A DNA stretch of 64,000 nucleotides from Hirudinaria manillensis (lineage: Eukaryota; Annelida; Clitellata; Hirudinida; Hirudinidae): assembly GCA_034509925.1 (NCBI GenBank), contig CM067538.1:4527778-4591777 (forward strand), written 5' to 3'. This document shows positions 1 to 64,000 of the stretch, piece by piece; positions within the stretch are counted from its first letter, which is position 1, and the number at the start of each line of letters is the position of its first letter. The notes beneath the pieces are model-generated. The model saw nothing but the letters and a program-made list of their open reading frames with translations, did no database searches and was not told the DNA's origin. A program made the translations under genes and the position numbers.

Positions 1-49
1 CTATTGAATATTCATTATACTATTAATATACGTTCATGTTTCTTTATAG

Positions 50-284
50 AAATGGAAAATATTGGTGCAGAAGCTCAGGCCATGATGTGCTGCGGTGTAC
101 ACACCCAGCAAGCGGTGCAGATTGGCAAGAGCTGGAAAGAACAAAATGGCGACGTAAACAAAGGCATATGGAGACTGCAAATGACAATCATCATTCCGTG
201 TCATCTTCAAGTAGTCGACGATATTTTCAAAGAAACTTCATGAGTGAAATTGTGAGGGAAATGGTTTCGCGTCTAAATTTCTAA
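50..284 (+). CDS. Possible terminal coding exon of an upstream gene (partial)
   Basis: A pyrimidine-containing stretch ending in TTTATAG at 43-49 could be a splice acceptor. From base 50 one frame stays open for about 78 codons to a TAA ending at 284. The peptide has two cysteines near its start (WCRSSG and LRCTHP), a basic patch (TKWRRKQRH) and a serine run followed by arginines. The composition looks like real protein rather than translated repeat. A second frame is also open over part of this stretch, so the frame is uncertain. I do not recognise the family, and the rest of the gene would lie outside the window to the left. Confidence 0.3.
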
Positions 285-1256
285 CTGGTGTTGGAAACGA
301 AAATATGATGAATCAGATAAGCCGAACAATTAAAAACACTGCTCCTTGGTAAAGGCCAGTGATGTAAATTTTGTTAATTGCTGAAATGGTTATTGTGAAT
401 TTTTATTATTTTTATTATTTTATTATTTATCAGAAAGTTTTGGAATCAAAATTACAAACAATTCATATTACAAATTCATATTCTAGCAGCTAACGTAAAC
501 CGATTAGATGCAGACTAAAAACAAAACTAATGATTTATATTTCGCTTATTCATGGGGCATTTTGCTGGAATTTTGTATGAAAAGACTTCTTTTGTCTGGG
601 ATCTCATAACAAATTTTTATGCGCATGTAAGACCTTAATAATGAAATAAATTATTTCCTGATTTATACCCTTTTATTATATTTAATATTTTCAACGATGT
701 TATCTTTGAACGAACACCTTCGAATAGATGTTGATTTGAAGATGCCATTGTGAAGGATATTAACTAAAATTTCTGTCTCAATTTTCCTGCTTATCCTGCT
801 TTAGAAATTTCACAATTTCTTTTTACATGATTTAAGGTTTGTAATACAATACAAGTTAAATTGAAAGCATTTAAATTTTAAAATAAATACTGGGGTTTCC
901 AGGCGATATAATCACGTTAATGGCGTAGTCGGGATAGAATTAGACCTAAGTTCAATTTAAGCGATCAAGTCTCCAAATATGGGAATATCAAACCATTTTA
1001 ATATAAGTACCATGAAAATATGAAGCCATTAGACAGTTAAATAAATTATTATTAATCAGAAAACATATTTAAGCAGTGAAATGACAAATCTTAAATCCCA
1101 GATTCCCTCACCCCAAAATAAAGGAACCCCCTTTCCTCATAAAATGGTCCAATTTTTAAGAAGGATTACAATCCTATTAATTATTAATACTATTCAGTCA
1201 AAGAATTACCGAAAGTTGACAAAAAGTAGGAGAAATGTGAGGCTTTTAAAACAAGT
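285..1256. other. Intergenic left flank, no gene seen
   Basis: AT-rich sequence without a long open frame, splice-consistent exon or recognisable repeat. The ORF at 1081-1272 runs into the array edge and has no coding character. Similarity to the tandem array begins near 1257 (TTAGAAATTTTATG). Confidence 0.5.
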
Positions 1257-1273
1257 ATTAGAAATTTTATGAA

Positions 1274-1279
1274 TTTATT
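1274..1279 (-). promoter_or_regulatory. Polyadenylation signal AATAAA, unit 1
   Basis: On the minus strand AATAAA lies about 48 nt after the stop codon of the first Elongin-A-like gene. The same sequence recurs at the same distance in the other units, so each unit appears to carry its own 3' end signal. Confidence 0.55.
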
Positions 1280-1326
1280 TATATATTGAGTGCATTTTTA
1301 GGCTAATTCAAATGTTGTGAGGTCAT

Positions 1327-2019
1327 TCATTTACTTTTCTTCACTTGGAGGTTCTTTCTCGGTTGCAAGTCGACGAGTTTCGTCTTATGAACTTTCATTT
1401 CTTCTTCCTTGTACCTCGCCTGGAGGACAATTTTAGATCTTCTCAATTTTTCGTCCTCCGCACTCTTTTCGGACAAGAACAATTCCTTCCAGGTCCGATT
1501 TCCACGATCGCAATGATCCGGATATTTCGTAGAAACGAGATTCTTCCACAAATCGTCGGTTTCTCTGACCACGTCAGGGTACAGCTTCTCGAACATGTGC
1601 AGACGTCGAGCATCAAGTTTTCTCAAAACTGGTTCGATGAGGTCGTAGGGCAGTTCGTTCAGACCTTCTAATCCTTCGAAATCTTTCAAGAGCAGATGCT
1701 GAAACCTCCCCACCAAACTCATTTCTTTCGACCTCCCTTTTGTCTTGTGGCAGAAAACTGGCGTCCTGACACTTTCCATGCGAATTCCGAACAACGCCGG
1801 CTGGTGTCTTTTCCTCTCCACGAGAAGAAGAGAAATTGATTCGAGGCGGCTCAAAACCTGTTCTTCTTGAAGACAATCGTCTTCTTTGATGTCGTCCATC
1901 CACGCCTCGTCGTCACCGGTCGTCTCAAGACGGAGCAACTTTCGAGGCGGTTCCTCGTTTACTAAATCCTCCTCCATTTTGCGTTTGTTTGAGGTGATGC
2001 CTTCTTTAAGATCCGACAT
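1327..2019 (-). CDS. Elongin-A-like protein, array unit 1
   Basis: A 230-codon intronless gene. Elongin A is the large subunit of the RNA polymerase II elongation factor SIII and, with Elongin B/C and a cullin, a substrate receptor for a ubiquitin ligase. The match is to the conserved Elongin-A region at about residues 100-200. It has a BC-box-like segment (SLVGRFQHLL, about 101-110), LPYDLIEPVL at 123-132, then ETDDLW at about 153-158 and a basic, charged tail. The usual BC-box cysteine is phenylalanine here. The N-terminal 95 residues are acidic and basic by turns, with KRK and RKLLR patches that could serve in nuclear import. Full-length Elongin A is several times longer and has an N-terminal TFIIS-like domain that is absent here. 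I chose the ATG at 2019; the in-frame codon two positions upstream is TTG, not ATG. The upstream spacer is the most diverged in the array. Confidence 0.85.
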   Translation of the reverse strand: MSDLKEGITSNKRKMEEDLVNEEPPRKLLRLETTGDDEAWMDDIKEDDCLQEEQVLSRLESISLLLVERKRHQPALFGIRMESVRTPVFCHKTKGRSKEMSLVGRFQHLLLKDFEGLEGLNELPYDLIEPVLRKLDARRLHMFEKLYPDVVRETDDLWKNLVSTKYPDHCDRGNRTWKELFLSEKSAEDEKLRRSKIVLQARYKEEEMKVHKTKLVDLQPRKNLQVKKSK

Positions 2020-2566
2020 TTTCAATTCTCAGTTTACGCAGTGGGACTAGCTATTTGGTGTTTCGTGTACTACGCCTGGCGTTTCTCGTATGCTGTTGCG
2101 CGAAAAAGATTCTGAATATAATAGGCCGATAAAAAAAAATATTAATAAAGGCAAAAAAAGGTAAACGTTCGGCCGTTTGCTGCATTTGATTTATAACAAT
2201 ATCAAACATAATTAAAGGCATAAAAAATTTAGTAAAATGCTTTTCATAGATAAAACGGTGTTTTTTAAATAACGGTTTATGCGATTCGTGGTTATTTCGC
2301 ATTTCACTCGAGTATTTAAAGCCTTTTGTTGAGTCATAAATTTGACGCCATTTACGACGTCTTATAATTTCAAATCATTTGAAACATTTACTTAAAAGTA
2401 ATTGGTATTAACCCTTGGATGTATTAACTTAAGGTATGAAGTTGTACGCTCGTTCGGCATCCGGGGGTTAAATAAACAAACGTGACTGAGAAAAGGGGTA
2501 ATGCTTTCTTAATTATGAATATTATTTATGATAAAATATGATGAAATCGCGAAAAATAGTAACTGA
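2020..2566 (-). promoter_or_regulatory. Inter-unit spacer, presumed promoter region (unit 1 copy)
   Basis: About 550-600 bp of AT-rich DNA separates each gene start from the next gene's 3' end. It should hold the promoter and the 5' UTR. A TTTAAATAC word on the minus strand, about 300 bp before the ATG, is the only TATA-like element I noticed, and it is weak. Conserved blocks include a GTTCGGCATCCGAGGGTTAAATAAAC-type stretch split by a few substitutions. This unit-1 copy carries extra bases (CGGTTTATGCGATTCG) and reads GTGGTTATTT where internal spacers read GTGGTAATTT; the far right spacer also has the T form. Confidence 0.4.
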
Positions 2567-2639
2567 GTTTTAGAAATTTTATGAATTTATTTATATATTG
2601 AGTGCATTTTTGAGGCTAATTCAAATGTTGTGAGGTCAT

Positions 2640-3332
2640 TCATTTACTTTTCTTCACTTGGAGGTTCTTTCTCGGTTGCAAGTCGACGAGTTTCGTCTTA
2701 TGAACTTTCATTTCTTCTTCCTTGTACCTCGCCTGGAGGACAATTTTAGATCTTCTCAATTTTTCGTCCTCCGCACTCTTTTCGGACAAGAACAATTCCT
2801 TCCAGGTCCGATTTCCACGATCGCAATGATCCGGATATTTCGTAGAAACGAGATTCTTCCACAAATCGTCGGTTTCTCTGACCACGTCAGGGTACAGCTT
2901 CTCGAACATGTGCAGACGTCGAGCATCAAGTTTTCTCAAAACTGGTTCGATGAGGTCGTAGGGCAGTTCGTTCAGACCTTCTAATCCTTCGAAATCTTTC
3001 AAGAGCAGATGCTGAAACCTCCCCACCAAACTCATTTCTTTCGACCTCCCTTTTGTCTTGTGGCAGAAAACTGGCGTCCTGACACTTTCCATGCGAATTC
3101 CGAACAACGCCGGCTGGTGTCTTTTCCTCTCCACGAGAAGAAGAGAAATTGATTCGAGGCGGCTCAAAACCTGTTCTTCTTGAAGACAATCGTCTTCTTT
3201 GATGTCGTCCATCCACGCCTCGTCGTCACCGGTCGTCTCAAGACGGAGCAACTTTCGAGGCGGTTCCTCGTTTACTAAATCTTCCTCCATTTTGCGTTTG
3301 TTTGAGGTGATGCCTTCTTTAAGATCCGACAT
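2640..3332 (-). CDS. Elongin-A-like protein, array unit 2
   Basis: The 230-residue product is identical to that of unit 1. At DNA level it differs by a silent change in the codons after the KRKMEE patch (TCTTCC in place of TCCTCC on the plus strand). Its upstream spacer (3333-3870) has the internal-type sequence with a long A-run and an open frame at 3383-3643 on the same strand. Confidence 0.85.
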   Translation of the reverse strand: MSDLKEGITSNKRKMEEDLVNEEPPRKLLRLETTGDDEAWMDDIKEDDCLQEEQVLSRLESISLLLVERKRHQPALFGIRMESVRTPVFCHKTKGRSKEMSLVGRFQHLLLKDFEGLEGLNELPYDLIEPVLRKLDARRLHMFEKLYPDVVRETDDLWKNLVSTKYPDHCDRGNRTWKELFLSEKSAEDEKLRRSKIVLQARYKEEEMKVHKTKLVDLQPRKNLQVKKSK

Positions 3333-3945
3333 TTTCAATTCTCAGTTTACGCAGTGGGACTAGCTATTTGGTGTTTCGTGTACTACGCCTGGCGTTTCTC
3401 GTATGCTGTTGCGCGAAAAAGATTCTGAATATAATAGGCCAATAAAAAAAAAATATTAATAAAGGCAAAAAAAGGTAAACGTTCGGCCGTTTGCTGCATT
3501 TGATTTATAACAATATCAAACATTATTAAAGACATAAAAAATTTAGTAAAATGCTTTTCATAGATAAAACGGTGTTTTTTAAATAACGATTCGTGGTAAT
3601 TTCGCATTTCACTCGAGTATTTAAAGCCTTTTGTTGTAGTCATAAATTTGACGCCATTTACGACGTCTTATAATTTCAAATCATTTGAAACATTTATTTA
3701 AAAGTAATTGGTATTAACCCTTGGATGTATTAACTTAAGGTATGAAGTTGTACGCTCGTTCGGCATCCGAGGGTTAAATAAACAAACGTGACTGAGAAAA
3801 GGGGTAATGCTTTCTTAATTATGAATATTATTTATGATAAAATATGATGAAATCGCGAAAAATAGTAACTGAGTTTTAGAAATTTTATGAATTTATTTAT
3901 ATATTGAGTGCATTTTTGAGGCTAATTCAAATGTTGTGAGGTCAT

Positions 3946-4638
3946 TCATTTACTTTTCTTCACTTGGAGGTTCTTTCTCGGTTGCAAGTCGACGAGTTTC
4001 GTCTTATGAACTTTCATTTCTTCTTCCTTGTACCTCGCCTGGAGGACAATTTTAGATCTTCTCAATTTTTCGTCCTCCGCACTCTTTTCGGACAAGAACA
4101 ATTCCTTCCAGGTCCGATTTCCACGATCGCAATGATCCGGATATTTCGTAGAAACGAGATTCTTCCACAAATCGTCGGTTTCTCTGACCACGTCAGGGTA
4201 CAGCTTCTCGAACATGTGCAGACGTCGAGCATCAAGTTTTCTCAAAACTGGTTCGATGAGGTCGTAGGGCAGTTCGTTCAGACCTTCTAATCCTTCGAAA
4301 TCTTTCAAGAGCAGATGCTGAAACCTCCCCACCAAACTCATTTCTTTCGACCTCCCTTTTGTCTTGTGACAGAAAACTGGCGTCCTGACACTTTCCATGC
4401 GAATTCCGAACAACGCCGGCTGGTGTCTTTTCCTCTCCACGAGAAGAAGAGAAATTGATTCGAGGCGGCTCAAAACCTGTTCTTCTTGAAGACAATCGTC
4501 TTCTTTGATGTCGTCCATCCACGCCTCGTCGTCACCGGTCGTCTCAAGACGGAGCAACTTTCGAGGCGGTTCCTCGTTTACTAAATCCTCCTCCATTTTG
4601 CGTTTGTTTGAGGTGATGCCTTCTTTAAGATCCGACAT
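3946..4638 (-). CDS. Elongin-A-like protein, array unit 3
   Basis: Product identical to units 1 and 2. It has a silent TGC to TGT change in the FCHKTKG segment, also present in unit 9. Its upstream spacer is 3 bp shorter than its neighbours because AGTAACTGAG reads AGTAAGAG near 5169, which accounts for the 1303-bp unit. Confidence 0.85.
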   Translation of the reverse strand: MSDLKEGITSNKRKMEEDLVNEEPPRKLLRLETTGDDEAWMDDIKEDDCLQEEQVLSRLESISLLLVERKRHQPALFGIRMESVRTPVFCHKTKGRSKEMSLVGRFQHLLLKDFEGLEGLNELPYDLIEPVLRKLDARRLHMFEKLYPDVVRETDDLWKNLVSTKYPDHCDRGNRTWKELFLSEKSAEDEKLRRSKIVLQARYKEEEMKVHKTKLVDLQPRKNLQVKKSK

Positions 4639-5248
4639 TTTCAATTCTCAGTTTACGCAGTGGGACTAGCTATTTGGTGTTTCGTGTACTACGCCTGGCG
4701 TTTCTCGTATGCTGTTGCGCGAAAAAGATTCTGAATATAATAGGCCGATAAAAAAAAATATTAATAAAGGCAAAAAAAGGTAAACGTTCGGCCGTTTGCT
4801 GCATTTGATTTATAACAATATCAAACATTATTAAAGACATAAAAAATTTAGTAAAATGCTTTTCATAGATAAAACGGTGTTTTTTAAATAACGATTCGTG
4901 GTAATTTCGCATTTCACTCGAGTATTTAAAGCCTTTTGTTGTAGTCATAAATTTGACGCCATTTACGACGTCTTATAATTTCAAATCATTTGAAACATTT
5001 ATTTAAAAGTAATTGGTATTAACCCTTGGATGTATTAACTTAAGGTATGAAGTTGTACGCTCGTTCGGCATCCGAGGGTTAAATAAACAAACGTGACTGA
5101 GAAAAGGGGTAATGCTTTCTTAATTATGAATATTATTTATGATAAAATATGATGAAATCGCGAAAAATAGTAAGAGTTTTAGAAATTTTATGAATTTATT
5201 TATATATTGAGTGCATTTTTGAGGCTAATTCAAATGTTGTGAGGTCAT

Positions 5249-5941
5249 TCATTTACTTTTCTTCACTTGGAGGTTCTTTCTCGGTTGCAAGTCGACGAGT
5301 TTCGTCTTATGAACTTTCATTTCTTCTTCCTTGTACCTCGCCTGGAGGACAATTTTAGATCTTCTCAATTTTTCGTCCTCCGCACTCTTTTCGGACAAGA
5401 ACAATTCCTTCCAGGTCCGATTTCCACGATCGCAATGATCCGGATATTTCGTAGAAACGAGATTCTTCCACAAATCGTCGGTTTCTCTGACCACGTCAGG
5501 GTACAGCTTCTCGAACATGTGCAGACGTCGAGCATCAAGTTTTCTCAAAACTGGTTCGATGAGGTCGTAGGGCAGTTCGTTCAGACCTTCTAATCCTTCG
5601 AAATCTTTCAAGAGCAGATGCTGAAACCTCCCCACCAAACTCATTTCTTTCGACCTCCCTTTTGTCTTGTGGCAGAAAACTGGCGTCCTGACACTTTCCA
5701 TGCGAATTCCGAACAACGCCGGCTGGTGTCTTTTCCTCTCCACGAGAAGAAGAGAAATTGATTCGAGGCGGCTCAAAACCTGTTCTTCTTGAAGACAATC
5801 GTCTTCTTTGATGTCGTCCATCCACGCCTCGTCGTCACCGGTCGTCTCAAGACGGAGCAACTTTCGAGGCGGTTCCTCGTTTACTAAATCTTCCTCCATT
5901 TTGCGTTTGTTTGAGGTGATGCCTTTTTTAAGATCCGACAT
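5249..5941 (-). CDS. Elongin-A-like protein, array unit 4 (E6K variant)
   Basis: A full 230-codon frame with one amino-acid change, glutamate 6 to lysine (start reads MSDLKKG), caused by TTC to TTT on the plus strand near 5924. This is outside the Elongin-A conserved region. Everything else matches the consensus unit. Confidence 0.85.
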   Translation of the reverse strand: MSDLKKGITSNKRKMEEDLVNEEPPRKLLRLETTGDDEAWMDDIKEDDCLQEEQVLSRLESISLLLVERKRHQPALFGIRMESVRTPVFCHKTKGRSKEMSLVGRFQHLLLKDFEGLEGLNELPYDLIEPVLRKLDARRLHMFEKLYPDVVRETDDLWKNLVSTKYPDHCDRGNRTWKELFLSEKSAEDEKLRRSKIVLQARYKEEEMKVHKTKLVDLQPRKNLQVKKSK

Positions 5942-6554
5942 TTTCAATTCTCAGTTTACGCAGTGGGACTAGCTATTTGGTGTTTCGTGTACTACGCCTG
6001 GCGTTTCTCGTATGCTGTTGCGCGAAAAAGATTCTGAATATAATAGGCCAATAAAAAAAAAATATTAATAAAGGCAAAAAAAGGTAAACGTTCGGCCGTT
6101 TGCTGCATTTGATTTATAACAATATCAAACATTATTAAAGACATAAAAAATTTAGTAAAATGCTTTTCATAGATAAAATGGTGTTTTTTAAATAACGATT
6201 CGTGGTAATTTCGCATTTCACTCGAGTATTTAAAGCCTTTTGTTGTAGTCATAAATTTGACGCCATTTACGACGTCTTATAATTTCAAATCATTTGAAAC
6301 ATTTATTTAAAAGTAATTGGTATTAACCCTTGGATGTATTAACTTAAGGTATGAAGTTGTACGCTCGTTCGGCATCCGAGGGTTAAATAAACAAACGTGA
6401 CTGAGAAAAGGGGTAATGCTTTCTTAATTATGAATATTATTTATGATAAAATATGATGAAATCGCGAAAAATAGTAACTGAGTTTTAGAAATTTTATGAA
6501 TTTATTTATATATTGAGTGCATTTTTGAGGCTAATTCAAATGTTGTGAGGTCAT

Positions 6555-7247
6555 TCATTTACTTTTCTTCACTTGGAGGTTCTTTCTCGGTTGCAAGTCG
6601 ACGAGTTTCGTCTTATGAACTTTCATTTCTTCTTCCTTGTACCTCGCCTGGAGGACAATTTTAGATCTTCTCAATTTTTCGTCCTCCGCACTCTTTTCGG
6701 ACAAGAACAATTCCTTCCAGGTCCGATTTCCACGATCGCAATGATCCGGATATTTCGTAGAAACGAGATTCTTCCACAAATCGTCGGTTTCTCTGACCAC
6801 GTCAGGGTACAGCTTCTCGAACATGTGCAGACGTCGAGCATCAAGTTTTCTCAAAACTGGTTCGATGAGGTCGTAGGGCAGTTCGTTCAGACCTTCTAAT
6901 CCTTCGAAATCTTTCAAGAGCAGATGCTGAAACCTCCCCACCAAACTCATTTCTTTCGACCTCCCTTTTGTCTTGTGGCAGAAAACTGGCGTCCTGACAC
7001 TTTCCATGCGAATTCCGAACAACGCCGGCTGGTGTCTTTTCCTCTCCACGAGAAGAAGAGAAATTGATTCGAGGCGGCTCAAAACCTGTTCTTCTTGAAG
7101 ACAATCGTCTTCTTTGATGTCGTCCATCCACGCCTCGTCGTCACCGGTCGTCTCAAGACGGAGCAACTTTCGAGGCGGTTCCTCGTTTACTAAATCCTCC
7201 TCCATTTTGCGTTTGTTTGAGGTGATGCCTTCTTTAAGATCCGACAT
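6555..7247 (-). CDS. Elongin-A-like protein, array unit 5
   Basis: Consensus 230-residue product with no amino-acid change. Gene and spacer are close to identical to unit 6, which suggests these two exchanged or duplicated recently. Confidence 0.85.
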   Translation of the reverse strand: MSDLKEGITSNKRKMEEDLVNEEPPRKLLRLETTGDDEAWMDDIKEDDCLQEEQVLSRLESISLLLVERKRHQPALFGIRMESVRTPVFCHKTKGRSKEMSLVGRFQHLLLKDFEGLEGLNELPYDLIEPVLRKLDARRLHMFEKLYPDVVRETDDLWKNLVSTKYPDHCDRGNRTWKELFLSEKSAEDEKLRRSKIVLQARYKEEEMKVHKTKLVDLQPRKNLQVKKSK

Positions 7248-7860
7248 TTTCAATTCTCAGTTTACGCAGTGGGACTAGCTATTTGGTGTTTCGTGTACTA
7301 CGCCTGGCGTTTCTCGTATGCTGTTGCGCGAAAAAGATTCTGAATATAATAGGCCAATAAAAAAAAAATATTAATAAAGGCAAAAAAAGGTAAACGTTCG
7401 GCCGTTTGCTGCATTTGATTTATAACAATATCAAACATTATTAAAGACATAAAAAATTTAGTAAAATGCTTTTCATAGATAAAACGGTGTTTTTTAAATA
7501 ACGATTCGTGGTAATTTCGCATTTCACTCGAGTATTTAAAGCCTTTTGTTGTAGTCATAAATTTGACGCCATTTACGACGTCTTATAATTTCAAATCATT
7601 TGAAACATTTATTTAAAAGTAATTGGTATTAACCCTTGGATGTATTAACTTAAGGTATGAAGTTGTACGCTCGTTCGGCATCCGAGGGTTAAATAAACAA
7701 ACGTGACTGAGAAAAGGGGTAATGCTTTCTTAATTATGAATATTATTTATGATAAAATATGATGAAATCGCGAAAAATAGTAACTGAGTTTTAGAAATTT
7801 TATGAATTTATTTATATATTGAGTGCATTTTTGAGGCTAATTCAAATGTTGTGAGGTCAT

Positions 7861-8553
7861 TCATTTACTTTTCTTCACTTGGAGGTTCTTTCTCGGTTGC
7901 AAGTCGACGAGTTTCGTCTTATGAACTTTCATTTCTTCTTCCTTGTACCTCGCCTGGAGGACAATTTTAGATCTTCTCAATTTTTCGTCCTCCGCACTCT
8001 TTTCGGACAAGAACAATTCCTTCCAGGTCCGATTTCCACGATCGCAATGATCCGGATATTTCGTAGAAACGAGATTCTTCCACAAATCGTCGGTTTCTCT
8101 GACCACGTCAGGGTACAGCTTCTCGAACATGTGCAGACGTCGAGCATCAAGTTTTCTCAAAACTGGTTCGATGAGGTCGTAGGGCAGTTCGTTCAGACCT
8201 TCTAATCCTTCGAAATCTTTCAAGAGCAGATGCTGAAACCTCCCCACCAAACTCATTTCTTTCGACCTCCCTTTTGTCTTGTGGCAGAAAACTGGCGTCC
8301 TGACACTTTCCATGCGAATTCCGAACAACGCCGGCTGGTGTCTTTTCCTCTCCACGAGAAGAAGAGAAATTGATTCGAGGCGGCTCAAAACCTGTTCTTC
8401 TTGAAGACAATCGTCTTCTTTGATGTCGTCCATCCACGCCTCGTCGTCACCGGTCGTCTCAAGACGGAGCAACTTTCGAGGCGGTTCCTCGTTTACTAAA
8501 TCCTCCTCCATTTTGCGTTTGTTTGAGGTGATGCCTTCTTTAAGATCCGACAT
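7861..8553 (-). CDS. Elongin-A-like protein, array unit 6
   Basis: Consensus 230-residue product. I saw no base difference from unit 5 across the coding region, nor in the parts of the spacer I compared by eye. Confidence 0.85.
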   Translation of the reverse strand: MSDLKEGITSNKRKMEEDLVNEEPPRKLLRLETTGDDEAWMDDIKEDDCLQEEQVLSRLESISLLLVERKRHQPALFGIRMESVRTPVFCHKTKGRSKEMSLVGRFQHLLLKDFEGLEGLNELPYDLIEPVLRKLDARRLHMFEKLYPDVVRETDDLWKNLVSTKYPDHCDRGNRTWKELFLSEKSAEDEKLRRSKIVLQARYKEEEMKVHKTKLVDLQPRKNLQVKKSK

Positions 8554-9166
8554 TTTCAATTCTCAGTTTACGCAGTGGGACTAGCTATTTGGTGTTTCGT
8601 GTACTACGCCTGGCGTTTCTCGTATGCTGTTGCGCGAAAAAGATTCTGAATATAATAGGCCAATAAAAAAAAAATATTAATAAAGGCAAAAAAAGGTAAA
8701 CGTTCGGCCGTTTGCTGCATTTGATTTATAACAATATCAAACATTATTAAAGACATAAAAAATTTAGTAAAATGCTTTTCATAGATAAAACGGTGTTTTT
8801 TAAATAACGATTCGTGGTAATTTCGCATTTCACTCGAGTATTTAAAGCCTTTTGTTGTAGTCATAAATTTGACGCCATTTACGACGTCTTATAATTTCAA
8901 ATCATTTGAAACATTTATTTAAAAGTAATTGGTATTAACCCTTGGATGTATTAACTTAAGGTATGAAGTTGTACGCTCGTTCGGCATCCGAGGGTTAAAT
9001 AAACAAACGTGACTGAGAAAAGGGGTAATGCTTTCTTAATTATGAATATTATTTATGATAAAATATGATGAAATCGCGAAAAATAGTAACTGAGTTTTAG
9101 AAATTTTATGAATTTATTTATATATTGAGTGCATTTTTGAGGCTAATTCAAATGTTGTGAGGTCAT

Positions 9167-9859
9167 TCATTTACTTTTCTTCACTTGGAGGTTCTTTCTC
9201 GGTTGCAAGTCGACGAGTTTCGTCTTATGAACTTTCATTTCTTCTTCCTTGTACCTCGCCTGGAGGACAATTTTAGATCTTCTCAATTTTTCGTCCTCCG
9301 CACTCTTTTCGGACAAGAACAATTCCTTCCAGGTCCGATTTCCACGATCGCAATGATCCGGATATTTCGTAGAAACGAGATTCTTCCACAAATCGTCGGT
9401 TTCTCTGACCACGTCAGGGTACAGCTTCTCGAACATGTGCAGACGTCGAGCATCAAGTTTTCTCAAAACTGGTTCGATGAGGTCGTAGGGCAGTTCGTTC
9501 AGACCTTCTAATCCTTCGAAATCTTTCAAGAGCAGATGCTGAAACCTCCCCACCAAACTCATTTCTTTCGACCTCCCTTTTGTCTTGTGGCAGAAAACTG
9601 GCGTCCTGACACTTTCCATGCGAATTCCGAACAACGCCGGCTGGTGTCTTTTCCTCTCCACGAGAAGAAGAGAAATTGATTCGAGGCGGCTCAAAACCTG
9701 TTCTTCTTGAAGACAGTCGTCTTCTTTGATGTCGTCCATCCACGCCTCGTCGTCACCGGTCGTCTCAAGACGGAGCAACTTTCGAGGCGGTTCCTCGTTT
9801 ACTAAATCCTCCTCCATTTTGCGTTTGTTTGAGGTGATGCCTTCTTTAAGATCCGACAT
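9167..9859 (-). CDS. Elongin-A-like protein, array unit 7
   Basis: Consensus product. A silent change near 9717 (GACAGTCGTC in place of GACAATCGTC) is shared with unit 12, at the other side of the deleted units. Its upstream spacer differs locally (AATAATGCAAAAA and a TGTATATAAT variant), which extends the spacer reading frame to 92 codons. Confidence 0.85.
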   Translation of the reverse strand: MSDLKEGITSNKRKMEEDLVNEEPPRKLLRLETTGDDEAWMDDIKEDDCLQEEQVLSRLESISLLLVERKRHQPALFGIRMESVRTPVFCHKTKGRSKEMSLVGRFQHLLLKDFEGLEGLNELPYDLIEPVLRKLDARRLHMFEKLYPDVVRETDDLWKNLVSTKYPDHCDRGNRTWKELFLSEKSAEDEKLRRSKIVLQARYKEEEMKVHKTKLVDLQPRKNLQVKKSK

Positions 9860-10471
9860 TTTCAATTCTCAGTTTACGCAGTGGGACTAGCTATTTGGTG
9901 TTTCGTGTACTACGCCTGGCGTTTCTCGTATGCTGTTGCGCGAAAAAGATTCTGTATATAATAGGCCAATAAAAAAAAAATATTAATAATGCAAAAAAAG
10001 GTAAACGTTCGGCCGTTTGCTGCATTTGATTTATAACAATATCAAACATTATTAAAGACATAAAAAATTTAGTAAAATGCTTTTCATAGATAAAATGGTG
10101 TTTTTTAAATAACGATTCGTGGTAATTTCGCATTTCACTCGAGTATTTAAAGCCTTTTGTTGTAGTCATAAATTTGACGCCATTTACGACGTCTTATAAT
10201 TTCAAATCATTTGAAACATTTTCTTAAAAGTAATTGGTATTAACCCTTGGATGTATTAACTTAAGGTATGAAGTTGTACGCTCGTTCGGCATCCGAGGGT
10301 TAAATAAACAAACGTGATTGAGAAAAGGGGTAATGCTTTCTTAATTATGAATATTATTTATGATAAAATATGATGAAATCGCGAAAAATAGTAACTGAGT
10401 TTTAGAAATTTTATGAATTTATTTATATATTGAGTGCATTTTTGAGGCTAATTCAAATGTTGTGAGGTCAT

Positions 10472-11164
10472 TCATTTACTTTTCTTCACTTGGAGGTTCT
10501 TTCTCGGTTGCAAGTCGACGAGTTTCGTCTTATGAACTTTCATTTCTTCTTCCTTGTACCTCGCCTGGAGGACAATTTTAGATCTTCTCAATTTTTCGTC
10601 CTCCGCACTCTTTTCGGACAAGAACAATTCCTTCCAGGTCCGATTTCCACGATCGCAATGATCCGGATATTTCGTAGAAACGAGATTCTTCCACAAATCG
10701 TCGGTTTCTCTGACCACGTCAGGGTACAGCTTCTCGAACATGTGCAGACGTCGAGCATCAAGTTTTCTCAAAACTGGTTCGATGAGGTCGTAGGGCAGTT
10801 CGTTCAGACCTTCTAATCCTTCGAAATCTTTCAAGAGCAGATGCTGAAACCTCCCCACCAAACTCATTTCTTTCGACCTCCCTTTTGTCTTGTGGCAGAA
10901 AACTGGCGTCCTGACACTTTCCATGCGAATTCCGAACAACGCCGGCTGGTGTCTTTTCCTCTCCACGAGAAGAAGAGAAATTGATTCGAGGCGGCTCAAA
11001 ACCTGTTCTTCTTGAAGACAATCGTCTTCTTTGATGTCGTCCATCCACGCCTCGTCGTCACCGGTCGTCTCAAGACGGAGCAACTTTCGAGGCGGTTCCT
11101 CGTTTACTAAATCCTCCTCCATTTTGCGTTTGTTTGAGGTGATGCCTTCTTTAAGATCCGACAT
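10472..11164 (-). CDS. Elongin-A-like protein, array unit 8
   Basis: Consensus product. The spacer upstream has one extra A in the A-run near 11275, giving the 1307-bp unit. The spacer on its other side, between units 7 and 8, is the first to carry the right-hand variants (GTGATTGAG, ACATTTTCTTAAAAG). Confidence 0.85.
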   Translation of the reverse strand: MSDLKEGITSNKRKMEEDLVNEEPPRKLLRLETTGDDEAWMDDIKEDDCLQEEQVLSRLESISLLLVERKRHQPALFGIRMESVRTPVFCHKTKGRSKEMSLVGRFQHLLLKDFEGLEGLNELPYDLIEPVLRKLDARRLHMFEKLYPDVVRETDDLWKNLVSTKYPDHCDRGNRTWKELFLSEKSAEDEKLRRSKIVLQARYKEEEMKVHKTKLVDLQPRKNLQVKKSK

Positions 11165-11778
11165 TTTCAATTCTCAGTTTACGCAGTGGGACTAGCTATT
11201 TGGTGTTTCGTGTACTACGCCTGGCGTTTCTCGTATGCTGTTGCGCGAAAAAGATTCTGAATATAATAGGCCAATAAAAAAAAAAATATTAATAAAGGCA
11301 AAAAAAGGTAAACGTTCGGCCGTTTGCTGCATTTGATTTATAACAATATCAAACATTATTAAAGACATAAAAAATTTAGTAAAATGCTTTTCATAGATAA
11401 AATGGTGTTTTTTAAATAACGATTCGTGGTAATTTCGCATTTCACTCGAGTATTTAAAGCCTTTTGTTGTAGTCATAAATTTGACGCCATTTACGACGTC
11501 TTATAATTTCAAATCATTTGAAACATTTTCTTAAAAGTAATTGGTATTAACCCTTGGATGTATTAACTTAAGGTATGAAGTTGTACGCTCGTTCGGCATC
11601 CGAGGGTTAAATAAACAAACGTGATTGAGAAAAGGGGTAATGCTTTCTTAATTATGAATATTATTTATGATAAAATATGATGAAATCGCGAAAAATAGTA
11701 ACTGAGTTTTAGAAATTTTATGAATTTATTTATATATTGAGTGCATTTTTGAGGCTAATTCAAATGTTGTGAGGTCAT

Positions 11779-12471
11779 TCATTTACTTTTCTTCACTTGG
11801 AGGTTCTTTCTCGGTTGCAAGTCGACGAGTTTCGTCTTATGAACTTTCATTTCTTCTTCCTTGTACCTCGCCTGGAGGACAATTTTAGATCTTCTCAATT
11901 TTTCGTCCTCCGCACTCTTTTCGGACAAGAACAATTCCTTCCAGGTCCGATTTCCACGATCGCAATGATCCGGATATTTCGTAGAAACGAGATTCTTCCA
12001 CAAATCGTCGTTTTCTCTGACCACGTCAGGGTACAGCTTCTCGAACATGTGCAGACGTCGAGCATCAAGTTTTCTCAGAACTGGTTCGATGAGGTCGTAG
12101 GGCAGTTCGTTCAGACCTTCTAATCCTTCGAAATCTTTCAAGAGCAGATGCTGAAACCTCCCCACCAAACTCATTTCTTTCGACCTCCCTTTTGTCTTGT
12201 GACAGAAAACTGGCGTCCTGACACTTTCCATGCGAATTCCGAACAACGCCGGCTGGTGTCTTTTCCTCTCCACGAGAAGAAGAGAAATTGATTCGAGGCG
12301 GCTCAAAACCTGTTCTTCTTGAAGACAATCGTCTTCTTTGATGTCGTCCATCCACGCCTCGTCGTCACCGGTCGTCTCAAGACGGAGCAACTTTCGAGGC
12401 GGTTCCTCGTTTACTAAATCCTCCTCCATTTTGCGTTTGTTTGAGGTGATGCCTTCTTTAAGATCCGACAT
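11779..12471 (-). CDS. Elongin-A-like protein, array unit 9 (T154N variant)
   Basis: A full frame with threonine 154 changed to asparagine (RENDDLW in place of RETDDLW), inside the conserved Elongin-A region, plus a silent change nearby (TCTCAGAAC). Both changes recur in unit 12, so units 9 and 12 share a recent ancestor although two deleted units lie between them. Confidence 0.85.
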   Translation of the reverse strand: MSDLKEGITSNKRKMEEDLVNEEPPRKLLRLETTGDDEAWMDDIKEDDCLQEEQVLSRLESISLLLVERKRHQPALFGIRMESVRTPVFCHKTKGRSKEMSLVGRFQHLLLKDFEGLEGLNELPYDLIEPVLRKLDARRLHMFEKLYPDVVRENDDLWKNLVSTKYPDHCDRGNRTWKELFLSEKSAEDEKLRRSKIVLQARYKEEEMKVHKTKLVDLQPRKNLQVKKSK

Positions 12472-13084
12472 TTTCAATTCTCAGTTTACGCAGTGGGACT
12501 AGCTATTTGGTGTTTCGTGTACTACGCCTGGCGTTTCTCGTATGCTGTTGCGCGAAAAAGATTCTGAATATAATAGGCCAATAAAAAAAAAATATTAATA
12601 AAGGCAAAAAAAGGTAAACGTTCGGCCGTTTGCTGCATTTGATTTATAACAATATCAAACATTATTAAAGACATAAAAAATTTAGTAAAATGCTTTTCAT
12701 AGATAAAATGGTGTTTTTTAAATAACGATTCGTGGTAATTTCGCATTTCACTCGAGTATTTAAAGCCTTTTGTTGTAGTCATAAATTTGACGCCATTTAC
12801 GACGTCTTATAATTTCAAATCATTTGAAACATTTTCTTAAAAGTAATTGGTATTAACCCTTGGATGTATTAACTTAAGGTATGAAGTTGTACGCTCGTTC
12901 GGCATCCGAGGGTTAAATAAACAAACGTGATTGAGAAAAGGGGTAATGCTTTCTTAATTATGAATATTATTTATGATAAAATATGATGAAATCGCGAAAA
13001 ATAGTAACTGAGTTTTAGAAATTTTATGAATTTATTTATATATTGAGTGCATTTTTGAGGCTAATTCAAATGTTGTGAGGTCAT

Positions 13085-13302
13085 TCATTTACTTTTCTTC
13101 ACTTGGAGGTTCTTTCTCGGTTGCAAGTCGACGAGTTTCGTCTTATGAACTTTCATTTCTTCTTCCTTGTACCTCGCCTGGAGGACAATTTTAGATCTTC
13201 TCAATTTTTCGTCCTCCTCACTCTTTTCGGACAAGAACAATTCCTTCCAGGTCCGATTTCCACGATCGCAATGATCCGGATATTTCGTAGAAACGAGATT
13301 CT
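13085..13302 (-). pseudogene. Truncated Elongin-A-like gene, unit 10 (internal deletion)
   Basis: Only the last 71 or so codons remain (from about N160 to the stop). The coding part ends at AGATTCT (13296-13302), where it joins directly to spacer that in full units also follows an AGATTCT. About 570 bp are missing: the first two thirds of the gene and the promoter-proximal spacer. The remnant reads SEEDEK where full units read SAEDEK (A187E), a change shared with unit 11. A missing G in the spacer near 13449 (GGTTTTTTT for GGTGTTTTTT) breaks the frame that is open in unit 11. The conserved BC-box-like segment is lost, so an Elongin-type function is unlikely. Confidence 0.85.
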
Positions 13303-13820
13303 GAATATAATAGGCCAATAAAAAAAAAATATTAATAAAGGCAAAAAAAGGTAAACGTTCGGCCGTTTGCTGCATTTGATTTATAACAATATCAAACATT
13401 ATTAAAGACATAAAAAATTTAGTAAAATGCTTTTCATAGATAAAATGGTTTTTTTAAATAACGATTCGTGGTAATTTCGCATTTCACTCGAGTATTTAAA
13501 GCCTTTTGTTGTAGTCATAAATTTGACGCCATTTACGACGTCTTATAATTTCAAATCATTTGAAACATTTTCTTAAAAGTAATTGGTATTAACCCTTGGA
13601 TGTATTAACTTAAGGTATGAAGTTGTACGCTCGTTCGGCATCCGAGGGTTAAATAAACAAACGTGATTGAGAAAAGGGGTAATGCTTTCTTAATTATGAA
13701 TATTATTTATGATAAAATATGATAAAATCGCGAAAAATAGTAACTGAGTTTTAGAAATTTTATGAATTTATTTATATATTGAGTGCATTTTTGAGGCTAA
13801 TTCAAATGTTGTGAGGTCAT

Positions 13821-14038
13821 TCATTTACTTTTCTTCACTTGGAGGTTCTTTCTCGGTTGCAAGTCGACGAGTTTCGTCTTATGAACTTTCATTTCTTCTT
13901 CCTTGTACCTCGCCTGGAGGACAATTTTAGATCTTCTCAATTTTTCGTCCTCCTCACTCTTTTCGGACAAGAACAATTCCTTCCAGGTCCGATTTCCACG
14001 ATCGCAATGATCCGGATATTTCGTAGAAACGAGATTCT
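13821..14038 (-). pseudogene. Truncated Elongin-A-like gene, unit 11 (internal deletion, chimeric frame)
   Basis: The deletion junction is the same as in unit 10, at AGATTCT 14032-14038. The frame continues from the 71-codon remnant back into spacer, giving an uninterrupted 144-codon chimeric frame from an ATG at 14255. The N-terminal half of that frame is spacer sequence with Phe- and Ile-rich composition; the C-terminal half is the basic Elongin-A-like tail. Whether it is transcribed cannot be told from sequence. Confidence 0.85.
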
Positions 14039-14557
14039 GAATATAATAGGCCAATAAAAAAAAAATATTAATAAAGGCAAAAAAAGGTAAACGTTCGGCC
14101 GTTTGCTGCATTTGATTTATAACAATATCAAACATTATTAAAGACATAAAAAATTTAGTAAAATGCTTTTCATAGATAAAATGGTGTTTTTTAAATAACG
14201 ATTCGTGGTAATTTCGCATTTCACTCGAGTATTTAAAGCCTTTTGTTGTAGTCATAAATTTGACGCCATTTACGACGTCTTATAATTTCAAATCATTTGA
14301 AACATTTACTTAAAAGTAATTGGTATTAACCCTTGGATGTATTAACTTAAGGTATGAAGTTGTACGCTCGTTCGGCATCCGAGGGTTAAATAAACAAACG
14401 TGATTGAGAAAAGGGGTAATGCTTTCTTAATTATGAATATTATTTATGATAAAATATGATGAAATCGCGAAAAATAGTAACTGAGTTTTAGAAATTTTAT
14501 GAATTTATTTATATATTGAGTGCATTTTTGAGGCTAATTCAAATGTTGTGAGGTCAT

Positions 14558-15250
14558 TCATTTACTTTTCTTCACTTGGAGGTTCTTTCTCGGTTGCAAG
14601 TCGACGAGTTTCGTCTTATGAACTTTCATTTCTTCTTCCTTGTACCTCGCCTGGAGGACAATTTTAGATCTTCTCAATTTTTCGTCCTCCGCACTCTTTT
14701 CGGACAAGAACAATTCCTTCCAGGTCCGATTTCCACGATCGCAATGATCCGGATATTTCGTAGAAACGAGATTCTTCCACAAATCGTCGTTTTCTCTGAC
14801 CACGTCAGGGTACAGCTTCTCGAACATGTGCAGACGTCGAGCATCAAGTTTTCTCAGAACTGGTTCGATGAGGTCGTAGGGCAGTTCGTTCAGACCTTCT
14901 AATCCTTCGAAATCTTTCAAGAGCAGATGCTGAAACCTCCCCACCAAACTCATTTCTTTCGACCTCCCTTTTGTCTTGTGGCAGAAAACTGGCGTCCTGA
15001 CACTTTCCATGCGAATTCCGAACAACGCCGGCTGGTGTCTTTTCCTCTCCACGAGAAGAAGAGAAATTGATTCGAGGCGGCTCAAAACCTGTTCTTCTTG
15101 AAGACAGTCGTCTTCTTTGATGTCGTCCATCCACGCCTCGTCGTCACCGGTCGTCTCAAGACGGAGCAACTTTCGAGGCGGTTCCTCGTTTACTAAATCC
15201 TCCTCCATTTTGCGTTTGTTTGAGGTGATGCCTTCTTTAAGATCCGACAT
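14558..15250 (-). CDS. Elongin-A-like protein, array unit 12 (T154N variant)
   Basis: The last full unit. It carries N154, the same silent change as unit 9, and the GACAGTCGTC silent change of unit 7. It is therefore a mosaic of variants seen elsewhere in the array. Its upstream spacer runs to about 15645, then similarity stops, so this gene keeps only about 395 bp of the usual spacer. Its promoter would be judged intact only if the needed elements lie within that stretch. Confidence 0.85.
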   Translation of the reverse strand: MSDLKEGITSNKRKMEEDLVNEEPPRKLLRLETTGDDEAWMDDIKEDDCLQEEQVLSRLESISLLLVERKRHQPALFGIRMESVRTPVFCHKTKGRSKEMSLVGRFQHLLLKDFEGLEGLNELPYDLIEPVLRKLDARRLHMFEKLYPDVVRENDDLWKNLVSTKYPDHCDRGNRTWKELFLSEKSAEDEKLRRSKIVLQARYKEEEMKVHKTKLVDLQPRKNLQVKKSK

Positions 15251-15645
15251 TTTCAATTCTCAGTTTACGCAGTGGGACTAGCTATTTGGTGTTTCGTGTA
15301 CTACGCCTGGCGTTTCTCGTATGCTGTTGCGCGAAAAAGATTCTGAATATAATAGGCCAATAAAAAAAAAATATTAATAAAGGCAAAAAAAGGTAAACGT
15401 TCGGCCGTTTGCTGCATTTGATTTATAACAATATCAAACATTATTAAAGACATAAAAAATTTAGTAAAATGCTTTTCATAGATAAAATGGTGTTTTTTAA
15501 ATAACGATTCGTGGTTATTTCGCATTTCACTCGAGTATTTAAAGCCTTTTGTTGTAGTCATAAATTTGACGCCATTTACGACGTCATATAATTTCAAATC
15601 ATTTGAAACATTTTCTTAAAAGGAATTGGTATTAACCCTTGGATG

Positions 15646-16166
15646 CCCGAGGTAAAATTACTTCCACTTTCAACGAAAGGAGGGTTACAAGTGCGCACCC
15701 TTTCACATTTTGCTAATCCAAGGAACATAGCCTTCTTGGTAAATTAACCTTACACTAAGATCAATATAAATGGATTATATAAGGTCAGACTTTATTTCAT
15801 GACAAATATTGGTTAAATCACAACCTTAAAATATTTGAGTATATCTGAAAAGCGGATTGAATTTAGAATTAGTTAGTAAATCTCTAAACAAAACTCATAT
15901 GATCTCTAAAGATATGAAATCTCGCGAAACCTGAAAGCGTTTAATAAATTTATTTAATTTGGAGTTTTATATAATATTGTGGAAAAGTAAGTTATTATCT
16001 ATCAAACGAAATATTACCAGGATAAAATTAAAATCTGTCTTCTGAACCCATATCACTGTATTATGATGTTCGCGTTGCTTGAAATTAGGTCCCAAGTTTG
16101 CGTTGCGGTAGCTCTGATTTGTATGGAAATAATTAACAATGGCGTCAAGTTAGAATCTTATTGGTT
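15646..16166. other. Unique DNA between the array and the ApeC gene
   Basis: No open frame or repeat of note. It should contain the promoter and 5' UTR of the plus-strand ApeC gene, but I see no clear TATA box or initiator. Confidence 0.4.
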
Positions 16167-19100
16167 ATGAGTCAAGCATTACTTCTTTTGCTATTAGGCA
16201 TCTCATATCAGCTATCGGCAGGTAATTTATGTTGTTTGAATCTGTCCTTAATTTGATCTCCTCTCTGACTGAATTAATTGAGTCGATGACAGTAAACAAA
16301 ACTAAAGGGTTTACTAATTTTAAACATCAGAGCAAAGATCTTGTAAATGGTTTGCAATCACTCAAAGCAAATGTGAGAAAAAAAATCATACTACATTTAT
16401 TTGTTTTTCAGTTAGATCTGGCTGGCCTGAAGGGACGTATGGCCTCCCAAGGTCTAAATCTGGATGTCCAACTGATGATGTTTTTAAGTGGAATTATGGT
16501 GAGCTCACACTTTTCATAAATTTAATCTTTTTTCATGTAAGTAAGTATTCGTTAGCAATATAGGAACAAATTAATTTGACTTTATTCACTATCTAATCAT
16601 ATTTCAGTATTTAGTAGAATAGGTGAAATTAATTTTCAATCTGCATTTTAAAATAAGTAGAACTATGCAATAGTTACAGTTTACAAATGATTACAGCCAT
16701 AGCTATGCTAAAACTTTTAGGACATGTTGCAGGAAAGAGAATCCATCTCACCAGACAAGGAAGCTATTCCTCACCTTCAAACAACCTCTTTGGTTCAAAT
16801 CCTGAGAAGTCAGACATTGTCGTGCAGGGGTTTTGCATAAAAAATGACAGCATCAGCGATGGGAAGCACAGGTTCATGCCAGGTTCATTTCACTGGCACC
16901 AATTAATTTTTCTAATAATTTGTTGAAGTAATGTTTGTTTATTCATTTTCTCGTTAGTTAATTGAAGTTATTAATGCAGATGAAAGACTTAAAAACCATG
17001 GATTTTATGTCGGGTGTCTTTATTACACAAACTTATATAAACAAATGCATGTTCTTATTGCATTGTTTGTAGCAATAATATGTAAATTAGATAATATTTT
17101 TCAATTTGTTAACATAATAATAATAATAATAATAACAAACCAAACACTTGTAAACTCAGGTAAATATTGCATCTTCAAGAAAGGAAGATGCCCTGCGTCA
17201 TTCAAAGAGGGTTCTATTTATTGGGACGACGGGGGACCCCTGCTCGGCAAAACGACCCAAGCGGCATCCGGTTAGATATCAGTTGATTATCGGTTAACTA
17301 TTAGTTTATTATTATAAATAATAAATGAAATATATGTAAAATATAATAAAAGTAATAAATGAGGATGAAAATTCATTTTAATTTCATCTCAACTAGTCTT
17401 TCTTGTGTTTCTTGTACATTAAAAAGCAGAGCAGTTTTAAATTTAAGAGTTCCTTTGTAACAACAACAATAATAATAAAAATAATTTCTTAAGTTTTAGA
17501 GAAACTCAAAATTAAATGCTTACAAAAATATTTAAATTTGAAATTACTATGAATTGAAAAGATTCTCACATTTTGGAGAAAATTCCCATAAAACATAAAT
17601 TGTTCAAAAATTCATTCTACCAATAATAACGTTTTTTTTATTCTGGCAGCCATTTTTAATAACAATCCGGTCGATTATTAGGTGTCGAATTCATTGTTTA
17701 ATTAGCAATAAATACAAAAAAATACAAATAAATATAAATATCAGGTGACCTGCCAGATGGAACCTACAACAGAAACACGAGAATCGAGTTTTGTTGCAGA
17801 ACTGATGGTCAACATTTGAAGTCCATTGACCTGCCTGCTGATCAACCTTTCTATCTGCTCAAGTACGGAGACATGTGCCAGCAGGTATTTTAGGGAATTT
17901 TTGTTGTTAACGTTTCATTCATTCATTCATTCATTCATTCATTCATTCATTCATTCATTCATTCATTCATTCATTCATTCATTCATTCATTCATTCATTC
18001 ATTCATTCATTCATTCATTCATTCATTCATTCATTCATTCATTCATTCATTCATTCATTCATTCATTCATTCATTCATTCATTCATTCATTCATTCACTC
18101 ATTCACTCATTCACTCATTCATTCATTCATTCATTAATTCATTAATTCATTCATTCATTCATTCATTCATTCATTCATTCATTCATTCATTCATTCATTC
18201 ATTCATTCATTCATTCATTCATTCATTCATTCATTCATTCATTCCTTCATTCCTTTATTAACTTGTAAAAATGAAGGATCGTTATGTCATCAGTACAGTT
18301 ATATTGTTGATTTGTTCATCTGATTTCTTGTTATTTATTAATGAATTGTTAGATTTTATCTTTGATTTTGTTAATAAATAAATGCAGATGAGTGCTTAGT
18401 TTTTGCCTGCTTTTTGTTTTGTTAAGTTTTTCTTTTAGAAGTTTTTATTTAAATAAATAAGAAGAAAAAAAAATACTTTATCACATAAAACTTCTTATTG
18501 CATTTTATTCATATTATTTTATATAAGTACACGTTTCAATTATGGTAAAAAGAGTTAGGATAATCATTAAAACATTAAAAGTTGTAAATTTATTTTCATA
18601 TGCCTGAAAACAACATTGTCTAATTGTTATAGTCACATTAAAAGTCTAAATAATAATAAATAATAATAATAAGATGCTTGTGGAAGGTCCAAATCTCACC
18701 ACTTACAAAGTTTTTTTTAAAAAAGGTTTGGATTCCATAATAAAATTTATTACTGTTGGCATCAGTGAACAGTTAATCTATTACTGTTGGTGTCATGCAT
18801 AGTTAATCATGTCCACAAGATGGCTTGGGTTGGAGTGTCAATTCATGACCTTGTCTTTGGAGATTTATGTCTTTAGAAACATGAGAATAACCAGCACTTA
18901 CACATTCTTGAGCCTTATCTTTTCCTTAAGATTTATTACTTCCTTGTAAATCCTTGGAAAATGGAGAACCAACCAGTGAGCCACCCAAGTAATTAAAAGT
19001 CAAATGTTTTTAAAAGATTTCTAGTTAGTTTTGTTTATTATTATAATTATAATTAAATTTCAGATTTATGATTTGAGTTAAAGTTTGGTAATGACTTTGC

Positions 19101-20531
19101 TGAAGTTTAATAAATCTGAATTTATGATTGTTTAGCCAAATTAAAAGCAAATATTATTCTCATCATAATCATCATCATCACCATTAACATATTATTATTA
19201 TTATTATTATCACATAATTAACATATTGGATTGTTGTTTGGAGTAATATGTTGTTGTTGATGAAATGTGTGGTACAACAACTTTATTTCTTCTCCATTGA
19301 ATATTTATTATTAACAACATGAAATAATTTCAGTTTATACGGTACTTAATTAATATACACATTTATGCTATTAATTATTTATTTTTATTTAAAAAAAAAT
19401 TGTAAATTACTTTGCACTGATTTTGACAACCTGGCCTAACACAGGTCAATAGGATGACTGTAGCTGAGCATTGGGTTCATTGGGTGGATGAAAAGTTTCT
19501 GAATTTGAACCACTTGGGTGGCATCCATCCAAAAGTCATCAGGCCAAAACTTCCGCCTCCCTACACTCGTCTCTATTACTGCTACTATGAACCTTCTGGT
19601 TTGTGTGTTTGCTTGTTTGTTTGTTTGTTTGTTTGTTTGTTTGTTTGTTTGTTTGTTTGTTTGTTTGTTTGTTTGTTTGTTTGCTTGTTTATTTGTTTGT
19701 TTATTTATAATGGAGTGGAGTTCGAGCTTTTACATGAAGTATGTTGACTTATTTATCAGCATTGATAAATTGCATATTAACAATGGATTGCCATTGATAA
19801 TGAAACTAGGTATGTTCTCGTTAAGTAATTGCTTAATTTATTACGTAACTTTTTAACGTTGATTGCATTATTGGGTTCTGGGGTCATTTCTTATTTGAAA
19901 AAACAAACCCTGAAAAATGTTAATAAAATACCTTGTTTATAACGTATTTCATTGATAACATTTAAAAGTTAATTCATAATTAATTTATATTTAAAGTTAA
20001 TTCATAATTAATTAATATTTAAAAGTTAATTCATAATTAGTTAACGTTAGTTCGTCCTTTCGATTTCAAGATGCCAACTACCCTTCGGCATTCGCGTCTC
20101 ACTCGGAAGGCTACCCTCAGTTCAGTTTCGGAGTGCAGACGATTCTGACCATCATTTACGTGACAGGAGCCATCTTGGCCATCATCTTCATGCTGGCCCT
20201 GCTGCTGACCGGCTGCCAGAAGATCTTCGTCCACGTCAGGAAGCGTCGGAGGAGTCGCGCGTCATGCTCTCGCGAGTCCTCTCACCTCGACAGGGGCCCC
20301 GGAGGATACCCGAAAGCCGCCGGGCCGTCGTCCCCTGCGGTCTCCTCTCTCTCTCCCCCTCCCTACCAACAGCTGCCCATGGGGCCGCTCACGTTCAGGG
20401 GTATCAGGGACCAGCGGACGAGCGAGGATTCTTTGGTGATGTGCGAGGACGGGGAGCCTCCGCCGCCCTACGAGGAGGTTCTGAGGGAGCAGGCGGCAGT
20501 TCGTGAGGAGGCGAGACGCGTCTGCCAGTAG
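16167..20531 (+). CDS. ApeC-domain type I membrane protein with PPxY tail (7 exons)
   Basis: Exons: 16167-16221, 16412-16498, 16733-16882, 17160-17270, 17745-17884, 19445-19598, 20071-20531. All introns are GT-AG and all phases agree; the joined CDS is 1158 bp (385 residues). Residues 1-18 are a signal peptide (MSQALLLLLLGISYQLSA). Residues about 20-225 form an ApeC domain, with GWPEGTYGLP and SGCPTD at its start, then QGFCIKND, GKYCIFKKGRCP, YWDDGG, DLPDGTYN, EFCCRTDG, PFYLLKYG and CQQV. ApeC occurs in apextrins and related animal proteins; some bind microbial cell-wall sugars or act in egg and larval surfaces. Residues 257-280 are a hydrophobic helix followed by KIFVHVRKRRR, a stop-transfer signal placing the tail inside the cell. 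The tail has PPPY at 328-331 and PPPPY at 362-366, the form bound by WW domains of NEDD4-type ubiquitin ligases. Many ApeC proteins are secreted, so the membrane anchor is notable. An AATAAA at 20999 is a possible 3' end signal. Confidence 0.85.
17914..18254. repeat. (ATTC)n microsatellite in ApeC intron 5
   Basis: About 340 bp of ATTC tetramers with a few ACTC and AATT interruptions. It begins about 30 bp after the exon-5 donor. The 103-codon plus-strand frame across it is repeat translation (SFIH). Confidence 0.95.
19599..19708. repeat. (TTTG)n microsatellite starting at the exon-6 donor
   Basis: The donor itself (TCTG|GTTTGTGTG) is the first copy of a GTTT repeat that runs about 110 bp with a few GCTT and ATTT variants. 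Confidence 0.9.
19960..20045. repeat. Short tandem repeat before ApeC exon 7
   Basis: Three copies of a roughly 28-bp unit built on AAAGTTAATTCATAATTA, lying just upstream of the exon-7 acceptor. Confidence 0.7.
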
Positions 20532-21155
20532 CCAGTCGACCTTCGACTCGACCTCGTTTGCATAATCGGACTTGTTATTTATTTATTTATTTATCGACGG
20601 TTTAATTTATTCACGTGGTCGTGCAGAGATTCGTTTTTAAATTTGAATTTTTGAATGTTCGTTTTTCTTCTTCTTTTTTTTTTTTTTTTTCTTAAATTCT
20701 TGCTTCAGAATTTTGCTTTAATTGTTAGAAATTTAATAAGAAAAAAGAAAAGAAAGTTTGCATTGTTAGTTTAAACTAAAGAAGTTGCAGTTCATTGTCG
20801 GTAGTTAACCGATTCTTTTAACGATATTAGTGGACGACCAGTCGTTCTGAATTTTCATCATTTTAGCTTCTGCAACTTAGGTGTCTCGTAGGCGTGTTTT
20901 GAATAATTCGTGATTCACGGCATCATCGCTTCATTTGCGTTTCAATCATTCCAATTTTTTTGTTCTGTTTATAAAACGTTGGTGACTTAGGAATTGTAAA
21001 TAAATAAATAGTTAATTAATTTATTTATTTATTAATTAAAGTTCAATTGATTCAGTGCTAGCGAGAGATGATTTGTGTCAGTAGTCAGTTTATGATGTAT
21101 TTTTGACGGACCTGTTGAGACCATTCGAGGGAGATGATGGGAATTTATTATTTAA

Positions 21156-21299
21156 CTTATTATTCATTAATATGTTTAATGTATTATACCTCTTATTATT
21201 CATTAATATGTTTAATGTATTATACCTCTTATTATTCATTAATATGTTTAATGTAATATACCTCTTATTATTCATTAATATGTTTAATGGAATATACCT
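21156..21299. repeat. 36-bp minisatellite, four copies
   Basis: Four head-to-tail 36-bp copies (CTTATTATTCATTAATATG...) start at 21156, 21192, 21228 and 21264. They differ by one to three bases. Frames on both strands stay open because 36 is divisible by 3; they are not genes. Confidence 0.9.
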
Positions 21300-24200
21300 C
21301 ATTACCAAACTTTAAATTAAAATTTCTCTAGGTTTGCATAGGTTCGTTTACCATTTTGACTCCTCATTTCTGCAAGTATTGGCCAGTTATGTGTGCTCAA
21401 TTACTTTGGCAAGTCTACAACCTCTCCAGGATTTTGTAACTTGGCTCTCGTGGCCTGATTACTATTAGTTTTTTTCTTGTTGATGAATTTGCGTTTGTGA
21501 TTTTTTCAAAAGTTTTTGATTTTTTGTTTTCTTGTTAACGATTAAAACAACAATTTCAAACTCTTTGATATATAACTTTATAACGTCTTCAGAGATCTGA
21601 GATGTCGTGCCATCTGCAGTGATGAATATCTTGATGCAGTATCTTAAGTCAAAGTATTAGAATTACGTTATGTTCTGAGAGGTCAAGAATGTAATAAGTG
21701 TAAAAATGTAATCAATAAATAATTAAATAAGCATAACACCGGCGATTCATTTGTGGGATGGGGGAAATACTTGGATCGTCTCCACGATGATGCAATTTCT
21801 GGACGACGGATTGGTTGTCATTGATTCCAAAAAGCAAAAAAAAAATGGTTCGCACGATGGCTGGAATGCCGGTAATTGGTGGATTACATAAAATAATTTC
21901 ATCGGACATCAAAGGCTTCCGTTGGGATCCGGATTTGCCGGACACGTTCGTCAATCCGCTTATTTAATTTAACGAACTCGGCTATCAACCCTGGTCTTTG
22001 AACTTAGAAACGTTCGAATCATTTCAGCATCAAAGACTTTAAGAAGGAAACAGGTCTTAAAAAATGTTTTTTAAAAAAATTTAAGTTTTTTTTCACCATT
22101 TTTGAAAAATAAACAAAAAGAAAAACGGATTTATCGGGAAGTCAATTAATAAATACCAGTGAATAAATGCTAATAGAGGTCCAGATTGACAGACGTTTTG
22201 CAGAGATTGGAAAGTCGCGATCTAGTTATTGAGATAATGAGTCCTATTACGAGAAAAAAAACTGCAGACATCCTTCTTAGGATCGAGATTGTTTCAAATT
22301 AAAAGTTGCATTGGTTCATGTCAAAACAGGTAATGATTAATGAATAATTGGAGTTTAAAATTACCGATTATCGAAAAGCTATCATCAATGTTATCCAGAA
22401 ACGAACAATTGGACCAGGATGTTGGATAACGGGCTCTATTAAAATATTAACTATTAAACTCGAAAAAGAATTATAATTCACTACAGTGACATCATTTGGG
22501 GAGGAGGTGGGGAGGTTGGCAGAGTCAGCGAAGAGGAGAGAAATGTATGAAAAAATGGTGTCCCAAGTTGGGCTCGAGTTTCAAACAGATAAAAAATTTT
22601 TAAATTATTTTTTAATTATTTTGAAATTCATTATTTTAACAATCAATTCAAATGTTATTGGAATAATAATAATAATGGAGTCTCTGAATGGGGTAATTCC
22701 CCTTCTATTATTGAACTTGTTCGGAGTCCAACGATTCTCTCATGAATAATTTATTAGTTTAATGAGTTATTTATAAGTAATTTAGTAATTACTCAAGAAA
22801 AGAACATTGTAAAAGGTTGAGAGATGTCCTGACGGGATGCTAGCAGAACCATGACCTTTATTGCGGCCGACAAGTTATCTAAGGTAAGCTGTTTACCTAT
22901 TAAATTGACTCGCAACAAAAGCAACAAACATGTAATCTCTTGAACATCAATCACGTACAAACATGTTTTCATTAGGAGCGACAACCATGCTTCAATCAGG
23001 GGCTGCACAAGCGCTTTAATGTTTGCTTCGATTGTCCAAAGGGTGACGTAATCATCGATTGATACAAGGAATACTTTTAAGAATTATTTTTATATTTGTA
23101 TCTCATTTTGTAGGATTGTTCGGAAACGAATTTCATCACGAAAATTAATTTATAATATTATATGGATATTTTTTTTTATTATCGAATAACAATGACTTCC
23201 TAATACCACGTGACAAGCCATAAATTGACAGTCTAACTGAATATGTAAACCTCAAATTGGTTAAAACGTAATTTTACAAAACTTTGATTTGTTCAGAAAC
23301 CCGATCAACTTGGAACTTAAATAGATTTTAATTTTTTTTTTTAATCTTTTTAAATTCGCCTAATTCATTTCGTAGCTCCGTCTTCTTCTTCCTGATGGAG
23401 ACAATGAAACCTGAAATTGTAACTTTTAAAACTTGATTGTTTAAGTGGACGAGAAGAGATTAATTTAAAGATGAACAAAGAGATTCTGAACCTCAACTCG
23501 ATGCCTTAAGTTTTGTTAAATCAAGAAATTCTCCTAAAATGGACGTCGCTTGTGGTCATGTACAAGTACTTAGTACAAGTATCTTAGTATCGCTAACAAG
23601 TAGTTTCTGCTTCTTCTTTTCATCTCTGGATGACAATGATTGCTGAACATCCGATAGATGTTTGCATTTAATTTAATTGTTTTTTGTACATTTACTCATT
23701 AATTATAATTAATTGCGAAAATTCAGCCACGAACCTTGTGATGTTACCTTTGAAGATTCTCTCCAGCAGTCGAAACCTGATTCCCATTACGATGAAATAT
23801 TCAAATGTTCTGCGGAAAAATTCTGTCCTAAGTGCACCCTTACGTATTTTTAATCAAAAAATCCCACATCTGCAAATATTTTTTGAAATTCGTCCTAAGA
23901 CAATTTATTAAACTCCACTTTTATTCTCGTAACAACATCAACACCACCACCGACGACAACAGCAACAACAACAAAAGCAACAACAACAGCAGCAACAATA
24001 ACAACAACTACTACAGCAATAACAATAACAACAACAATAAAATGCTTAAGAACAGTTGTTAGAGATTTTTTAAATTATATTTGATTGGATAACACTAACT
24101 ACATAATTGTTATGTCATTAACTTTAAGATAATAGATACTCGTGCTACTGCATGGCGTTCCCGGCTTAAATAATAAATGCTTTTCTTGCTGACTAATATT

Positions 24201-24833
24201 TCACAATTAGAACGGCATTATTTAAAAAAAAATTCCCGCATTTAAATAAAAAAAAACAACTTAATTTTAAAAGCGCGAAAATGGCTCAAAATATGGCAAC
24301 AGCGATTGAAAATAAGCCCCTTCAAGGTCAGAAGAGCCGGCCTGAAATTGAGAACCTGCAACGATAGAAAATGTCATGAAAACAATGAATCCACGCGTGA
24401 AATATGCCCAACGTTCATCACAGGCATTAATAATGATGGAATAACTAGCACTTTCCAGCAATTTCTGTTCCACCTCCGGACGACTTGAGGCTCAGAGTTC
24501 AGAGCTGGAAGCTTTTCCCAGAAATCAGTCGGATCGGTTTCTGAGATTCAGATTCGTTTGTCAAAACATTGTTAATCTGTTTCACATTTTTATGCGTTAT
24601 TAAATTATTATTTGAGTTATTAAATTTTAATGCGCCATCTTGCGGGGCTCTAAAAAAACAAAAAAGACATTTAAATTTATTACTGCAGTTATTATTGCAT
24701 TAATTAATTGCATTTTTTAATGCGACTTGTGTTGTCAACAATAACATTAATTTATTTTATAACCTTTGAACCTAATTCCGGTTCCGAATTAAGTTATTAC
24801 TTTTTTTATGGCGACGAAGTTTACGAGATGATA

Positions 24834-24956
<123 letters not shown>

Positions 24957-27900
24957 GATGTAATTATTATGAACGTTTTTATTTCCTAAGCTTACTTTTT
25001 GCCTGCTTTTTCATATTATGCGAGAGTAATTACCATTAATTGATGATAATAATCTATATAATTACTAATTATTAATCTATTATTATATTATCAATCTTCA
25101 TTAATAATATCTATCAATAATTATCAATAATTATTATGGATGATGACTTACGTTGTAATATCAAAGAAAATATGATGCGTTGAATTAATTTCAAACTAAA
25201 AAAATTATCGAAATTTTCAACTTGTTTCGTAATAAATAATCGCAACAGATGTAGTAACTAATTACGAACCAAGAATTGCCGATATTAATAATAATATTAT
25301 TAATATTATTATTATAATGACGTCACACGATAATTTAGAAGCAAAATTATTCGCAGTTCCAGGAAGAATATAAAAATATCGTCCAATCGATGAAGATTCC
25401 GATTTAAGCAGATTTTAAATTGAACGAAAATAAGGAGATAATCCACGCCAAAGAATTCGACATTTATAAGCGATTGTTGCCAGCTTTTCATTCTCAACAA
25501 TCTATCGATTAGAACCCAAATAACATTAAGTAGAAGATTTTAGGCCGTCGTAAATTAGCAGGCACGTCAAAATGAACGAAGATAGAATGTAAATTTCAAT
25601 TACAAGACTTGACATCAACACAAATATGACCGAGTAAATATATGTTAATTATCACAGGCTGGTGTTTAGATTAAGAATAGATCGAACCCTCATACGACAA
25701 AACCCCAAACGCGAAATGCCTTCTCGCCCTTGGGGCTTTCACCCCCTTCGTTTGAAAGTATTCGATTGTTATTTGTTCCAAACTGCGTGGATCTGCAAAG
25801 AATCCAATTACATTAATGCCAAAGATCAGCTATTTTCAAGCATTTATTTTTACTCCTCCCGAGGAGTTTCAAATTATCAAAAATTCAACACTCAGCCTCT
25901 CCGAAATTGACGAACGAGTTTGATGGACGATGACAGGACTGTTGCTCCTCGGGTGAGTTCCATGCCTGAACGAAATGTCTGAAATGAAGTTTTATTTCTT
26001 TTTTTTTATTTTTATTCATCTCTAGGAGATTGTAGTGTCGGTTGGTGTGGATTTGTAAAACGATAAGAGGTATTGTGTGGCCATTCGAATATCGAATTTC
26101 ATTTCAAAATCTCGCAATGTTTACATCTTAGGAAGCCTTCGTGAATAAACTTTAAAATAAACGTATTTAATGTGATATTAAACTTCTCGACATCGAGAAG
26201 GCGATGGGCAAAACGGATGACCGAAAACACGTGACTGGGATGTGATTTATTATCCCAAAGAAATGATTTATTACACCCGATAATAGCTCGCTTTTCGCTT
26301 TCATTCAACACAACGCTTGTAAAGAAGACTGGCGAATTTTCATCAAGATTGTTAACACATTGGGTTTTGATTATGCAAATCGTTCTCTACCGAAGTCTGA
26401 TGGATGGAGGCACGGGCGATTGGAAATCCAGTTCGTACCATCGGTATTCCTTCATATTTAATCTTCCGTAAGACAAGCGAATCTAGCTGAAGACTTTATT
26501 GGCTCAATCTCGTTCGAGTTTTTTTTTTGCAGAGAGTTTCGAGAGATGAGTTTTTTTTTTCTTGCATCGATTATTGTTTTTGTTGGGGCAATTCATCATC
26601 CTTGTTGACTTCAATTCTTCAAGACACAAAGATGGTATTAATCAAAATATCAGACCTCCCTAAATTTATTAACTTCTGTGTCTGTTCGAGCCTTATATTC
26701 TTATCAGCGGAAGCACGGAGAATGTTGCGCTGAAAACTGTCGTTCAAAGTCCTTCAAAATTTAAACAAATTTGAAAAAAAAAAGTTAACAATCCAGAGAT
26801 CTGGTTATTAGAATCTAGAAATGTTTGGTGACATTTACGTTGGATGATATTTTTCGACTCATTTATCGCTTTCCGCTGGAATTTCAAAAAAAAAAGTCAG
26901 GTCCATAAAAAGTTAGATTGACGAGAAAGAGGTTCGTCGGAGGAGGAAGAGACAGTTCTCACAAGAGATCGATGCAGATATGGGGAGCGAATCCGAAAGG
27001 AAGAAAATAAATAAATTTTTCTTGATGTCGAATGAATGCAACAGTTTCGGGAGGAGACAAGTAATCTCGTGTGTGCATATTGTTTTCTCCCGGCGAGGAG
27101 AAGCGTGGAAAGTTTTCAACGGAAGAGAAGTAAATCTCTCTTGTTCGGATGCTGGTTGTTAATGAGGGCTGGAAAAATACGATTCCCTGGTCGAACTGGA
27201 AAACAAAGACTAGAAAACATTGTCGGAACGAGAGAATAGCGACTGCACAACTGATGGTACGAGTGAGCAATGCTTTGATGACAAGTGAATCATGCGATGA
27301 AAAGGTTTGAGTAATTGTGACATTAAACACATCAGTCGATTCAGAACCTCTCGACAGTCAGAGATTGATGAAGCTTCGAATAAACACCAACTCACAATTG
27401 GTCTCAGAGGAACGATTTCTCTCTGGAAGAGCTATGAAGGCGAATTAATGGCTGGGAGGAGATGCGCACAAGTTGAAGACAATATAAATCCTTCGTTGGC
27501 AGCTGTTACTGTCAAAATCATGTATTAACTGCCAGCTCTTTATGATCATTTTCTCCATCATTTCGAAACTCGGGGAATCTTCCAGTGGCACTTCGTTACT
27601 TGTTTCTCGTTCGAATGGATTTCGAGAAGATGGTTACGGATGATCGTTCAAGGGCTGGAGAAGAGCAGGTTTCGTCCACATTTCTGTTTCAGCGTTTGAA
27701 CGTTTCAGCTGAGAATTAATTGCCAGCTTAAGTTACTTGGGTCCATGAGAAGTTCCTTTGTTATTCCGTTGCGATCCAGTTTCGTAACTAAGACAAGAAC
27801 ATCTAGTGCGAAATATTCATACCGAATACATCAACTTCAAGAGTTGCCATGGAATACCCTGGCTAAAAAATTTTTTTTTGTTTAATTTTCGATACCACAA

Positions 27901-28221
27901 ATTTGATCCTTCCAGCAGATGAGATTGGGTCGTGATACATGAGAATGTTTGCTCGATAGGGTCATATGGATGCCATTATAAACCCACCCACTGCGTTTGG
28001 AAACAGAAGTGCTTCTCAGTGCCGCCAATGTTTGATTTCATGTCTGATTTTGCATCTCGTAATTAAAATCGAAATCTCGAGTCCCTACACGCAAGCGACA
28101 ATTCGTTGATATGCAAATTCACCTCAGAAGTGCTTGGATTTGTCCAAAGCGTTATTCGAATTCTCCCTAGAGATGAAGTTTGGGCGGAGCGGATAAAGCA
28201 GCAATTAGATTGCTGTAAGTG

Positions 28222-28228
28222 TATATAA
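28222..28228 (+). promoter_or_regulatory. Candidate TATA box for the FGFRL1-like gene
   Basis: TATATAA lies 524 bp upstream of the ATG at 28752. A TTCATCC word about 30 bp downstream is a plausible start region. An exact octamer ATGCAAAT lies at 28111-28118 and another at 26373-26380. All of this is consensus matching only. Confidence 0.35.
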
Positions 28229-28751
28229 GTAGTCTGCCACTCAAGTTACACGTGTACTTCATCCGAACGTGTTCAGATACTTTGCCAGGATTTTTTCTTC
28301 TCCTCTCTTTTTTTTGGCGGGATGAAACTCTCAAAACAACTGGTTAGATTACTCTTTAGTTTCTCAAAATATTTGCTCTATCGAGAAGCAAGCGAGCAAG
28401 TTGATGAGTACGGATAGAATATTAACGGCTCGTTATGGCGTTCGCAGTTCATTCGGAGGTTGTGCATTGTTTCAGAGACTGTTGTTTGCAAATCATCACA
28501 TAATTAATGTTTTCTTGTAACGAAACGCCTGTTCCAAAGTGTTTTCTTTCTTGATGTTTTATTTATTTTTTTTTTCAAAGTACTTTTCTTTCAACAGGAA
28601 ACCTTATTGTAATTCTCAGACTTGAATCCCTCAGATTAAGCCACCAGCACGGTGTCCACCGATATTGTTCATGATTACGTAATCGATGTTTGCATGTAGA
28701 CGAGAGTTTATGGATTTAAGAAGTCTTGCAATCAAAGAAAATCCTAGCAGG

Positions 28752-29619
28752 ATGGACGTCGCGCTTGAGATATCACGCTTTTTACTTCTCCTCGGTTTCG
28801 TTGCTTTGTCGAGCGCTTTGCCACTAGAGAGCAGTTTGATTTTATCTGATGGACCACCGAAGATTCTGGAGAAATACCCGAGGGTCATATCGGCCAGCGT
28901 TGGAGGATCGGTGAAGTTGGCGTGTCCTTTGGAGAGATCGAACAAGAATTTCGATTCGAGCGAATTCATCGAAACCATCATCGTTTGGCAAAAGAACGAG
29001 AAGGCCATTGGCTTGGGTTGGGAAAGGTTCAAGATCAAAGACGATCTGCTGAACATTCGCGATGTCGAAGAGTCTGACACTGGAAACTATACCTGCACGG
29101 CGACCAACGGTTTTGGTTCGGTTGTCGGATACTATCTTCTCTGCGTCACTGGTAAGTACATAATGTTGTTGTTATTACTGTTGTTACTATCGGCTCAACA
29201 GTCACACCAAAGAATTGTACCGAGGTGTTGTTAGAATACCTCATTGTCCTATCGTTAAACTAGTACCCTATCAAATTAAAATGTCTAACATTGTCTAACA
29301 TTCCGTTCTACGGATGACTGAACATAGCACTAAGAATAATCTCAAAATTGGATAGGGGGGGTCATTTCTCCCCGGTGGGACGTCAATCGGCCATTGCGTC
29401 CACTAGGGACATCGCTTGATTAAACTCAGCAACGATCTCGAGCCATTTTGTACCGGATCAACTTTGATCCGACATTTTGTGACGAGATTCTCTTGCGAGT
29501 CTCGATTTTTTTTGTCTTTAATCTCTGTTTTCCTTTTCGTTTTTTGCCTTTTTTTAAAGCTCCTTATTTCTCATATTTTTGTAAATAACTTTGTTTTGTA
29601 GGCGGTGTTGTTATGGTTA

Positions 29620-29673
<54 letters not shown>

Positions 29674-32614
29674 CGTTATATTTTCTTTTAATCCAAAGTT
29701 TTTTAATTTCCAACAACATGCGATCGAGCCAGCGTTTGTTTTAACTCAATTAAACTCCATTCCTTTTGCCTTCGTCCCGGTCTGTGATTTATGACCTACG
29801 ATGGCAGAAGTGATGATGATGACGACGACGACGATTATGATGATGATGATGGCTGTTGTTGTTTTGGTGGCGTCGTTGATGGTGATGTCGCCGGCGCTGA
29901 TGTCGTTAAGCATAATGGTAATGATGGTGAGTAAGCGATGAATGCTTGAATTGTTGTAATTACTTGCCAATAATGATGGAGACCATAATGTTGGCAACGA
30001 TGATAATGATGTCGATGATGATGATAATGATAGTGATGATGACGACAACGACGATGATGATGATGATGATGAAGGATTACAATAACAAACTTCAACCTGA
30101 CAACTGAGCAATCAACATTTTCAAGAGAATGAAGTGGACCCGTCAGAAAGGAGCGCTGGTGCCGACTTCTGCTCATCAAGTGACGCCACCAACCACAGGA
30201 GCTACAACAGAGGTTCGAAATTCAATTCATCATTGACTGCCAGTGGATGATGATGTAACTCATCGGACGATGATAACGATGACTATGACGACACCAGCAA
30301 TAAAAATATCATCAATAATAATATTAATTACGTTTCTATCAACTGCACCGTCATCATTACGACACTGCAATGTAACATTTGATAACGTAATGCTCTCGGG
30401 CAATTGCAGAGTCGGTGACTGAAGGATAATGCGGCTCCATTATGCAGCCCTGTCACCTCCTCGCGTTTTACACAACCATCAAAATGCATGCAAATCATTC
30501 GGATAATGTCGGGCATGGACACTGTGTCATGCCCGAGTTGCTCGAGAGTTTTCGTAGTAGTTTTATGTTACCAGTCATTAGTCATCAGTCAGTTTTAATG
30601 ATTGCGTAATTGTTTGCCAGCCTCTTGGGTGGCCCTCGTTCGAACACTGCGGCGATAATCTCCGCAAAGGTCTGCAATTTCCTAGACCCTCGGCTCGAGT
30701 ACTTTTGGCATCTAATTGACCTTTCTCTCGAAAAGGAAACCGGTTACCATGGAAACCGGGGGCCAAATTAATCACCAATTAAGAGAGCCTGGCGGATTGA
30801 TGGCTTTGGTTCAACATTTGGCATCCACCTGCAAAGCACGTGGACGTAATTGGATACTACCGCATCTAATTGGTTGGCCTCAATTAGACTACCAACCGTG
30901 TCACGTGACAATCACTGTCCGGGACGGATGACGGTTGTCTGTCTTCCTGCCTGTCTAACTGACTGACTGGATGGATGGATGGATGGACGGATGGATGGAT
31001 TGAGATTTTAGATTAATTAACTTTTAAGACGAGCGGAAAGCTCTCACATTTTGTTGAAGCTCAACTCCGAAAGGAACATAAATAACGCAATCACAAGAGG
31101 CAATAAATTTTCTTCGCTCAGACTCTCGAATATATCATGTGCTGTTGAAGTGCCTTTTAAAATATCTTTTACTCTCCTCCATCTTCAGATCTCGAACCGG
31201 ACGTTCCTATGTTCGCCAAGGAGGTTCTTACCGACACGGTGGTCGGAGCTGGAGAGGCGGCGACGCTCACCTGCGAAGTCCACAGCGTACCCGCTCCTCG
31301 TATCCAGGTTTTGTTTTTTGTCTTTCATTCCCACTTTCCTACTCATCGTTGTTGGTGTTGCTGTTGTTGTTGTTGTTGTTGTTGTTTTTATTGAAGGTTG
31401 TGTTGTTTTATGTCAAAATTTCGGCCAATATTAATGTTATGGTTCCAGGGTGATCCCTGACCCGTCTGGGGGCTTTAAATATTTGGTGAGGCCTTATGTT
31501 GATGGAATTTAAGATGGTTTCAGGGTTGAATGCAACGTTTCAGATGCTTTGAGCACGACGTACATAAATTTCATACTTTTGTCTGCCAACAATTTCACAG
31601 TGGTTCAGAAAGCTAGGAGCGGAGTTGATGTTTTGGCACAAAAGATCGGACGCTTCAGTCAGACAGGCGAACTTTCCCAGAACGTTAAACTCTTCCGCTT
31701 TCTTCCAACAAGCGGATTCCTACCAAGCCCTCCACCCTCCCGAGTACGTTATCATAGCAAAACCATCAGGTCCAAACACTTACGTATCGAGACTGAGTCT
31801 CAGGCACACCACAACCAAGGACACGGGGACCTACTTCTGCTTTGCTTCCAATCAAAGGGGTTTCAACTATGAATATGCATCGTTGGAGATCGTACCCCAA
31901 GGTAGTACATTCGTTGTTCTTTAAGCTGTCTATTATCGATCATTGATCTTTCGATAAATTGAACATTAATAAATTGCTTCCTGAAATTGTAATATATATG
32001 TATATTAATTTTTAGTGAAACTGTTTAATAACTTAAATGGCTGAATTCTTAATATCTTAATAATCTTGTAAATTATTACAGATAAGGAATCTTATATTGT
32101 CCCCGCAAATGGCAAAGTGTCGTGGGTGGCGGCTGTCGTTGTTTGCGTGTTGTCTCTGGTCATCATCATACTCGTCATCATCCTGGTGCGCAGATGCAGG
32201 GCTCAGAAAGAGCAAAAGTGCAGGACTCAACCCCAAGTCCAACCTACCCACCACCAGCCCCTACCCAAACCACAAAATCCATTCCCAACCATCTTGAAGG
32301 CTCCTGGAGACAGCAGAGCGATGGACTTTTACCCCCAGCAAAGCATGGAATACAATCGGGCGGATCAAGTGGATCCCTTCATTTCCCACCGCCAGCATCG
32401 CCCTTACCCCGACCCGACCGGTCTTCCGCCCAACGGGCAGTTGTTCCACCCGGCACAACTTCCTTTCCTGCCTTCGACGACCTCGAGCGACAAGACGATT
32501 TCAAGCTACCAGTCCCTACATCCGGACGACCGGTGCAACCAGCACGGCGTCTACCACGGCAACCGAACCCCGCACGGCATGCAGTGGCCCCACAATCAAC
32601 CGTCCTTCTGCTGA
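28752..32614 (+). CDS. FGFRL1: FGFRL1-like receptor: two Ig domains, one membrane helix, no kinase (4 exons)
   Basis: Exons: 28752-29151, 31189-31307, 31601-31901, 32082-32614. All introns are GT-AG with phases 1, 0 and 1; the CDS is 1353 bp (450 residues). FGFRL1 is an FGF-binding receptor relative without a tyrosine kinase domain that acts at the cell surface in adhesion and FGF signalling. Residues 1-22 are a signal peptide; an in-frame ATG 22 codons upstream would bury it, so 28752 is preferred. Ig domain 1 has Cys58, Trp79 and Cys115; GPPK, ACPLE, GWERF and ATNGFGS match FGFRL1 domain 1. The second Ig has Cys162, Trp174 and Cys253; its pattern (RIQWFRK, DTGTYFC, GFNYEYA) matches FGFRL1 domain 3. 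The helix is about 288-309, then RR. The tail is Pro-, Gln- and His-rich and ends in Cys, with no kinase. Vertebrate FGFRL1 has three Ig domains; the middle one is not seen here. AATAAA at 32824 is a candidate 3' signal. Confidence 0.85.
29622..29673. repeat. (ATT)n microsatellite in FGFRL1-like intron 1
   Basis: About 50 bp of ATT. Confidence 0.9.
29810..30075. repeat. GAT/GAC-rich compound trinucleotide tract
   Basis: Irregular mix of GATGAT, GACGAC and related triplets. Frames through it give Asp-rich or Ser-rich artefacts. Confidence 0.8.
30135..30212 (+). CDS. Possible extra linker exon of the FGFRL1-like gene
   Basis: Inside the 2-kb first intron, GAATGAAG precedes a 78-bp open segment that ends AGAG|GTTCG. 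Its phases (1 in, 1 out) match the flanking exons, so it could be spliced in or skipped without changing frame. The 26 residues are polar, Ser-, Asp- and Asn-rich. In FGFRL1 a polar linker follows Ig domain 1. The polypyrimidine tract is weak, so this may be chance. It is not included in the 450-residue model. Confidence 0.25.
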
Positions 32615-32991
32615 CATTCGACTCTTTGAATTTCATCGGAGACCTCTTGTACTTGTTTTTTCTTCCCCTTCAATTGCTGTGTACAGGATTTTAATTGCTC
32701 TGTTTCTCGATTGTGATGTCTCTCTTTTTTTGTACATTTGTACTTTCATTCTTCAATTTAAAAATATCTATTAAAAAGTTTTCCAAATCCGAATCGTTTC
32801 AACGTGAAGGAAAAGGAATTAAAAATAAAAACACGCAGAGATCAATGCAAGAACGCCCGATGGTCGATAATTGAGATACTTAGGAGAGAAGATTCTGGGA
32901 CACCGCGCCATATCAAAATGGCTCAGAGGAGGAGCAACATTAATGAATAGAGTCTTATGAAAGAATATTGCAGAATATTACTAACAATAAC

Positions 32992-33022
<31 letters not shown>

Positions 33023-35087
33023 GGGGAACAAAATTGAATAGGACCTCAAATATCCGATAACAACATACCGACCTCATCGATGGATCAGTCTCTACATCCA
33101 CATTTAAACTCTTAAAGATTACAAATAACATCCGTTCCGAACAATTCTTCATCAATTATTGTTACAAAAAATTGAATAAGATTTATTATTATTATGAGAT
33201 TATCTGCTTTCGTAAAGGATAAAGGAACTAATAAACATTCTTACACTTGCGCCATGGTAGTGATGATGATAATAATAATTTTAAAGAAAATAATGATAAT
33301 AATATCAACAACACCAACAACAATAATAGTCATAATCATGAGGCTTCCATGTCTGTGAATGTAGCAATGCTAATAATAATAATAACAATAATAATAATAA
33401 TCATAATGTAATATAATTATTATTATTAATAAAATTATTATTAATAAATTATAATAATAATATAATAAAATTATTATTAATATTAGCATTAATAACTTCA
33501 AATAATATATAAATAACAATGTAGAAAATTTTTTAATGCTAATTATAACTGTTTATCATTATTATCATCACTTAGGTTAATACTACCGATTGGTTGTTTA
33601 ATTTTCTTTTAATTCAGTCGCTAGATGGCGCCCCCACATCATTAATATTTGATAAAATAATGGCGTTGTTTTTGCTGCTACTGCTGCTGTTGTTGTTGTT
33701 GTTGTTGTTGTATACAAATAATTTAATATTCATGTATGTATACTCACAGCTTTAGTATTTAAAAGATAATAGCGTTCATAATAATAATAAACAAAACAGC
33801 CACATGTATATATTATTTTTCAGATCAAATTTTTTTTGCAACGTTAATATCGCTCAACATAATTGATTATTGAAATAGAATCGATTACAATTTATCAATA
33901 AATGAATTACACAATGGTCTGAAAGTTGAAACAACCTAATAATAATAATAAGTGGATTGACGGAAAGAATGATGCTTTTCCATCTTGATCATGTTTATTT
34001 TTCAGTCACAAGGCATTGGTTTCATATCCTGGAATTCCCACGCGAGTATAAATAAATCGAGATGAACTTGATTATTGGATGTCTTTACTTGAGAAGGCGA
34101 TATCAGTCCGATATACCAATGGAGGAAACAAACCACGTTAATAACATAAACAACCAGAGCCATTCAACAAAAACAACAACGAGGACGACGACAACGACAG
34201 CGACAACGTCGACAGCAACAACAACGGAATTAAAATTATTAATTTAAATTTAATCTTATTCTTGCGTTTGATTGCATTCTGCAACTTTCATCTGACGAAA
34301 TCTTCATATCTGTATCACGAACGCTATTGTTTACCGCTAAATTTCGGTCACTGCCAACTCTCTCTCTTTCCCGTCATCACCTCCATTATAATCATCATTA
34401 TCATCACCTCTATTATTATCATCGTCGTCATCGCCATCTTCGTGATCTTCATCATCCTCGTTACCAGCAGCGTTATAAAATTCGCAGTGATCTGAAGGGG
34501 ACAAAGAACACTTGAGAATATGGCACCATTAATCAACTTCTCACCGCGTTTCATATTTTGGTGGAAAACATCCCAACAAATAACTGGGCGAAATAACGGC
34601 GATGACGACGACGACGATGATGATGATGATGATGGTGATGATGGTGATGGTGATGGTGATGACGACGACGATGTCGAAGATGACGACGATGATGTCGAAG
34701 ATGACGACGATGATGGCAATCGTGATAATGATATCGGATCAAGGAGTGATTGATGCGTTCCATTGAATTTGTCGTCCTTATCAGCACGACCCGAGTTCTC
34801 CATATTCTGGCAAAGTTTGATTAAATATTTTACCGAAGCGGGTCCGTTATCGATGAGATAATCAATGAACCACGTGTTGATTTCAATTGTCACCGACTTC
34901 ATTCGATCCATGCCTGGGTGATACTCTGACGTATTCATAAGGTTTTAGAAGTTTAGAAGGTGGGCGATAATGATGGCGATGATGATGACGACGACGATGA
35001 AGATGTCATGATATTGACGAAGGTCATAAGGACGATGACGGAGATGATGATGATGATGGTGGTGGTGGTTGGGAAAATGTGACAGTA

Positions 35088-35138
<51 letters not shown>

Positions 35139-35657
35139 GCGAGTTGCACTGAATGTTACCAATTTGGACGTTGAGGGACTTTGAAAGATGATGAGACCGA
35201 ATTTGGAGTTAATAGCGTGGACCACACAAGAAACCCTGACACAAATTCAGGCCAACAAAAGGCGAATTAACTTTTAATCAGGTTTTTTTTCTCCTTAAAG
35301 TCGCCTACGTTCGCCAAAATAACTCGAGATAATTTTCGGATAAATCCTGATTTAAATTCTTATTTTCCAGTCATTTATTTTTGTTCGCGGAAGATTTTTA
35401 GAGATTCGCCAGAGGTTTTTCATGCTTTTTATTTTAAAACAAAACGAATCTCTTTGGTTTTTCCTAAATATTTTCTAAGTATTTTATTTCAAAATTACGA
35501 ATACAAATATCATATAGCGAGGATAAAGATAATTATTTTCGACGATAACAAAAATTTACGCAATAAGGAATTTCTAGTCTTCTAAAGTTTAGAATCAACG
35601 GACACATTTCAAGGAAAGATTCATCCTGCCACTCATTCTTCAAGTCCCATTTGCACG
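32615..35657. other. Convergent intergenic region with simple repeats
   Basis: The FGFRL1-like gene ends at 32614 and the minus-strand gene at 35658, so two 3' ends face each other. Between them are AAT and CAA tracts (32987-33021, 33370-33490, 34160-34230) and GAT/GAC tracts (34595-34735 and 34965-35135). The Asp-, Ser- and His-rich frames here are repeat translations. A CTCF-like word lies at 33619-33633, and AATAAA on the minus strand at 35483-35488 may serve the minus-strand gene. Confidence 0.6.
33619..33633 (+). promoter_or_regulatory. Candidate CTCF-like site
   Basis: CGCTAGATGGCGCCC matches the core of the CTCF motif known from bilaterian animals (AGATGGCGC preceded by C at the expected spacing). 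It sits between two convergent genes. A consensus match alone is weak evidence. Confidence 0.3.
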
Positions 35658-52747
<17,090 letters not shown>

Positions 52748-54503
52748 GATGACGATGTCAACGATTTTCAAATTTCCACAGAAATGAAGCAATTCAGTCC
52801 GGTGAGCGATATTTCAGAGGACATCCTATTGTGAGGAAATTAGTGCCTTTCGCTGGAATCGATTCATTGACCGAAGCTGATGGTGCGCTACAAGATTAAA
52901 CACGAATTTGTCTTCTTCAACGCTTTCGGCACAATGGACAACAGAATTGGCCCTTCTAGGGCCATAGAAAGCTCTCCACTTTTTCCAGATTTAATCCAAG
53001 TCGGTGGACAACCCTCGTACTTTTTTTTATGTTTATCACTTTTTATTTTTTAGATTTTATTTGGGAGAATTAAGTTTTTAATAGCTCGTTTAATCGGATA
53101 TTAATTACGATTCTAATTTGAACGGCAAGAAAATCGTTGCGCTGCTATCGCTCCCAGAAGTTTAGTCTCGGTTGTTGTTGTTGTTGTTGCAGTTGTTGTG
53201 TGACCTTTTTGAGGCTGAAAAGATGATGACAACAGCGATCAACGTAACGATGAAGCGTGTAACATCTTGGCACACACGCACAGAAACAAAATTATCATTT
53301 CTACTATTGCCATAGACAACAACAGCAACAATAACAAAAACAACAACAACATTAATTAGTTGTCTTCTGCGCCATACATGCATGCCAACATACATGTCTA
53401 CGTACTGTGCACATGTGTATATATATGCTAAGCTAAGCATATTTTCACGAAAATATTATGGCGCACACAAACAAACACATACAAACAAACAAATACAAAT
53501 ACGTATAGTAATATTACAACATATTAATATTTTTAAAATCAAAATTACATAATTTAAATGATATTAACATTATAAATTATATTTAATAGTTATTTTCATC
53601 GCTTGAAAATAATATGTCGCTTAAAATCAGCTTGAAAACTTCTGAACCTTTTGGTCAAAGTTAAGGAATTATTTGCTCATCAATCAATTAATAAAATTGT
53701 TTAATAAAATCTTTTAAACTCGAATTGATGATGAAATTGCAACTTCCGGTATGACTTCCACGGCAACTTTGAACTGCGACGTTGACGACGACGACGATGA
53801 TGATGATGATGATGAAGAAGACGACGACGACGGTATAGGTGATGGTATAGAGATATAACAAGAGGAGTAATAACAGTTGAATTATTATTATTATTATTAT
53901 TATTATTATTTTATTTATTTTTTTTTGACAACATAGCCCTCCCAAGAACGATATAGCTGTCAAGAGGTGCCATTATTGTTGCTGTTGCTGTCGGTCATCG
54001 TGATCGTCGTTGTTGTTGTTGCTGTTGTTGTCGTAGTTGTTGTTGTTGTTGTTATTGTCCAGTCAGAAGCTGTTGACCTCAGCTTAAGTAAAGCATTCTA
54101 CAGCACAAGTCCCCAGAAGACTTGTTGATTACGAAAATTGAGATCCAACTTTAAAAAGGATCCAAGTTCTCGAACGGAGTTTAAAAATAAAATCCTCTTC
54201 GATCCCTTGTATCCGATGAATATTTATAGCCTCTTTAATACAATAAATATTAACAGCTTCATTAATTCCATGAATATTTACAAGTTGGACGTCGCTTGCT
54301 CAACGTACTAATGTTACACCTGAGGGAAAACCCGTAGAAAAAGAAAAAAAAATTGTGCTGCTAAAGCAAAACAAGAGGAACATGTTGACATCATAAAAAA
54401 AATAAATAAATGTTTTAAATTAAAATAATTTATTTCAAATAAATGAAGGATAATAATGATGATGATGATTTTTATTTTCTTTAATGGTTTTTGATAATGA
54501 TTA

Positions 54504-54546
<43 letters not shown>

Positions 54547-54576
54547 TATTATTATTATCATCATCATCATTATTAC

Positions 54577-54631
<55 letters not shown>

Positions 54632-57059
54632 GTAATTATTATTGTAACATTGTAGTCTACATTTGTTCTCCTAGAACTATTCGTAGGCCTAACGGTGATG
54701 AAAATGATGACGAGAAATGATGAAAGATGAATAATGCGTCTCTCTGAAAAAATGATTTGCAACGCAAAAGATATTTGGAAGTTTTTATTAAATTTTTTGT
54801 TTGTAATGTATCAATAATAAAATGATAAAATCGATTCAATTATCACTTTAATAGTTTACATTATTACTTGAATTCTTTAATCAATTAATTATTATTAAGG
54901 ATTTTATTATCTTAAATTACTTTTAAACAATAACGTAAATTGATTAAGAAATTCTACTTAACATTCTATAAAAAGATTAAATGCTTTTGTACGTTTTAAT
55001 AGCCATCCGTTGAGTCTCCAGTGAAAACATTTAAGAAATAAACAAAGAAAAGACCCATTGAAGTCAACACCGAAGGAACATCTGCTTCTAAAATTGGTCT
55101 TTGGAATTATACAAATTAAACAATTATGCAACAAATTATACAATTACGATATTAATTAACGAAGCAATAAATAAATAACTGTTAAATATGGTTATGATAA
55201 TAGGTAAATAATACATGCTATTATATATGTATTATAATAATACATGTATTATACAATGTATACAGGTAAATAAGTTATGAGGAAGTAATCATAATATTAT
55301 GATATATTATATAACTATACATCAAAATACTAATATATTATAACTATATTATTGATATCACATTTTATGCGTGTAAGATCTTATTAGTTGTGTGCTCTTA
55401 AGACTTATAAGATACAATCGCAAATATGCGCGACCAAAACTAAAAGCCTTGAAAAAATATTATGAACATATTTTATAGAAGTCAAAGTTTATTTAGTGCG
55501 GAGCAAAAACAGTTACGAATATTTTCCGATAATATGCAATTAATTCCGAGAAATAGTGTCAAAAAATTTTTTTTTAATTTCTCATCTTTTTGCATTTTAA
55601 ATCGAAAAAGAATCTCGCTCAATGTTTTTCAAATCATCAATTCCTTCATCTATCCATCCCTCCCTCGTTCCCTCCCTCGATCCGTCCTTCCATCCATCCA
55701 TCCACCCATCCATCCGTCTAAGCGTCCATCCATCCTTGTATTTTGAGCTATTTCCTATCAAGTTGTTAATCGATACACAAGCAACACTATATGATATCCC
55801 CATCACGCAGGATTTTATTAAGTTACATTCAACTAACACGGCCATTCGTCTGCACGCTTCCCGCCAGTATCTGATTGAATATTGAGTTGCATGCAATTAT
55901 TATTTCTATCGTGGATTTTATCGCGCAAGTACTAACGAAGTCGAGTCGTAAATCAAATTTAATGAAAAATCGTCGAGAAAAATACCGACGAACAACTTTA
56001 AAATTTTGTGGTTTGAGAATATTTTATCATGAACTGGAGAGAGACAATGGGGACAGAAATTCCCATCCCAAACTCGTAAGTCTGCATAGAATCCCATCTC
56101 CAGCCCATCTCCACTGCACGTGTCTCCAACCTCACCCCATTCCATATCCGACACGCACCATGAGGACCCTTCCAAGGATTTTCCAGTGGATGTTCATTCC
56201 TCTTCAAAAACGATTTCCATTCCTTAATGAAACTAATTCCACGTGAAGTGAATTCTTCATCCCCATCCGACGAAATATTTTTTCCTTTTAATTTTTATTT
56301 CTTAAAAATCTTTAAAATATGTAGTTTTATATTTTCTTGTTGTTGTTGTTGTATGTTTTGTTTTGCTTCGTCAAAAATTATTTGCAGATGGTGTCAAATT
56401 TGACGTTTCCAGAAGTTCCTTTTGCGACTGACGACCGAGAATTTTTCTCAGCTTCAATTCCTTTTCAAACAACAACGGTATCATTATCAGTAGCCAACCA
56501 CATTGATATCACCATCGTCATCGTCGTTGTCGTCGTCGTCATCATCTTTATCATCTGACTACATCGATATCATTACCAACATCCAAGTACAATGAAGTTC
56601 AATTTCGACTGAAGACCATTGAAAAGGTTGTCGCTTGTTATTGAATTGACATTCTTTCACGGTTATTCGCCGTTTTAAAATTAAAATTTTAAAAAAATCT
56701 GATAAATCTGAAAAATCTCTAAAATTAAAATTTTAAAATCTGAAAATCCTAGAATTTCAATTTAAAAAGCAAAACAAAAATTACTTTTATTAAGTTAAAA
56801 TTTAAAAAAATAACAACATAATTTCTGAAAGAATCGTCAATGTGACTTTAATACTCCCAATCCCCAGCTTTGTTGCCAAATATGAGTCCTTCAAAGCCGA
56901 ATTGAAACTTTAATCAAATTTTATTAAATATTATTTAATTAAATTATTATGTTAATTTATATTATTAATAGTATTGTATTGATTATATTATATTATTATT
57001 TAATTAAATATTCGAAACAAATAAAATGATTATCTATATTTATTTCGTATTACGACTTA
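52748..57059. other. Region upstream of the five-pass gene, no further gene seen
   Basis: It should contain the five-pass gene's promoter and 5' UTR. Simple repeats include GAC/GAT at 53780-53830, ATT at 53883-53911, GTT tracts near 54010-54050, ATT at 54507-54646 and a CCATCCAT tract at 55647-55738. No splice-consistent frame was found. Confidence 0.5.
54507..54646. repeat. (ATT)n microsatellite
   Basis: About 140 bp of ATT interrupted by ATC and ACT triplets. Confidence 0.95.
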
Positions 57060-57099
57060 CAGCAAAGCCCGCGGATTAGGGTACCCGAGAATAGGGTGA

Positions 57100-57238
57100 A
57101 GCCTGACCTAGGTTTTTCCAGGAAGATATTTTACTATAATTTAACGTAGACACCTGACAAAAGGGACAACCTGCCTATAGGGACACTATTTTCGTGCCGA
57201 ATCTATCCGTCTTTATAGGTAGGTTCTACTGTATTTAT
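57100..57238. mobile_element. pogo/Tigger-like DNA transposon end (partial)
   Basis: The stretch with GGGACAACCTGCCTATAGGGACAC-type wording and TATAGGTAGGTTCTACTGTA at its right end resembles the termini of pogo/Tigger elements, which start CAGTAGAACC and use TA target sites. The right end reads ...GGTTCTACTG followed by TA. I found no matching left terminus, so this is a fragment or a decayed nonautonomous copy. Confidence 0.4.
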
Positions 57239-57989
57239 AGTGAATCACATTACACTTATATTATCGCTTGAAACAGTATTATTTAATCAAATTTGTATAA
57301 ATAAACATGAAATATTTATATTAATATGAATATTTATACGAATTTACATGAATTTTTATAATCACTGGACTTATCCAATAATATTAATATCCAATAATGT
57401 TAATTAACTCGTAAATATTAACCTAATCCAAAACAAATATCATTCAAACTCTTGAAAGGAAAACCGGTCTGAAACCTTGGAACGACTGAAGGACACATGG
57501 AGGACTTTCTTTTGCTTTTCTCCTCTGAGTCTTCATCCCTTCTCCAAGTTTGAACCGAATACACGAATTTTCACCTCGGTTTTTCAATAATTTGCGAATA
57601 ATTATTCAGTAATTGTGTGAAAATCTAGCCAAAAATTCAGTGGTTCAATGGTTGTACTCGGATTGGCAAAAAACCGGGGTCAAAGAAATTGCATTTGAGA
57701 GTGTTGAAGTGAAATTAACTTTTAAACGTGAAACATTTCTGAGTTCAGGTTTTAAGTTAAAGCTTGAAAATATTTTAAGGATGCAAGTCAATGAAGAATA
57801 AACTAAATATTTTGTTCGTAAATTTTATATTTTATTTTAAATTATTTCAGTAAAATATCAATTTCACGATCAAAAAGATGCTTTTCTTGATCTTATCGGT
57901 ATTTATTCTACATGTGTACGTTTAATTATAATTGTTTTTTTAATGCAATTTCTTGCACGATGCTGGAGTTTGGTGCGACGTCCATGTTG

Positions 57990-58210
57990 GAGGACATAAA
58001 TCCATATAAATAAAAATGCAATGTGTGTTTGTATCATGCAAATGTTCTCTGAAAGTACTTAACCAATTGCTTTGGAATTTTGACACAACATAGTGCTCGA
58101 TCAGGGGAGTGTTTTTATATAGGTTTCATATAAATGCCACAACTATATCGTGTAAAAATACGCCTTTTTCGAAAATCTTTCATTTCTAAGCAATTGTCAC
58201 AGTGGATTGT
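57990..58210 (+). mobile_element. Possible Helitron-like noncoding fragment
   Basis: The wording TTTGTATCATGCAAATG followed by AACCAATTGCTTTGGAATTTTGAC resembles a conserved noncoding stretch seen in many animal Helitron-like repeats. No terminus or coding part is visible. This rests on recall of the repeat's style only. Confidence 0.25.
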
Positions 58211-58302
58211 CTCTTAATAACCGTATTATAATGATTAATAATTAACAATAGTAATAATAATATATTATGATATGATAATAATAAATAATAATAACAGTAT
58301 TA

Positions 58303-59247
<945 letters not shown>

Positions 59248-60461
59248 TACTATTATATTATCATTATTGTTTTTGTTTTACAAATAAAATATATAAATAT
59301 ATATTTTTAACATTGAAAGTGAATTAAAGCGAACATTTGTTGATAAAACAGCAACTTGTTTTGAAGACGGCCTCGTCACTTGATGAAATTATTGCGCTGG
59401 ATCAACAACAATAACAACAACAACAACAGGAACAAAACCAGTATAAAAATTAAGAATTAAAAAAATGAAAATATAATAAATATAAATAAATACAATGAAC
59501 ATATCATGGTATATGAGTGAAATAACAAAGATAAAATTAACATAATATCACTACTATATAAACATAATAACAAACATAATATCAAACAAACAAGATAATA
59601 AACATAATAACACTAAAGGATAGAAAAAACAGCCAAGAAAATATTTAAACATTTAAATGGAACTGATTTGTTCATTAAAATAACTTTTTAAAATCTTTTG
59701 AAAGACTTTTTCATTTCCATGCTTCGTTTCTTTGAAGCAAGAAATCGTGAGAACTGATAGAAAGGCAGGGTTTTAGAGTTAAAAGTTCAAAGTTCAAAGT
59801 TTAAATTTTTAAGTTCAAATTTCGTGAAGCATTTTAAATTTCAGAGCCTTGAGTTGTTTTCCTTTTTATTTTTCTTTCTCCCTCAGAATTCCTGGAAATT
59901 TCGAGGCAGGGAAAATTATAATGAATAATTAAGCAGAATGACGGATGGATGGAAAAATGACTGCTCGCGTCAATAGGAATACTGAGAAATGAGATTTTTA
60001 AGTGAAAACAACCTCCTAAAAATCATTTAAAAAACATTTTTGCGAAATAATCAACTGGAATAAAAAAACTAAGAATATTTGAGCGTAAAATATAGTAATT
60101 ATATTTAATTTCGTAAGAATTTAATAAATTAATCGAGTAAAATTCCGCCTCTGACAAGGATCTTCAGAGGACTTGACCATGTCTCCAAATGCCCCCATTT
60201 TTTGCCATCTCAATTACTTACATTAAATTAGAATTTGGAGTAAATATTGAAAAACATCTCGCATGATTTATCGGTTTTTACTTAAAAATATTACGTTATA
60301 TTTTTTTTAAATCTTTAAAATGTGAAGTTCAATAAATCAATTCAAAGTTTAATTCGTAAATTGTTTGTTTTTCACGTTTTGTTGATGGAATGAATATATT
60401 TTGATAATTACGTTAAAAACGTTACAAATTTAACTCGTTTACATTTATAAATAATAACATT

Positions 60462-60463
<2 letters not shown>

Positions 60464-60506
<43 letters not shown>

Positions 60507-60524
60507 TGCCATTTATATAGCGCC
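60464..60524. repeat. (AAT)n followed by ATTTATATAGCGCC
   Basis: An AAT run ends at about 60505 and is followed by GCC and then ATTTATATAGCGCC (60511-60524). An AAT tract followed by this word recurs in many marine animal genomes as the edge of dispersed short repeats. Only one copy is in this window. Confidence 0.4.
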
Positions 60525-61963
60525 GTGCGCGTGAGCTTCAGGAATAAATAACATTTTGAAATAATAAATATATTTAAATACTAATTATCTGATTAATTGT
60601 TTTAAAAAGATAGTTATTAGTTAAGTAACGAAAACAAAAACCATTATCGTAAATGGTATCATTGATCTGATATCGATTACATTACGCTACTTGGTAACAA
60701 TAAATCATTTTTAATCACGCAATTAATCGTACAGTAATTAATCTTACGAAATAATTAATCAATTGATGGCAAATCAAAGGTAATTATCATAATATATGCA
60801 TAAAAATATTTGCATAATAGTTTTTGTAACGATAAAAACAAATAGCAGGAAGTCCACAGGAGTGGATTTAAATATTCATTAGGTGACAAGATCGCCTCAA
60901 CAGAAGAAACGGAAGCGTTAAAAGTAATTTCACAGGATCACGTGACGAATGAATGACGGAATGAAATTGCAGAAAGGTGAATTACTGGTTGAATTTAGCG
61001 CGATTTAATGATGAATTAAAAGAAATTAATTCAAATTCAGTTTAATTCGGTGATAAATTAATTTGCAATTAAATTATTAATCAATTGCGATTCAAATCAC
61101 AATTTAAATTAAATAGAAATTATTAATTAAATAATAAATAAAAAAAATTAAAAAAATGATTTACAAAATCGATGACAAAATGGTTGATGAATGGACGAGT
61201 AGCCGATGAATAAAAGAGTCCATTAAAGCGTTGCTTAATTGGAAAAATTGGGGAGCACCTGCTCATTGTTTTGGCGGGTTCAGGGGGCACAAATAACTCA
61301 GGACCCTGGAATCCATGAATAATTACGGAGTTCATTTATTTCTTACGGAGAACCATTTCAATCGAAACGCAAGAACATTGGGACGTCAAAGTCATCTTCC
61401 ATGACTTACTTCTAATTGTGGACGTCACGTTATGATTGCTATTATTGGGTGAGGTCGTGACGTATCATCATAACATGACATGACGTGACATAATATAACA
61501 CGACATGACATAAAATAACATTAACATTACATAACATACCACTAAGATAACATAACATTGTGTGTTAATTTGTTTACTGAATTATTCGTATATATTTTTG
61601 TATTTATTAAACATTTATCACCAGTCAGGAGAATAATATTGAAAAATCAAAGAAATGACAATAATATATAATAACAATAAGGTATTTCACATTTTTTGGC
61701 AAAATAGAGAAAAATCAATTTGATGAGAACAACGATGGTGATTGGAAAGTGGGTGATAATATAACACATGATAACGGAAATATTATGAATATCAATTATA
61801 ATTGATGATTATTCAGTGTCATGATCGCTGGCCCAAATCAGGGACGGAAAGAGTAATCAAAATAACTCATTAACATAAATTATTAAACTGACATTGATAT
61901 CCAACAAAAAATAATAATAATAATAATTAAGTTAAGACGGAAGAATGTAATGGTGAATATGGA

Positions 61964-62171
61964 GCAGAGAGAGAGAGAGAGGGGGAGAGAGAGGGGGAGA
62001 GGGAGAGAGAGGGAGGGAGAGGGAGGGAGAGGGAGAGAGAGGGAGAGAGAGGGAGAGAGAAGGAGGGAGAGGGAGAGAGAGGGAGGGAGAGGGAGAGAGA
62101 GGGAGAGAGAGGGAGAGAGAAGGAGGGAGAGGGAGAGAGAGGGAGAGAGAAGGAGGGAGAGGGAGAGAGAG
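61964..62171 (+). repeat. GA-rich minisatellite (GGGAGA-based)
   Basis: About 205 bp of almost pure purine, built of GAGAGAGG, GGAGGGA and GAAGGAGG words with higher-order repetition of about 36-50 bp. The Arg/Glu/Gly, Ser/Leu/Pro frames on the two strands are artefacts. Confidence 0.9.
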
Positions 62172-64000
62172 AAAATTATCTTGCATTCAGTGTAGCAGTT
62201 TATCACTGGATGCAGACAAACACCGTTCAGACTGCCTGGATATTTATAGAAAGAAGTGGAAGAGGAGAAGAAGAAAAAAAATGACGAATTGTTTGTGAAT
62301 TAATGCATATTTATTAATTATTTATTTTATATTTTTATTTATTTTTATTTTTATTATTTTATTTTTGCACCTTGATCGTGATACATGAGTAGGCATTAGT
62401 TAATCGTAGGCTGTTATAAAAACTATTTAAGTACCTGTTCTTGTAGCATTCCGTTCAAAGATAGTTCAAGGACTTCCCTTTGGCAAAATGGCCAAAAAAC
62501 GATCTCATATTTGCAGGAAAAAATTTAAATTAAATGTTCGAAACGTCTCTTTTTATTTTAACATTCTTCGCGATTTTATACTTAAATTATTTATTTTTTA
62601 TTTTATTTTTTAAAATTTCAGTGGTGTTAAAAATGGCAGCTGGTTCATTCGTGTTTTGGTCCCAAAAATGGCATCTGCTTCGTTAGGTCTCTGAGAAGAC
62701 GTTTTGAATTTACGTTAATTCGTGACGCAATTTTCAGGAATTTTAAGGACAAATACCGATAAAATAATTTTATTCTGAAATTATTTAGAATTTATATTTA
62801 TCCACCAAGAAAATGATTACAAAATCTATTTACTACATTATTACTATATATTATTAATAATTAATTATTCGACATTTTCGAGAAGTTTATTTTGATCGTG
62901 ATTGCATGTCTGGCGAATGTGCCGTGGACAACATAGACATAAAAATAAAAAACAAAGAATAATATTATAGCAAAATCTAAACAATAAATTAAAAAAAACC
63001 ATTTGTAATAAAAATGAAACTTATTAAAAAAAAAACTTTTGTGATAAATTTCATGTTGAATAAAAGGATTGTGAATTCAAATAAAACACAGACGCCTGAC
63101 GCGTTAATCCGTGGTGGCGCGAATGTGCTCATAAAAAGTAACTTAATCCTCTGAGATTTGCAAGAGAAGTGGTCACTCGATATTATTCCGACCAATGAGA
63201 ATCAGGGTAACAAAATGTCTCCTTGTTCCCCATTGGTCAATTGCCTTTGACGTCCGAGAAAGATGCTACGTTAGGCGAGATACATGGCGAAATGTATATT
63301 CGAAGACAACACCAGAATAATAGTTTTCAATTTTTTAATGATTTTGTTTTTTAATTCGCTTAGGGCAAAATTTAACGTAAAATGTGTTTTTATTATTTAA
63401 TTTCGAACAGAGCTTTGAGAATTCAGAAAATTAAAATTGCTTTGTTTTATTTTTTTTGCAATAAAAACGTACAAACGTTCGTTTAAAGACTTTAAAGAAT
63501 ACGCTATATAAGAGGTTTAAGTTTATTACTTTTATTATTATTATTATTATTAATATTATTATTATTATCGTTATTAACACAGAATTGATTACTAAACAAA
63601 TTATCATTTCATTAAAAAAAAAACAATTTGAAATTTTATCTGAAAATAAAATCAGTGAAAGATTTCATGGACTTTTCAAAATTCAATTGAATTTCGGAGA
63701 ATTAAAAAAAATATTGAAGCCTTTTTTGCAATTATTTCTGAATTCGTTTCCATGGCTTTTACGAGCAAAAAGAATCCGTCTCTAATGCATTCCGGTAGTT
63801 ATTAACCATGATTCCACCATGCAAATCTCCTTCCTTTTAGAATCTAGTTTCCAAGATAAGCTGGTTTTAAAGATAAATAAGAGTAAAATAAAATTAAAAT
63901 ACACCCGAAATATTCAGACAATAGAGTATCGAATTGATAATTTTTCAATTAAGCGCTTCAAAAATCTTTTTCATTTGCTTTGTTCGTCCTTAAAAGCCTG

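Follow-up and report, generated by a model that had tools for sequence, protein, structure and literature searches.

Human Elongin A2 is an intronless, single-copy gene which, Aso et al. are said to have reported in 2000, is specifically expressed in testis. The described system closest to the locus analyzed here is the ELOA3 cluster that, in the available text of Morgan et al. 2023 (PMC10664989), is found only in primates and consists of near-identical tandem intronless retrogenes, 12 of them in CHM13, in units carrying Alu, mariner and Charlie elements. Among the matches listed for tandem Elongin A arrays in the open literature, only ELOA3 (PMC10664989) was such a case, and others may exist. 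The cluster is described as primate-specific; a second, separate example from a distant invertebrate would make this kind of amplification a recurrent product of evolution, accessible to comparison and testing.

The window, a stretch of 64,000 nucleotides from the leech Hirudinaria manillensis, contains an array of 12 head-to-tail units (array 1, positions 1253-15645), which we delineated in one assembly by a conserved-anchor search and unit alignment. Ten of the 12 units carry an intact 230-codon gene starting with ATG (693 bp with the stop codon), all on the minus strand, in agreement with the initial annotation, which had described ten complete and two deleted near-identical tandem genes. 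The full units are spaced 1303-1313 bp apart, and two neighbouring units are 736 and 737 bp long. The features of the array are as follows.

1253..15645, minus strand: array 1, 12 tandem units (anchor search, unit alignment, spacer DNA search)
1274..1279, minus strand: putative polyadenylation-like signal AATAAA, 48 bp beyond the copy 1 stop codon (by eye)
1327..2019, minus strand: copy 1, 230 aa Elongin A-like ORF, edge copy with diverged spacer (ORF, Pfam, structure match)
2114..2123, minus strand: TATA-like motif TATTATATTC (gene strand) upstream of copy 1, candidate promoter element (by eye)
2640..3332, minus strand: copy 2, 230 aa, unbroken ORF
3946..4638, minus strand: copy 3, 230 aa, unbroken ORF
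5249..5941, minus strand: copy 4, 230 aa, unbroken ORF, E6K
6555..7247, minus strand: copy 5, 230 aa, unbroken ORF
7861..8553, minus strand: copy 6, 230 aa, unbroken ORF
9167..9859, minus strand: copy 7, 230 aa, unbroken ORF
10472..11164, minus strand: copy 8, 230 aa, unbroken ORF
11779..12471, minus strand: copy 9, 230 aa, unbroken ORF, T154N
13009..13744, minus strand: unit 10, 736 bp, internal deletion, about 72 last codons left (unit alignment and by eye)
13745..14481, minus strand: unit 11, 737 bp, deletion identical to that of unit 10 (unit alignment and by eye)
14558..15250, minus strand: copy 12, 230 aa, unbroken ORF, T154N, edge copy

The encoded protein (hereinafter A1) is nearly uniform: seven of the ten copies, copy 1 counted, match copy 1 at full score, one carries E6K and two carry T154N, with only six coding variants among the copies. 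In units 10 and 11, inspection by eye places the deletion between intra-CDS sequence and gene-upstream sequence joined at a shared AGATTCT; the 5' untranslated region and approximately two-thirds of the gene are gone, the last 72-73 codons stay, and the TATA-like motif, which lies just outside the deletion, is still present in both units. Because the two units share the same deletion, the deleted unit itself must have been copied. The equal conservation of gene and spacer noted in the initial annotation holds for the interior copies 2-9 (6 variable columns of 693 in the CDS against 8 of 623 in the spacer; Fisher p 0.59) but fails for all ten copies (6 CDS against 16 spacer columns; p 0.017) because the edge copies carry diverged spacers. 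A tRNA search of the window found none, and Rfam at the gathering score yielded no match in the window or in L009, L014 and L015.

The amplified array is real, but it is one of two. A sister array on another contig, C4, comprises 28 copies of a 342-aa version (A2), 27 of which encode identical proteins, in units of 1.5 kb compared to 1.3 kb for A1. The A2 coding sequence shows zero substitutions across the 28 copies and a single indel, which is carried by copy 25. Variable columns fall in the AT-rich 3' spacer, with at least three clear spacer substitutions. Of the 38 full-length copies in the two arrays, 37 are intact (all 10 for A1 and 27 of 28 for A2). Outside this count are the units with the deletion, an edge fragment (C4:9463725) and the decayed relics that are scattered in the genome, including those at C6 and C4:9272k.

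Two intron-bearing Elongin A genes were found on C9, as the initial annotation had proposed to search for; the ELOA1 model has 8 exons separated by 7 GT/AG introns, and the ELOA2 model has 7 exons and 6 introns. The array genes are unbroken and have no such introns, consistent with their original description as intronless. A1 and A2 share 41 % identity over 225 aa (E 8e-49), A1 and ELOA1 share 33 % over 149 aa, and the overall identity of either array to the host Elongin A genes is just 20-28 %. In a tree of 5 sequences and 119 columns, A1 and A2 group together with bootstrap 100. The two tested trees in which A1 and A2 arise separately, from ELOA1 and ELOA2, were both rejected (p-AU below 1e-4). 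The ten intact intronless genes of array 1 and the C4 array of 28 therefore belong to one Elongin A-like lineage distinct from the two C9 genes. Given that the arrays lack the ELOA introns and that A1 and A2 form one lineage, one old retrogene is their likely source. Retroposition followed by tandem duplication, as originally suggested, is accordingly well supported, but its starting point need not have been a partial transcript: since A1 and A2 share an ancestor, A1 may have lost its N-terminal part at a later stage. Inspection by eye revealed neither a poly-A tail nor a target-site duplication. In a search for relatives in viral contigs, with A2 as the only query, six stretches fitted a pattern, and none was confirmed.

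The assignment of A1 to Elongin A was borne out by Pfam (PF06881, E 9.8e-14, 52.2 bits at a cut-off of 29.8) and by matches to 4hfx and 8oev, two structures of human Elongin A (E about 2e-6). The start of A1 corresponds to the end of the first ~97 residues of A2, and the N-terminal TFIIS-like helical domain of Elongin A proteins is absent; because this part is missing and Elongin_A is the only Pfam match, we denote A1 Elongin A-like rather than a full Elongin A. For A2, a putative TFIIS-N domain is plausible by eye; a five-sequence profile gave 2.0 bits with 5 of 200 shuffles higher and others equal, and the Pfam search of A2 reported the Elongin A domain PF06881 (E 1.7e-10, 41.8 bits). The predicted structure of A2 is of low confidence (mean pLDDT 53.8, pTM 0.30).

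Residues 548-707 of human Elongin A are given in the available text of PMC10716050 as minimally required for elongation in vitro, with R555 and K559 located in a latch that contacts RNA polymerase II (Pol II). By alignment, A1 covers this part; an arginine matching R555 is present in both A1 and A2, and K559 is out of register. The BC-box stretch of A1, SLVGRFQHLL, is similar to TYIEKFQHLL of ELOA1 and is aligned with VLDRFSDLFF in A2, PLTEKFRQHL in ELOA2 and TLHQQCIRVL in the human protein. At the position where the BC-box consensus calls for C, A or S, the BC-box has F, as in the host ELOA1 and ELOA2. Because the latch, the BC-box, the Elongin A domain and the region that follows are all spanned, A1 is predicted to bind Elongin C/B and Pol II, a capacity that it most likely still retains.

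Judged by sequence comparison with relics, the array coding sequence has been under purifying selection even though the copies within each array are nearly identical. The pN/pS value is 0.21 (0.09-0.36) for A1 against the C6 relic and 0.18 (0.09-0.35) for A2 against the C4:9272k relic; pooled over these two relics and 147 codons, it is 0.19 (95 % interval 0.11-0.29) at a dS of about 0.57, with the constraint belonging to the pair rather than to an assigned lineage. Between A1 and A2, pN/pS is 0.60, indicative of fast protein change between the arrays.

We consider it probable that an old retrogene gave rise to two homogenised arrays that are maintained by purifying selection and supply an alternative Elongin A. 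Under this scenario, a spliced Elongin A mRNA would have been retroposed long ago, and its descendants would have split into the long form, A2, and the short form, A1, without the N-terminal part; each form would then have expanded into a tandem array, with unequal crossing-over and gene conversion keeping its copies alike. A1 would most likely act as an alternative elongation factor, a ubiquitin-ligase adaptor or both, and the high copy number would provide dosage, most plausibly in the germline or early embryo, by analogy with the testis-specific human Elongin A2.

The arrays could instead be selfish or neutral macrosatellites spread by unequal crossing-over, with the ORF as a passenger yet to decay. 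The near-identity of the interior A1 copies in both gene and spacer, the persistence and copying of deleted units and the scattered relics all fit this possibility, but we regard it as quite unlikely given the intactness of nearly all full-length copies and the contrast in A2 between the invariant CDS and the substituted spacer; among the drivers suggested in the initial annotation, purely selfish propagation is disfavoured because of the low pN/pS in the relic test. Multiplication of one or a few genes by mis-assembly, or the stringing together of alleles, is highly improbable: copy identity is indeed very high, and the copy number, taken from one assembly, may be wrong, but unit alignment reveals lengths and variants private to individual units along with the doubled deletion, array 1 is flanked on both sides by non-repeat sequence within an 8.3 Mb contig, and the sister array lies elsewhere. 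Chance is excluded for array 1 because the unit 1 spacer matches all 12 units in a DNA search and, elsewhere, only one 64-base stretch (80 %) at the decayed C6 relic.

A shift in function away from elongation, such that the array proteins are mainly ubiquitin-ligase adaptors or inhibitors competing with Elongin A for Elongin C and Pol II, seems to us rather unlikely; the truncation of A1, the low identity to the host genes and the rapid change between A1 and A2 speak for it, whereas the retention in A1 of the part that elongation in vitro reportedly requires speaks against it. Similarly doubtful is that the genome simply yields intronless copies of many genes, Elongin being nothing special. 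At the level of matches, SPT4 has 4, of which 3 are unbroken over positions 1-76 of 77, and for RPB4 one match is unbroken and nearly full while two are split and one is weak, so that extra intronless copies are not Elongin-specific; however, TIM, the sole metabolic control, occurs as one gene split into five pieces, and long arrays were detected only for Elongin A-like genes among the seven families searched with profiles (ELOA, TFIIS-N, TFIIS_M, Skp1/ELOC, SPT4, RPB4 and TIM; cox1 was searched outside this set).

The retrogene arrays under selection, our preferred reading, might extend to a second, retrogene-encoded Elongin complex. The same genome contains Elongin C-like ORFs, six of them unbroken, as well as extra copies of TFIIS and SPT4, which, together with the arrayed short and long subunits, could constitute a parallel Pol II elongation machinery dedicated to a single tissue or stage, for example, the germline or zygotic genome activation; we advance this only tentatively. 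If it is true, tandem amplification of retro-Elongin A evolved at least two times in animals. The short form A1 offers a natural trial of how little Elongin A suffices, and the system bears on why genomes keep dozens of identical elongation-factor gene copies.

Among known systems, human Elongin A2 resembles the array genes in being an additional, intronless Elongin A gene, but it is single-copy rather than arrayed. D4Z4/DUX4 and other coding macrosatellites, as far as the available descriptions go, likewise carry a retrogene ORF within tandem units, but the D4Z4 units are 3.3 kb and encode an unrelated protein. The closest parallel is primate ELOA3, where the available text of PMC10664989 describes near-identical tandem intronless Elongin A retrogenes that are homogenised and under purifying selection; most of their ORFs are intact, the edge copies are more degraded, and an intron-bearing ELOA lies elsewhere. 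From the restriction of ELOA3 to primates in that report (PMC10664989) and the mitochondrial gene order of the host, which points to an annelid, we infer a separate origin of the leech arrays, in line with the convergence proposed in the initial annotation. Compared to ELOA3, the case described here involves a distant host, two sister arrays that diverged long ago, short proteins of 230 and 342 aa, units of about 1.3 and 1.5 kb, and Elongin C-like genes alongside.

The initial annotation's tandem array of ten complete and two deleted Elongin A-like genes was recovered in the window, which spans C13:4527778-4591777, and a second array was found when the whole assembly (148.4 Mb in 23 contigs) was searched with PF06881. 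At E up to 0.001 this search gave 38 matches, 10 in the window and 28 on contig C4; at E up to 10 it gave 43, with C4 contributing two and C9 three of the extra five. The arrays, and the two intron-bearing Elongin A genes modelled on C9, are:

Window 1253-15645, genes on the minus strand: array 1, 12 head-to-tail units delimited by anchor searches
C4:9464485-9506811: second array (loci L009-L014), 28 copies of an intronless 342-aa Elongin A-like gene (A2), spacing 1507-1525 bp
C9:8786453-8788565: ELOA1, eight modelled exons, seven GT/AG introns, 385 codons covered
C9:8838577-8840299: ELOA2, an ELOA1 paralogue about 52 kb away on the same strand, seven modelled exons

The Elongin A assignment of the 230-aa array 1 protein (A1) holds: residues 119-213 match PF06881 (E 9.8e-14), and the two PDB sequence matches, 4hfx and 8oev, are both human Elongin A. 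The region named as minimally required for elongation in human Elongin A (548-707; PMC10716050) aligns with A1 residues 78-193, and an arginine matching the human latch residue R555 is present in both A1 and A2, with K559 out of register (the numbering assumes an inferred three-residue offset to the 8oev chain). Given this alignment and the retained arginine, A1 may be a natural minimal Elongin A.

The 230-codon gene is unbroken in 10 of the 12 array 1 units. Units 10 and 11 (736 and 737 bp) have one deletion in common, with its junction at AGATTCT, so that the deleted unit must itself have been copied, which fits unequal crossing-over or conversion. Equal conservation of spacer and gene, also proposed initially, stands for interior copies 2-9 (6 of 693 CDS versus 8 of 623 spacer columns variable, p 0.59, with a spacer length of 613 bases entered in the table) but not for all ten copies (6 versus 16 columns, p 0.017). 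Four of the six CDS variants are synonymous, compared with 20% of all possible single changes. Because some spacer variants split the array near copies 6/7, at a breakpoint that is not constant, homogenisation looks local. In the C4 array, which is preceded by a 3' fragment at C4:9463725, 27 of the 28 copies encode an identical protein (copy 25 is frameshifted), and there are zero substitutions across the 28 CDSs and in ~170 bp upstream of copies 2-28. In this upstream stretch a TATATAAA box (TATA) starts 85 bp before the ATG. The variable columns number 11, all in the AT-rich 3' spacer. Several of them adjoin gaps or sit within homopolymer runs, positions at which the alignment is unsure, but at least three are clear. 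An earlier count for copies 1-27, which included unsure columns, gave 0 CDS versus 10 spacer sites (p 1e-5).

A1 and A2 are 41% identical over 225 aa, A1 and ELOA1 33% over 149 aa; the A1 start corresponds to the end of the first ~97 residues of A2. In a maximum likelihood tree (five sequences, 119 columns) A1 and A2 grouped with bootstrap 100, and two trees giving them separate origins were rejected on the same data. Direct comparison of the two is near saturation (dS 1.46, pN/pS 0.60, 0.50-0.72). Selection was gauged against decayed copies outside the arrays:

C6:3890825-3891065: A1-type relic
C4:9272128-9272277: older A2-type relic
C4:9955223-9955844: younger A2-type relic; the duplicated segment around it includes the right flank of the C4 array as well

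Against the two older relics pN/pS was 0.21 (A1 versus C6) and 0.18 (A2 versus C4:9272), pooled 0.19 (0.11-0.29) at dS ~0.57. The array gene lineage is old and constrained, although copies within each array are nearly identical. The younger relic carries 5 synonymous and 9 non-synonymous differences and lacks 15 bases, as would a decaying copy.

The search for an intron-bearing parent in this genome led to two Elongin A genes, ELOA1 and ELOA2. On C9 the TFIIS-N and Elongin_A matches fall in different reading frames, and splice sites and frame guided the models, which were built by eye (they end short of the 3' end; that of ELOA2 is without one ELOA1 intron). A1, as initially described, and A2 read unbroken through the places of these introns, and the array genes therefore likely arose by retroposition, though inspection by eye revealed neither a tail nor a target-site duplication.

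Possible partner and control genes were also surveyed:

C4:9766902, 9768496, 9771302, 10609105; C8:3090048, 3153412: six unbroken Elongin C-like ORFs, 114-138 aa (Skp1_POZ search and Elongin C-like query)
C2:12735615-12740490, C2:12773770-12779062, C12:9070918-9074024: six unbroken TFIIS-like ORFs, two checked by Pfam

One of the six Elongin C-like ORFs served as the query copy, and the remaining five share 60-65% identity with it. The sequences of three of the six were read, and the one compared with PDB matched Elongin C (E 1.5e-22). Two C11 pieces (54 and 42%) look like the ordinary intron-bearing Elongin C. Three of the six ORFs cluster at C4:9766902-9771631, and four, with one SPT4 match (C4:10505417), lie within ~1.1 Mb of the C4 array, a post hoc observation. 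The TFIIS-like ORFs are paired: C2 has two pairs in opposite orientation and C12 has one pair. SPT4 has four matches, and RPB4 one unbroken match besides split ones; extra unbroken copies are thus not confined to Elongin. TIM, the sole metabolic control, has just one gene, split into five pieces. An excess of unbroken copies among elongation factors is suggestive only.

Elsewhere in the window, exons at 16400-17900 resemble by eye an apextrin (ApeC) type protein; a Pfam scan of one exon gave no match. An unbroken frame at 58521-59246 follows a long stretch of asparagines encoded by a trinucleotide repeat. Its zf-RVT match is weak and below the cut-off (E 0.004), and the frame may represent a non-LTR retrotransposon tail. 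Among the 93 tandem-repeat rows of the window are long microsatellites of TTCA and AAT/TAT at 17914-18252, 39396-39599 and 48833-49017. The mitochondrial genome is contig C23 (15,581 bp), with cox1, cox2, atp8, cox3, nad6, cob, then nad1, nad3, nad2 (protein names were assigned by eye and the rRNA positions deduced from gaps) and the tRNAs found, an order we take to be the annelid pattern. A full-length cox1 match in a nuclear contig, at C9:3026446-3027786, scores equally with the mitochondrial copy, with nine TGA codons in each, and is either a recent nuclear mitochondrial insertion or a mis-join.

The initial finding stands and extends further than first described: two sister arrays, kept under purifying selection, form a counterpart of the primate tandem intronless Elongin A3 cluster (ELOA3), and we infer their origin to be separate from that of primate ELOA3.
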